NCBI RefSeq assembly: GCF_017355185.1
Contig: NZ_JADILJ010000030.1
Span: forward strand, 1 to 42,790
From: Rathayibacter sp. SD072
Lineage (GTDB): Bacteria > Actinomycetota > Actinomycetes > Actinomycetales > Microbacteriaceae
Direction of reading: 5' to 3'
DNA length: 42,790 nt
Shown: piece after piece, positions 1-42,790 of the stretch
Position numbering within the stretch: position 1 is the first letter of the stretch
How the letters are laid out: each line of letters starts with the position of its first letter
Made by a program: the position numbers and the translations under genes
The notes under the pieces: model-generated
What the model was told of the DNA's origin: nothing
Databases searched by the model: none
Seen by the model: only the letters and a program-made list of their open reading frames with translations

Positions 1-1
1 G

Positions 2-226
2 CCGTACCGCTCCGCTCACAGCGCCGACACCCTGTTACCGAGGCTCGTCGGCACGACGCGCAGCAGCGTCGGCAGCAGCCGCGTGCTCACCGATCTGGGG
101 CGCGAGATGGCCGAGCCGATCCGGGCGGTCGGCTCGTGGGTGCTAGCCAATCTGCCTCGGATCGAGAGCGCGCGGGAGCGCTTCGACGCCGGCGCCCGGG
201 AGGCTGGAGCGGCGCCCCGCGCCTAG
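2..226 (+). CDS. C-terminal fragment, probable HxlR-type winged-helix regulator
   Basis: The reading frame is open from the window edge to a TAG at 224-226 (74 residues). The last ~45 residues (LTDLGREMAEPI, then RAVGSWVLANLPRIESARERFD) look like the wing strand and dimerisation helix of HxlR regulators. The first ~25 residues are Ser/Arg-rich, include a TTA leucine codon rare in this genome, and do not resemble the usual recognition-helix region, so the upstream part may be diverged or frameshifted. Family by inference only; the DNA-binding helix lies outside the window. Confidence 0.42.
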   Translation, partial: PYRSAHSADTLLPRLVGTTRSSVGSSRVLTDLGREMAEPIRAVGSWVLANLPRIESARERFDAGAREAGAAPRA

Positions 227-229
227 GGT
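224..229 (+). promoter_or_regulatory. -10 element TAGGGT of a leaderless promoter
   Basis: TAGGGT is followed by exactly 6 nt and then the GTG of the MaoC gene at 236. This puts the expected transcription start on the start codon. The element overlaps the stop codon of the preceding gene. The same geometry occurs before the genes at 6293, 29461 and 40505. Confidence 0.55.
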
Positions 230-235
230 GGGGGC

Positions 236-745
236 GTGCCCTACGAACCGGATGCCGCGACTCCCGAGGACGCGTCGCCCTTCGCGCGACCGCTCGCCGA
301 GCGCTCCCTCGACGACTACGTGCCGGGCCTGGTCCTCGAGCACGGCTCGTACCGGGTCACGAGCGCCGAGATCATCGACTTCGGCCGCCGCTTCGATCCC
401 CACGACATGCACGTCGACCCGGAGCTCGCCCGGAGCACACCGCTCGGCGGGCTCGCGGCCAGCGGCTGGCACACGACGGCGATGATGATGCGGATGCTGG
501 TCGAGTCCTACCTCAACCAGGCGACCAGCATCGCCTCGCCGGGCGTGGACGAGCTCCGCTGGTCGGCGCCGGTCCGGCCCGACGACGTCCTGCGCGCCCG
601 CTTCACGGTCCTCGAGGCGCGTCGCTCCGCCTCCCGGCCCGATCGCGGTGTGGTCCGCACCCGGATCGAGCTGCTGAACCAGGATCGCGTCGCGGTGATG
701 AGCCAGGTGATGACGAACCTGATCCTGCGCCGCGCCGAGGGCTGA
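236..745 (+). CDS. MaoC-like (R)-hydratase hot-dog protein
   Basis: 169 residues, GTG start. This is a single hot-dog domain of the MaoC/(R)-specific enoyl-CoA hydratase family, which adds water to 2-enoyl-CoA thioesters. The hydratase loop is seen at about residues 59-85: FDPHDMHVDPELA with conserved Asp and His, then GGLAASGWHT. A second strand set (VDELRWSAPVRPDD) follows, typical of substrate-tunnel residues. The N-terminal ~35 residues carry the usual 'L.DY.PG' lead-in. It stands alone, reads away from the upstream regulator fragment and converges on the methyltransferase operon. The natural substrate cannot be read from sequence. Confidence 0.88.
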   Translation: MPYEPDAATPEDASPFARPLAERSLDDYVPGLVLEHGSYRVTSAEIIDFGRRFDPHDMHVDPELARSTPLGGLAASGWHTTAMMMRMLVESYLNQATSIASPGVDELRWSAPVRPDDVLRARFTVLEARRSASRPDRGVVRTRIELLNQDRVAVMSQVMTNLILRRAEG

Positions 746-784
746 GCGGCCGGCGCGCGCTCGCCCGGCGACCCTCCGAGAGTT

Positions 785-808
785 GTCGTACTCGAGCTCG
801 AGTACGAC
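785..808. terminator. Perfect 24-bp palindrome between convergent genes
   Basis: GTCGTACTCGAG is followed directly by its reverse complement, with no spacer. The palindrome sits between the 3' ends of the MaoC gene (+) and the methyltransferase gene (-). It is overlapped by an imperfect direct repeat (CGACGACTTCTGGAG near 805, CGATGACTTCTGAG near 834). As RNA it would form a hairpin in either direction, but no U tract follows. A bidirectional terminator is the simplest reading; a protein-binding site is possible. Confidence 0.5.
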
Positions 809-947
809 GACTTCTGGAGTCTCGCGCTCGAGGGCGATGACTTCTGAGCACTCGAACGTGTCGGGGCGCCGCGAGAGGTGGCCGCCTCGGCGAGGCGAGG
901 CCGCTGTGACGAGGCGGGGTGATCCGGACTCCGGTGGCGACCTGCGG

Positions 948-1721
948 TCAGCCGTCGGCACTCCGCTGCGCGAGGATCGCGCCGTGGGGACGGGGGCCAG
1001 GCGCCTCCGCTGTGCGGGTGTGCGTCTCGAGGACCTCGAAGCCGACAGCACGGAGCTCGTCCGCGAGTGCCTCCGGCGGCCATCGGTACGCTGTGGTGAT
1101 CGCGTGGTCGAAGGCCTCCACTTCCGAACCGGTGAAGAATCCCACGAGGAGCGTGCCGCCCGGCCGGAGGACGCGCGCGAACTCGGCGAGTGCGCGCGGG
1201 AGGGCGCTCGGGCGGTGGTGGATCAGCGAGTACCAGGCCAGTACCCCGCCCAGGGCGCCGTCGCTCTCCTCCAGGGCGTCGATGTCGCCGACGGTGAAGG
1301 GCACCTCCGGGTGGGCCCGCCGAGCGAGCTCGATGAAGGTCGGCACGCGATCGACACCGCTGACGTCCAGGCCCCGTTCGGCCAGGTGGGCCGTCCACTG
1401 CCCGGGGCCGCATCCGGCGTCGAGCAGGCGTCCCTCCACGCTCCGCGCCCACGACGAGACGAGGTGCTCGTCCGACGGGTGCACTGAGGACATCGAGCCG
1501 AAGAGCTCGGCGTACTCCTCGGCCCGGGCGGAGTAGGACTGGACGATGTCCCCGCTCGACGACCGGCACGCCTCGGTGAGCAGTCGCATCGCCTTCGGTC
1601 CGACTCCGTGCAGCGCCGCCAGCGGAGCGAGATCCCGTCCGCGGAGGTCCTCGAGGGTGCGGATGCCGACGGCTGCGAGCGCTCGAAGTGCGGGGGCTCC
1701 GATCGCGGGGAGTGCGGTCAT
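948..1721 (-). CDS. HhH-domain / class I SAM methyltransferase fusion
   Basis: 257 residues. Residues 1-50 form a helix-hairpin-helix pair (IGAPALRALAAVGI, then LHGVGPKAMRLL), the non-specific DNA-backbone-binding fold also found at the C-terminus of TfoX-like proteins. Residues ~58-257 are a Rossmann methyltransferase with motif I LDAGCGPG at 100-107, an acidic motif II (SGVDR), VGDIDALEES, and LRPGGTLLVGFF. This resembles small-molecule (UbiE/type 11) methyltransferases. The start is fixed by a 4-bp ATGA overlap with the HxlR gene, so it is the third gene of a VOC-HxlR-methyltransferase operon. Linking a DNA-binding module to a small-molecule methyltransferase fold is unusual; the substrate is unknown. 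Confidence 0.85.
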   Translation of the reverse strand: MTALPAIGAPALRALAAVGIRTLEDLRGRDLAPLAALHGVGPKAMRLLTEACRSSSGDIVQSYSARAEEYAELFGSMSSVHPSDEHLVSSWARSVEGRLLDAGCGPGQWTAHLAERGLDVSGVDRVPTFIELARRAHPEVPFTVGDIDALEESDGALGGVLAWYSLIHHRPSALPRALAEFARVLRPGGTLLVGFFTGSEVEAFDHAITTAYRWPPEALADELRAVGFEVLETHTRTAEAPGPRPHGAILAQRSADG

Positions 1722-2011
1722 GTCGAGGCTCCGTTCTCGTCCGCGCCCCATTTCTCGAGCGCGGTGATCGCCTCGCGCAGCGCCAGCCCGCGGTCGGTCA
1801 GGGCGTAGGCGCGGGTGTTGTGCCGCAGGGGCAGGCGGGTCAGCACGCCGGCCGCCTCGAGCTCGCGGAGGCGCGTCGCCAGGATGTTCGTCGGCACGCC
1901 GAGGTCGCGCTGCAGGTCGCCGTAGCGCTGGGGCCCGTCGAGCAGCCGCTCCACGATGAGCAGGGCCCATCGGGCGCCGACGGCCTCGAGAGCCGCGGCG
2001 AGGTCGCTCAT
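1718..2011 (-). CDS. HxlR-family winged-helix transcriptional regulator
   Basis: 97 residues. The HxlR signature runs through nearly the whole protein: VGARWALLIVERLLDG, then RYGDLQRDLGVPTNILATRL (recognition helix), RELEAAGVL, and YALTDRGLAL. The short C-terminal helix (ITALEKWGA) makes it small for the family, and it lacks the N-terminal Cys of redox-sensing members. It overlaps the VOC gene upstream and the methyltransferase downstream by ATGA at both junctions, so the three are translationally coupled. It probably represses its own operon through the palindrome at 2423-2437 (inference). The effector may be the electrophile handled by the VOC enzyme. Confidence 0.88.
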   Translation of the reverse strand: MSDLAAALEAVGARWALLIVERLLDGPQRYGDLQRDLGVPTNILATRLRELEAAGVLTRLPLRHNTRAYALTDRGLALREAITALEKWGADENGAST

Positions 2012-2421
2012 GCGGTCGGATCGACGTCCGGCTTCATCCAGAACGGCGAGTAGTGGTAGCCGTCGACGTCGTCGAACTGGCGCTGGTACATGAACGGGTA
2101 GTCGTCGGTGTCGCCGACCCGCCCACCGGCGGCCGCGGCGCGCTCGACGAGATCGTCCACCGCCTCGCGGCTGGGCAGGTCGAACGAGACCGTGATCTTC
2201 GAGGGCGTGCCGGGGCCGCCGATCAGATCCTCGGTGCCGCCGACGCCCGCGTACATCTCGCGGCTGCCGAGCATGACGTACTGCTCCGGAGCGATCGAGA
2301 AGCACGACACGTTGTGGTCCGACATCTCGGCGTTCAACGTCCAGCCGAGGGCGGTGTAGAAGGCGGTCGCGCGCTCGACGCTCTCGACCGGGCAGGTGAG
2401 GAAGAGGCTCATGGGAGTCAT
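2008..2421 (-). CDS. VOC-superfamily (glyoxalase-like) protein
   Basis: 137 residues from ATG 2421; an internal ATG at 2412 is an alternative. Two beta-alpha-beta-beta-beta modules are visible: TCPVESVERATAFYTALGW near the N-terminus, and a second module ending FMYQRQFDDVDGYHY then FWM. This ending is typical of PhnB/glyoxalase-type VOC proteins that place a metal or substrate in the cleft. It is a paralog of the VOC gene at 17511-17963 (shared FMY...FDD.DG.H ending). It is the first gene of the coupled operon and starts directly beside a 15-bp palindrome. Likely role: detoxifying a reactive carbonyl or antibiotic-like compound; substrate not determinable. Confidence 0.86.
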   Translation of the reverse strand: MTPMSLFLTCPVESVERATAFYTALGWTLNAEMSDHNVSCFSIAPEQYVMLGSREMYAGVGGTEDLIGGPGTPSKITVSFDLPSREAVDDLVERAAAAGGRVGDTDDYPFMYQRQFDDVDGYHYSPFWMKPDVDPTA

Positions 2422-2422
2422 G

Positions 2423-2437
2423 CTTGCAAAATGCAAG
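2423..2437. promoter_or_regulatory. Palindromic operator CTTGCA-AAA-TGCAAG
   Basis: Perfect 6-bp arms around an AAA spacer lie 1 bp upstream of the VOC start codon. The site is AT-rich against a ~70% GC background. Size and symmetry suit a dimeric winged-helix repressor, and the operon encodes an HxlR protein, so autoregulation is likely. Binding itself is inferred. Confidence 0.65.
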
Positions 2438-2537
2438 TGCCTGCGCAAGAGCGGGACGGGCATCCGCGAACGCCTCGCGCCGCCCACGCCTCGCGCCGCC
2501 GCCGGCCCTCGTGATCGCTGCGGAGCCCGGGCGCTCC

Positions 2538-3044
2538 TCAGCCGGCCGGAGCCTCGGTGATCTCGATCGACAGCTCGGCGTCGATCCGGTCACCGCTCCC
2601 GGTGCGCACCGCGAGCACGGCCGCACCGAGGGGCAGATCGGAGGGGAGGTCGAAGGAGCCGCTGACGGTGGAGCGCTCGCCCTCGGGCGCCGGCCGGCCC
2701 AGCACGATCTCGTCGCCCATGGCCGACGGGGTGAGGGTGACCGCGACGTCCGAGGCGGCGCGGCTCGTACCTCCGGTGTCCTCGCACGTCTCGTGGAGGA
2801 AGTCGGCGTGCACTCGGACGATGCCGCCGGGGTGCAGGGCCGACTCCCGCAGCTCGAGCTCCGGCATCGCGCAGGACGCGGCCGCGGTCGTTCCGGTGCA
2901 GCCGGCCGTCGCGAGGGCGAGACCGGCCAGCAGTGCGGCCGCTCCTGCGATCCGTCGACGCCTCGCGCGAGTCCGCGAGGAGCTCCGCGGCGCCGGTCTC
3001 GCGGCACCGCGGTCGCCCCGCGCGAGGGCACGGCCCGTGGTCAC
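2538..3044 (-). CDS. Secreted lipoprotein, unknown function
   Basis: 168 residues from a GTG that overlaps the ggt stop codon (GTGA). The N-terminus is Arg-rich (residues ~20-31), followed by a hydrophobic stretch and lipobox LATAGC, putting the lipidated Cys at ~49. The mature part is a ~115-residue all-beta domain with two further Cys (CAMPEL and ETCEDTGG), which may form a disulfide. I recognise no family with confidence; the fold suggests an Ig-like or calycin-type small domain. The 31-residue n-region is long for a lipoprotein signal, but I see no later start codon. Overlap with ggt implies co-expression and an extracytoplasmic role beside that enzyme. Confidence 0.72.
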   Translation of the reverse strand: MTTGRALARGDRGAARPAPRSSSRTRARRRRIAGAAALLAGLALATAGCTGTTAAASCAMPELELRESALHPGGIVRVHADFLHETCEDTGGTSRAASDVAVTLTPSAMGDEIVLGRPAPEGERSTVSGSFDLPSDLPLGAAVLAVRTGSGDRIDAELSIEITEAPAG

Positions 3045-4921
3045 TCCGCCGGATCGACGACGAGGCCGACGCCGCCGCCGCGCCGCACGGGCTCGGCCGC
3101 TGCCGTCATGAGACCCGACGGGTCGACCTCGATCGCGGCCACCGCGCCGATCTGCGCGGCCGAGGTGAAGGAGTCGCCCGAGGGTGTCAGCTGCTGCCCG
3201 AAGGGGGCGAGGTCGTCGGCGTACGCCTCGATGAACTCGGGCTCGGCCGTGGTCGAGGCGGTGTTGCGCTGGGAGGCGCGGGGTGCGGCCACCGCCTCCG
3301 GCAGCGTCATGCCGAGGTCGATGCGGTTGACCAGCGTCTGGAGCGCCGTGGTGATGATCGTCGATCCTCCGGGCGAGCCGACGACGAACGTCACCTTCCC
3401 GTCGTCGAGCACGATGGTCGGCGACATCGACGACCGCGGGCGCTTGCCGGGCTCGATGCGGTTGGGGTCGGTCGCGACGTACACCGTGGAGAAGTCGGTG
3501 AGCTCGTTGTTGAGGAGGAACCCGCGTCCGGGCACGGTCATCCCCGAGCCGCCGGTCTGCTCGATCGTGAGCGTGTAGGACGCGGCGTTGCCCCACTTGT
3601 CGACGACGGAGAGGTGCGTGGTCGAGATGTTCTCGGTGTCGCTCTCCTGCGCTGCGGCGGCGGTGCCGCATCCGGACCCGTCGAGAGCGCCGGGAGCGAC
3701 GGGGCGCACCGAGGCCGTCGTCGGGTCGATCGTGCAGTCGCGCGAGTCGGCGAAGTCCTGACTGAGCAGGGTGCCGGTCGGGACGTCGGTGAAGGCCGGG
3801 TCGCCGACGTACGCGCCGCGGTCGGCGAAGGCGCGCGCCGACGCCTCGAGGTAGAGGTGCAGGGCGCTGCCCGTGTCCTCGGCGCCCAGGTCGTGGTTCT
3901 CGAGGATGTTGAGCGCCTCGCCCACGGCGATGCCTCCGGAGGAGGACGGCGCCATGCCGTAGACGTCGAGCCCGCGGTACGACACGCGGGTGGGCGCCTG
4001 CTCGAGCACCGAGTAGGCGGCGAGGTCGGCCTCGGTGAGCGAGCCGGCCGGAGCGGGGAGCGCGGAGCCCTCGGCGACGCGGGGGTTCTGCACCGTGTCG
4101 GCGATCTCGGCGGCCAGCGGACCCTCGTAGAACGCGCTCGGACCGTGCAGCGCGATCCCGGCCAACGTCCTCGCGAGATCCGGGTTGCGGAAGGTGCTGC
4201 CCACGCGCGGAGCGTCACCGCCGGGGAGGAACAGCTCGGCCGTGTCGGGGAACTCCTGGAACCGCTCGAGGTTGTCGAGCGTCTGGTTCCGGAAGGTCTC
4301 GTCGACCGGGAAGCCCTTCGCGGCCAGCGCGATGGACGGCGCCAGCACGGCGGGGAGCGGCAGGCTGCCGAAGCGGTCGACCGCGGTGTCCCAGGTGGCG
4401 ACCGTGCCGGGGACTCCGACCGAGACGCCCGACGAGACGAGCTCGGGGGAGAAGCGGTACGGGGCGCGCGTCGCCGGGTCGAGGAAGGCGTCCGGAGTGA
4501 TGCCCGCCGGCGCGGTCTCGCGACCGTCGATCGTGCTCACCGCGCCGGTGGCCGCGTCGAAGTAGACGAAGTACCCGCCGCCGCCGATGCCGGCACTGTA
4601 GGGCTCGGTCACGCCGAGAGCGGAGGCGGTCGCGACTGCGGCGTCCGCGGCGTTGCCGCCGGCCTTCAGCACCTCGAGCCCCACCCGGCTCGCGAGCGCA
4701 TCGACCGACGAGACCGCTCCGCCGTAGCCGACCGAGGTCGCGGGCGAGACGACCGGGCCTCCCAGGTAGTCGCGGATCTGCTCGGGCGAGAGTCCGCTCG
4801 GCTTCGGGAGGCCCGGAATCGGACTCTCGAGACCGGAGGCCGGCGCGGCACCGGCCGCTCCGAGAGCGACGACCGAGACCAGCGCGAGCGCGGCCCGTCC
4901 GAGAGTGCGTGTCGGGGCCAT
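3041..4921 (-). CDS. ggt: Secreted gamma-glutamyltransferase
   Basis: 626 residues with a signal peptide (about 1-30). This is an Ntn-hydrolase precursor that self-cleaves before a Thr and then transfers or hydrolyses gamma-glutamyl groups of glutathione-type substrates. The cleavage Thr is Thr434 in STTHLSVVD, giving a 193-residue small subunit, close to the usual ~190. Other family marks: GGNAADAAVA (88-97), PYSAGIGGGGYF, VPG at ~170, PRSSMSPTIV with the oxyanion Ser pair 497-498, and GSPGGSTI. A good RBS (GGAGG) and a TAGGTT -10-like box (minus strand, 4972-4967) precede it. Actinobacteria of this group use mycothiol, so the substrate may be another gamma-glutamyl compound or a mycothiol-linked peptide. 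Confidence 0.95.
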   Translation of the reverse strand: MAPTRTLGRAALALVSVVALGAAGAAPASGLESPIPGLPKPSGLSPEQIRDYLGGPVVSPATSVGYGGAVSSVDALASRVGLEVLKAGGNAADAAVATASALGVTEPYSAGIGGGGYFVYFDAATGAVSTIDGRETAPAGITPDAFLDPATRAPYRFSPELVSSGVSVGVPGTVATWDTAVDRFGSLPLPAVLAPSIALAAKGFPVDETFRNQTLDNLERFQEFPDTAELFLPGGDAPRVGSTFRNPDLARTLAGIALHGPSAFYEGPLAAEIADTVQNPRVAEGSALPAPAGSLTEADLAAYSVLEQAPTRVSYRGLDVYGMAPSSSGGIAVGEALNILENHDLGAEDTGSALHLYLEASARAFADRGAYVGDPAFTDVPTGTLLSQDFADSRDCTIDPTTASVRPVAPGALDGSGCGTAAAAQESDTENISTTHLSVVDKWGNAASYTLTIEQTGGSGMTVPGRGFLLNNELTDFSTVYVATDPNRIEPGKRPRSSMSPTIVLDDGKVTFVVGSPGGSTIITTALQTLVNRIDLGMTLPEAVAAPRASQRNTASTTAEPEFIEAYADDLAPFGQQLTPSGDSFTSAAQIGAVAAIEVDPSGLMTAAAEPVRRGGGVGLVVDPAE

Positions 4922-5103
4922 GTCGTTCCTCCGTGGTATTCGGTGGGGTGCGAAGCGGGTTCCCCCAACCTAGGGGGGCGCCGGGTGCCCGGGCTAGTGC
5001 ACTGGGCGTCACGCTCCGAGGAAGACGCCCCCGTCCGGCCGAGCTCTGGGCGGACGGCAGCGCCGTACGAGCGCTCCACGCCGATGCCCGTTCGGCGGGG
5101 ACC

Positions 5104-5481
5104 TCAGTCCGCTGCTCCGGTGCGAGGGGGAGTGTCGAAGTCGAGATCGATGTCGTCGTGGTGCTGCTCGGCGATGTCGGCGGCGGTCTCGACGATGGGC
5201 TGGGAGACCCCGAGGGAGCGGGTGAGCTCGGCGAGGTGCTGGACGAGTGCATCGTCCGTGAGCTCCTGGGCCGTCTCCTCCTCCGGCGTCTCGGAGAAGA
5301 GCTGGCTGGCGGGCCCGATGAGGATGGAGGCCGCACCCGTCTCTCCCGTCGCCAGCAGGACGGGGATGTCCACCGTCGCCGAGGCCTGCTGACCGGCGAG
5401 TGCCTGGGCGTAGGCGAGGACGGCTCGTGCGATCTCGGTGCCCGTGAGGACCGAGTCGCCGGCGTAGAAGATGCGTTGCAT
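5104..5481 (-). CDS. Unknown ~120-residue protein, paralog of the 6293 gene
   Basis: 125 residues. It aligns along its first ~70 residues with the protein encoded at 6293-6649: both start M-[QK]-R-I-[FT]-Y-[AS]-G, then share TVDI.VL..NGET-like strands and the block PASQ. The C-terminal half is acidic and helical (ETAADIAEQHHDD). There is no signal peptide and no recognised catalytic motif. A TACAAC box sits 6 nt before the ATG, suggesting a leaderless transcript. It may be a small cytoplasmic binding or adaptor protein; function unknown. The paralog is co-transcribed with a DUF7882-type gene, so the families may work together. Confidence 0.75.
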   Translation of the reverse strand: MQRIFYAGDSVLTGTEIARAVLAYAQALAGQQASATVDIPVLLATGETGAASILIGPASQLFSETPEEETAQELTDDALVQHLAELTRSLGVSQPIVETAADIAEQHHDDIDLDFDTPPRTGAAD

Positions 5482-5640
5482 CCTCCCGTTGTAGCGGTCA
5501 CCGTCCGATACCGCAGGGGATTGCGGCCTCCGACCGTTCGCGGCGATCGCGCAGACCGCGGACCGGCGCAGTGGTCGCCGAGGCGGGAGGTGGCGGCGGC
5601 CCCGGACGAGGACTCGTCGGGATCGCTGCCGGTCGTGCTC

Positions 5641-6001
5641 TCAGGCACCGAGTCCGACCGCGAGAGCGAGAGCGACGACGAGCGAGGTGGCCCAGGTCAG
5701 GAAACCGTGCAGCAGCCCACTGCGGAGCGCGAGCGCGCCGGCGACGAAGCCTCCCTCGACCAGCGCGAGAGCGAGAGCGATGATGCTCCAGATGCCGGCG
5801 CCGATCCCCGATCCGCCGAGGCCGATGCCGGCGGTGACCAGCGTGACGGCGAGGAACATGATGACGCCGGCGATGACCGAGCCCAGGAGATGTTCGAGTC
5901 GCGACCTCCGCGCTCCGTCCCGATCAGGGACTTCGCGGTGTCGTCGTCGGTGGTGACGACGTGTGGGCGGTGGTGCTGCCGCTCGTGTCGTGGTGGGCCA
6001 T
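5641..6001 (-). pseudogene. Small membrane protein gene with an apparent frameshift
   Basis: The best start is ATG 6001, with GAGAG 7 nt upstream, giving MAHHDTSGSTTAHTSSPP in one frame that stops after ~25 codons (PRSP, then TGA). The convincing membrane part (RSRLEHLLGSVIAGVIMF, then two further hydrophobic segments to 5641) is in another frame that lacks its own plausible start (only a distant GTG at 6060). Joining the two frames around 5930-5955, a CGA/CAC-rich stretch, restores a ~120-residue protein with a His/Thr/Pro-rich cytoplasmic tail and three or four TM helices. Either a real +1 mutation or a sequencing error. Function unknown. Confidence 0.5.
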
Positions 6002-6280
6002 GATCGTCTCTCATCAGGTGGGATGCACAAGGGGACGTGACGATCGCAGCGGTGGCTCACAGTGTGAGTTGCTCGAGAACCTCCGGCCTGAGGGCGGAGG
6101 AACCGAAGAAGGTTGCTGTCGCTCTACCGGTGGTGGCGGCCGGCGGTACCGGAGAGACGGGCGTCACCTCGCGAGAGAGGAATCCGCCCGCCTCGCGTAG
6201 CAGGTGCGGGCGCTGAGCGCCATGATCGGCCGGTCCGAGCCTGAACCGGTCCGTTCCCGTTCCGGGGGCGGCATTGCCGC

Positions 6281-6286
6281 TACGGT
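6281..6286 (+). promoter_or_regulatory. -10 element TACGGT, leaderless
   Basis: TACGGT is followed by 6 nt and ATG 6293. No Shine-Dalgarno lies before that ATG. The geometry is identical to the boxes at 224, 29449 and 40493. Confidence 0.5.
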
Positions 6287-6292
6287 CCGGCA

Positions 6293-6649
6293 ATGAAGAG
6301 AATCACTTACAGCGGGGGGTCGATCGTCACGAGCAACGCCATCACGGCTGCGCTCCTGACCTACACCACCACCGTCGCCGACGCCGAGAACAGCACCACT
6401 GTCGACATCACCGTGCTGGAGGAGAACGGCGAGACCTCCGTGCACACCCTCCTCCTCAGCCCGGCGAGTCAGTTCGATGTCGCGGACGTCGGGGGAGTGA
6501 GCGCGGAGGCCGAGGCCGATCGGTTCCCTCTCCCCACGATGCCGCAGGTCGGGATCACCGGGACCGTCGAGACCACCGATGACGCCGCCCGCACCGCCGA
6601 GGACATCAACTCGGTCATGCACGACATCGAGCACGGACTGGGGCAGTAG
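6293..6649 (+). CDS. Unknown ~120-residue protein, paralog of the 5104 gene
   Basis: 118 residues, probably leaderless. The N-terminus MKRITYSGGSIVTSN and strands TVDITVLEENGETS and SPASQF match the 5104-5481 protein. The remainder is divergent, with an acidic helical tail (TAEDINSVMHDIEHG). No signal, membrane segment or known motif is visible. Its stop is 2 nt before the ATG of a DUF7882-type gene, so the two are an operon. The divergent copy at 5104 faces the opposite way, making an inverted family pair around the broken membrane gene. Confidence 0.78.
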   Translation: MKRITYSGGSIVTSNAITAALLTYTTTVADAENSTTVDITVLEENGETSVHTLLLSPASQFDVADVGGVSAEAEADRFPLPTMPQVGITGTVETTDDAARTAEDINSVMHDIEHGLGQ

Positions 6650-6651
6650 TC

Positions 6652-6960
6652 ATGGGCACCTTCATCTACGGCACGCCCTCGATCTCGGTCGATTTCGATG
6701 ATCGCGTGCTCGCGCACGTGAAGGCCGTGATCATCTCGAAGGTGCGCCGCGGTGAGAGCTTCATGTTCTCGTGGGAGTACACGAGGGAGACGGGCGCCGG
6801 CCACAGCTCGATCTGGATCCATCCCGCGATCCCTCTGCAGTTCGACTACTTCGGCGGCCGTGAACCGCGTCTGAACCGCGCGTGGATCGAGGAGCTCGTC
6901 CGGCTCTCGAACTCGCCCGCGGGTCTGCGGGTGATCCCCGAGCCGCCCGACCCCGCCTGA
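6652..6960 (+). CDS. DUF7882-type small protein, copy 1
   Basis: 102 residues. Characteristic layout: MGTFIYGTPS start, DFDDRVLAHVKAVIISKVRRGESF, a Trp-containing strand, SIWIHPAIPLQF, then NRAWIEELVRLSNSPAGLRVIPEPP. Such proteins are common and multicopy in Microbacteriaceae. Some, as I recall, carry an old 'ATP-dependent DNA ligase' label, but the ligase KxDG lysine motif is absent here and I do not support that label. Two further copies lie at 7073 and 7616 on the other strand. It is co-transcribed with the 6293 gene. Probably a cytoplasmic alpha/beta domain; role unknown. Confidence 0.8.
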   Translation: MGTFIYGTPSISVDFDDRVLAHVKAVIISKVRRGESFMFSWEYTRETGAGHSSIWIHPAIPLQFDYFGGREPRLNRAWIEELVRLSNSPAGLRVIPEPPDPA

Positions 6961-7072
6961 GCGGGGCGCCGGGCGGTGGAGGTGGAGCGGGGAGTGCCTC
7001 GAGGCCGCGTCAGCTCCCGGTACGAAGGTCCCCGCGCGATCGCGAGCGCCACGGCGACGGCCGCCGCTCCGA

Positions 7073-7369
7073 TCACTCCGGTTCGGGGAGGATGCGCAGT
7101 CCGGTCGAGCGGTAGGAGTCGGCGAGCAGCTGGCGGACCCATTCGGGATCGACGGACGGTGTGCGGCTGCCGAAGTACTTGAAGCGCAACGGCGTCGCGG
7201 GGTGCAGCCAGATCGACGTCCGGCCGTCTCCGATCGCCGAGGAGTCCTTCCCGCTGAGGGAGAACGACTCGCTGCGGCCGAGTTTCGAGCCGATCACGAT
7301 CTGGAGGCGGGCGAGGGTGCGGTCGTCGAAGTCGGCTTCCAGCGTCGAATCGTAGGACAAGCGGCCCAT
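7073..7369 (-). CDS. DUF7882-type small protein, copy 2
   Basis: 98 residues, start ATG 7369 behind a strong RBS (AAAGGAG, 6-7 nt). Same plan as copy 1: MGRLSYDS, DFDDRTLARLQIVIGSKLGRSESF, SIWLHPATPLRFKYFGSR, WVRQLLADS, GLRILPEPE. Last gene of a minus-strand run (copy 3, a 73-residue protein, copy 2) that converges on copy 1. Its N-terminal strand lacks the glycine of the YG turn found in copies 1 and 3. Function unknown. Confidence 0.8.
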   Translation of the reverse strand: MGRLSYDSTLEADFDDRTLARLQIVIGSKLGRSESFSLSGKDSSAIGDGRTSIWLHPATPLRFKYFGSRTPSVDPEWVRQLLADSYRSTGLRILPEPE

Positions 7370-7397
7370 GACGGGCTCCTTTCCGGGCGAGGCGGCT

Positions 7398-7619
7398 CTA
7401 GAGAGCCGGGATCGCGGCGGTGGTGTCGGGCTCGGGTCGGCACGCGTCCTGCCCGCAGTCGGCATCGCCGAGCTGCTGGAGGATGTGGGCGGCGAGCCCG
7501 GGATGGACGGCGCCGGGGGTGCGCAGGGCGTCGCGCAGCAGCATGACGGTGCACCGGGGATCTCCGGAGTCGAGCGCCCCGGCGAGGCCGCAGGGCCTCT
7601 CGGGCGCGAGCGTGGTCAT
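7398..7619 (-). CDS. Small Cys-containing protein between DUF7882 copies
   Basis: 73 residues. ATG 7619 overlaps the copy-3 stop codon by 4 bp (ATGA), which fixes the start and implies coupling. It is mostly helical and has four Cys: two single (ERPCGLAG, PRCTVML) and a C-terminal CGQDAC pair reminiscent of a small metal or redox knuckle. No family recognised. The gene is genuine by coupling and codon pattern rather than by similarity. Confidence 0.62.
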   Translation of the reverse strand: MTTLAPERPCGLAGALDSGDPRCTVMLLRDALRTPGAVHPGLAAHILQQLGDADCGQDACRPEPDTTAAIPAL

Positions 7620-7939
7620 GCCGCTCGAGCGGGTTGCGCCGATCCCGGTTCCGGTTCGGCGAGCGGCACGAGGCCCTGGCCGCTGTTCGCCGCCCGGGTG
7701 AGGATCTCGATCCATGCGGCATTGATCGTCGGCATCCGGGACCCTGCGTAGGAGAACTGGATCGGGAGCGCGGCGTGGATCCAGAGGGCCTTGCGGCCCG
7801 ACCCGGTGGAGACGTCGGCGGGGAGGCTGAGCAGGAATCCCTCGCTCCGGCGCAGCCTGCCGATGATCACCACCTGCAGATGCGCGAGAGCGCGGTCGTC
7901 GATGTCGATCGGAGTGGGAGGGGATCCGTAAGAGGAGAT
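7616..7939 (-). pseudogene. DUF7882-type protein, copy 3, 5' end lost
   Basis: The frame carries the family body (YGSPPTPIDIDDRALAHL, QVVIIGRLRRSEGF, LWIHAALPIQF, AAWIEILTRAANSGQGLVPL) through to the stop at 7616. The expected Met, five residues before the Tyr, is absent, and no ATG, GTG or TTG lies in frame nearby. The frame instead runs back into the opposite strand of the AraC remnant starting at ~7945. The homologies of two divergent genes abut here with no intergenic DNA, which indicates a deletion that removed both starts and the promoter. The downstream gene still overlaps its stop. Confidence 0.6.
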
Positions 7940-7944
7940 GGGAG

Positions 7945-8642
7945 CGACGTCGACTGGGCCTCCGAGATCCTCGGCGGCTTCTACTCGGGCACCGGCTGGA
8001 GCGTCACGCCGACCGCCGAGCCCTTCTCCTTCCGCTACGCCGCTCTGGGTGACGCGGCGATGACGCTCCGCACCTCGCAGATGCGGGGGACGACCCTGGG
8101 CGGCAATCCGGGAACGGGCGACTACGTCGTGCAGTGGCTCGTCGGGGGCGGCGCGGTCATGGACCTCGAGCGCGATGCCGTCGCGATGGAGCGCGGGGTT
8201 CCGATGCTCGCTCCCGCCTACCGGCCGTTCGTGTTCTCCTTCACCGACTACGACCAGCGGCTCGTGCACCTCGACCGCGACCACGTCGACCGCACCGCCG
8301 ACGGTCCTGCTGGCGCCACGCAACGCGAGGGTCCGCTCGGCGGTCGAGTTCGTGCACGAGAACACCCACCTCCCGATCGGGCCGATCGAGATCGCCGGTG
8401 CCGCGCACCTCAGCGTCCGCGGCACCCAGGTCGCCTTCCAGCGCCTGCTCGGCACGACGCCGCTGCAGTACCTCCGCGACGAGCGGCTCGACCGCGTCCG
8501 CACGGACCTGCGCCTCGCCGATCCGGTGCGCGCGACCGTCGCCGACATCGCCCGCGGCTGGGGGTTCGGCCACCTCGGCCGCTTCTCCTCCGCCTACGCC
8601 GCCCGCTTCGGGGAATACCCCAGCGAGACGCTCGCCCGCTGA
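7945..8642 (+). pseudogene. Decayed AraC-family regulator
   Basis: The sensor-domain part (DVDWASEILGGFYSG, FSFRYAALGDAAMTLRTSQ, QRLVHLDRDHVDR) is in one frame up to ~8305. The DNA-binding part (RNARVRSAVEFVHENTHLP, GTTPLQYLRDERLDRVRTDL, ADIARGWGFGHLGRFSSAYA) is in another frame from ~8310 to TGA 8642. Against the intact paralog at 14886-15842, ~80 residues between the two parts are missing, and the N-terminal ~18 residues and start codon are lost. So: 5' deletion, internal deletion and frameshift. Confidence 0.75.
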
Positions 8643-8718
8643 CGGCGTCCGCCTCGGTGGCGGCACGCCTCGGTGGTGCCGGCCACCACCGCGCGGCGGT
8701 GCCGCGGCGCGGACGCGC

Positions 8719-8910
8719 TCACGGGCGGTAGGCGGACCACTCGCTCTCGGGCAGCTCGCGCAGCTCGGAGCCGACCCGCAGGACCCATCCGGTCGCGGTC
8801 CGCTCCTCGACGTCCCCGCGGATCGTCTCCGCGACCCAGCCCTCGCGAGTGCTCACGTACCGGATGAACCAGGCGTGCTGACCAGCGTGCGGAGTCGTCG
8901 TTCGGGACAT
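8719..8910 (-). CDS. Small unknown protein (63 residues)
   Basis: 63 residues from ATG 8910. Composition is that of a compact beta domain: HAWFIRYVSTREGWVAETIRG, then GWVLRVGSELRELPESEW, resembling an SH3-like or Tudor-like fold. No motif identifies a function. It runs convergent with the AraC remnant and divergent from the catalase-like gene. Codon use fits the genome. Confidence 0.6.
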   Translation of the reverse strand: MSRTTTPHAGQHAWFIRYVSTREGWVAETIRGDVEERTATGWVLRVGSELRELPESEWSAYRP

Positions 8911-9079
8911 GTGTCGATCATCCGACGGATGCCCGCTGCGCGGCAGGGGGCCCGTGCCCCTTGACGAATGCCGTTCCTTCGTGAACGCGCTCTCATGTCG
9001 GGCGCGACGGGCGGTGGACCTCCTCCGCTGCCGCTCGGCAACCCCTCGCGCGGCCGGCGGTCGGCCGGGGAGGCTGCCT

Positions 9080-9820
9080 GTGACGGACAGGTCGAGAGAG
9101 ACGGGGAGCGGAGTCGGGATGAGGGAGAGGCTGCAGGCTGCAGCAGTGCACGCCGCCGGTGTCGCGCTCGGCGCCGCCGTGGGGCTCGTGCGCCGAGTGC
9201 GCCGTCGGCCGCTGCATCCGCGGGGAGTGCGGCTGACGGGCACCCTCCGGCCGCTCGATCCCCGGGCGGCGTCCGGACTGGCCTGGCTGGACGGCGTGAC
9301 CGAGCCGCTGCAGGTGCGGGCGCGGCTGTCCCGCGGCGCGGGTCTGCCGGCACTCCTCCCCGATGTGCTCGGAATCGCTCTGCAGCTGCACGACGGCGAC
9401 GCCACGGGCCGGCAGGTCCACCTCCTGTTCTCCTCGACCGGGCGCTGCCCCTTCGGCCGCTTCGTCCTGCGCCCGCGACGCAGGGCCTCCGGCGCGTTCC
9501 TCTCGACGCTGATGCCGTTCCGCGGCGAGCACGGGCCTGTCCTGCTCGCCCTAAAGGCCTCCTCTGCTCCGGAGCTCCCCGCCGACCTCGTCGAGGCGGC
9601 CCGGGTGCTCGAGTCGGAGTCGTGGCGCCTGCGGCTCCTGCAGGCGGGCCCCCGCGGTGCCTGGCGGCCGGTGGCCGACGTCGTGCTGGGCCGTGCGCCG
9701 CAGGATCCCGTCGACCCGGTCCTGCGCTCGGACCCCCTTCTCTTCGCGCCGCCCGGCGACACGACGTACGCATGGACCCGCGTGCTGCGCGGCCCCTCCT
9801 ACCGCGCAGCGCGCGGCTGA
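9080..9820 (+). CDS. Catalase-fold-like protein (heme function unproven)
   Basis: 246 residues from GTG 9080 (GGGGAGG upstream, 6-7 nt); ATG 9119 is an alternative. Recognisable blocks are PRGVRLTGTLRP, PDVLGIALQLHDGD, SSTGRCPFGRFVLRPRR, STLMPFRGEHGPVLL and APQDPVDPVLRSDPL. The order 'vRlS...DvlGlAvr...d.LlsS.Gr....f' and the late 'DPlrFdP' are those of small catalase-superfamily proteins in actinobacteria, which are often mislabelled phosphodiesterases. I see no clear catalytic His, so peroxidase activity is not supported. An N-terminal Ala/Val-rich helix (AAAVHAAGVALGAAVGLVRR) could be membrane-associated. Confidence 0.62.
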   Translation: MTDRSRETGSGVGMRERLQAAAVHAAGVALGAAVGLVRRVRRRPLHPRGVRLTGTLRPLDPRAASGLAWLDGVTEPLQVRARLSRGAGLPALLPDVLGIALQLHDGDATGRQVHLLFSSTGRCPFGRFVLRPRRRASGAFLSTLMPFRGEHGPVLLALKASSAPELPADLVEAARVLESESWRLRLLQAGPRGAWRPVADVVLGRAPQDPVDPVLRSDPLLFAPPGDTTYAWTRVLRGPSYRAARG

Positions 9821-10125
9821 ACGGGGGTCGCCGAACGCCCGACCGCTCGAGGCAGGGGCGGGAGCCTGAGCGCGCCCTGGGCCGTGTCAGCGCTAGAGGG
9901 GACAGTACTGCTCTATCCGCCAGTCGTCCTTCTTCGGTAAATTGTCAGCATCCCGGTCTTGATCGAGGGCGGCGCCGTGGGGTCGGTGCAGAAGCGGTGC
10001 TCCTCGCCGCTGTCGTCCCGTCGCTACTCGACCCTGACCGAGTCCCGTCCCGCGACGCCGACGCCCTTCGGCGCGCGGGCCAGAGCCGCAGCACCGACCG
10101 GTCGGCCACCGAGCCGACAGAATCG
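9821..10125. other. Intergenic region upstream of the subtilase
   Basis: 305 bp with no convincing gene. An AT-richer island (about 9905-9960, including GGTAAATTGTCAGC and the palindrome CAGTACTG at 9904-9911) is a plausible promoter or operator area for the protease. No Shine-Dalgarno precedes ATG 10126. Confidence 0.4.
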
Positions 10126-11874
10126 ATGGAACCCTTGTCCTCTTCGTCCTCGAGCGCGCCGCCCGCGCGCGCCTTCCTCCGCCGCCTGGGCGTCCTGACG
10201 ACGGCTCTCGCCGTCGGCGCGGGGCTCGCTCTCGCCGGCGCCGCGCCCGCCCAGGCCGGTGACGCCGGTCGCTACCTCGTGACCGTCGACTCGCGTGCCG
10301 TGTCGCAGGAGGTCGTCGCCGCGCTCGGTGTCAGCGACCTCGTCACCTACGAGGGCGGCACCGCCGGCTTCACCGCGACGCTCACCGCCCGCCAGCAGGC
10401 CGTCCTCGAGGCCGACCCCCGGGTGGTGGCCGTCGCGCCCGCCGATGTGGTCGTCGAGGGCCAGGCGCAGGTCCTGCCGTCGCACGTGCTGACCGCCGAG
10501 GCGGACAAGGCCCCGGTCAGGGCCGGCGACGGAGTCACGAACTACTCCGGACCCGCCGTGGCCGTGATCGACTCGGGTGTGAACCCGAACGCGGACTACA
10601 ACCTCAAGGAGCAGGTCAACTGCTTCGGGTCGGGCACCGCCTCCGACTCGAACGGGCACGGCACGGCCGTCTCCGGCTACATGGCCGCCTACGACGACGG
10701 GATCGGCACCGTGGGCGTCGCCCCGGGCGCTCCGATCTACTCGATCCGCGTCCTCGACGCGAACAACAAGGGCACCGCCGAGAACATCGTCTGCGCGCTC
10801 GACTGGGTCTCGAAGAACGCCGCGTCCCGCAACATCAAGGTCGTGAACATGTCGCTGGCCGCCGTCGGCGCCGACGACAACAACTGCGGGCGGACGAACA
10901 ACGACGTCATGCACCAGATGGTGTGCGAGGTCGTCGGCAAGGGCGTCACGATCGTGAGCTCGGCGGGCAACGCGTCGACCCCGAAGAGCCTCGCCGGCGC
11001 CGTCCCCGCGGCCTACGACGAGGTCCTGACCGCGACGAACATGGCGAACTACGACGGCAAGCCGGGCTCCCTGGCCGCCGTGCCGTGTGCGAACGTGACC
11101 ACCAAGGACGACACGGTCGCCATCAACAGCAACTACGCGACGGCGGCCGACCAGGCGCACACCATCGCGGCGCCCGGCATGTGCCCGTACACCACCAAGC
11201 TCGGCGGCGGCTACGCCTACGTCCAGTCCGGCACCAGCATGTCGGCCGCGGCCGTCAGCGGCGTCGTCCTCGACTGCCTCAGCTCCGGAGGATCCTGCGT
11301 CGGCAAGGCGCCCGCGCAGGTCCGCAGCCAGGTCATCGCGCAGGCCAAGGCCGCGACGGAACGCGGCCGCTCCTTCCAGGGCGACCCGACCCGTCCCACC
11401 GCCGGCAAGTACTTCGGCTACGCGATCAGCACCATCCCCGTCGGCTCCGTGCCCGCGCCCTCGCCGACCGCGACTCCGAAGCCGACGGCGACCGCGACCC
11501 CCTCGCCGACCGCGACTCCGAAGCCCACGGCCACCGCGACCGCGACCCCGCGGCCCACGGCGACCGCGACCACCGCGCCGGTGGACACGGTGAAGCCGAC
11601 CGTCCGGATCACGTCCCCCGCCTCGGGGACGACCGTCACCGGGACGATCCGCCTCGTCGCCGCAGCCAGTGACGACGTCGGAGTGACCGCCGTCGCGTTC
11701 TACGCGAGCGGCACGAAGCTCGGCAACGGAGTGAAGCAGGCCGACGGCTCGTGGACGCTCTCGGCGAGCTCGTCCGCGTACCCCAACGGCTCCTACTCCG
11801 TGACCGCGAAGGCGCAGGACAGGGCCGGCAACGTCACCACGAGCGCCGCTATCACGCTGCGCGTCGCCAACTGA
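10126..11874 (+). CDS. Secreted subtilisin-like serine protease (S8) with Pro/Thr linker and Ig-like domain
   Basis: 582 residues. Signal peptide ~1-44 (hydrophobic core LTTALAVGAGLALAGAAPAQA). Inhibitor_I9-like propeptide ~48-115 (RYLVTVDSRA, ADPRVVAVAP). Peptidase S8 domain ~125-435 with Asp149 (VAVIDSGVN), His178 (NGHGTAVSG), Asn282 (SSAGNAS) and Ser371 (SGTSMSA), i.e. a complete triad and oxyanion residue. Residues ~441-486 are a Pro-Thr-Ala repeat linker. Residues ~488-582 are a Big_3/Ig-like domain (VRITSPASGTTVTGTIRL, ending AQDRAGNV), probably for substrate or wall binding. Exported, self-processing; a strong terminator follows. A role in extracellular protein or plant-protein breakdown is plausible. 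Confidence 0.95.
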   Translation: MEPLSSSSSSAPPARAFLRRLGVLTTALAVGAGLALAGAAPAQAGDAGRYLVTVDSRAVSQEVVAALGVSDLVTYEGGTAGFTATLTARQQAVLEADPRVVAVAPADVVVEGQAQVLPSHVLTAEADKAPVRAGDGVTNYSGPAVAVIDSGVNPNADYNLKEQVNCFGSGTASDSNGHGTAVSGYMAAYDDGIGTVGVAPGAPIYSIRVLDANNKGTAENIVCALDWVSKNAASRNIKVVNMSLAAVGADDNNCGRTNNDVMHQMVCEVVGKGVTIVSSAGNASTPKSLAGAVPAAYDEVLTATNMANYDGKPGSLAAVPCANVTTKDDTVAINSNYATAADQAHTIAAPGMCPYTTKLGGGYAYVQSGTSMSAAAVSGVVLDCLSSGGSCVGKAPAQVRSQVIAQAKAATERGRSFQGDPTRPTAGKYFGYAISTIPVGSVPAPSPTATPKPTATATPSPTATPKPTATATATPRPTATATTAPVDTVKPTVRITSPASGTTVTGTIRLVAAASDDVGVTAVAFYASGTKLGNGVKQADGSWTLSASSSAYPNGSYSVTAKAQDRAGNVTTSAAITLRVAN

Positions 11875-11894
11875 CGCGACTGAGCTGATCCGAG

Positions 11895-11924
11895 GAGGGG
11901 GTGCGCCGCGAGGCGCACCCCCTC
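11895..11924 (+). terminator. Strong hairpin terminator after the subtilase
   Basis: A 13-bp perfect stem (GAGGGGGTGCGCC at 11895-11907 with its complement at 11912-11924) encloses a GCGA tetraloop, 20 bp after the stop codon. T-poor tail (TGCTGT). Confidence 0.85.
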
Positions 11925-12005
11925 TGCTGTCCCCTCGGGCCGGCCCTCACCTCCCGGGATCGGGCAGGTGCGGCGGGACCGGCCCGATCCGGTGCACGGC
12001 AGCCG

Positions 12006-12911
12006 TCACTCGCCCCGCCCGTCGAGTCCCAGCGTCGTCACCAGCTCCGCGACCCGCACCCGGCCGGTGGCGTCGAGACCGCGGACCGGGCGAGGCAGGC
12101 TGTCCACCGCGACGAGTCCCAGGTGCTCGGCGATCGCGGCGATGACCCGGTAGCTGCCGCCGTGCTCCGCGAACAGGTCCCACAACGGCTGCAGCCGCTC
12201 CGACTCCGCCGCCGCGGCAGCGTCATCGCCCGCCTGCACCGCGCGGGTGATCGTCAGCGCGGGCGACGGGAGTGTTCCGCCGAGGACCGAGTACCAGGCG
12301 TCGCAGCCGCTGCTCAGCCCGAGAGCGGCGGAGGGATCGCCGGACACTCCGAGGGTCACCCCGGCGCCCACGCGCTCGCGGATCGTCCTCACCCGTCGAC
12401 CCGCGGCCTCACGACCCGCGGGGACGCCGGGGATCTTCAGGGAGGCGACGTGAGGGAGTCGAGCGACGGCCGAGTAGAGGTCGTCGCTGAAGACGACGTG
12501 CGTCGTGCGGGGATTGTCGTAGACCACCAGCGGGACGGAGACGTGCCCGGCGACGTCCTCGAACAGGCCGAACACCTCGTCGTCCGTCAACGGCTGGTAG
12601 GTGACCGGAGCCAGCAGCAGCGCGCTCGCGCCCGCGTTCTGCGCGTCCTCGGCGAGGGCGAGCACCTGCGATGTCCGCAGCGCGCCGATCCCGACCACGA
12701 CGGGGACCGCTCCGGCGTGCGCGACGGCGGACGCGGCGACGCGGCGGCGCTCCTCGCGGTCGAGGTAGAGGTAGGAGCCGGTCGAGCCCAGAGCGGTGAT
12801 CGAGTCGACCCCCGCTCGGACCAGGCGCTCGACGAGAGCGGCGAACGCCCGCTCGTCGACCGCGTCGTCCTCGAGAGGTGTGAGAGGGAAGGCGCTGAGT
12901 CCGGTGAGCAT
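12006..12911 (-). CDS. Dihydrodipicolinate synthase-family aldolase
   Basis: 301 residues, a DapA/NanA-type class I aldolase TIM barrel. Lys159 (VASLKIPG) is the expected Schiff-base lysine at the end of strand 6, and Tyr131 (VVYDNPRTT) the partner tyrosine. ALGSTGSYLYLDREER replaces the classic GTTGES pyruvate-binding loop, so the usual TT pair is changed to ST and GE to GS. Together with YDNP instead of YNVP, this argues against true DapA and for another 2-keto-acid aldolase or lyase of the superfamily. It stands alone, divergent from the ECF sigma gene. Confidence 0.88.
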   Translation of the reverse strand: MLTGLSAFPLTPLEDDAVDERAFAALVERLVRAGVDSITALGSTGSYLYLDREERRRVAASAVAHAGAVPVVVGIGALRTSQVLALAEDAQNAGASALLLAPVTYQPLTDDEVFGLFEDVAGHVSVPLVVYDNPRTTHVVFSDDLYSAVARLPHVASLKIPGVPAGREAAGRRVRTIRERVGAGVTLGVSGDPSAALGLSSGCDAWYSVLGGTLPSPALTITRAVQAGDDAAAAAESERLQPLWDLFAEHGGSYRVIAAIAEHLGLVAVDSLPRPVRGLDATGRVRVAELVTTLGLDGRGE

Positions 12912-13049
12912 GACGGTCCGTTCCGCGGGTCGAGGGGCGGAGACCCAGTGTCCTCGTCGAGGGGGACGACGCACCATGCCAGAAGGAGCGGTCGTCGGAG
13001 GACCACGGCGGTCCACGCGTCCGATACGCGCACGCGCCGCCACCGGTAG

Positions 13050-13068
13050 CACCCCCTGGAAGGGGGTG
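13050..13068. promoter_or_regulatory. Inverted repeat CACCCCCT-GGA-AGGGGGTG
   Basis: Perfect 8-bp arms lie in the intergenic region between the aldolase (-) and the ECF sigma gene (+), ~90 bp before the sigma start. The repeat runs straight into GACATCTGACCGG (13068-13080), a 13-mer that recurs at 18175-18187. It could be an operator or part of the sigma promoter. Confidence 0.4.
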
Positions 13069-13134
13069 ACATCTGACCGGTCCGCGACGGCCGGAACGGC
13101 GCCGTCGAGCGAGGCGCCCTGACATGCTGAGCGG

Positions 13135-13164
13135 GTGCCCCCTCGACGACGAGGTCGGCGGTGA
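13135..13164 (+). CDS. Candidate 9-codon Arg-rich leader peptide
   Basis: The ORF is GTG CCC CCT CGA CGA CGA GGT CGG CGG TGA. Five of nine codons are Arg, including three consecutive CGA (slow codons in high-GC actinobacteria). CATGCT lies 6 nt before the GTG, the same geometry as the leaderless promoters elsewhere in the window. The stop overlaps the sigma-factor GTG (GTGA), so ribosomes finishing it could re-initiate on the sigma gene. Speculative but structurally consistent. Confidence 0.32.
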   Translation: MPPRRRGRR

Positions 13165-13718
13165 GCGTCACTGACGCCACCGCGATCCGCGACCTGATCC
13201 CTCGCATCGCCGACGGCGACACCGCCGCGTTCGAGCGGTTCTACGCTCTCACCGTCGCGCAGGTCCTCCGGATCACGCACTCCGTCCTGCGCGACCGCGC
13301 CCAGGCGGAGGAGGTGGCGCAGGAGGTGTTCCTCGAGGTCTGGCAGAACGCCCGCCGCCTCGACCCCGATCGGGCGGGCCTGATCTCGACGATGGCGCGT
13401 CGCCGGGCGATCGACCGCGTGCGCGCCACCCGGTCGTCGCGGGAGCGGGATCACGCCTTCGCGACTCTCGACTACCGGCCGGAGCGGGACGCGACAGCCG
13501 AGCAGGGGGACGTCCGGTTCGTCTTCGCGCCCGTCGCCGCCGCGGTCCGGGCGCTGCCCCGCGTCCAGCGCGAGGTGCTCGTGCTCGCCTACGTCCAGGG
13601 CTGCAGCCACTCCGAGATCGCCCGCGCCCTGGAGCTGCCGCTCGGCACCGTGAAGACGCGGCTGCGCGACGCGATCCTGCGGCTGCGCTCCCGTCTCGCC
13701 TCCGCCGCGCCGCGCTGA
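13161..13718 (+). CDS. ECF-type RNA polymerase sigma factor (SigK-like)
   Basis: 185 residues. Region 2 is at ~22-90 (FERFYALTVAQVLRITHSVL, AQAEEVAQEVFLEVWQNA, MARRRAIDRVRATRSS for -10 recognition). Region 4 is at ~125-180 (LPRVQREVLVLAYVQGCSHSEIARALELPLGTVKTRLRDAILRLR). The RARAEDVTQ-like motif and overall length resemble SigK/SigL-type ECF factors. No zinc-finger or RskA-type anti-sigma gene follows, which is unusual for that group. The next gene encodes a wall-anchored protein, a possible target. GTG start chosen because it overlaps a short leader ORF and keeps region 2 complete. Confidence 0.92.
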   Translation: MSVTDATAIRDLIPRIADGDTAAFERFYALTVAQVLRITHSVLRDRAQAEEVAQEVFLEVWQNARRLDPDRAGLISTMARRRAIDRVRATRSSRERDHAFATLDYRPERDATAEQGDVRFVFAPVAAAVRALPRVQREVLVLAYVQGCSHSEIARALELPLGTVKTRLRDAILRLRSRLASAAPR

Positions 13719-13894
13719 GACCGCGCGGGGACGCCCGGTCGGACGCGACGACGGACCGTTATGAGAAGGAGACGCTCCACGGTCCCGGCCCGCTGTCGGC
13801 GCTGTCGGCGGACTGCTAGAAATCGAGAGGAACGCCCGGGGGAGACGATGGTGCGTCTCGACCGACGACCCACCTCTCGATGAAGGACACCACC

Positions 13895-14755
13895 GTGCCT
13901 GCTCCCTCTTCCCGCGCCCGCTCGGCGCGCTCCCTCCTCACCGTCCTGGCGGCCTCCAGCCTCGCTCTCGGAGGGGTGCTGATCGTCGCGCCGTCGGCGA
14001 GCGCCTCGACGACCCCGAGCGCGACGCCCACTGCGACTGCGACTGCGACTGCGACCCCGACTGCGGCACCGACATCGTCTGCGACTCCGACCGCGACTCC
14101 GACTCCGACGGGAACCGCGACCGCGACCCCGATGCCCACCGCCGCACCCGTCGCGACGCCGACCGCCACCGCACCGGCGGAGCCGACTCCGACCGCCGCC
14201 CCGGCGCCCGTCGACGACACCTGCTTCGAGGACCTCGGAGGCGTTCCCAGCGCCACCACCACCGAGCCGGTCGGGACGACCGCCGTCGCGCCCGGCGGCC
14301 TCGTCGTGCACCTCGAGCCCCTGACGATCCGCGACTGCGTCGTCTCGGGCGAGATCCGCGTGGTGGCGACCGCGGTCCTCGACACCGACGGCGACTACAC
14401 GCCTCCGACCTCGCGCTGGTACGACCTCGCCGAGTTCGCCGACGGAGGCGACATCCCGCTGGCCGTGTCCCCGGGCTCGTACTTCGTCTTCGCCGAGTAC
14501 ATCGCCCGCGCCGAGGGCGAGGCCGACCTCGAGCACGCCTTCTACGTCCACTTCGTCGACGGCGCCCCCGGCTACTTCGCCGTGCCGCCCGCGCCGGCGG
14601 CCGCTTCCCCGTCGGCCCGCCCGACCGCGGCCGCGACCGGAGCGCGCCTCGCCGAGACGGGAGCCGGCACCTCCGCACCGCTGCTCGGTGCCGGTGTGCT
14701 GCTCGCCGCAGGCGGCGCACTCCTGATCGCCCGTCGGCGCACCGCCCGGGTCTGA
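13895..14755 (+). CDS. Cell-wall-anchored protein with LAxTG sorting signal
   Basis: 286 residues from GTG 13895, preceded by AAGGA at 7 nt; an in-frame ATG at 13880 would add 5 residues but lacks an RBS. Signal peptide to ~residue 38 (LLTVLAASSLALGGVLIV, then SASA). Residues ~40-105 are a low-complexity Ala-Thr-Pro stalk encoded by repeated ACNGCG codon pairs. A ~130-residue globular beta domain follows with a Cys pair (TCFEDLGG, IRDCVVSG). The C-terminus is a complete sorting signal: LAETG, hydrophobic helix, RRR. LAxTG is the motif used by class E sortases of high-GC Gram-positives. Surface role unknown; sits just downstream of the ECF sigma gene. Confidence 0.85.
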   Translation: MPAPSSRARSARSLLTVLAASSLALGGVLIVAPSASASTTPSATPTATATATATPTAAPTSSATPTATPTPTGTATATPMPTAAPVATPTATAPAEPTPTAAPAPVDDTCFEDLGGVPSATTTEPVGTTAVAPGGLVVHLEPLTIRDCVVSGEIRVVATAVLDTDGDYTPPTSRWYDLAEFADGGDIPLAVSPGSYFVFAEYIARAEGEADLEHAFYVHFVDGAPGYFAVPPAPAAASPSARPTAAATGARLAETGAGTSAPLLGAGVLLAAGGALLIARRRTARV

Positions 14756-14885
14756 GCGCCCGTCGGGGTGCCCGCGACCGCACGAGCGGACGACGGCACC
14801 CCGACTCCCGACCGTGCTCGGTCGCTGCGGTGCGCCGCCCGGCGAGTGGAGGACCCGCCTCGCAGTGCGGATCGCTCCGCGGCGG

Positions 14886-15842
14886 TCAGTCGGAGCCGAG
14901 CGTGCTCTTCGGGTACTCGCCGAAGCGCCGCTCGTACGAGGCCGAGAAGCGTCCGAGGTGCGCGAAGCCCCACCGGTGCGCCACCTCGGCCACGGTGACC
15001 GTTCCGGCCTCGCCGGCGCGCAGCTCGGTGTGCACGCGATCGAGGCGGATGCGGCGGAGGTGGTCGAGCGGAGTGACGTCGAGCTCGCGACGGAACGTGC
15101 TCTGGAGCACCCGCACGCTGAGGCCGGCGGCGGCGGCGACGTCCTCCATCCGCACGGGGAGGTGGGCGTGGGCGTGCAGGTACTCGATCGCCGTGCGGAG
15201 CCGGTCGCTCGTGGGCAGCGCGAGCGGCGTCGACACGGCGAGGCCGATGTGGGGGAAGGTGTCGAGCAGGGCGATCGCGGCAGAGCGGTTGGCCTCGCTG
15301 CGCAGGAGGGCGGGGCTGTCCGGGTCCTGGATCACGCGGGCGACGGTCGCGACGGTGCCGGCCCAGCGCTGCAGGGCCTCGCCGGTGGGGTGCGATCGGG
15401 TGTCGAAGAGCAGCGGTCCCGCGGAGCCCTCGTGCTCGGCGGCGACCCTCTCGAGGAACTCGCCGTCGAAGTGCATCAGGTTCTGCCGGTGGTCGGCGAA
15501 GTCGAACTCGGCCGGTCGGCCGGTGACGAACATCGCCGGTCGGCCGTGGTCCAGCCGCACGGCGTCGCCGGTGAGGTCCAGCGCTCCGGAGCCGGCGGTG
15601 ATCCAGGAGACGATGTACTCGCCCTCGGTGCGGATCGTCCCGCGGATCGAGCCGCGGAAGAGGTTGCCGCGGAGGGTCAGCTCGTCGTCTCCGACGGAGG
15701 TGTAGCGGTAGGAGAAGTCCTCGCCGGTCCGCCCGGCGGTGAATCCGCCGCCGTTGTACTCGCCCTGCAGGAGTGAGAGGGCCTCGTCGAAGTCGCTTCC
15801 GGCGATCTCGGAGCGCACGAAGCGGTCGGCGTCCTCGTTCAT
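14886..15842 (-). CDS. AraC-family transcriptional regulator
   Basis: 318 residues. The N-terminal ~170 residues form a cupin-like sensor (LLQGEYNGGGFTAGR, EYIVSWITAGSGALDL). The C-terminal ~105 residues hold the two-HTH AraC domain: RMEDVAAAAGLSVRVLQSTF (first HTH), TPLDHLRRIRLDRVHTEL, VAEVAHRWGFAHLGRFSASY (second HTH), FGEYPKSTL. ATG 15842 precedes the conserved N-terminal block by a sensible distance. This is the intact paralog of the decayed gene at 7945-8642. Its target is not obvious; the nearest divergent partner is none, since the next gene upstream is on the same strand. Confidence 0.9.
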   Translation of the reverse strand: MNEDADRFVRSEIAGSDFDEALSLLQGEYNGGGFTAGRTGEDFSYRYTSVGDDELTLRGNLFRGSIRGTIRTEGEYIVSWITAGSGALDLTGDAVRLDHGRPAMFVTGRPAEFDFADHRQNLMHFDGEFLERVAAEHEGSAGPLLFDTRSHPTGEALQRWAGTVATVARVIQDPDSPALLRSEANRSAAIALLDTFPHIGLAVSTPLALPTSDRLRTAIEYLHAHAHLPVRMEDVAAAAGLSVRVLQSTFRRELDVTPLDHLRRIRLDRVHTELRAGEAGTVTVAEVAHRWGFAHLGRFSASYERRFGEYPKSTLGSD

Positions 15843-15931
15843 CACGGGCAAGGATCCCACGGATGCGGCGCCTCGACCTGAGAACGCCCGCGGCGGCTTC
15901 GCTGCGGGGACACGTGGGGACCCCGCGACGC

Positions 15932-16294
15932 TCACGCCGCGCGGAGCAGGACGCCCTCGGGGCCGATCGTCCTCGTCATCGCGAGGACGGTCGCCGTGCG
16001 GAACTGCGAGAACAGGTGCGTGCGGTGCGCCACGTCGCTCTCGACGGTCAGCGCGAACATCCTGCCGCGGGCGGCGGAGGACCAGCTGCGGATGTCGCCC
16101 GCGTCGATGCGGAGGATCCCGCTCTCCTCGCCCAGGTAGACGGCGTCGGCGGTGATGGCGACGCTCCCGCCGCCGTCGTGGTCCGACGTCGAGCACACGA
16201 AGAGCGGGGTGACGTCGGCGGGCACTCCGCGAGCAGCGGGGGAGAAGTCCAGGAAGTCGTCACCCGACCCGTCCACTGCGCTCACCGCGACCAC
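15932..16294 (-). CDS. Unknown ~120-residue protein
   Basis: 120 residues from GTG 16294, chosen because an AGGAGG lies 5 nt upstream. The C-terminal two thirds read as a series of beta strands and one helix (SVAITADAVYLGEE, GILRIDAGDIRSWSS, RTHLFSQFRTATVL), suggesting a small PH/GRAM-like or similar beta domain. It ends in a hydrophobic helix-like segment. No catalytic motif or signal. Just upstream of the AraC gene on the same strand (89-bp gap), so possibly co-transcribed. Confidence 0.6.
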   Translation of the reverse strand: MVAVSAVDGSGDDFLDFSPAARGVPADVTPLFVCSTSDHDGGGSVAITADAVYLGEESGILRIDAGDIRSWSSAARGRMFALTVESDVAHRTHLFSQFRTATVLAMTRTIGPEGVLLRAA

Positions 16295-16415
16295 CCCCTC
16301 CTCCTCATTATCGACAGGACCCGCGCCGCGACGGGCTCCCGGCACCGACCCTTGCCATCTCGCGACGTGTCTGAGTGCCCGCGCGCGACGGGCAGCTCTC
16401 CCGCGCAGACGCGAA

Positions 16416-16451
16416 CGCCGACCGGCACTCCCGGAGGAGCGCCGGTCGGCG
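16416..16451 (-). terminator. Hairpin terminator of the DUF4394 gene
   Basis: An 11-bp perfect stem (CGCCGACCGGC at 16416-16426, complement 16441-16451) with a 14-nt loop. It begins 17 nt beyond the stop codon of the minus-strand gene at 16469. Confidence 0.75.
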
Positions 16452-16468
16452 GTGGCTGGTCCGGCGCG

Positions 16469-17395
16469 TCAGCGCTGGACGAGCGGGATCGCGATGTCGG
16501 TGACGTCCGTTCCGAGAGTGCCGAGCGAGGTGGCGGTGCCGTTCAGCAGGCCGACCTCGTAGAGCGACCCGTTGACGGCGGCGAGGCCGATCGAGGCGAC
16601 GGAGCTGCCGCCGCGGAGCACGGAGTACACGTCGAAGCCGGTGACGCCGGCGGCGTCGACACCGAGCTTCCCGGTCGGCGCCAGCGAGCCCGCGTTGGCC
16701 GGCGACTGGATCGCGATCTGGTCGAGGGCGGTGTCGAGCACGAAGAGAGTGGTGGCCGTCGCCGGGTCGAGATCGTTGTTCGTGTACGCGGCCCCGTTCA
16801 CGCCGGTGGCCACGGCCGGCGCGGCGTAGCTCAGCGCGCCGTCGGACACCGTGGCGGCGCCCGGGGTGGCGAACGGCTGACGGAGGTTCTGGCCGGTGTC
16901 GCTGATGACGCGGAGCGCGTTGGCGGCGGGGTTGAAGTCGACGCCGAAGCTGGTGCCGCTGAGCGCGACGGTGAGCCGGGTGACCGGGGTGGCCACTCCG
17001 GTCTTCGCGTCGAGGGAGTAGACGCCGGCGCTCGCCGCGGAGTTCCCGACTCCGTAGAGGCTGCCGTCCTGAACGCGGTAGTCGATGCCGACGAGAGCGG
17101 TGTCGCCGCCGGTCAGCCCGCTGACGGCGACCCGGCCGGTGACCGTGCCGGGCTTGGTGGGGTTGAACTGCACGAGTTCGGTGCCGCCGTCGGCGAGACC
17201 GACGACGCGCAGCGTGCGCGCCACCGAGCGGGCGGCGTCGACCAGACCCCTGTCGGCGGCGCTGACCGAGGCGCTGCGCGACTCGTTGCTGGCTGCGGCG
17301 GGAGCGGCACTGCTCGCACCTGCGACGACGGGCGCCACGGCCAGCACGCCCGCCACGGCGACGGCGGCGATACCTACGGAGAAAGTCCTGCTCAT
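16469..17395 (-). CDS. Secreted DUF4394-domain protein
   Basis: 308 residues from ATG 17395 behind a clean RBS (AAGGAG, 6 nt). Signal peptide ~1-30 (SVGIAAVAVAGVLAVAPVVAGA). The rest is one DUF4394 domain, a beta-propeller-like repeat fold: VGLADGGTELVQFNPTKPG, LVGIDYRVQDGSLYGVG, SFGVDFNPAANALRVISDTG, AAYTNNDLDPATATTLFVLD, and a late DVYSVLRGG. The NPAA.ALRV(I/V)SD and AYTNND motifs are diagnostic. Exported; biological role of this family is unknown, though it often occurs with surface or biofilm proteins. Confidence 0.88.
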   Translation of the reverse strand: MSRTFSVGIAAVAVAGVLAVAPVVAGASSAAPAAASNESRSASVSAADRGLVDAARSVARTLRVVGLADGGTELVQFNPTKPGTVTGRVAVSGLTGGDTALVGIDYRVQDGSLYGVGNSAASAGVYSLDAKTGVATPVTRLTVALSGTSFGVDFNPAANALRVISDTGQNLRQPFATPGAATVSDGALSYAAPAVATGVNGAAYTNNDLDPATATTLFVLDTALDQIAIQSPANAGSLAPTGKLGVDAAGVTGFDVYSVLRGGSSVASIGLAAVNGSLYEVGLLNGTATSLGTLGTDVTDIAIPLVQR

Positions 17396-17510
17396 GGTGT
17401 ACTCCTTGACGCTTCGGTCGCCGGAGATCGGCGACTCGCAGGGGGGTACTGACCGGCAGGCGCGAGCGTTCATCCGACGGCGGATCTCTCCGCACCGCCG
17501 TCGCGTCGGC

Positions 17511-17963
17511 TCAGCTGTGCGTCGTGTTCTGCCGGATCTCGTCGAGGCTGACCTCCGGAGCGCCGCCGGCGGCCGCCTCCGGGTCCATCCAGACGAAGTC
17601 CCAGTGGTGGCCGTCGAGGTCGTCGAAGCTCTTCGAGTACATGAAGCCGTGGTCCTGCTCGCCGGCCGGAGCGGCGCCCGCGGCGAGGGCCTTCGCGTGG
17701 AGCGAGTCGACCTCCTCCCTGCTCTCGGCGCTGAGCGCGAGCTGCACCTCGGTCGAGGTGGTGGCGTCGATGATCGGCTTGCTCGTGAACTCTGCGAAGA
17801 ACTCCCGCGTGAGCAGCATCGCGACGATCGAGTCGCTGATCACGACGCTGACGGCGTTCTCGTCGCTGAACCCCTCGTTGATGGAGTACCCGAGCGACTC
17901 GTAGAACGCCCGGGACCGGGCGAGATCGCTGACGGCCAGGTTGACGAAGATCATGGTGGGCAT
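17511..17963 (-). CDS. VOC-superfamily (glyoxalase-like) protein
   Basis: 150 residues from ATG 17963 (GAGGG upstream). Two VOC modules: VNLAVSDLARSRAFYESLGY, VVISDSIVAMLL, then the second module with VQLALSAESREEVDSL and the end block FMYSKSFDDLDGHHWDFVWMD. The LDGHxWD...WMD ending matches the family often annotated lactoylglutathione lyase or bleomycin-resistance-like. Paralog of the 2008-2421 gene but without a regulator beside it. Substrate unknown. Confidence 0.87.
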   Translation of the reverse strand: MPTMIFVNLAVSDLARSRAFYESLGYSINEGFSDENAVSVVISDSIVAMLLTREFFAEFTSKPIIDATTSTEVQLALSAESREEVDSLHAKALAAGAAPAGEQDHGFMYSKSFDDLDGHHWDFVWMDPEAAAGGAPEVSLDEIRQNTTHS

Positions 17964-18419
17964 CGGTGCGCCGCTTCCCTCGAGGTGCCGGTGGCCCGCC
18001 GCCGCCGGTCGTCCCTGAATGATGATGAGCGCTCCACGACGGTGTCAAGAGACCGCGGACGGCGCCTCCGCCGTCGGTGCCGGGCGCGCCTGCGCCGACG
18101 GATCCGGCGGCCCGCCGTGTCGCGTGGCTCCCGTTACGGGGGCAATCAGGCCGGCTCGGCAGTGAGCGGTGCTAGACATCTGACCGGGGATGGATGATCG
18201 AACCGTTCACTCGCTCTCGGGGTCATCCTCCCGGCGCGACGCTCGAGGAAGAGAGTGCGTGATGACACACTGCGAGCACAGGGACCTGAGGCGTCTCAGG
18301 AGTCCCGGTTCCTTCCTCCGCCGAGCGCTCGTCGGACGCAGGGCGACCCGTCGTGACAGCGGTCAGCTCGGGACTTCGGCCCGAGGACGGCATCAGGACC
18401 GCCTCGATCAGGTGAGCGG
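17964..18419. other. Divergent intergenic region
   Basis: 456 bp between the VOC gene (-) and the phosphatase gene (+). It holds the second copy of GACATCTGACCGG (18175-18187), shared with the region before the ECF sigma gene. A 77-codon ORF (18190-18423) ends in an ATGA overlap with the phosphatase start, but its Arg-rich composition and lack of domains make it doubtful. Confidence 0.4.
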
Positions 18420-19712
18420 ATGAGCGCTCCGGCGCAGGTCGGCACGCGTCGGGCGTCCGAGAGAGCAGCTCTCGCTGCGCTCTCCTTCGAGGAGAACACG
18501 CCCTTCGTGAAGCAGCTGCCGGTGGTGACGCTGTTCGTCCTGTCCCTCGTGATGACGGTGGTGCTGGACTTCGCCGAGGTCACGAACGCGTCCGCGCTGG
18601 TCGGCGCGATCGCTCTGATGGCGTCGGTCACGGCGTTCGCAGCGGTCCTTCCGCGGCTGGATCCGACGGGGCGTCTGGTCCTGCTCGTGCCGGCGCTCGA
18701 TTTCCTCATCGCGGGCGTCTTCCGCTTCGCCACAGGCGAAGGGCAGTCGATCTTCGCTTCGTTGGCCATCCTGCCGGTCATCTGGGTGGCGTCATCGATG
18801 CGTCGTCTCGCCCCTCTTGCTGCGTTCTGCGGTGTATCGGTGACGTTCCTCGTGCCTTTCGCGCTGGGAGCGAGAACGGAGAATCTGCACGCGGAGCTCG
18901 GGCGCAGTGTCTTCGCCGCCAGTGCCTTCGCCATCGCTGCGGCCGTCGTGCACGGCCTGGCACGCCTCGCTCGCAACCACATCAGCTCTCTGCGCCAGCG
19001 GGAGCAGCGCGCAGTGGCAGAGCTCGAGGGGGCGTCCGCGGTTCAACGAGCACTGCTGCCCAAGAGCGGCGCGGGTGCGGCCGGATACGAGTTCGCAGGA
19101 GTGTGCCTGCCGGCGACGACCATCGGCGGCGATTTCTTCGACTGGTACGACGCAGGCAGGGACACCGCGTTCACCCTGGGCGACGTGATGGGGAAGGGCG
19201 TCGGAGCGGGGATCATCGCCGCGACCGTCCGGGCCGTCGTGCGCAGCGCTCGCAATCACACCGACCTCTCCGTCGCCCTGGACCGCGCCTCGGAGACGCT
19301 GTCCTCCGATCTCGCAGAGACCGCGTCCTTCGCCACCATGTTCCACGGGCGCTTGAACGGGAGCACGGGGATCGTCAGCTACATCGACGCCGGCCACGGC
19401 CTCACGCTGCACGTCCACGCAGACGGATCATGGGAGCGGATCACTTCTCATGACATGCCCGTCGGCATCGCCTCGGACACGCCGTGGACGGTCGCCCGAC
19501 TCCGCATGCTCCCCGGGGACGTGCTGATCAGTTGCAGCGACGGCATCCTCGACCTCTACGACGGCACGGTCGACTCTCTCCGCCACATCGCCTACATCGT
19601 CTCCCTGTCCGCCGGCGCCTCCAACGTCGTCACCCGCATCAGTGCTCTCATCGAGGATGCGGAAACCCGGGAGGACGACATCGCCCTCCTCGTGCTCAGC
19701 CGCCCGGCCTAG
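18420..19712 (+). CDS. Membrane-bound PP2C/SpoIIE-type serine phosphatase
   Basis: 430 residues. The N-terminal ~185 residues form about six membrane helices (LPVVTLFVLSLVMTVVL, ALVGAIALMASVTAFA, VFAASAFAIAAAVV). A coiled linker (LRQREQRAVAELEGASAVQRALLP) leads to an RsbU-like PPM phosphatase at ~215-430. Metal-site motifs are GGDFFDW, LGDVMGKG, YIDAGHG, SCSDGILD and REDDIALL. This family dephosphorylates anti-sigma-factor antagonists in partner-switching stress pathways. No STAS or anti-sigma gene is adjacent, so the partner must lie elsewhere. Confidence 0.92.
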   Translation: MSAPAQVGTRRASERAALAALSFEENTPFVKQLPVVTLFVLSLVMTVVLDFAEVTNASALVGAIALMASVTAFAAVLPRLDPTGRLVLLVPALDFLIAGVFRFATGEGQSIFASLAILPVIWVASSMRRLAPLAAFCGVSVTFLVPFALGARTENLHAELGRSVFAASAFAIAAAVVHGLARLARNHISSLRQREQRAVAELEGASAVQRALLPKSGAGAAGYEFAGVCLPATTIGGDFFDWYDAGRDTAFTLGDVMGKGVGAGIIAATVRAVVRSARNHTDLSVALDRASETLSSDLAETASFATMFHGRLNGSTGIVSYIDAGHGLTLHVHADGSWERITSHDMPVGIASDTPWTVARLRMLPGDVLISCSDGILDLYDGTVDSLRHIAYIVSLSAGASNVVTRISALIEDAETREDDIALLVLSRPA

Positions 19713-19801
19713 CACTCCAGCCCGCGCGGGCCCCTCGGCGCTGCTCTCCGGGCATGACGAATCGCAGGCTCGGGCGAGGGATCGGCAGGCGAGGCGGCGT
19801 C

Positions 19802-19853
19802 CGCGGGTCTCCGGTTCATCGAGGAGGGGACTCGCGGGCGCACCGGACCCGCG
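19802..19853. terminator. Possible long imperfect hairpin between convergent genes
   Basis: CGCGGGTCTCCGGT (19802-19815) faces ACCGGACCCGCG (19842-19853), pairing except for a 2-nt bulge with a ~26-nt loop. It sits between the phosphatase gene (+) and the truncated DUF4436 gene (-). A smaller palindrome GCCCGCGCGGGC is at 19720-19731. Confidence 0.35.
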
Positions 19854-19855
19854 AC

Positions 19856-20605
19856 TCAGGGGCCGTCCGGTGCGGAGTCCATCCGCTTCCGGGAGGCGCC
19901 GTGACCCCAGCGGTTCCACGCGAGGACGTAGATCGCCAGTCCGGTGACGAGCCCCGCGATCACCCACAGCACGACCAGGTAGTCGATCCAGGAGCCGACC
20001 GGCGGGGCGCCGGGCAGGAAGTTCCGCAGCGGGATGACGGCGAAGAGCATCGCGCCGATCCAGCTGGTGAGGGTCGCCTCCACCCTCCGGCGTCCGGTGT
20101 AGGCGCTGATGGCGACGAACAGGACCAGCACAGGGGTGACCGCCATCAGCCCGAGCAGCACGATCCCGAAGGCGACGGTGCTCGCCGAGCGGGTCGCGGT
20201 GATCACCACCGACGTCAGCGGTTCATCGCCGTCGGCCGTGGGGACGGTGTCGCCGGGGTGGTCGACCGTCACGGTGTCCAGATGCCATCCGGGAACGGAG
20301 TCGTCGAGGCAGACCTGCGTGGGCACCGCGGTGTGCTCGTGGTCGTCGTGATCGTCCTCCCCGAGGAAGGCGAACGTCGTCAGGTCGGCCCGGTAGCTGT
20401 CGAAGGGCCACTCCTCGACGGTCCCCTCGGCGAAGTCCGACTGCACGGAGCTGTCCAGCACCTCGCCGGCCGGGAACGTCAGGACGCTCGGCCCGTCCAC
20501 CGGGAAGGTCACCAGGCTGATCGTCTCGTCGGCCGTGTACCCGTCGGACGAGGTCAGTCCCTCCGACGGCACCAGTGTCATCTGGAACTCCACTCGGGCA
20601 GTGTC
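19856..20605 (-). pseudogene. DUF4436 membrane protein, 5'-truncated
   Basis: The frame carries a DUF4436 body: DTARVEFQMTL, TFPAGEVLDSSVQSDF, EEWPFDSYRADL, PGWHLDTVTV, then three TM helices (VAFGIVLLGLMAVTPVLVLF, WIGAMLFAVIPLRNFLPGAP, IDYLVVLWVIAGLVTGLAIY). Family members have an N-terminal membrane anchor and ~30 further residues before this point. Upstream of ~20605 no frame gives a hydrophobic anchor, and the only start options (GTG 20593, ATG 20581) lack an RBS and fall inside the conserved domain. The gene looks truncated at its 5' end beside decayed DNA. Confidence 0.6.
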
Positions 20606-20966
20606 GCCCTGGAGCCCGTCGTCAGCGAGTACTGGAACGGAGGCGCCGTCCTGCCGTTCTCCTTCCCGCCGCTGACGCTGCGAACCTGGTAGGAGGCGCT
20701 TCAGCGGCGTCCTGCGCGCCACCGCGGTCGCATTCGTCGAGCTGGGGCCGCGAGGCACGGCAGAGCCGGCGGGCGGCGCCGACCTGATCACCGTGCGACA
20801 CGGACCGCTGGCAGAACCCCCGACCGAGCGCTGCCGGCCGCCCGCGTGATGAGCGCTGTCCGCGGAGTGCGGGGAGGCGCTGCGGTGCGACGGCGAACGG
20901 CTCACGCTGTGGATGTGCGCACGCTTTCCGTGGTCGCTCCGTGTCGCGGGGGCGGTGGTCGCTCAT
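20606..20966. other. Decayed coding-like DNA between the DUF4436 remnant and the kinase
   Basis: 360 bp with partial coding character in several frames and no intact gene. On the minus strand ATG 20966 has a good RBS (GAGGAG, 8 nt) immediately after the kinase stop and begins MSDHRPRDTERP, but the 114-codon frame soon becomes Arg/Ala-rich and matches nothing. On the plus strand, fragments such as SEYWNGGAVLPFSFPPL and VAFVELGPRGTAEP look protein-like but are out of frame with each other. Read as the scar of a deletion or rearrangement. Confidence 0.45.
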
Positions 20967-20968
20967 GT

Positions 20969-21982
20969 CTACTCCTCATCGCGCAGCCCGATCGCGACCA
21001 GGGACGCCGCCGCGTCATGGACGCGCTTCGCCGCGTCGTCGGCGTGCCCGTGGCGTGCGGTGACGGCCGTGGTGAGCGCGGCGCCAGTGAGATGCGGGTG
21101 CTGCCAGATGGTCGCGGCGATCCCGTCGAGCACGTGCACAGTGCCGGTGGCGAGGACGATGACGCGCTGCCCGTCCGTGACCGCGTTGCGCCCGGGGACC
21201 TCCGACCAGCGGTCCTCCGACGCCGGCGGTGTCTCGAGCAGGCCGGCGACGATCGGGACGAGCTGCTCGGCGTCGCGATAGCGGACGCGGTGGACGCCGC
21301 CGATGCCGGCGGCGAGGCGGGCGAGGGTCGGGATGCCGTTCTCGAGCGCCGACAGGGCGCTCGTCTCGGGGACGAGGAGGGGGATGGCGTCGGCGAGGTC
21401 GAGGAGTTCGAGCTGAGCCGGGCCGACGAGGTAGGGGTCGCGGTCCAGGATCACGAGCGCGGCCAGCCGCGGGTCGGCGGGTGCGGGGAGGAGGCCGAGT
21501 TCGTCGGGGGAGAAGGGCCGCTTGGGCATGCCCTCCGCGGTGCGGATCAGGAGGGGCTTCTCGTAGGGGAGGATCCGTCCTCCCGGGGTGATGCCGGTGG
21601 TCTCGTCGGTGAGGTATCCGTAGGAGCGGCCCAGGGTCGCGGCGGCCGTCGTCTTCCCGCGGCCGGAGGGGCCGACGAGCACGATCGCGGCGCCGGCCGG
21701 GTCCGCGAGGGCGCAGGCGTGCAGCATCAGGAGCGAGCCCTGCGCGGCCTCGATCGCCCGCAGCGTCACCTCCGCGATCGCCATGGCGGCGTCGTGCTCG
21801 AAGGGAGTATCGGTGCGATGCAGCGAGAAGCGGGAGCGGGCGGGCTTCGGCCCGCCAGTGACCGTCGTACGGCTCCACAGCCGTTCCAGCACCGCCTGCT
21901 CGACTCCGTTCAGCGACCGATGGTCGACCTCGATCCGCTGTCCGAGACCTTCGATGACGAGCGACGTGCTGTGAGCCGCCAT
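20969..21982 (-). CDS. HprK-like P-loop kinase fused to a PqqD (RRE-like) domain
   Basis: 337 residues. Residues ~75-200 form an HPr-kinase/phosphorylase-like P-loop domain: HACALAD, Walker A GPSGRGKTT (104-112), and YLTDETTGI in the position of the conserved acidic Mg site. The C-terminal ~75 residues (GRNAVTDGQRVIVL, GTVHVLDGIAATIWQ, ending VAIGLRDEE) are a PqqD-type domain, the fold that serves as RiPP precursor recognition element. Such kinases phosphorylate HPr or, in some lasso-peptide clusters, the peptide product. It starts 11 bp after the secreted-protein gene stop, so the two form an operon. No lasso cyclase or protease is nearby. Substrate unknown. Confidence 0.82.
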   Translation of the reverse strand: MAAHSTSLVIEGLGQRIEVDHRSLNGVEQAVLERLWSRTTVTGGPKPARSRFSLHRTDTPFEHDAAMAIAEVTLRAIEAAQGSLLMLHACALADPAGAAIVLVGPSGRGKTTAAATLGRSYGYLTDETTGITPGGRILPYEKPLLIRTAEGMPKRPFSPDELGLLPAPADPRLAALVILDRDPYLVGPAQLELLDLADAIPLLVPETSALSALENGIPTLARLAAGIGGVHRVRYRDAEQLVPIVAGLLETPPASEDRWSEVPGRNAVTDGQRVIVLATGTVHVLDGIAATIWQHPHLTGAALTTAVTARHGHADDAAKRVHDAAASLVAIGLRDEE

Positions 21983-21993
21983 ACGTGCAGGTT

Positions 21994-22536
21994 CTAGTAG
22001 TTGATCGGGTCGAATGTGACTGACGCGAAAGAGACCGGCGTGTCCGTGTAGCCGTCCGGCGTGACGGACACGACGGTCGTGCTGTTCACCAACGCGCCGG
22101 GGAAGTTGATGTAGCAGTTGACCTGGATCCCCTGCCCGGGCTGGAACAGTCCACGACCGCGGACATGAGCAGCGGACGTGACGTCATCCGAGACGCTGGA
22201 ATTACGACGGGTCGACCAATTGCTCGACGTTCCGAGCATGATGTAGATCCCCCCATTGGGATCCGTGGGCAGGAAGAGAAGATTGTTGAGCGGGAGAACC
22301 GTGCTCGACGTGTTGATCAGAGTGAAGGTCGCCGTTCCGATGCGATCCGCTTGTCGCACCGGGGTGCTCCAGGTTCCCATGAGCCCGTCGAACGGCTCCG
22401 CAGGGGGAGTGCTGGCCTGGGCGGCCGGTGCACCGACCGCGGCGACCACGAGCGGCACCGACCAGCCCGCAGCCTGTGCGATGCGACGGCGCGAGGGGCC
22501 GGAGGCGACGGAGGTGGTGTCTTCGAGGTCGGTCAC
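21994..22536 (-). CDS. Secreted protein with Tat-like signal, partner of the kinase
   Basis: 180 residues from GTG 22536 (GGAG 8 nt upstream). The signal has a twin-arginine start (SRRRIAQAAGWSVPLVVAAV, then APAAQAS) closely resembling that of the 32866 gene. The mature ~135 residues read as a beta-sandwich (RIGTATFTLINTSSTVLPL, GTSSNWSTRRNSSVSD, QVNCYINFPG, VVSVTPDGYTDTPV) with one Cys. No known family recognised. It is the first gene of a two-gene unit with the HprK-like/PqqD protein and might be its substrate or part of the same surface system (inference). Confidence 0.72.
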   Translation of the reverse strand: MTDLEDTTSVASGPSRRRIAQAAGWSVPLVVAAVGAPAAQASTPPAEPFDGLMGTWSTPVRQADRIGTATFTLINTSSTVLPLNNLLFLPTDPNGGIYIMLGTSSNWSTRRNSSVSDDVTSAAHVRGRGLFQPGQGIQVNCYINFPGALVNSTTVVSVTPDGYTDTPVSFASVTFDPINY

Positions 22537-22783
22537 GGGGCGCTCCAGGGCGTTCGGTCGTACGGGGGTTCGGAGGAACGGCGTCCGTGCCGTGTGACGC
22601 GGGCCGACGTTCGTGCCGTGCAGCATCCGCACGGTCCGGTCGGCGGGCGCAGGGGACGCAGCACTCGACGGGCTCAGTGTGACGCATCCCTGATCGACCA
22701 CCCGTGGAACTGCGTACCCCCCGTAAGCGCGTGCGCCTGGGGCCATCGAGGGGCCGAGCCGGTCGTCCCGTGAGGGGATCGTC

Positions 22784-23071
22784 CTACGGTCGGTCGAGTT
22801 CGGCGAGTCGACGGCCGTAGTCGGCCAGCTCGCTCCGCATCTGCTCGATCGACCTCGGCGTGAAGCGCCTCACCTGCAAGTCGAGGATCGCATCGGCCAC
22901 CATGTCGCTGACCTCGAACTCCGAGGCGACGGCCGCCCTCTCGTCGTCGCGACCTCCCGAGACGTTCGCGCACACCCGGAACAGCTTCTCGGGGTCCTCG
23001 ATCGCTGCGATGCAGGCGTTGAGGATCTCGGTGCGCGTCACCAGGTTCTGACGTTCGTCGCCGTCGTCCAT
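22784..23071 (-). CDS. GyrA/ParC-like mini-protein
   Basis: 95 residues from ATG 23071. Residues ~10-92 resemble the helical segment of gyrase/topoisomerase IV subunit A: RTEILNACIAAIEDPEKL, ASEFEVSDMVADAILDLQVRRFT, EQMRSELADYGRRL. In full GyrA the matching block is 'L...F.LSE.QA.AILDM.LRRLT....KI..EL'. The catalytic Tyr domain and the beta-pinwheel are absent, so it cannot be a topoisomerase. It may bind DNA or gyrase through this segment. Monocistronic. Start uncertain; an upstream start at 23128 is in frame. Confidence 0.7.
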   Translation of the reverse strand: MDDGDERQNLVTRTEILNACIAAIEDPEKLFRVCANVSGGRDDERAAVASEFEVSDMVADAILDLQVRRFTPRSIEQMRSELADYGRRLAELDRP

Positions 23072-23131
23072 GCGGTCACCGTACCGGCCCGGAACGGCCT
23101 GGACGCGAGAAGGCATCGCATCATCCATTCA

Positions 23132-23249
23132 TGTGAGTTCCGACGCGCATGCGTTCCGTGAGGGGACGGTCGACGGGGACGCCACGGCGGTCGAGGTGGC
23201 GCCGCATCGTTCTGCGGCGGAACCTGTCCCGTACGTGTGAGTTCCGACG
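23132..23249. repeat. 14-bp direct repeat pair at the edge of the ars island
   Basis: TGTGAGTTCCGACG occurs at 23132-23145 and again at 23236-23249, 90 bp apart, between the GyrA-like gene and arsC. No gene lies between. It may be a relic of an insertion or recombination at the island boundary; I found no matching copy at the right edge near 28793. Confidence 0.5.
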
Positions 23250-23256
23250 ATGTCCG

Positions 23257-23274
23257 GCGGCGTTGCAACGCCGC
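23257..23274 (-). terminator. 18-bp palindrome downstream of arsC
   Basis: GCGGCGTTG and CAACGCCGC abut in a perfect palindrome 12 bp beyond the arsC stop. Probably the terminator of the MIP-flavoprotein-arsC operon. Confidence 0.55.
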
Positions 23275-23286
23275 TCCGTGTCGCGC

Positions 23287-23679
23287 CTAGTGGAGGAGTT
23301 CGGCCTGGATCCGAGCGGCGACGGCCTCGCGGAGGGGACGGACGTTCTCGGCGCTCCAGTCGGCCGGGTCGGGGAACGTCCATTCCAGGAATCGGCCGGT
23401 CGGGGTCGCGGGCAGGGTGAGGCCGGGCTTCATGGCGACGACGATGTCCGCCTTCTCGAGGTCCGCGACCGTGACGGCGCGGGGGGTGCGGTCGCTGATG
23501 TCGAGGCCGAGCTCCGCGACGGTCGCAGCGATCGCGGGGTTCACCGTGTCGGCGGGCGAGAGGCCGGCGGAGGTGGCGGTGTAGCGGTCGCCGGCGAGGA
23601 CGTCGAGCAGGCCTGCGCCGAGTTGGGAGCGGCCGGCGTTGTGCTGGCAGAGGAAGAGGACGGTGGGCTTCTCGCTCAT
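23287..23679 (-). CDS. arsC: Arsenate reductase, LMW-phosphatase type
   Basis: 130 residues. P-loop FLCQHNAGRSQ with nucleophile Cys11 and Arg17, TSAG at 36-39, and the general-acid loop FPDPADW with Asp104. This is the low-molecular-weight phosphatase-related arsenate reductase. With no second and third catalytic Cys of the thioredoxin-linked S. aureus type, it probably works with mycothiol/mycoredoxin as in corynebacteria (inference). It reduces As(V) to As(III) in the cytoplasm. ATG overlaps the flavoprotein stop by 4 bp, so it is the third gene of the unit MIP channel, flavoprotein, arsC. Confidence 0.93.
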   Translation of the reverse strand: MSEKPTVLFLCQHNAGRSQLGAGLLDVLAGDRYTATSAGLSPADTVNPAIAATVAELGLDISDRTPRAVTVADLEKADIVVAMKPGLTLPATPTGRFLEWTFPDPADWSAENVRPLREAVAARIQAELLH

Positions 23680-25061
23680 GCGGGGGTCACGGCTCCAGTG
23701 TTCGTGCGGGTCCAGGTCTGGGTGGCGATCTGCACGGCGTCCCAGGGGGAGCCGAGCGGGGGTGTGTAGGAGAGGTCGAGGTCGGAGACCTGCTCGACGG
23801 TGAGGCCGGCGAACAGGGCGGTCGCGTAGGTGTCGACGCGCTTGGCGGTCTCGGTGCCGAGGCGTCCGACGAGCTGCGCGCCGAGCAGGCGTCCGTCGCG
23901 CGTGTCGCCGGTGATGCGGATGGTGATCGGCTGCGCGCCGGGGTAGTAGCGCTTGTGGTCGTCCGCGACCGCGGTCGTCGTCGCCGGGGCGAAGCCGGCG
24001 GCGAGGGCCTCGTGCTCACGCAGGCCGGTGCGGGAGGCGACGAGGTCGAACACCTTCACGACCTGCGTGCCGACAGACCCGGCGAACCGGGCGTCGCCGC
24101 CGAGGGCGTTCTCGCCCGCGACCCGGCCCTGCTTGTGCGCGGTCGTGCCCAGCGGCAGGTAGGTGCTGCCGAGCAGGCGGTGGTGGGTGGTCACTCCGTC
24201 GCCCGCGGCGAACACGTGCGGGAGGCCGGTGCGCATGGCCTCGTCGACGACGACGGCGCGGCCGGCGCCGAGGGAGGCTCCGGCGCGGGCGAGGAGGTCG
24301 GTGTTCGGCTTCACTCCGACGACCAGGAGCACGACGTCGGCGGTCCGAGTGAGGGGTGTGCCGTCGTGGTCGGCGTGGACGGCGAGTCCGGTGGCGGTCT
24401 TCTCGATCGAGGCGACGGTGGTGCGAGTGAGGACTTCGACGCCGTGCTGGTCGAGCTCGGTGTGGACGAGGGCGCCGAGTTCGGGGTCGAGGGTGGAGAG
24501 CACTTCCGGGCCGCGCTGCAGCTGGGTGACGCGCAGGCCGCGGACGGTGAGGGCTTCGGCCATCTCGAGGCCGACGTAGCCGGCGCCGACGATGATCGCG
24601 GTCTGCGGGTCGCGGCTGTCGAGGAACCGCTCGAGCGCGAAGGTGTCGCCCATCGAGTGCAGCACGTGCACGCCGTCCTCGGGGCCGAGCCGGTGCACGC
24701 CGACGATCCCGGCGGAGGAGGCGAGGGCGCCGGTGCCGACGATCAGCTCGTCGTACCCGATCCGGTCGAGCGTCCCGTCCGGGGTGCGGACGGTGAGCTG
24801 CTGTCCGGCGACGTCGATGTCGGTCGCGAAGGTGTCCAGGCGCAGGGTCATGCCGGTGGCTTCGAGGTCCACGTGGGTGCGGTGCGCGAGGGACTGCCAG
24901 GGCTGCACCTCGCGGGAGAAGTAGTACGGGATCCCGCAGATGGAGAAGTTCGGGTAGGAGTCGGCGACGACGACGGTCACGTCGACGGACGGGTCGAGCT
25001 CGCGGGCGCGCAGCGCGGCGGAGATCCCCGCGTCGCTGCCGCCGATGGCGACGAGATGCAT
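23676..25061 (-). CDS. FAD/NAD(P)-dependent disulfide oxidoreductase (CoA-disulfide-reductase-like)
   Basis: 461 residues. FAD-binding start IGGSDAGISAALRAREL (G.S.AG in place of G.G.AG). Residue Cys in YPNFSICGIPYYFS corresponds to the single redox Cys of CoA-disulfide reductases and NADH oxidases. NAD(P) site VGAGYVGLEMAEAL at ~155, FAD segment HVFAAGDGV, and a C-terminal dimerisation domain (KVFDLVASRTGL, GAQLVGR). It may recycle the thiol cofactor that ArsC consumes, such as an arsenic-linked low-molecular-weight thiol (inference). Sits between the MIP and arsC genes and overlaps arsC. Confidence 0.88.
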   Translation of the reverse strand: MHLVAIGGSDAGISAALRARELDPSVDVTVVVADSYPNFSICGIPYYFSREVQPWQSLAHRTHVDLEATGMTLRLDTFATDIDVAGQQLTVRTPDGTLDRIGYDELIVGTGALASSAGIVGVHRLGPEDGVHVLHSMGDTFALERFLDSRDPQTAIIVGAGYVGLEMAEALTVRGLRVTQLQRGPEVLSTLDPELGALVHTELDQHGVEVLTRTTVASIEKTATGLAVHADHDGTPLTRTADVVLLVVGVKPNTDLLARAGASLGAGRAVVVDEAMRTGLPHVFAAGDGVTTHHRLLGSTYLPLGTTAHKQGRVAGENALGGDARFAGSVGTQVVKVFDLVASRTGLREHEALAAGFAPATTTAVADDHKRYYPGAQPITIRITGDTRDGRLLGAQLVGRLGTETAKRVDTYATALFAGLTVEQVSDLDLSYTPPLGSPWDAVQIATQTWTRTNTGAVTPA

Positions 25062-25077
25062 CAGAAGGCCTTTCGGA

Positions 25078-25833
25078 TCAGACGTGTGACGAGGTCGAGG
25101 CGGCCGGGACCACGAGGCTCCCGGCGGTCCGGGCGGCGCCCGGGAAGAGGAACACGGCGATGCCGACGCCGATCACGGCGCCGGCGAGCTGCGCGGCGAC
25201 GAAGGGCAGGACGGAGGTGGGGGCGATGCCGGCGAAGGTGTCGGTGACGACGCGGCCGAGGGTCACGGCGGGGTTCGCGAACGAGGTCGAGGACGTGAAC
25301 CAGTACGCGGCGCCGATGTACGCGCCGACCGCGGCCGCCGCGAGCGGGCCGCGGTCCGTCCGGGCGAGGGAGAGGATCACGAGGACCAAGCCGGCGGTGG
25401 CGACGACCTCCCCGAGCAGGTGCCCGGCGGTGACGCGCTCGGTCGTCGCGATCGCCGTCGGGACCTCGAACATCGCGTTCGCGAGGACCGCTCCGCTGAT
25501 CCCGCCGAGCAGCTGCGCGCCGACGAACACCGCCAGCTCACGGCCCGACAGGCCGGAGCGGTCGCGGCGACCGAGGAGCGCGTCGACGGCGGAGACGAGC
25601 GGGTTGAAGTGCGCCCCCGACACAGGGCCGAAGACGAGGATCAGCACCGCGAGTCCCAGAGCGGTCGCGAGGGAGTTCTCCAGCAGTTGCAGGCCGACGT
25701 CGTCCGGGGAGAGGGTCTGCGCGGCGATGCCGGAGCCGACGACGATCGCCACGAGCAGGCCCGTGCCGAGGAACTCGGCCACGGCCCGACGAGCGAGCGG
25801 AGGAGGGGAGGTGGTGTCCATGACGTTCGCCAT
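25078..25833 (-). CDS. MIP/aquaporin-family channel, probable As(III) exit route
   Basis: 251 residues, six TM helices with two half-helices. The first pore motif is NPL (GAHFNPLVSAVD) rather than NPA; the second is canonical (SFANPAVTLGR). The AEFLGTG start of helix 1 is typical. MIP channels in ars operons (AqpS type) let As(III) leave the cell down its gradient after ArsC reduction. Here it heads the operon and no Acr3/ArsB pump is present, so it is the only visible exporter. Start uncertain: ATG 25833 or ATG 25821 (MDTT). Divergent from the ArsR-ArsC fusion gene with a shared operator region. Confidence 0.9.
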   Translation of the reverse strand: MANVMDTTSPPPLARRAVAEFLGTGLLVAIVVGSGIAAQTLSPDDVGLQLLENSLATALGLAVLILVFGPVSGAHFNPLVSAVDALLGRRDRSGLSGRELAVFVGAQLLGGISGAVLANAMFEVPTAIATTERVTAGHLLGEVVATAGLVLVILSLARTDRGPLAAAAVGAYIGAAYWFTSSTSFANPAVTLGRVVTDTFAGIAPTSVLPFVAAQLAGAVIGVGIAVFLFPGAARTAGSLVVPAASTSSHV

Positions 25834-25872
25834 CTTGACCGCTCGCGATCACTCAGTCAAGATTGAGTCAAT
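25834..25872. promoter_or_regulatory. Divergent ars promoter with ArsR-type operator
   Basis: Plus strand: TTGACC (25835-25840), 18-bp spacer, AAGATT (25859-25864), 6 nt, then ATG 25871, a strong leaderless promoter. The -10 is embedded in the inverted repeats ACTCA/TGAGT (25851-25855, 25864-25868) and TCAA-GA-TTGA (25857-25866), and AGTCAA is repeated directly at 25855 and 25867. Bound ArsR would block the -10 and the divergent MIP promoter together. Confidence 0.7.
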
Positions 25873-26539
25873 GAACACCGAGCGAACCGAACTCGAATCG
25901 CGTGCCGCCCGGCATGCGGCCCTCAGTGATCCCGCACGCCTGCGGATCACCGACCTGCTCACCCTCGGAGACCTGGCGCCGCGAGAGCTGCAGGACCGGC
26001 TCGGGATGCCCTCGAACCTCGTCGCGCACCACCTCGCTGTGCTCGAGCGCGAGGGCATGATCCTCCGGCGCCGTTCGGAGGCGGACCGGCGCCGGACCTA
26101 CGTGCACCTGGTCCCCGACGCCTTCGACCAGCTCGGGCCTTCGACCACCGCCGCCGCGCGGCGGGTGCTGTTCGTGTGCACGGCGAACTCCGCCCGCTCC
26201 CAGCTCGCCGCCCAGCTCTGGGCGCAGCGCAGCCCCATCCCCGTCGCCTCCGCCGGCACGCACCCGGCCACCGCGGTGGCGGCCGGAGCGATCGCGACCG
26301 CCGAACGTCACGGCCTCCCGATACCCGAAGACGCCCCGCGGCAGTTCGCAGACGTCGCCGCCGATACCGACCTCATCATCACCGTCTGCGACGCCGCTCA
26401 CGAGGAGCTCGGTTCGGACGCGCTGCACTGGTCGATCCCCGACCCGGTGCCCGCCGGCACGGACGCCGCGTTCGATGCCGCCTACGACGAGATCGTCGCG
26501 CGCGTCGACGCTCTCGCGGCGAGAGTCATCGCCGCCTGA
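25871..26539 (+). CDS. ArsR-LMW arsenate-reductase fusion protein
   Basis: 222 residues. Residues 1-92 are an ArsR-type winged helix (AALSDPARLRITDLL, MPSNLVAHHLAVLEREGMI, RRTYVHLV). Residues 97-222 are an LMW-PTP/ArsC domain with VLFVCTANSARSQ (Cys103, Arg109), SAGTHPA, and acid loop IPDPVP (Asp191). The ArsR half has no Cys at all, so it cannot bind As(III) in the classical way; the only Cys are Cys103 and Cys173 of the reductase half. It may sense arsenate or the redox state through that half (inference). Leaderless. Its stop abuts that of the convergent arsR gene (TGATCA). Confidence 0.9.
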   Translation: MNTERTELESRAARHAALSDPARLRITDLLTLGDLAPRELQDRLGMPSNLVAHHLAVLEREGMILRRRSEADRRRTYVHLVPDAFDQLGPSTTAAARRVLFVCTANSARSQLAAQLWAQRSPIPVASAGTHPATAVAAGAIATAERHGLPIPEDAPRQFADVAADTDLIITVCDAAHEELGSDALHWSIPDPVPAGTDAAFDAAYDEIVARVDALAARVIAA

Positions 26540-26890
26540 TCAGACGCGGGTGAGCATCCCCGCGAGGGAGTCGAGTGCGCCCGGCACGAGGGAGAAGTAG
26601 GCCCACGTGCCGCGCTTCTCGCGGGCCAGGATCCCGGCGTCCACGAGGACCTTCAAGTGGTGCGACACCGTGGGCTGACTCAGCCCGACCGGCTCCGTGA
26701 AGTCGCAGACGCACACCTCGCCCGAGCTGCTCGACGCGACGATCGACACCAGGCGGAGCCTCGCGGGATCCGCCATCGCCTTCAGTGCCCGTGCCAGCAG
26801 CTCCGCGCCCTCGGCGCTCAGCGGCTCGCGCGCGAGCGGCGCGCAGCACGCGGCCGCCGCCGCGGTGAGAGTCAGCTCGGTCGTCGCCAT
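26540..26890 (-). CDS. arsR: ArsR-family As(III)-responsive repressor
   Basis: 116 residues from ATG 26890 (GGAGG close upstream). Winged helix with ALKAMADPARLRLVSIV and PVGLSQPTVSHHLKVLVDAG. Cys15-Cys16 (AACCAPL), plus CVCDF in the helix before the recognition helix, match the CC + C arrangement known from the Corynebacterium glutamicum ArsR1 As(III) site. It should release DNA on binding As(III). It is divergent from the monooxygenase/acetyltransferase pair and probably controls both through the intergenic operator. Directly convergent with the ArsR-ArsC fusion. Confidence 0.93.
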   Translation of the reverse strand: MATTELTLTAAAAACCAPLAREPLSAEGAELLARALKAMADPARLRLVSIVASSSSGEVCVCDFTEPVGLSQPTVSHHLKVLVDAGILAREKRGTWAYFSLVPGALDSLAGMLTRV

Positions 26891-26904
26891 GCCTCCACTC
26901 TCGC

Positions 26905-26970
26905 ACACATTGACAATCATCGATATAGCGGGGCAGACTCGGTCCATCGATGACCGTCGATGTCGAGGAG
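26905..26970. promoter_or_regulatory. Divergent arsR / monooxygenase promoter-operator
   Basis: An AT-rich patch contains TTGACA (26910-26915), 18-bp spacer, CAGACT (26934-26939) for the rightward unit. ATTGACAATCATCGATAT overlaps its -35, and CATCGATG recurs at 26945-26952. ATCGAT repeats of this kind are typical of ArsR-family operators in actinobacteria. GAGGAG at 26965-26970 is the RBS of the rightward gene. Confidence 0.6.
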
Positions 26971-26978
26971 TGCACCTG

Positions 26979-28298
26979 ATGACCCTGCTGCTGACCGTCC
27001 CGCACCGCACCGACGAGCGCCGCCTCACCGGCCTCCCCGTCGCCGTCATCGGCGCCGGCCCTGTCGGTCTGGCCGCTGCCGCGCAGCTGCTCGAGCGCGG
27101 CCTCGACGTCATCGTCTACGAGGCTGGCGAGAGCGCCGGCGCTGCCGTGCAGCAGTGGGGCCACACCCGCCTGTTCTCCCCGTGGGAGTACCTGGTCGAC
27201 GCCGCCGCTGCACGCCTGCTCGACGCGAGCGGTTGGGAGGCGCCCGCAGCGAAGAAGCTGCCCACCGGGCACGAGTTCGTCCGCGACTACCTTGCGCCCC
27301 TCGCCGCGACTCCGCAGCTCGCCCCCGTCATCCGCTACCGCTCCCGCGTCACCGCCGTCACCCGCGAGGGCATGGACCGCACCCGTTCCACCGGCCGCGC
27401 CGCCACTCCGTTCCTGCTGCGCCTGGACACGCTGGAGGGCTCCGTCGACGTCACCGCCCGCGCCGTGATCGACACCTCGGGCACCTACTCCACGCCGAAC
27501 GCCCTCGCCTCCGCGGGCCTCGACCCGATCGGCGCCGCCGACGTCGCCGAGCACCTCAGCCATGCGCTGCCGGACGTGCTCGGCGCCGACCGCGCCCGAT
27601 TCGCCGGGAAGAGCGTGCTCGTCGTCGGTGCCGGGCACTCCGCGGCGAACACGCTGATCAAGCTCGCTCGTCTCGCCCGCGAGGAACCGGGCACGAGCAT
27701 CACCTGGGGGATCCGCGGCATCAGCCCGCTGCGCGTCTTCGGCTCGAGCGATGACGAGCTGGAGGAGCGCGGCAAGCTCGGCGGCACCGTGCACCAGCTC
27801 GTGCGCGACGGCGCGATCACCCTCCTGGACCGCTTCGAGATCGACCGCCTCGAGAAGACCGCCACCGGCCGGGTCGCCGTCCTCGGGCGACGCCGGAAGG
27901 AGCGCGAGAGCGTCGAGGCCGACGTCGTCGTGCAGGCGACCGGGTTCCGGCCCGACCTCGACATGCTGCGCGAGATCCGCGTCTCTCTGGACGAGATCGT
28001 GGAAGCACCCCGCGCCCTCGCGACCCTCATCGACCCGAACCTGCACTCCTGCGGCACGGTCGACCCGCACGGCGTCGCCGAGCTCGCGCACCCTGAGCCG
28101 AACTTCTACATCGCCGGCATGAAGTCCTACGGCCGCGCCCCGACGTTCCTGCTCGTCACCGGTTACGAGCAGGTCCGCTCCATCGCGGACGAGCTCGCCG
28201 GCGATCACGCAGCCGCCCGGCGCGTGCAGCTCGTGCTCCCCGAGACCGGCGTCTGCTCCACCGACATCGGATCCGCCGGAGGAAGCTGCTGCTCATGA
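26979..28298 (+). CDS. ars-linked FAD/NAD(P) monooxygenase-like flavoprotein
   Basis: 439 residues. FAD site VIGAGPVGLAAAAQLLERG (23-41) followed by VYEAG, NAD(P) site VVGAGHSAANT (~212), and ATGFRPDLDML. Overall plan is that of flavin-containing monooxygenase/thioredoxin-reductase-like enzymes found in ars operons (ArsO-type). The C-terminal tail ends in GVCSTD and GGSCCS, three Cys that could bind As(III) or an arsenic-thiol. Role in arsenic chemistry is inferred from the operon: divergent from arsR and overlapping the acetyltransferase gene by ATGA. Substrate unknown; could oxidise or process an organoarsenical. Confidence 0.82.
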   Translation: MTLLLTVPHRTDERRLTGLPVAVIGAGPVGLAAAAQLLERGLDVIVYEAGESAGAAVQQWGHTRLFSPWEYLVDAAAARLLDASGWEAPAAKKLPTGHEFVRDYLAPLAATPQLAPVIRYRSRVTAVTREGMDRTRSTGRAATPFLLRLDTLEGSVDVTARAVIDTSGTYSTPNALASAGLDPIGAADVAEHLSHALPDVLGADRARFAGKSVLVVGAGHSAANTLIKLARLAREEPGTSITWGIRGISPLRVFGSSDDELEERGKLGGTVHQLVRDGAITLLDRFEIDRLEKTATGRVAVLGRRRKERESVEADVVVQATGFRPDLDMLREIRVSLDEIVEAPRALATLIDPNLHSCGTVDPHGVAELAHPEPNFYIAGMKSYGRAPTFLLVTGYEQVRSIADELAGDHAAARRVQLVLPETGVCSTDIGSAGGSCCS

Positions 28299-28792
28299 CC
28301 GCCACCCGGCCGATGGCCCCCGAGGACTGGGCGGCGGTCGAGGCGATCTACCGCGACGGGATCGCCACCGGACACGCCACCTTCGAGGTCGAACCGCCGA
28401 CATGCGAGGCGTTCGATGCAGGGAAGCTCGACGTCGGACGCCTGGTCGCCGTCGACGGCGAGCAGATCCTCGGGTGGACGGCGCTCTCGCCGGTGTCGAG
28501 CCGGCCCGTCTATCGAGGGGTGGTCGAGCACTCCGTCTACATCGCGTCGTCCGCCCGCGGCCGCGGCATCGGCGCCGAACTCCTGCAGGCACTCATCGAG
28601 GCAGCGGACGCCGCAGGTCTCTGGACGATCCAGTCGAGCATCTTCCCCGAGAACACCGCCAGCCTCGCCCTCCACGACCGCGCCGGCTTCCGCCGCGTCG
28701 GCACCCGCGACCGGATCGCGCAGATGACCCACGGACCAGCCGCCGGTACCTGGCGCGACACAGTCCTCATCGAGCGCCGGCGCCCGTCCTGA
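28295..28792 (+). CDS. GNAT N-acetyltransferase, ArsN/phosphinothricin-type
   Basis: 165 residues. GNAT fold of the PAT/Bar subgroup: AIYRDGIATGHATFEVEPP, GWTALSPVSSRPVYRGVVEHSVYI, the acetyl-CoA loop ARGRGIGAELLQALI, SIFPENTASLALHDRAGFRRVG, and WRDTVLIERR. The HATFE and RGVVE-SVYI blocks are those of phosphinothricin and arsinothricin acetyltransferases (ArsN). In an ars operon, acetylation of arsinothricin, a natural arsenic antibiotic, is the likely function. ATG overlaps the flavoprotein stop by 4 bp. Homology is clear; the exact substrate is inferred. Confidence 0.87.
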   Translation: MTATRPMAPEDWAAVEAIYRDGIATGHATFEVEPPTCEAFDAGKLDVGRLVAVDGEQILGWTALSPVSSRPVYRGVVEHSVYIASSARGRGIGAELLQALIEAADAAGLWTIQSSIFPENTASLALHDRAGFRRVGTRDRIAQMTHGPAAGTWRDTVLIERRRPS

Positions 28793-28892
28793 TCTTTCCC
28801 TGGCCCCGCGACGGGCACCGTCGTCGTGAAGGAACGAGTCGGCCCACGAGGGGAAGAACCCTCTCGGCCTCCGCAGGCGCTCCGATGTCCGC

Positions 28893-29273
28893 TCAGCGCT
28901 CCTCGCCCTCCGCGGCGGTCGGTCGCGCTCTCGGCGCCGGTCGAGGAGGCGACCACAGTGCCGCAGCGATCGACGCGACGCCGAAGGCGCCGGCGCTGCC
29001 GGCGAACAGCGTCAGCAGCCAGCCCGGACCGAGAACGATCTCCTCCCCGGACGAAGAGAGGAACGTGCACTCCAACCCGAGCGGGAACGGCGTGATCCGT
29101 CCCCGCACGATCCACCCCTCGTCGACTCCGCTCGCTGGCGGCGCCTGCCGGTCGACCAGGCACGTGTACTCCGGATCCCGCGCCTGGTAGAGCGAGCCGG
29201 CCACCGGAACGGCGAACAGACCGGTCAGGAGGAGGAGCCAGACCACCAGCGCGGCGTGGGCACTGCGAGTCAC
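28893..29273 (-). CDS. Small membrane protein, unknown
   Basis: 126 residues from a GTG directly after the preceding stop (TGAGTG), with GGAGG 6 nt upstream. Two TM helices (ALVVWLLLLTGLFAVPVAG near the start; GPGWLLTLFAGSAGAFGVASI near the end) flank an extracytoplasmic loop of ~60 residues with two Cys (YTCLVD, LECTFL). No family recognised. Second gene of a pair with a 37-residue membrane peptide. Confidence 0.65.
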   Translation of the reverse strand: MTRSAHAALVVWLLLLTGLFAVPVAGSLYQARDPEYTCLVDRQAPPASGVDEGWIVRGRITPFPLGLECTFLSSSGEEIVLGPGWLLTLFAGSAGAFGVASIAAALWSPPRPAPRARPTAAEGEER

Positions 29274-29387
29274 TCAGACCTCCAGCAGTAGGAGCACGAC
29301 GACGTGCCCCACCACGATCACGGTCACGATCGCCGCGGTCGTCGCGATCACCCGGAAGGCCCTGCTCCGTCGCTCGTCCCCGTTCAC
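29274..29387 (-). CDS. 37-residue single-pass membrane peptide
   Basis: GTG 29387 starts VNGDERRSRAF then one hydrophobic helix (VIATTAAIVTVIVVGHVVVL) ending LLLEV. Stop TGA is followed at once by the GTG of the 28893 gene, whose RBS lies inside this ORF, so the two would be coupled. The charged N-terminus/TM layout and coupling favour a real gene; the RBS is weak. Confidence 0.45.
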   Translation of the reverse strand: MNGDERRSRAFRVIATTAAIVTVIVVGHVVVLLLLEV

Positions 29388-29448
29388 GCCCTCAGTCAAG
29401 CAGGACCGCCGCTCAGGATGCACGCGTCCCCCTCTCGGGGCGCGGCGC

Positions 29449-29454
29449 TATCGT
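29449..29454 (+). promoter_or_regulatory. -10 element TATCGT, leaderless
   Basis: TATCGT, then 6 nt, then ATG 29461. The GGG abutting the ATG is too close to act as a ribosome binding site. Confidence 0.55.
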
Positions 29455-29460
29455 GCAGGG

Positions 29461-30186
29461 ATGCCCACGAGCGATGAGACCTGGACCCTGGCCGACCACG
29501 ACGTCCCCCTGTACCGGAGCGGGGACGGCGAGCGCGCCCTCATCCTGATCCACGAGGTGTGGGGTGTGGACGGGCACATCCGCTCGGTCGCCGACCGGTA
29601 CGCGGCCGAGGGGTTCCGGGTCGTCGCGCCCGAGCTGCTGGCCGAGAGCGGGCTGCTCGAGCAGCTCGACACCGAGCAGCGGGCCGACTACGACCACCCG
29701 GTGCGGCGCCTGCCGCGGCAGGTCGAGCTGCGCACCTTCTTCGCGCCCGTCTTCACTCCCGAGCACGCGAAGCGGAGCATCGCGGTCCTCCGAGCGCTCG
29801 TCACGCGGCTGCTGAGTGAGGACGGCGTCACGAGCGTCTCGATCACCGGGTTCTGCTACGGCGGCACGTTCAGCTGGGCGCTCGCGCTCGCGGAGCCGCG
29901 GCTGGCGGCGGCGGTCCCGTTCTACGGGCACGTCACGGCGTCCGACGAGGAGCTGGCCGTGCTCGAGGTCGGCGTGCTGGCGTTCGTGGGCGACCAGGAC
30001 GCGCCGCTCGTCGAGCAGGTGCCGCGGGTGCGCGAGGCGACGGCCGGGAAGGACGTCGAGGTCCTCGTCTACCCGGGCGCCGGGCACGCCTTCTTCAACG
30101 ACTCGAACGACGGCACCTACGTGCCCGAGGCGGCGGCCGACTCGTGGACCCGCTCGCTGGCGTTCCTCCGCGAGCGCGCCGTCTGA
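29461..30186 (+). CDS. Dienelactone hydrolase-family protein
   Basis: 241 residues, alpha/beta-hydrolase. The triad is intact: Cys132 (GFCYGGTF), Asp180 (VGDQDAPL) and His209 (GAGHAFFND). The conserved ILIHEVWGVDGHIR and VVAPELL strands match DLH, which opens dienelactones to maleylacetate. Members outside aromatic-degradation clusters hydrolyse other small esters. It stands alone with a leaderless promoter and a bidirectional terminator, so the pathway is not indicated. One substitution relative to classic DLH: Glu in HEVWG is present. Confidence 0.9.
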   Translation: MPTSDETWTLADHDVPLYRSGDGERALILIHEVWGVDGHIRSVADRYAAEGFRVVAPELLAESGLLEQLDTEQRADYDHPVRRLPRQVELRTFFAPVFTPEHAKRSIAVLRALVTRLLSEDGVTSVSITGFCYGGTFSWALALAEPRLAAAVPFYGHVTASDEELAVLEVGVLAFVGDQDAPLVEQVPRVREATAGKDVEVLVYPGAGHAFFNDSNDGTYVPEAAADSWTRSLAFLRERAV

Positions 30187-30205
30187 CTCCCGAGCAGAAC
30201 GTCGG

Positions 30206-30251
30206 CTGAGAGCGGGTGCCGGCCACGACGATGGCCGACACCCGAACTCAG
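30206..30251. terminator. Bidirectional hairpin terminator
   Basis: Arms 30213-30225 (CGGGTGCCGGCCA) and 30232-30244 pair 12 of 13 bases around a 6-nt loop; an outer CTGAG/CTCAG extends the stem. It lies between the convergent hydrolase and ABC ATPase genes. Confidence 0.8.
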
Positions 30252-30261
30252 CTTGCCGGCG

Positions 30262-30933
30262 TCAGGCCGCCTCGGTCACGCGGCCGCCCTTCAGGAGCAG
30301 CCGTCGCTGCGCTCGACGCGCCACGGCGGAGTCGTGCGTCACGATCACCAGGGTCAGCCCCAGGTTCGTCCAGAGCGACTCGAGCAGGGTCATGATGTCG
30401 TCCCGCGTGTCCTCGTCCAGCGCGCCGGTCGGCTCGTCCGCGAGCAGCACCGACGGCTCCTTGACCAGGGCGCGCGCGACGGCGACGCGCTGCTGCTGAC
30501 CGCCCGACAGCTGCGCCGGCAGATGGTCGGCCCGATCGGCGAGCCCGACGGACGCGAGGGCGGCGCGCGCCCGCTCCGACCGCTCCGCTGCTCCGATCCT
30601 CTGCGGGGCGAGCGCCGTCGCGACGTTCTCGAGCGCGCTGAGCGTGGGGATCAGGTTGAAGCCCTGGAACACGATGCCCACCTCCGACGCCCGGATCGCC
30701 GCGAGCCGGCGGTCGCCCGCAGACGAGATCTCGTGCTCGCCGAGCACGACGGTGCCCGAGGTGGGCCGGTCGAGGGCGCCGAGCATCTGCAGCAGCGTCG
30801 ACTTGCCCCCGCCGGTCGGACCCTGGATCGCGACCATCTGGCCGTCCGGGATGGTGAGGGTGACGTCCTTCAGCGCGGTGACCGCGGTTTTCGCGCTGGT
30901 GTAGCTCTTGGTGACGTTCGTGAGGGTGTACAT
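30262..30933 (-). CDS. ABC transporter ATP-binding protein (MacB/LolD type)
   Basis: 223 residues. Walker A GPTGGGKST (38-46), Q-loop FQGFNLIPTLSALENV, signature LSGGQQQRVAVARAL, Walker B VLLADEPTGALD, H-loop IVTHDSAVA. The FQG.NL.P..T..ENV style and ~220-residue length are those of MacB/LolD/FtsE ATPases that drive mechanotransmission rather than substrate channelling. It follows the FtsX-like permease gene by 29 bp on the same strand and will form the exporter with it. Confidence 0.95.
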   Translation of the reverse strand: MYTLTNVTKSYTSAKTAVTALKDVTLTIPDGQMVAIQGPTGGGKSTLLQMLGALDRPTSGTVVLGEHEISSAGDRRLAAIRASEVGIVFQGFNLIPTLSALENVATALAPQRIGAAERSERARAALASVGLADRADHLPAQLSGGQQQRVAVARALVKEPSVLLADEPTGALDEDTRDDIMTLLESLWTNLGLTLVIVTHDSAVARRAQRRLLLKGGRVTEAA

Positions 30934-30962
30934 GTCGTCCTTCGGATCGAGGGGGAGAGGGG

Positions 30963-32405
30963 TCAGCCCACGGAGCGGAGTGCCGCGGCGGGGCGCAGGC
31001 GCGCGGCCCGCCAGCCGCCGAGCGAGCCGGCGAGGACTCCGCCGAGGATCGACAGCCCGACGGCGAGGAGGAGCACCGGGACGGAGACCGGAAGCGAGAG
31101 CGCGACCTCGGTGGCGGTGGCGGTCGGGGCGGCTCCCGGCCCGAACCCTCCTCCGGGGCCCGTTGCGGCGCTCGCCGCGGAGGAGCCCGACAGGGTCGGC
31201 GCGACGGCGTTCACGATCGCGATGCCGGCCAGGCCCAGGGCGATGCCGACGGCGCCTCCGATCAGCCCCTGCACGACCGACTCTCCGGCCACCTGGCGCA
31301 CGAGGGCGCCGTTCGACCAGCCGATCGCCTTCAGGGTGCCGAACTCGCGGGTGCGGCGGGTGACTCCCGAGAGGGTGAAGAGCGAGGCGATCAGGAACGC
31401 GGCGGCCAGCACGAGCAGCGACAGCCAGGTGCCCAGGTTCGCGACGAGGTCGCCGGCGGTCGAGAGCGATCCCGAGACGGTCGAGGCGAGGTCGGCCTGC
31501 GTCGACACGGTGCTGTCGGGCAGCGCCGCCTCGAGCTCGGACTGGATCCTCGTGATGACGTCGGCGGACGCGGCCTGGACGTAGACGGACGAGATCAGGC
31601 CCGCCTCGCCCGAGAGCGTCTGCGCGACGTCGAGGGGCAGGTAGGTGTCGGAGGCGGTGCTCGCGTCGGGCGAGTCCGTCGTCACGATGCCGATCACGGA
31701 GAAGGCGGTGCCGCCGATCTCGAGGGTCGAGCCCACCGTCAGTGCGGCGGTCGTGGCGTAGGAGGAGTCGAGCACGACCACGTCCTGCCCCGCGTCCTCC
31801 GCGGTGAAGGTGCGCCCGTCGGTGAGGACCACATCGGCGAGGGGCCCGATCGCGCTGCCCGCCGGGTCGAGGCCGAGCACCGAGAACGAGTCGACGCCGA
31901 AGGAGGAGCCGCCCGCGCCGTCGGGGCCACCCGCGGGAGCCTCGCCTGCCGCGGCATCGCCCGGTGCCGCGGCGGCACTGCGGTCGGGCAGCTCGCCCGA
32001 GAACGTCGTGCTGGTGAGCGAGAGCACCCCGATGGCGGTCCGCACGCCCTCGACGTCGAGCGCCGTGGCGACGGCGGACGCGTCGAACGCCGTCGTGCCG
32101 CGGTCGACCTCGAGGCGCGACCGGCTGACGGAGGTCGTGCCGTCCTGGGTCGTGCCGTCGGCCTCGCCGAAGTCGAACCGCTGGCCGCCGTCGCCCGCGG
32201 CGGGCGCGGCGGCGGCCCGCGTCACGGTGATGTCGGTGCCCACTCCGTAGACGGAGTCGAGGACGGACGCCTGCGCGTTCCGCACCCCGGAGGAGAAGGA
32301 GGAGACGAGCAGGACGAGAGCGATGGCGAGGGCGGTGCCGGCGGCGACGACGATCGTCTGCCGTCGCCGGTTCAGGAGCTCTCGCCGGAGGTAGGTGGCG
32401 AACAT
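30963..32405 (-). CDS. FtsX/MacB-like ABC permease
   Basis: 480 residues. One N-terminal TM helix (RQTIVVAAGTALAIALVLLV), a ~270-residue extracytoplasmic domain (MacB periplasmic-core-like: DITVTRAAAA, VLTDGRTFTAED, VVLDSSYA, GTAFSVIGIV), then three TM helices in an FtsX domain (SLLVLAAAFLIASLFTLSGV, GVTRRTREFGTLKAIGWSNG, GALVRQVAGESVVQGLIGG). The TRRTREFGTLKAIGWS coupling motif is typical. Low-complexity Ala/Gly/Pro inserts occur in the external domain and between the last TMs. Partner of the ATPase downstream. Cargo may be a peptide or lipoprotein. Confidence 0.92.
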   Translation of the reverse strand: MFATYLRRELLNRRRQTIVVAAGTALAIALVLLVSSFSSGVRNAQASVLDSVYGVGTDITVTRAAAAPAAGDGGQRFDFGEADGTTQDGTTSVSRSRLEVDRGTTAFDASAVATALDVEGVRTAIGVLSLTSTTFSGELPDRSAAAAPGDAAAGEAPAGGPDGAGGSSFGVDSFSVLGLDPAGSAIGPLADVVLTDGRTFTAEDAGQDVVVLDSSYATTAALTVGSTLEIGGTAFSVIGIVTTDSPDASTASDTYLPLDVAQTLSGEAGLISSVYVQAASADVITRIQSELEAALPDSTVSTQADLASTVSGSLSTAGDLVANLGTWLSLLVLAAAFLIASLFTLSGVTRRTREFGTLKAIGWSNGALVRQVAGESVVQGLIGGAVGIALGLAGIAIVNAVAPTLSGSSAASAATGPGGGFGPGAAPTATATEVALSLPVSVPVLLLAVGLSILGGVLAGSLGGWRAARLRPAAALRSVG

Positions 32406-32865
32406 CGTGTCCTTCGAGTCGGGGGAGGGGCGCCCCGGGAGCGGGACGCGGGGCGGAGTGGTCCGCCCGGTTCCCCGACGGTAGGGACGCGGTTTCTGCG
32501 TGCCGTATCGAGCGGTTGTGGGTCGCCTATGAGGCACCGCCCGCGGACCGCCCCCCTCCGACACGGGGGCGCTGTTCCGCGCCATGTCGGCGAGCCGGAT
32601 CGAGGCGCCCCCGGTCGAGGGTGAAGGGCAGTGCGGCGCGGCGCAGGAGTCGAGCGCGGGGCGAGTGCCCCGGGATCACGCGGAACCTCTCGACCGAGAG
32701 GGCCAGACGGCTCCCAGGAGACCATCAGACGAGGACGAGTCGAGGAATCGTCGCCCCGGGCCGAGGCGTGGAGCGCGCCCCCGTCCTCTCCCTACCTTTC
32801 CCCTACGGACGTGGGGTGATCACCGCACTGCCGCCCTCCGACCTCCTTCCTCCGAAAGGGAACAC
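32406..32865. other. Divergent intergenic region, ABC permease / secreted protein
   Basis: 460 bp with no convincing gene. The sequence before 32866 is AT-richer and CT-rich (CCTACCTTTCCCCTACGG) and holds the RBS AAAGGG. Open frames across it are Arg/Pro-rich and lack homology. Confidence 0.45.
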
Positions 32866-33381
32866 GTGCCCGAGAACTCCATCTCCCGCCGCAGTCTCAC
32901 CAAGTCCGCCGCCTGGAGCGTCCCTGTCGTCGCCGTGGCGGTCGCCGCTCCGATGGCCGCCGCGTCGACCACCGTCGACATCGTCGTGAGCGGCTCCTGC
33001 GCCACCCTCTCGGTTGTCGGGACCGCGGGAACCGCTCCTCGATTCACCGCTTCCGCGGTCGGGGGCGGTGTGATTCCTGCGCAGACCCAGTTCACGCTCT
33101 CGAGCACCTCTCTCGCCAGCGTGAACGTTCAGGCCGCCGGGGCTTCCGTCGAGGTGCTGCCGAACGGAGACCGCGTGCTGACGGTCTTGGCCGACACGAC
33201 CTCCCTCACCGTCTCGCTGACGCCCGGCTCCGGTATCGACGTCGTCCTGCTCGCATCCTTCACGCTGAGCGTGCGCAGCATCCCGACCGGCTACGTCGAT
33301 TCGAACGCCGCCAACAACAGCGCGTCGCGCAATTTCTCGGGAACCAGCCTCTTCGGTACGTTCACCGGTCTCTGCGTCTAG
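32866..33381 (+). CDS. Secreted protein with Tat-like 'AAWSVP' signal
   Basis: 171 residues from GTG 32866 (AAAGGG 5 nt upstream). Signal ISRRSLTKSAAWSVPVVAVA, then MAAAS, closely like the 21994 protein. The mature ~135 residues are Ser/Thr/Val-rich beta strands (ATLSVVGTAGTAPRFTASA, QFTLSSTSLASVNVQ, TSLTVSLTPGSGIDVVLLAS) with NNSASRN near the end, resembling a DUF11/Ig-like surface domain, and only two Cys (GSCATL, GLCV), possibly disulfide-bonded. Exported, probably folded before export. Function unknown. Monocistronic, with a strong terminator. Confidence 0.75.
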   Translation: MPENSISRRSLTKSAAWSVPVVAVAVAAPMAAASTTVDIVVSGSCATLSVVGTAGTAPRFTASAVGGGVIPAQTQFTLSSTSLASVNVQAAGASVEVLPNGDRVLTVLADTTSLTVSLTPGSGIDVVLLASFTLSVRSIPTGYVDSNAANNSASRNFSGTSLFGTFTGLCV

Positions 33382-33394
33382 TCGATCGGCATCA

Positions 33395-33426
33395 GGAAGG
33401 GCGGAGGCGCAAGCCTCCGCCCTTCC
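33395..33426 (+). terminator. Strong hairpin terminator
   Basis: A perfect 14-bp stem (GGAAGGGCGGAGGC at 33395-33408, complement 33413-33426) with a GCAA tetraloop, 13 bp after the secreted-protein stop. Confidence 0.88.
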
Positions 33427-33465
33427 GTCGTTCCCGCGCCCTTCCCCCCGCGCCCGTCGCGGTCC

Positions 33466-33471
33466 TAGGCT
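33466..33471 (+). promoter_or_regulatory. -10 element TAGGCT for the APC permease
   Basis: TAGGCT lies 37 nt before ATG 33509, leaving a ~30-nt leader that contains the RBS GGAGG (33497-33501). Confidence 0.45.
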
Positions 33472-33508
33472 CGCGCTCATCCGGAACGAGCCGACGGAGG
33501 CGCCGATC

Positions 33509-34963
33509 ATGACTGCGACACGCGAGAAGACCACCGCCCCGCCCGAGCTGAAGCGGGTCCTCGGACCCAAGCTCCTGCTCCTGTTCGTGGTCGGCGACAT
33601 CCTCGGCACGGGCATCTACGCCCTCACCGGGCAGGTCGCGGCCGAGGTCGGCGGAGCGGCGTGGCTGCCGTTCCTCATCGCGTTCGTCGTCGCGACGCTC
33701 ACCGCCTGCTCCTACCTCGAGCTCGTGACGAAGTTCCCGCAGGCGGCCGGAGCCGCGCTCTACGCGCACAAGGCGTTCGGCATCCACTTCATCACCTTCC
33801 TCGTCTGCTTCACGGTGATGGCGAGCGGCATCACGTCGGCGTCCGCCGCGTCCGGAGCGTTCGCGAGCAACTTCGCCATCGGCTTCGGCCTGGGCGAGGG
33901 GGCCGGCGTCAAGATCACGATCGCGCTGGTCTTCATGGTGCTGATCGCGCTGGTGAACCTCCGCGGGGTCGCCGAGAGCGTGGGCCTGAACGTCGTGCTG
34001 ACCCTGATCGAGCTCTCGGGCCTGCTGCTCGTGATCTTCGTCTGCTTCTTCGCCGTCTTCGGCGGGCAGGCCGACTTCTCGCGGGTCGTCGCCTTCGAGA
34101 CGTCGGGCGACAAGTCGCTGCTGCTCGCGGTGAGCACGGCCACCTCGCTCGCCTTCTTCGCGATGGTCGGCTTCGAGGACTCGGTCAACATGGCGGAGGA
34201 GACCAAGGAGCCCAGCCGCATCTTCCCGAAGGTCATGCTCACCGGGCTCGGCATCACCGCCGTGGTCTACATCCTCGTCTCGACCCTCGCTGTCGCGATC
34301 GTGCCCGTCGGCGAGCTCGCCGGCAACGACACTCCGCTCGTCACGGTCGTCGAGACCGCTGCGCCCGACTTCCCGATCTCGACGCTGCTGCCGTTCATCT
34401 CGCTGTTCGCGGTGGCCAACAGCGCGCTGATCAACATGATGATGGCCAGCCGCCTGCTCTACGGCATGAGCAAGCAGGGCGTCCTCCCGCCGTTCCTGAA
34501 GAACGTGCTGCCGGGGCGCCGCACGCCGTGGGCGGCGATCCTCTTCACCACCGTCATCGCGCTGCTGCTCACCGCGTACGTGTCGCGCGACACGCAGAAC
34601 CCCATCGCGGTCCTGCTCGGCGGCACCACGTCGCTCCTGCTCCTCGCGGTCTTCGCGGTGGTCAACGTCTCGGTCCTCGTGCTGCGCAGGCAGCCCGTCG
34701 AGCACTCCCACTTCCGCACGCCCACCGCGCTACCCGTGATCGGAGCCCTCGCCTGCGTCTACCTGGTGCTGCCGATCACCTCGGGCCGCGACATCGCCCA
34801 GTACGAGATCGCGGCGGTGCTGCTCGTGATCGGCGTGCTGCTGTGGTTCGCGACCTTCATCGACCGGCGTGTGCGCGGCTACGCCCGCTCGGCGGCCGTC
34901 GAGGAGCCCGAGAAGGCCGGCGTCGCGGCATCGGACGCGCACGGCGAGGACATCGGCCGTTGA
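33509..34963 (+). CDS. APC-superfamily amino-acid permease
   Basis: 484 residues, ~12 TM helices. Helix 1 has the APC GDILGTGIYALTGQVA break (G-x-G-I) that binds the substrate backbone. Other marks: AFVVATLTACSYLELVTKFP, GFEDSVNMAEETKEPSRIFPK (helix 6 and following loop, highly conserved in the family) and MASRLLYGMSKQGVLP. Closest in style to YhdG/CAT-like cationic or APA-type permeases; the amino acid cannot be assigned. RBS GGAGG precedes ATG 33509. Stands alone; the two-component system follows 37 bp downstream. Confidence 0.93.
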   Translation: MTATREKTTAPPELKRVLGPKLLLLFVVGDILGTGIYALTGQVAAEVGGAAWLPFLIAFVVATLTACSYLELVTKFPQAAGAALYAHKAFGIHFITFLVCFTVMASGITSASAASGAFASNFAIGFGLGEGAGVKITIALVFMVLIALVNLRGVAESVGLNVVLTLIELSGLLLVIFVCFFAVFGGQADFSRVVAFETSGDKSLLLAVSTATSLAFFAMVGFEDSVNMAEETKEPSRIFPKVMLTGLGITAVVYILVSTLAVAIVPVGELAGNDTPLVTVVETAAPDFPISTLLPFISLFAVANSALINMMMASRLLYGMSKQGVLPPFLKNVLPGRRTPWAAILFTTVIALLLTAYVSRDTQNPIAVLLGGTTSLLLLAVFAVVNVSVLVLRRQPVEHSHFRTPTALPVIGALACVYLVLPITSGRDIAQYEIAAVLLVIGVLLWFATFIDRRVRGYARSAAVEEPEKAGVAASDAHGEDIGR

Positions 34964-34981
34964 TAGCGGGGTCATAGGGAA

Positions 34982-34999
34982 CCTCCCGATACTGGGAGG
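34982..34999 (+). promoter_or_regulatory. Hairpin/leaderless box at the response-regulator start
   Basis: CCTCCC-GATACT-GGGAGG lies 1 bp before ATG 35001. The stem would hide GGGAGG, which is anyway too close to the ATG to be an RBS. GATACT sits 7 nt before the ATG, so it could instead be a leaderless -10 inside an operator. Confidence 0.4.
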
Positions 35000-35000
35000 C

Positions 35001-35759
35001 ATGCCCAGCCCCGCTCCCTCGAAGCACCTCGCCCCCGCGCAGCGCACGCGCCTGAAGCGCGCTGACGGATCCCCGATCCGCGTCCTCGTCGTCGACGACG
35101 AGAGCACCCTCACCGACCTGCTGCAGATGGCTCTGCGCTACGAGGGCTGGGAGGTGCGCACCGCCGCCGAGGGCCGTTCGGCGATCACCCTGGCGCGCGA
35201 GTTCCGGCCCGATGTGATCGTCCTCGACGTGATGCTCCCCGACATCGACGGGCTGCAGGTGCTGCAGCGGGTGCGCGCCGACGGCAGCCAGACGCCCGTG
35301 CTCTTCCTCACCGCCAAGGACGCCCTCGACGACCGCATCGCGGGGCTGACCGCGGGCGGCGACGACTACGTGACCAAGCCCTTCTCCCTCGAGGAGCTCG
35401 TGGCCCGGATGCGCGGCCTCATCCGCCGCAGCACCCTGCTCGCGAACGACGCCGACGACCCCCGAGTCGTCGTCGGCGACCTCGAGCTCGACGAGGACAG
35501 CCACGAGGTGCGCCGCGGCGACACGTCCATCGAGCTGACCGCCACCGAGTTCGAGCTGCTGCGCTTCCTGATGCGCAACCCTCGCCGCGTGCTCAGCAAG
35601 GCGCAGATCCTCGACCGCGTCTGGTCGTACGACTTCGGCGGCAAGTCGAGCGTCGTCGAGATCTACATCTCCTACCTCCGCAAGAAGATCGACGCCGGGC
35701 GCGCGCCGATGATCCACACGGTGCGCGGCGCCGGCTACCTGCTGAAGCCCGCCGACTAG
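35001..35759 (+). CDS. OmpR/PhoB-family response regulator
   Basis: 252 residues. Receiver ~27-140: acidic pocket VDDE, phospho-acceptor Asp76 (VIVLDVMLPD), Thr/Ser switch LFLTAKD, Lys in YVTKPFS. Winged-helix effector ~155-250: TATEFELLRFLMRNPRRVLSK, ILDRVWSYDFGG, VEIYISYLRKKID, IHTVRGAGYLL. MprA/TcrA-like. ATG 35001 gives a 25-residue N-terminal extension (Pro/Ala/Lys-rich) not required by the fold. Its TAG overlaps the kinase GTG by 1 nt. Signal unknown. Confidence 0.95.
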   Translation: MPSPAPSKHLAPAQRTRLKRADGSPIRVLVVDDESTLTDLLQMALRYEGWEVRTAAEGRSAITLAREFRPDVIVLDVMLPDIDGLQVLQRVRADGSQTPVLFLTAKDALDDRIAGLTAGGDDYVTKPFSLEELVARMRGLIRRSTLLANDADDPRVVVGDLELDEDSHEVRRGDTSIELTATEFELLRFLMRNPRRVLSKAQILDRVWSYDFGGKSSVVEIYISYLRKKIDAGRAPMIHTVRGAGYLLKPAD

Positions 35760-37303
35760 TGGCCTCCCGCCCCGCCTTCGGCGACTTCGCGACCCGATCG
35801 GCGCTGCGGGGCTCCCGCCCCGGGCGATCCGGGCGGCGTGCGCCGTGGACGCTGCGGCGCCGGATGGTGCTCGCCGTCGTCCTGATGGTGGCGATCACCG
35901 CCGGAGTGGTCGGCGCGGTGAGTGTGCTGTCGCTGCGCGGAATCCTCTACGAGAGCACCGACACGCAGCTCTCCCAGTCGCTGAAGCGGCTGCAGGAGTT
36001 CGACGGCCCAGGCCGGTTCGCGGGCCCGTCGGCCATCGAGCGCGCGACCTCGTGCCCCGACGACTCGTTCGTCGGCCCGAGCCAGGACCTCAGCACGATC
36101 ACCGCGGTGCGCGGCGGTGACGGCTCGTTCGTCGGCGCCTACATCGACGGGGACGGCGACTGCCGCCAGTTCGCGGAGGAGCCGGACTCGGTCCTCGCTC
36201 AGGCGGTCGCGGCAGGCGGAGACGAGACGACGGTCGATCTCGGCGGCGCCCTCGGCGCGTACCGGACGCAGGCGGCCGTCGTGGACGGCTCCGTCGTCGT
36301 CGTGGGCGTGCCGCTGGGCGGGACGACGGAGGTCCTCGGCTCGCTGACGGCGGTGGTCGTCGTGATCACCCTGCTCGCGATGCTGCTGGTCGCCCTCCTC
36401 GCCACGGCGATCATCCGCGTCGCCCTCCGGCCGCTCGACCGCGTCGAGGCGACCGCGACCCGCGTCGCCGAGCTGCCGCTCGAGCGCGGTGCGGTGGAGC
36501 TGGTCGAGCGCGTCCCGGAGGAGGACGCCGACACCCGCACCGAGGTCGGCCGCGTGGGCGCCGCCTTCAACCGCATGCTCGATCACGTCACCGGAGCGCT
36601 CCAGGCGCGCGAGGCGAGCGAGAGCAAGGTGCGCCGGTTCGTCGCCGACGCGTCGCACGAGCTGCGCACGCCGCTGGCCGCGATCCGCGGCTACGCCGAG
36701 CTGCCCCGCCGCGGCGAGGCCGAGCTGTCCGAGGCCGCCGTCTACTCCCTCGACCGGATCGAGTCGGCCGCGACCCGGATGACCTCGCTCGTCGAGGACC
36801 TGCTGCTCCTCGCCCGGCTCGACGAGGGCCGCGACCTCGAGAAGGAGCCGGTGGACCTGACGATGCTGCTGATCGAGGCGGTCTCGGACGCCCACGTCGC
36901 CGGTCCCGACCACGAGTGGGACCTCGAGCTGCCGGAGGAGCCCGTCGAGATCCGCGGCGACGGCTTCCGCCTGCACCAAGTGCTCGCGAACCTGCTGCGC
37001 AATGCGACCGTGCACACCCCGCCCGGCACGCGTGTCGTGGCGGCGCTCGCCGAGGAGCGCGACGACCGGGGTCGGCCGATCGCGGTCGTGACGGTCACCG
37101 ACTCCGGGCCCGGCATCGCCCCCGAGCTCGTCCCCGTGCTGTTCGAGCGCTTCGCCCGCGGCGACTCCTCGCGCGCCCGCACGACCGGATCGACGGGGCT
37201 GGGTCTCGCGATCGTCGCCGCGGTCGTCGACGCGCACGGCGGACGCGTGCTCGTGGACTCCGAGCCCGGCCGCACCGCGTTCCGCGTGGAGCTGCCGGCC
37301 TAG
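35759..37303 (+). CDS. Sensor histidine kinase
   Basis: 514 residues from GTG 35759. TM1 ~36-56, extracytoplasmic sensor ~60-195 (two Cys: ATSCPDD, DGDCRQ), TM2 ~196-220, HAMP (RPLDRVEATATRVAELPLE), dimerisation helix with His300 (DASHELRTPLAAIRGY), catalytic domain with N-box HQVLANLLRNATVHT, G1 DSGPGI, F-box LFERFARGDSSR, G2 GSTGLGLAIV. Cognate regulator is the gene upstream. Similar kinases (TcrY/MprB group) respond to envelope stress or low-iron-like cues; the stimulus here is unknown. Its stop codon coincides with the start of a duplicated segment. Confidence 0.95.
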   Translation: MASRPAFGDFATRSALRGSRPGRSGRRAPWTLRRRMVLAVVLMVAITAGVVGAVSVLSLRGILYESTDTQLSQSLKRLQEFDGPGRFAGPSAIERATSCPDDSFVGPSQDLSTITAVRGGDGSFVGAYIDGDGDCRQFAEEPDSVLAQAVAAGGDETTVDLGGALGAYRTQAAVVDGSVVVVGVPLGGTTEVLGSLTAVVVVITLLAMLLVALLATAIIRVALRPLDRVEATATRVAELPLERGAVELVERVPEEDADTRTEVGRVGAAFNRMLDHVTGALQAREASESKVRRFVADASHELRTPLAAIRGYAELPRRGEAELSEAAVYSLDRIESAATRMTSLVEDLLLLARLDEGRDLEKEPVDLTMLLIEAVSDAHVAGPDHEWDLELPEEPVEIRGDGFRLHQVLANLLRNATVHTPPGTRVVAALAEERDDRGRPIAVVTVTDSGPGIAPELVPVLFERFARGDSSRARTTGSTGLGLAIVAAVVDAHGGRVLVDSEPGRTAFRVELPA

Positions 37304-37354
37304 ACCGACACCCGATGCGCCGGCGCGCGTCGTCGAGCGCGCGCACCATTTGCA
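37300..37354. repeat. Duplicated 3' end of the Gfo/Idh gene, copy A
   Basis: About 55 bp beginning at CTAG (TAG is the kinase stop) repeats, with one missing C and about five substitutions, the 3' end of the oxidoreductase gene at 37652-37706. CTAG is palindromic, so it reads as a stop on both strands. Copy A encodes the same HLQMVRALDDARRRIG-like C-terminus as the real gene but is orphaned. Confidence 0.8.
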
Positions 37355-37410
37355 GGTGATCCGACAGAGAAACGGCTTCCCGCCGCGGATTCTCGTCCGT
37401 CGCCGGCAGG

Positions 37411-37626
37411 ATCCCCTGCAGATGGTGCGCACCCCTGCCGAGGACGCACGCTCCACGGCATCCGCCCGTCTGCAGGGGCTCGTCCGATGTGCAGGGGATC
37501 GGAGCGTGCGCCGCGATCCCGCCGCAGGAGCAGGCCTCGATCAGGTCGCATCCCCTGCGGATCGTGCAAGTGCCTGCGAATCGTGCAGGCGCCTGCAGAT
37601 CGTGCAAGCGCCTGCCGATCGAGCAT
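37411..37626. repeat. Repeat-rich intergenic segment with 19-bp tandem array
   Basis: Three 19-bp units (37561-37579, 37580-37598, 37599-37617; consensus ATCGTGCAAGCGCCTGCNG) and a partial fourth are tandem. The 150 bp before carries dispersed copies of ATCCCCTGC or its complement GCAGGGGAT (37411, 37471, 37491, 37550). No gene is seen between the kinase stop (37303) and the oxidoreductase stop (37652). Confidence 0.8.
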
Positions 37627-37651
37627 CGCCCGGCGGTGGGACCCGAGCGCC

Positions 37652-38674
37652 CTAGACCGACACCCCGATGCGCCGGCGCGCGTCGTCGAGCGTGCGCACC
37701 ACCTGCACGACCTCGTCGAGCGGATGCAGCGGCGACTCCGTGCGCCCCTCGGCCAGGTAGGTCGCGAGGTGCACCGCCTCCCACGCCAGTCCCTCCCCGG
37801 CACGCAACGGCGACTCGTCGAGCCAGGTGCCGGAGTCGTCCCCGCGCGTGAGCGTCACCCCGCCCGGACGCCAGAACGCCGGGTGCACGTCGATCCGGCC
37901 CTCGCTGCCCGCGACGCTCGCGGCCTGCAGCGTGTCGGCCAGCACGGTCGAGGTGGCGAGCGACTGCACGCCGCCCGCGTGGCGGCCGACGATCGTGGCG
38001 GTCGCGTCGACTCCGGTGTCCGTCAGGCCGCCCGAGACGACCGTGCTCTGCGGAGTGCCGGCGATCATCGAGACGAACGAGGACGCGTACACGCCGACGT
38101 CGAGCAGCCCGCCGCCCGCGAGCGCGGGGTCGAAGATGCGGCTCGTCGGATCGAAGGGGAACGCCGCTCCGAAGTCGGCCGAGACCAGGGCGGGCGCTCC
38201 GACGGCGCCGTCCTCCATCAGGCGGCGCACCACGTCCATGTGCGGGAGGTAGCGCATCCACATGGCCTCCATCGCGAAGACCCCGGCGTCGCGCGCGGCG
38301 TGCACGATCATCTCGGCCTCGCCCGGAGTGGGTGCGAACGGCTTCTCCACCAGGATGTGCTTGCCCGCGGCGATCGCGAGCAGCGCCTGCCGCGCGTGCT
38401 CCGAGTGCGGGGACGCGATGTAGACGACGTCGACCTCGGGGTCGTTCACGACGGCCTCGTAGCCGGCGGACGCGCGGGCGATGCCGAAGCGGGTCGCGAA
38501 CTCCTGCGCGCGCCCGAGCGAGCGCGAGCCGACGGCGACGACCTCCTGGCGCGTGTGCGTGCGCAGCGCCTCCACGAAGCTGGTGGCGATGCCGCCCGGG
38601 GCCAGGATCCCCCACTTCAGAACGGGGGAGTCGAGGAGGGAGGGGAGCCGGGGTTCCGGGAGCGTCAGTGCCAT
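37652..38674 (-). CDS. Gfo/Idh/MocA-family oxidoreductase
   Basis: 340 residues. N-terminal Rossmann domain ~20-135 (KWGILAPGGIATSF, VVAVGSRSLGRAQEFA, VVYIASPHSEH) and the family Lys in Glu110-Lys111-Pro112 (ILVEKPFAPT). The C-terminal beta sheet holds GGGLLDVGVYASSF, GVDATATIV and SEGRIDVHPAFWRP. Closest in plan to dimeric dihydrodiol dehydrogenase/sugar oxidoreductases that use NAD(P) on a sugar or inositol. Monocistronic, with repeat arrays on both sides (37561 and 38703). A VEALRTH residue run replaces nothing essential. Confidence 0.92.
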   Translation of the reverse strand: MALTLPEPRLPSLLDSPVLKWGILAPGGIATSFVEALRTHTRQEVVAVGSRSLGRAQEFATRFGIARASAGYEAVVNDPEVDVVYIASPHSEHARQALLAIAAGKHILVEKPFAPTPGEAEMIVHAARDAGVFAMEAMWMRYLPHMDVVRRLMEDGAVGAPALVSADFGAAFPFDPTSRIFDPALAGGGLLDVGVYASSFVSMIAGTPQSTVVSGGLTDTGVDATATIVGRHAGGVQSLATSTVLADTLQAASVAGSEGRIDVHPAFWRPGGVTLTRGDDSGTWLDESPLRAGEGLAWEAVHLATYLAEGRTESPLHPLDEVVQVVRTLDDARRRIGVSV

Positions 38675-38702
38675 CCCTCCACGCTAGGGCCCGGGTGCGG
38701 CC

Positions 38703-38786
38703 GGGCGCGAGGGGGCAGCGGCCGCGCGCGAGAGGTCGGTGCCGGCGCGCGAGGGCTCGGTGCAGGAGTGCGAGGGGTCAGTGCCC
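38703..38786. repeat. Four 21-bp degenerate tandem repeats
   Basis: Units at 38703-38723, 38724-38744, 38745-38765 and 38766-38786 share the pattern GCGCGCGAGGGNTCGGTGC-G. The last unit includes the BCCT stop codon (38778-38780) and the final codons of that gene, so the array may have grown by slippage from its 3' end. Confidence 0.75.
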
Positions 38787-40436
38787 GCGCCGCAGCACCC
38801 GCTTCAGCAGCGGCACCGGCTCCCGCTCGGTCGGCTCCTCCACCTCGAGCCCGTAGAAGCGGCCGATGTCGCCGACGAACGCGGCCCGCCGGGCCCTGTC
38901 GTAGGCCCGCAGCTCGCGGCGGAACGCGATCACCGTGGCGACGCACATCAGGATCATCACCACGCTGAACGGCAGGGCCGAGAGGATCGCCGCCGTCTGA
39001 AGGGCGTCGAGACCTCCCGCGATCAGCAGCGCGATCGCGAGCAGCGCCGTCGCGAGGGCGAAGAACACGCGGATCGGGTTCTTCGGCTCCACGGAGCCGC
39101 CGGTCGCGATCATCGCCATGACCAGGGCGCCGGAGTCGGCCGAGGTGACGAAGAAGACTCCGATCAGGAGGATCGCGCCCAACGTGACGACGGCGCCGCC
39201 GGGCAGATCCGCGAGCATCTGGAACAGTGCGAGGTCGGAGTCGACGGCACCGCCCGCGCCGACCAGTCCGCCTGCGCCGTACAGCTCGCGGTGGAGGGCC
39301 GTGCCGCCGAGCACGCTGAACCACAGGAACGTCATGATCGTCGGCACGAGCAGCACACCGGCGACGAACTCCCGGACGGTGCGGCCCTTCGAGACGCGGG
39401 CGATGAAGATGCCGACGAACGGCGCCCACGACATCCACCAGCCCCAGTAGAACGTCGTCCACGAGGCCTGCCACTGCTCGCCGCTCTCGCCGGCGAACGC
39501 GCTCACGGTGAAGGAGAGGCCGAGGAGGTTCTGCAGGTAGTTGCCGAGCGACTGCACGAACTCGCGCAGGAGGAACTGCGTCGGCCCCGCGAACAGGACG
39601 AACAGCAGCAGCGCGCCGGCCAGGATCAGGTTGCCGGACGAGAGCCACTTCATGCCCTTGCCCACGCCGGACACGAGCGAGAGGATCGTGAGCCCGGTGA
39701 CCACGGCGATGACGACGAGCTGCACAGTGAGCGAGGACTCGACGACGCCGGAGGCCTCGAGCCCGGCCGAGATCTGCGTGACTCCGAGGCCCAGCGAGGT
39801 AGCGACTCCGAACATCGTGCCGATCAGGGCGACGACGTCGATCGCGTTGCCCCAGCCGCCGCGCACCCGTCTCCCGAGCAACGGCTCGAGGGCCCAGCGG
39901 ATCGACACGGGGCGGCCCCGCCGGTGGATCGCGTACGCGAGAGCGAGGCCGACGACCACGTAGATCGCCCACGCGTGCACGCCCCAGTGCAGGAACGTCT
40001 GCGACAGCGCGCTCTGCGCGAGCTGCTGCTCGGTGCCCGTCACTCCGGGACGCGGATTCGCGAAATGGTTGAGCGGCTCGGCGACGCCGTAGAACACCAG
40101 ACCGATGCCCATACCGGCGGCGAACAGGAGGGCGATCCAGGCGGCCATCGAGAACTCGGGCTCGTCGTCATCCTTGCCGAGCTTGATGTCGCCGAAGCGG
40201 CTGACCCCCATCCAGATCGCGAACGCCACGAACGCGGCGGCGATCAGCACGTAGTACCAGCTGAAGGTGTTGACCACGGTCGTCTGGAGGGAGGCGAACA
40301 CCTCGGTCGCCGTGCCCGGCGCGAGGAGTGCGAAGGCGACGATCGCGAGGATCAGGATCGCGGCGGGCCAGAAGACCCACGGGGCGAGCCTCTGGGTGGG
40401 GCGCGCGGAGTCGGTCGCGACCGCTGTCTCGGTCAT
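38778..40436 (-). CDS. BCCT-family osmolyte transporter
   Basis: 552 residues, 12 TM helices, start ATG 40436 with AGAGGG upstream. The Trp-rich signature segment SWTTFYWGWWMSWAPFVG and following IARVSKGRTVREF are diagnostic of BCCT transporters (betaine, choline, carnitine). The GMGIGLVFYGVAEPLNHF helix 3 motif also fits: the Gly-x-Gly-x-Gly start of the Na+-coupled BetP group is present as GMGIG. A cytoplasmic C-terminal tail (RRELRAYDRARRAAF and charged end) resembles BetP osmosensing tails but is short. Likely Na+-coupled uptake of compatible solutes. Confidence 0.95.
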   Translation of the reverse strand: MTETAVATDSARPTQRLAPWVFWPAAILILAIVAFALLAPGTATEVFASLQTTVVNTFSWYYVLIAAAFVAFAIWMGVSRFGDIKLGKDDDEPEFSMAAWIALLFAAGMGIGLVFYGVAEPLNHFANPRPGVTGTEQQLAQSALSQTFLHWGVHAWAIYVVVGLALAYAIHRRGRPVSIRWALEPLLGRRVRGGWGNAIDVVALIGTMFGVATSLGLGVTQISAGLEASGVVESSLTVQLVVIAVVTGLTILSLVSGVGKGMKWLSSGNLILAGALLLFVLFAGPTQFLLREFVQSLGNYLQNLLGLSFTVSAFAGESGEQWQASWTTFYWGWWMSWAPFVGIFIARVSKGRTVREFVAGVLLVPTIMTFLWFSVLGGTALHRELYGAGGLVGAGGAVDSDLALFQMLADLPGGAVVTLGAILLIGVFFVTSADSGALVMAMIATGGSVEPKNPIRVFFALATALLAIALLIAGGLDALQTAAILSALPFSVVMILMCVATVIAFRRELRAYDRARRAAFVGDIGRFYGLEVEEPTEREPVPLLKRVLRRGH

Positions 40437-40492
40437 GGTGGAACCCTCTCGTCGAAACGGACAAGGGTACACGGCCTGCTCCGGAGCCCGCC

Positions 40493-40498
40493 TAGGCT
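40493..40498 (+). promoter_or_regulatory. -10 element TAGGCT, leaderless
   Basis: TAGGCT, 6 nt, then GTG 40505. Identical geometry to 224, 6281 and 29449. Confidence 0.55.
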
Positions 40499-40504
40499 CG
40501 GTCC

Positions 40505-40861
40505 GTGACCCCCACCGCTCCCGCGCCGCGGCGCCGCAACCTGCCCGGCCTGATCGCGTTCGTCCTGGCGGTGATCCTGACGATCAGCCAGATCGTCCAG
40601 GTCTGCCTCACGACGATCGTGCCGGTGCTCGCCTACCGCGGCGGGCTCGACGCCACCGAGATCGGAGCCGTCTTCATCGTCATCGGGATCGCCCAGCTGA
40701 TCCTCGCCGCGCTGACCACGATCCTGGGCGTCGCGGGCGTCGCGCGCCGCGGAGTCCCGAAGACGCTGGCCGCGATCGCCCTGGGCGCCGGCGCGAACGG
40801 AGTGATCGTGCAGCTGTCCGCGCTGATCCTGCCTCCGCTGATCGGCGTCGGCCTGTCCTGA
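40505..40861 (+). CDS. Small membrane protein, unknown
   Basis: 118 residues from a leaderless GTG. Three TM segments (LIAFVLAVILTISQIVQV, IGAVFIVIGIAQLILAALTT, LAAIALGAGANGVIVQLSAL) after a Pro/Arg-rich N-terminus. No conserved functional motif identified; the pattern resembles small DUF-type membrane proteins of actinobacteria. Convergent with the LamG gene. Confidence 0.7.
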   Translation: MTPTAPAPRRRNLPGLIAFVLAVILTISQIVQVCLTTIVPVLAYRGGLDATEIGAVFIVIGIAQLILAALTTILGVAGVARRGVPKTLAAIALGAGANGVIVQLSALILPPLIGVGLS

Positions 40862-40865
40862 TCCC

Positions 40866-40885
40866 GCGCCGGACGACCCCGGCGC
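40866..40885. terminator. Hairpin between convergent genes
   Basis: GCGCCGG (40866-40872) and CCGGCGC (40879-40885) with a 6-nt loop, between the membrane-protein and LamG stops. Confidence 0.5.
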
Positions 40886-40904
40886 CGACCGTGCTCGCCC
40901 GACT

Positions 40905-41804
40905 CTAGGTCGCGCGTCCGGCGGCGTAGTGGTTCTGGACCTGGGTCTGGGTGAGCGCGGTGGAGTACACGGCGGCGTAGCGGAGGCTGCCGCTGAAGTA
41001 CGCCGGGCCGACGTTGGGCCAGGAGCCGCCGAGGGTGTCGTAGCCGATCCGCCAGTAGCCGGTCGTGTTCTCGGGGCTTCGGTAGGCGGTGTTGGAGGCG
41101 ACCCGCTGTCCGTCGAGGTAGAGGGTCATGCCGGTGGTCGGCGAGAGGGTCGAGACGACGTGGTGCCAGTTGCCGTCGTTCACGGCGGTCGGGCTCGTCA
41201 GGGCTTCGACGCCGAGGTTGTAGATGCCGAAGACGAGCTTCCCGTCGCGCCCGATGTAGGTGTGGCGGTCGTACTGGCCGCCGCCTGCGGAGGCGCCGGC
41301 GCCGAAGGAGAAGAGCTTGCCGCCGGCGACGGTGGTCTTGAACCAGATCTCTGTGCTGAAGGTCGTGGGGTTCTTCAGCTCGAGCGTGTTGGTGAGGTGG
41401 TTCGTCGTGCCGTTCAGCAGCCAGGATCCGCCCGTGTCGCGGGGGCACGCCTTCGGTGTCGTGGACGAGCTCGTCATCACGCCCTGGTAGGTGCCGGGGT
41501 ACCCGCCCGAGTCGGTGTCGGCGGCGGTGCGCGAGTTGGAGGCCTGCGCGAGTGTGTACGAGAAGAGCGCGGCGGTCCTGTCGGCGGCGTAGGCCGCGTC
41601 GCAGGTGAAGAAAGCGGCGGCGCTGCCGACGGTGTTGTTCGAGTTCGTGATGGCGGCGGTGTAGGCGCCCGAGGTCGCGGGCGTCAGCAGCAGTCCTCCG
41701 GCGAGGGCGGCCACGGCGACGGCCGCGAGGGCCTTCCGCGGCTGCGCGAGGGCGGAGCGGAGGCGCGCGAGGAGCGGGACCCGGACGACGCGGTGCCGGC
41801 TCAT
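40905..41804 (-). CDS. Secreted LamG/concanavalin-like protein of the SipW-processed type
   Basis: 299 residues. Signal ~24-47 (LAAVAVAALAGGLLL, TPATSGAYTAAITNS), a TasA/camelysin-like cleavage region (GAYTA-ITNS) seen in substrates of SipW peptidases. Residues ~60-90 pass FFTCDAAYAADRTAALF, then a LamG jelly roll ~110-299 with SFGAGASAGGGQYDRH, HHVVSTLSPTTGMTLYLDG and the closing YAAVYSTALTQTQVQNHY. Its ATG overlaps the signal-peptidase stop by 4 bp. Probably a surface-exposed carbohydrate-binding or fibre protein. Confidence 0.85.
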   Translation of the reverse strand: MSRHRVVRVPLLARLRSALAQPRKALAAVAVAALAGGLLLTPATSGAYTAAITNSNNTVGSAAAFFTCDAAYAADRTAALFSYTLAQASNSRTAADTDSGGYPGTYQGVMTSSSTTPKACPRDTGGSWLLNGTTNHLTNTLELKNPTTFSTEIWFKTTVAGGKLFSFGAGASAGGGQYDRHTYIGRDGKLVFGIYNLGVEALTSPTAVNDGNWHHVVSTLSPTTGMTLYLDGQRVASNTAYRSPENTTGYWRIGYDTLGGSWPNVGPAYFSGSLRYAAVYSTALTQTQVQNHYAAGRAT

Positions 41805-42718
41805 CGGGTCGCCTCCTCCGCGGCGGCGCGGCGGCCGTGCTCACCGGTGTGCTCGGTCGCGGCGGGCAGGCCGATCGCGAACGTGTAGATCAGGGGCAGG
41901 GCGCACAGCAGCGCGAACACGATCCAGCCCCAGACGGGCAGGTGCAGAGCGGAGGAGACGCTGTACCAGTCCTGCTCGTTCGCGGGGACCTTCAGCCGCC
42001 CGACCTCGCCCGAGACCAGGTCCGCCGGAGCGGCGCCCTCGGCGCTGACGCGGATGGGCAGCAGCCCTGTCGACACCAGCACGGCGTCGGTGAACCCGTT
42101 CGTGACCGTGGCCTCGAGCACCACCAGGCCGACGAAGGGGCGCAGGAGGAAGACGGTGATCGAGGCGACCAGCGAGAGGCCCAGGATCCGCATCGCCGCG
42201 CGGTGGGTGGGCGAGGGCAGCAGACGGGTGAGCAGCTGCACCAGGACGGCGCCTGCGAGCAGGAGGGGGAGCGCCTTGGCGAGCCAGCCGACGCCGGGGA
42301 GCGACGTGGTGACGACTCCGATCAGCTGGTCCTGGCCGGTGGCCCACGGGTCGACGGCTCCGTTGATGTCGCCCTGGGTCACGAGGGTGCCCTCGGGGGC
42401 GATCTCGACCACGCGGTGCGTGTAGGTCTCGTCGGGCGTGGTGGAGGGGTGGAAGCTGACGACGTCGCCGACGCGGACGTCCTGGATCGCGGTGGGAGTG
42501 GTGAGGACGAGCGTGCCGACCGGGGCGAAGGTGCCCATCGACGGGGTCTGCACGATGAACCAGCGGCCGCCGGAGGCCTGGAAGAGGAGGCCGAGGGCGA
42601 CGACGCCGAGGAGGAGGACGGAGGCGGTCCAGACCAGCGCGGTCCGCAGGCGCCGGGGGGAGCGCGGTGCGGCGGTGGCGGCGGGAGCGGCGGCGGCGGG
42701 GGTGTCCGTGAGCGTCAT
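41801..42718 (-). CDS. SipW-like (S26B) signal peptidase
   Basis: 305 residues. TM1 ~29-46, catalytic Ser60 (VQTPSMGTF) and His101 (YTHRVVEI), the Ser-His dyad of archaeal/ER-type and SipW peptidases instead of Ser-Lys. GDVVSFHP and QGDINGAVDPW complete boxes C-E. After ~150 the protein continues through further TM helices (LLLAGAVLVQLLTRLL, ILGLSLVASITVFLLRPF, GWIVFALLCALPLIYTFAI), longer than minimal SipW (~190). A dedicated substrate follows in the coupled LamG gene. Confidence 0.9.
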   Translation of the reverse strand: MTLTDTPAAAAPAATAAPRSPRRLRTALVWTASVLLLGVVALGLLFQASGGRWFIVQTPSMGTFAPVGTLVLTTPTAIQDVRVGDVVSFHPSTTPDETYTHRVVEIAPEGTLVTQGDINGAVDPWATGQDQLIGVVTTSLPGVGWLAKALPLLLAGAVLVQLLTRLLPSPTHRAAMRILGLSLVASITVFLLRPFVGLVVLEATVTNGFTDAVLVSTGLLPIRVSAEGAAPADLVSGEVGRLKVPANEQDWYSVSSALHLPVWGWIVFALLCALPLIYTFAIGLPAATEHTGEHGRRAAAEEATR

Positions 42719-42744
42719 GTCCTCCGCCTCCTCGACGGTGTCGA

Positions 42745-42775
42745 GAGCGGGGCCGCCTCGGGTGCGGCCCCGCTC
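42745..42775 (-). terminator. Hairpin, 12-bp perfect stem
   Basis: GAGCGGGGCCGC (42745-42756) pairs with 42764-42775 around a 7-nt loop, upstream of the signal-peptidase gene. It probably ends a minus-strand gene lying beyond the window edge. Confidence 0.75.
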
Positions 42776-42790
42776 ATCGGGTGGTGCGGT

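Follow-up and report, generated by a model that had tools for sequence, protein, structure and literature searches.

Several ars loci that resemble the one described here have been reported. In the ars operon of Sinorhizobium meliloti and in an AqpS-ArsC fusion of Salinispora, a MIP channel serving as arsenite exit lies beside or is fused to ArsC, a precedent found in the sections of PMC6205960 considered here. The same sections mention the arsRC2 fusion of Microbacterium sp. A33, whose ars cluster is listed in the corresponding part of PMC6514093, and describe the function of ArsR-ArsC fusions as open. In Pseudarthrobacter sp. AG30, clusters with AqpS, arsC, FAD oxidoreductase and ArsN genes were reported in 2018 (PMC6256500). 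The locus analyzed here lies in a window of 42,790 nucleotides (the whole stretch of DNA that was analyzed) and brings many of these elements together. All seven genes named in a preliminary description of this DNA were confirmed in 23287-28792, and neither Acr3 nor ArsB is encoded at the locus. The genes form two divergent pairs, MIP-CoADR-arsC versus the ArsR-ArsC fusion and arsR versus flavoprotein-acetyltransferase, with the following features:

23235..28794, no strand: homologous block (the cassette); similarity ends at these edges within the compared stretches
23287..23679, minus strand: arsC1 of the low-molecular-weight-phosphatase type with a single Cys, P-loop CQHNAGRS
23676..25061, minus strand: CoA-disulfide-reductase-like (CoADR-like) FAD enzyme, single active-site Cys, 4 bp overlap with arsC1
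25078..25833, minus strand: AqpS-like MIP channel belonging to the ars-linked type, with NPL and NPAV boxes
25853..25867, no strand: putative operator TCAGTCAAGATTGAG, in the gap that separates the divergent MIP and fusion genes
25871..26539, plus strand: ArsR-ArsC fusion, 222 aa in one frame, no Cys in the winged helix, Cys103 and Cys173 as the only Cys of the ArsC part
26540..26890, minus strand: stand-alone arsR, N-terminal CC and CVCD motifs
26891..26978, no strand: region between the divergent arsR and flavoprotein genes, containing an element of the TATTGACA/CATTGACA type
26979..28298, plus strand: FAD/NAD(P) flavoprotein, FMO or disulfide-reductase fold, C-terminal tail TGVC...GGSCCS
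28295..28792, plus strand: ArsN1-A-like GNAT acetyltransferase, 4 bp overlap with the flavoprotein gene

In one relative's annotation, the MIP start is placed 12 bp further downstream. A search for sigma-70 promoters at the locus returned none. The general families assigned in the preliminary description are present, but the formal names ArsO, CoADR and ArsN1 fail curated cut-offs. We rejected the first flavoprotein as a formal CoADR (TIGR03385, 313.9 bits versus a cut-off of 578.8), the second as an ArsO equivalog (NF040505, 61.9 bits over a partial match; cut-off 425), and the acetyltransferase as a formal ArsN1 (NF040503, 132.4 bits over the whole model; cut-off 170).

The ∼5.5 kb block shares 91-93% DNA identity with five other Rathayibacter-type stretches and with one plasmid, and its flanks differ between copies. 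The gene order is indeed found in other Microbacteriaceae, a point that the preliminary description had raised. Homologues occur in the same order in five other genomes of the genus among the 14 searched, except that G001 is without arsR and the second flavoprotein and that the MIP gene of G006 is split into two frames. This shared order shows that the grouping of these genes is not due to chance. A rearranged version is present in G018, which belongs to another genus. The cassette appears to be a mobile arsenate-detoxification unit. No empty insertion site was found in left- and right-flank searches of 15 genomes of the genus; G006, G007, G012 and G014 match both flanks strongly, but there the two matches are separated by long distances or fall on separate contigs. 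Searches of the cassette edges revealed no tRNA gene, there is no anomaly in base composition (GC is 0.67-0.75 throughout), and a 14-bp left-edge repeat was found in 0 of 186 other loci.

Using the CoADR-like protein, we found 80 loci, of which 78 contain an ArsC homologue, 68 contain MIP and 59 contain the fusion; these counts are not independent because several of the loci come from the same genome (58 fusions represent 55 distinct sequences). The two loci without ArsC are pieces of 9.8 and 3.2 kb, and both hold MIP. Residue counts leave out proteins that have open ends or internal stops and thus cover 67 MIP proteins from 68 loci, 44 FMO-type flavoproteins from 47 and 78 CoADR-like proteins from 80.

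The MIP protein scores 88.4 bits against PF00230 (cut-off 25) and contains both the NPL and NPA boxes. The residue after the second NPA box occupies the position of the selectivity-filter arginine. The relatives from CoADR loci read NPA[VI]T in 66 of 67 cases, NPAR is found in 0 of 38 others, and the ars MIP of Novosphingobium reads NPAIT. The NPA[VI]T pattern bears out the placement of the channel in an ars-linked MIP group that lacks the selectivity-filter arginine. At the locus, the MIP gene lies beside arsC. Across 218 genomes of the order, ArsC accompanies MIP in 25 of 31 MIP loci and any ars gene does so in 27, with no ars gene matched by our queries in the other 4. True Acr3 is present in 104 of the 218 genomes, that is, in 5 of 31 with MIP and 99 of 187 others (Fisher P = 9e-5). 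Among 60 relatives, partly the same genomes, Acr3 occurs in 0 of 21 with a MIP above 120 bits versus 15 of 39 (P = 5e-4); both P values ignore relatedness. Collectively, MIP and true Acr3 tend toward mutual avoidance. Strict exclusion was rejected, as five genomes hold both; these belong to one family and carry the two genes on the same contig, ∼9 kb apart at most.

The preliminary description regarded the MIP channel as the only visible exit for As(III) and proposed a genome-wide search for acr3 and arsB. In the assembly, which is 97% complete, there is no true Acr3 and no canonical ArsB. The best score on the Acr3 model (TIGR00832, cut-off 282.8) is 33.9-34.3 bits, from a distant Acr3-like (SBF) paralogue on contig C96. 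This paralogue is 65% identical to an SBF gene product beside the same cassette on a plasmid of Rathayibacter festucae, and SBF relatives occur in 9 of the 80 CoADR loci, which makes "only exit" an overstatement. Contig C26 carries an ArsB-like gene (PF02040, 78.5 bits, above the Pfam cut-off of 22.2), and the notion that the genome holds no other candidate exit was likewise rejected. Arsenite might then be exported by one of these pumps, with the MIP protein acting as an auxiliary or uptake channel. We consider this unlikely. The SBF protein reaches only 34 bits against a cut-off of 283, its neighbors (read from their sequences) are not ars genes, and no copy of the cassette operator lies near it within two mismatches. 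The ArsB-like gene, although over the Pfam cut-off, is flanked by sugar-phosphate and ilvD-like genes (also read from sequences) and is matched in each of 15 genomes of the genus, whether the cassette is present or absent. PF02040 scores in G005 and G006 (317-319 plus 203-204 bits) are far above that of our genome.

ArsC1 has a single Cys in 49 of 50 relatives and hence is not of the three-Cys thioredoxin type, the cysteines of which are numbered Cys10, Cys82 and Cys89. Its best solved relatives are the Corynebacterium glutamicum structures 3t38 and 3rh0, which, together with the single Cys, suggest a mycothiol-type enzyme. In the CoADR-like protein, Cys42 aligns with the Cys of 8a56, 3cgb and 3icr, and it is the sole Cys in 71 of 78 relatives. 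The C-terminal motif reads YTPPL in 77 of 78 relatives and YTPPF in the other, compared to YAPPY in 3cgb and 3icr; missing, therefore, is the second Tyr of YxPPY, a motif residue with a role in CoA-disulfide reductase. Enzymes of this kind are found with ars genes in four phyla, and genes for 49-68% identical proteins lie inside plasmid-borne ars groups of At. caldus (plasmid pTcM1), L. plantarum (plasmid pWCFS103), Calothrix, Streptomyces F8 and Mycolicibacterium chubuense. The L. plantarum copy is grouped with arsD, arsA and arsB but lacks an annotated arsC nearby, so the enzyme may act in the handling of arsenite instead of in support of ArsC. Literature searches for papers on this gene in ars operons gave none on point.

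The second flavoprotein has a conserved C-terminal cysteine tail, with at least 3 Cys in 44 of 44 relatives. Its structure model (mean pLDDT 76.9) resembles N-hydroxylating monooxygenases as well as the YpdA disulfide reductase; with residues 422-439 at pLDDT <50, the model gives no position for the tail. Such a tail, along with the likeness to these enzymes and the fact that the CoADR-like gene accompanies ars genes regardless of transporter, would fit a scheme in which both flavoproteins act directly on arsenicals, not thiols, for instance as NADH-driven reductases or oxidases of thiol-bound or organic arsenic. However, the CoADR-like protein retains the single Cys and fold family of CoADR enzymes, and our searches found no structure or paper with arsenic as substrate of either enzyme; direct action is a possibility to which we give limited credence.

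For the acetyltransferase, the residues considered were Arg75, Arg77 and Tyr80 of PpArsN1, as given in part of PMC6465285. Judging from an alignment via 9igk, not directly to PpArsN1, Arg77 and Tyr80 seem to be kept and Arg75 seems to be Ser. The S-x-R form is seen in 21 of 31 relatives, the remaining 10 being unread by the pattern used. The idea that inorganic arsenic and arsinothricin are linked in one pathway did not hold up. It looks like ordinary co-residence, since arsN1 is said to be present in many ars operons (in the same part of PMC6465285) and since AqpS, FAD oxidoreductase and ArsN-like genes cluster in Pseudarthrobacter AG30.

Both domains of the ArsR-ArsC fusion score above cut-off (HTH_5, 27.1 bits; LMWPc, 59.0 bits), and they are in frame in 59 of 59 relatives. 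Leaving one short protein (136 aa) out of the Cys counts, the winged helix is Cys-free in 56 of 58. In the ArsC part, the P-loop is conserved in 58 of 58 and two of the three Trx-type cysteines are kept; the third position is Leu, Ile or Phe in 57 and Arg in 1. This replacement resembles the engineered C89L ArsC, a disulfide trap. The structure model has high confidence inside each domain (pLDDT 92.9), but with a pTM of 0.71 we make no claim about domain arrangement. Upstream of the fusion gene, TCAGTCAAGATTGAG is the only exact copy in the genome, and the form TCAANNTTGA occurs in 44 of 55 divergent gaps, versus 0.03 expected; one of 54 computed gap lengths is negative (-64), from start misassignment. 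This putative operator fills the short divergent MIP/fusion gap and is conserved across relatives. Literature searches on ArsR-ArsC fusions gave no result on point.

One tentative reading of these features is that in the fusion a crippled enzyme has become an arsenate sensor. The DNA-binding part lacks any cysteine that could hold arsenite, and the ArsC part would attack arsenate to form a Cys103-Cys173 disulfide. With the third family cysteine replaced, this disulfide could not be passed on. A single turnover would leave the repressor oxidized and off the DNA, to be reset by the adjacent CoADR-like enzyme or its thiol. The channel would then open only during arsenate reduction inside the cell, the situation in which passive flow takes arsenite out. 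The fusion could instead be a catalytically dead or purely enzymatic leftover whose ArsC part senses nothing, the protein being confined either to arsenate reduction or to repression of the ordinary ArsR kind. Such fusions are already known and their function is called open in the sections of PMC6205960 noted above, so this is conceivable, if doubtful: against it stand the invariant P-loop, the retained second Cys, the mostly Cys-free winged helix and the conserved operator that adjoins the fusion gene.

We think it likely that the cassette is a transferable arsenate-detoxification unit of two modules, with arsenite leaving by the channel. In module 1 (fusion/MIP-CoADR-arsC), the fusion would repress the short divergent promoter region via the conserved operator. 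Once induced, the single-cysteine ArsC would draw on a small thiol to reduce arsenate, the CoADR-like enzyme would use NAD(P)H to keep this thiol (or ArsC) reduced, and uncharged arsenite would exit down its gradient through the MIP channel. Module 2 (arsR/flavoprotein-arsN) would be controlled by the conventional cysteine-bearing ArsR, and the probable target of its enzymes is a trivalent organoarsenical or else an antibiotic that contains arsenic. We counted for this explanation the intact families and catalytic motifs of the cassette proteins, the company of ArsC, MIP and fusion in related loci, the avoidance between MIP and true Acr3, the operator, the cassette edges and the AqpS precedent. 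Counted against it were that a passive channel can also admit arsenite, that SBF/Acr3-like and ArsB-like genes exist elsewhere in a genome that is 97% complete, that five genomes carry both MIP and Acr3, that the L. plantarum CoADR-like gene has no annotated arsC with it, and that 4 of 31 MIP loci gave no ars gene.

Among Actinomycetota, the cassette appears to represent a mobile and recurring route to arsenic resistance that takes the place of a pump. It raises the questions of whether a naturally C89-less ArsC domain works as an arsenate-sensing switch, what the widespread CoADR-like ("NADH oxidase") enzyme of ars operons does, and whether the cysteine tail of the second flavoprotein binds trivalent arsenic. 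Should the fusion indeed sense arsenate, the passive channel would respond to the only signal under which its opening is a benefit and not a danger, and the fusion would be a natural biosensor specific for arsenate.

Among known systems, the two ars clusters of Pseudarthrobacter sp. AG30 share arsR, several arsC, an AqpS channel gene and, in both clusters, an FAD-dependent oxidoreductase and an ArsN-like acetyltransferase; the text describes no ArsR-ArsC fusion, operator, cysteine pattern, cassette edges or gene order (PMC6256500). For S. meliloti and Salinispora, the considered sections of PMC6205960 name neither an ArsR-ArsC fusion nor a CoADR-like enzyme. A Novosphingobium plasmid carries an arsR-arsC-MIP-arsC-arsH version of the channel-type operon. 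In At. caldus, L. plantarum, Calothrix, Streptomyces F8 and M. chubuense, the FAD oxidoreductase or "NADH oxidase" gene sits with Acr3, ArsB or ArsA/ArsD, not in a MIP cassette. Microbacterium sp. A33 shares an ArsR-ArsC fusion in a Microbacteriaceae ars cluster; this fusion reportedly acts as a repressor, and the cluster is said to have Acr3 and a thioredoxin system where the present cassette has MIP and the CoADR-like enzyme. The overall layout is thus of a known kind, and the fusion and the two accessory enzymes have unusual conserved features; the conserved operator is also less expected.

The arsenic-gene cassette (23235–28794) holds seven genes, at 23287–28792, that form two divergent pairs of units.

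Genes of the arsenic cassette
25833–25078, minus strand, MIP (AqpS-like) channel
25061–23676, minus strand, CoA-disulfide-reductase-like (CoADR-like) FAD enzyme, overlapping arsC1 by 4 bp
23679–23287, minus strand, arsC1, sharing that 4-bp overlap
25871–26539, plus strand, ArsR-ArsC fusion
26890–26540, minus strand, stand-alone arsR, 3' end directly abutting the fusion stop codon
26979–28298, plus strand, flavoprotein, overlapping the acetyltransferase gene by 4 bp
28295–28792, plus strand, acetyltransferase, sharing that 4-bp overlap

The preliminary description had this gene anatomy right; some of its gene labels exceed what curated cut-offs permit.

This is a real locus that recurs and is mobile. 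The block 23235–28794 is found at 91–93% identity in four same-genus genomes (G003, G006, G008 and G010), on a plasmid of Rathayibacter festucae and in a record with the title Microbacterium sp. VKM Ac-2923; the same-genus genome G001 and a record titled Microbacterium sp. 5K110 contain it in part. Within the fetched stretches, no similarity at E 1e-20 extends past either block edge. We found no empty insertion site, and the flank genes of the window lie elsewhere, far apart, in those genus genomes that have them. The base composition shows nothing unusual. A 14-bp direct repeat, TGTGAGTTCCGACG, occurs at 23132–23145 and 23236–23249 (spacing 104 bp), the second time at the cassette's left boundary; none of the 186 other loci has an exact copy. 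The VKM Ac-2923 record (L054) carries a Rathayibacter-type cassette whose SBF gene (a distant Acr3-like family) matches the one on the plasmid of R. festucae at 100% identity; either the cassette was transferred recently or the record is mislabelled.

We compared the distribution of the channel with that of true Acr3. In an order-wide sample of 218 genomes, 31 carry the MIP type (matches at E up to 1e-20), 104 a true Acr3 and five both; those five are all of one family and have the two genes close together (depleted co-occurrence, one-sided Fisher P 9e-5, relatedness ignored). Among 60 relatives, a sample overlapping the first, MIP scored >120 bits in 21 and true Acr3 was found in 15, with no genome having both (P 5e-4, again ignoring relatedness). 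ArsC lies near the channel in 25/31 order-level loci, and in four, of which one sits where its contig ends, the queries used found no ars gene. In the second box of the MIP group, V or I comes after NPA in 66/67 sequences; NPAR occurs in none of 38 others. In G006 the MIP gene (L039, 7348–8078) is split into two frames, and a canonical ArsB is encoded elsewhere in that genome.

The channel had been described as the only visible exit for As(III). The absence of true Acr3 held up genome-wide, the best match to the Acr3 model reaching only 34 bits (cut-off 283), but this very protein, on contig C96, weakens the claim. It belongs to the SBF family and shares 65% identity with the 'bile acid:sodium symporter' encoded next to this cassette on the plasmid of R. 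festucae, and 9 of the best 80 CoADR loci carry SBF genes of this kind; it is thus a candidate arsenite exporter. The best ArsB match (78.5 bits, contig C26) has a comparable counterpart in 15/15 genus genomes. Read from translations alone, the neighbours of the C96 and C26 genes look like housekeeping or transport genes. An exact copy of the cassette operator occurs only once in the genome; at two mismatches, matches are at background level (11, versus 8 with the reversed sequence as control), and neither contig has a match within two mismatches. Contig C56 has a further, weak match to the MIP (39% identity). On two plasmids an SBF gene with a MerR regulator adjoins an ars cassette, in R. festucae together with a thioredoxin gene (L165, 1507–3316) and in Arthrobacter pAD51 (L168, 10129–11385); these SBF genes possibly encode a second arsenic or antimony exporter.

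The fusion has a conserved cysteine pattern. All 58 complete relatives retain the P-loop CX5RS, and in 56/58 the winged-helix part is Cys-free and in 56/58 there is exactly one further Cys. The third Trx-type Cys position is Leu in 50, Ile in 6, Phe in 1 and Arg in 1. Another twelve fusions, of which eleven come from outside the family, have exactly two Cys each, 70 residues apart, with a Cys-free winged helix and Leu (11) or Ser (1) at the third position. When modelled, the ArsC part matches arsenate reductases of the Trx type, among them 1lk0 ('Disulfide intermediate of C89L Arsenate reductase from pI258'). Given this match, the cysteine pattern and the Leu, the fusion looks like a natural C89L-type ArsC. 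The divergent gap between the fusion and MIP genes measures 23–58 bp in 53/54 loci, and contains the operator TCAANNTTGA exactly in 44/55 gap sequences; 10 others have it with a single mismatch and 1 with two (0.03 expected from shuffles). TCAANNTTGA also lies within 120 bp upstream of 6/12 further fusions. We infer that the fusion represses through TCAANNTTGA; in Microbacterium A33, an ArsR-ArsC fusion reportedly works as a repressor.

The solved structures closest to the CoADR-like enzyme are NADH oxidases, a CoA-persulfide reductase and CoA-disulfide reductases. The active-site Cys is retained in 78/78 proteins (the sole Cys in 71), but the C-terminal motif lacks its second Tyr. The enzyme would presumably act in thiol recycling. 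In the best 80 of at least 351 confirmed candidate loci, the fetched stretch contains an ArsC homologue in 78, MIP in 68, the fusion in 59, the second flavoprotein in 47, an ArsN homologue in 31 and the full set in 21; true Acr3 was found in none by the query used. In the order sample the gene is rare (5 copies in 4/218 genomes), and all five copies adjoin ars genes, once next to Acr3. Plasmid matches number 66 records. In 10 of 11 examined, from Actinomycetota, Bacillota, Pseudomonadota and Cyanobacteriota, annotated arsenic transport or ArsC/ArsA genes lie beside it. In the eleventh, from Mycobacterium lentiflavum (L184, 341–3682), a two-Cys ArsR-ArsC fusion-like gene is followed directly by pstS and the CoADR-like gene, where the record ends; the pstS neighbour hints at an arsenate/phosphate connection. 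Since it stands beside varied ars genes on plasmids and genomes, the enzyme is a general accessory of ars loci rather than one tied to the channel. L. plantarum operons without annotated arsC speak for an arsenite-linked role. On a Calothrix plasmid (L182, 11120–11752), a 'putative channel protein' gene lies near arsenical-resistance genes and a CoADR-like 'NADH oxidase', with a GAPDH gene close to it.

In the remaining genes, the stand-alone arsR beside the flavoprotein has CxCD in 41/46 relatives and an N-terminal CC in 40/46, the type of site found in ordinary arsenite repressors. The C-terminal tail of the flavoprotein carries CC in 44/44 complete relatives and TGVC in 43/44. Its 73 order-level copies have Acr3 within 20 kb in 35 cases and MIP in 9, so the flavoprotein, too, accompanies ars genes in general. 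Its modelled structure resembles both the YpdA disulfide reductase and N-hydroxylating monooxygenases, a double likeness that fits more than one chemistry. The acetyltransferase is ArsN1-A-like, scoring below the curated cut-off, and arsinothricin is a plausible candidate substrate, going by PMC6465285.

Three components merit attention: the fusion for its sensor-like features, the CoADR-like enzyme as an uncharacterised ars accessory, and the flavoprotein for its cysteine tail; the locus as a whole belongs to a known kind, the AqpS-type ars clusters, which have been known with ArsN and FAD oxidoreductases since 2018 (PMC6256500).
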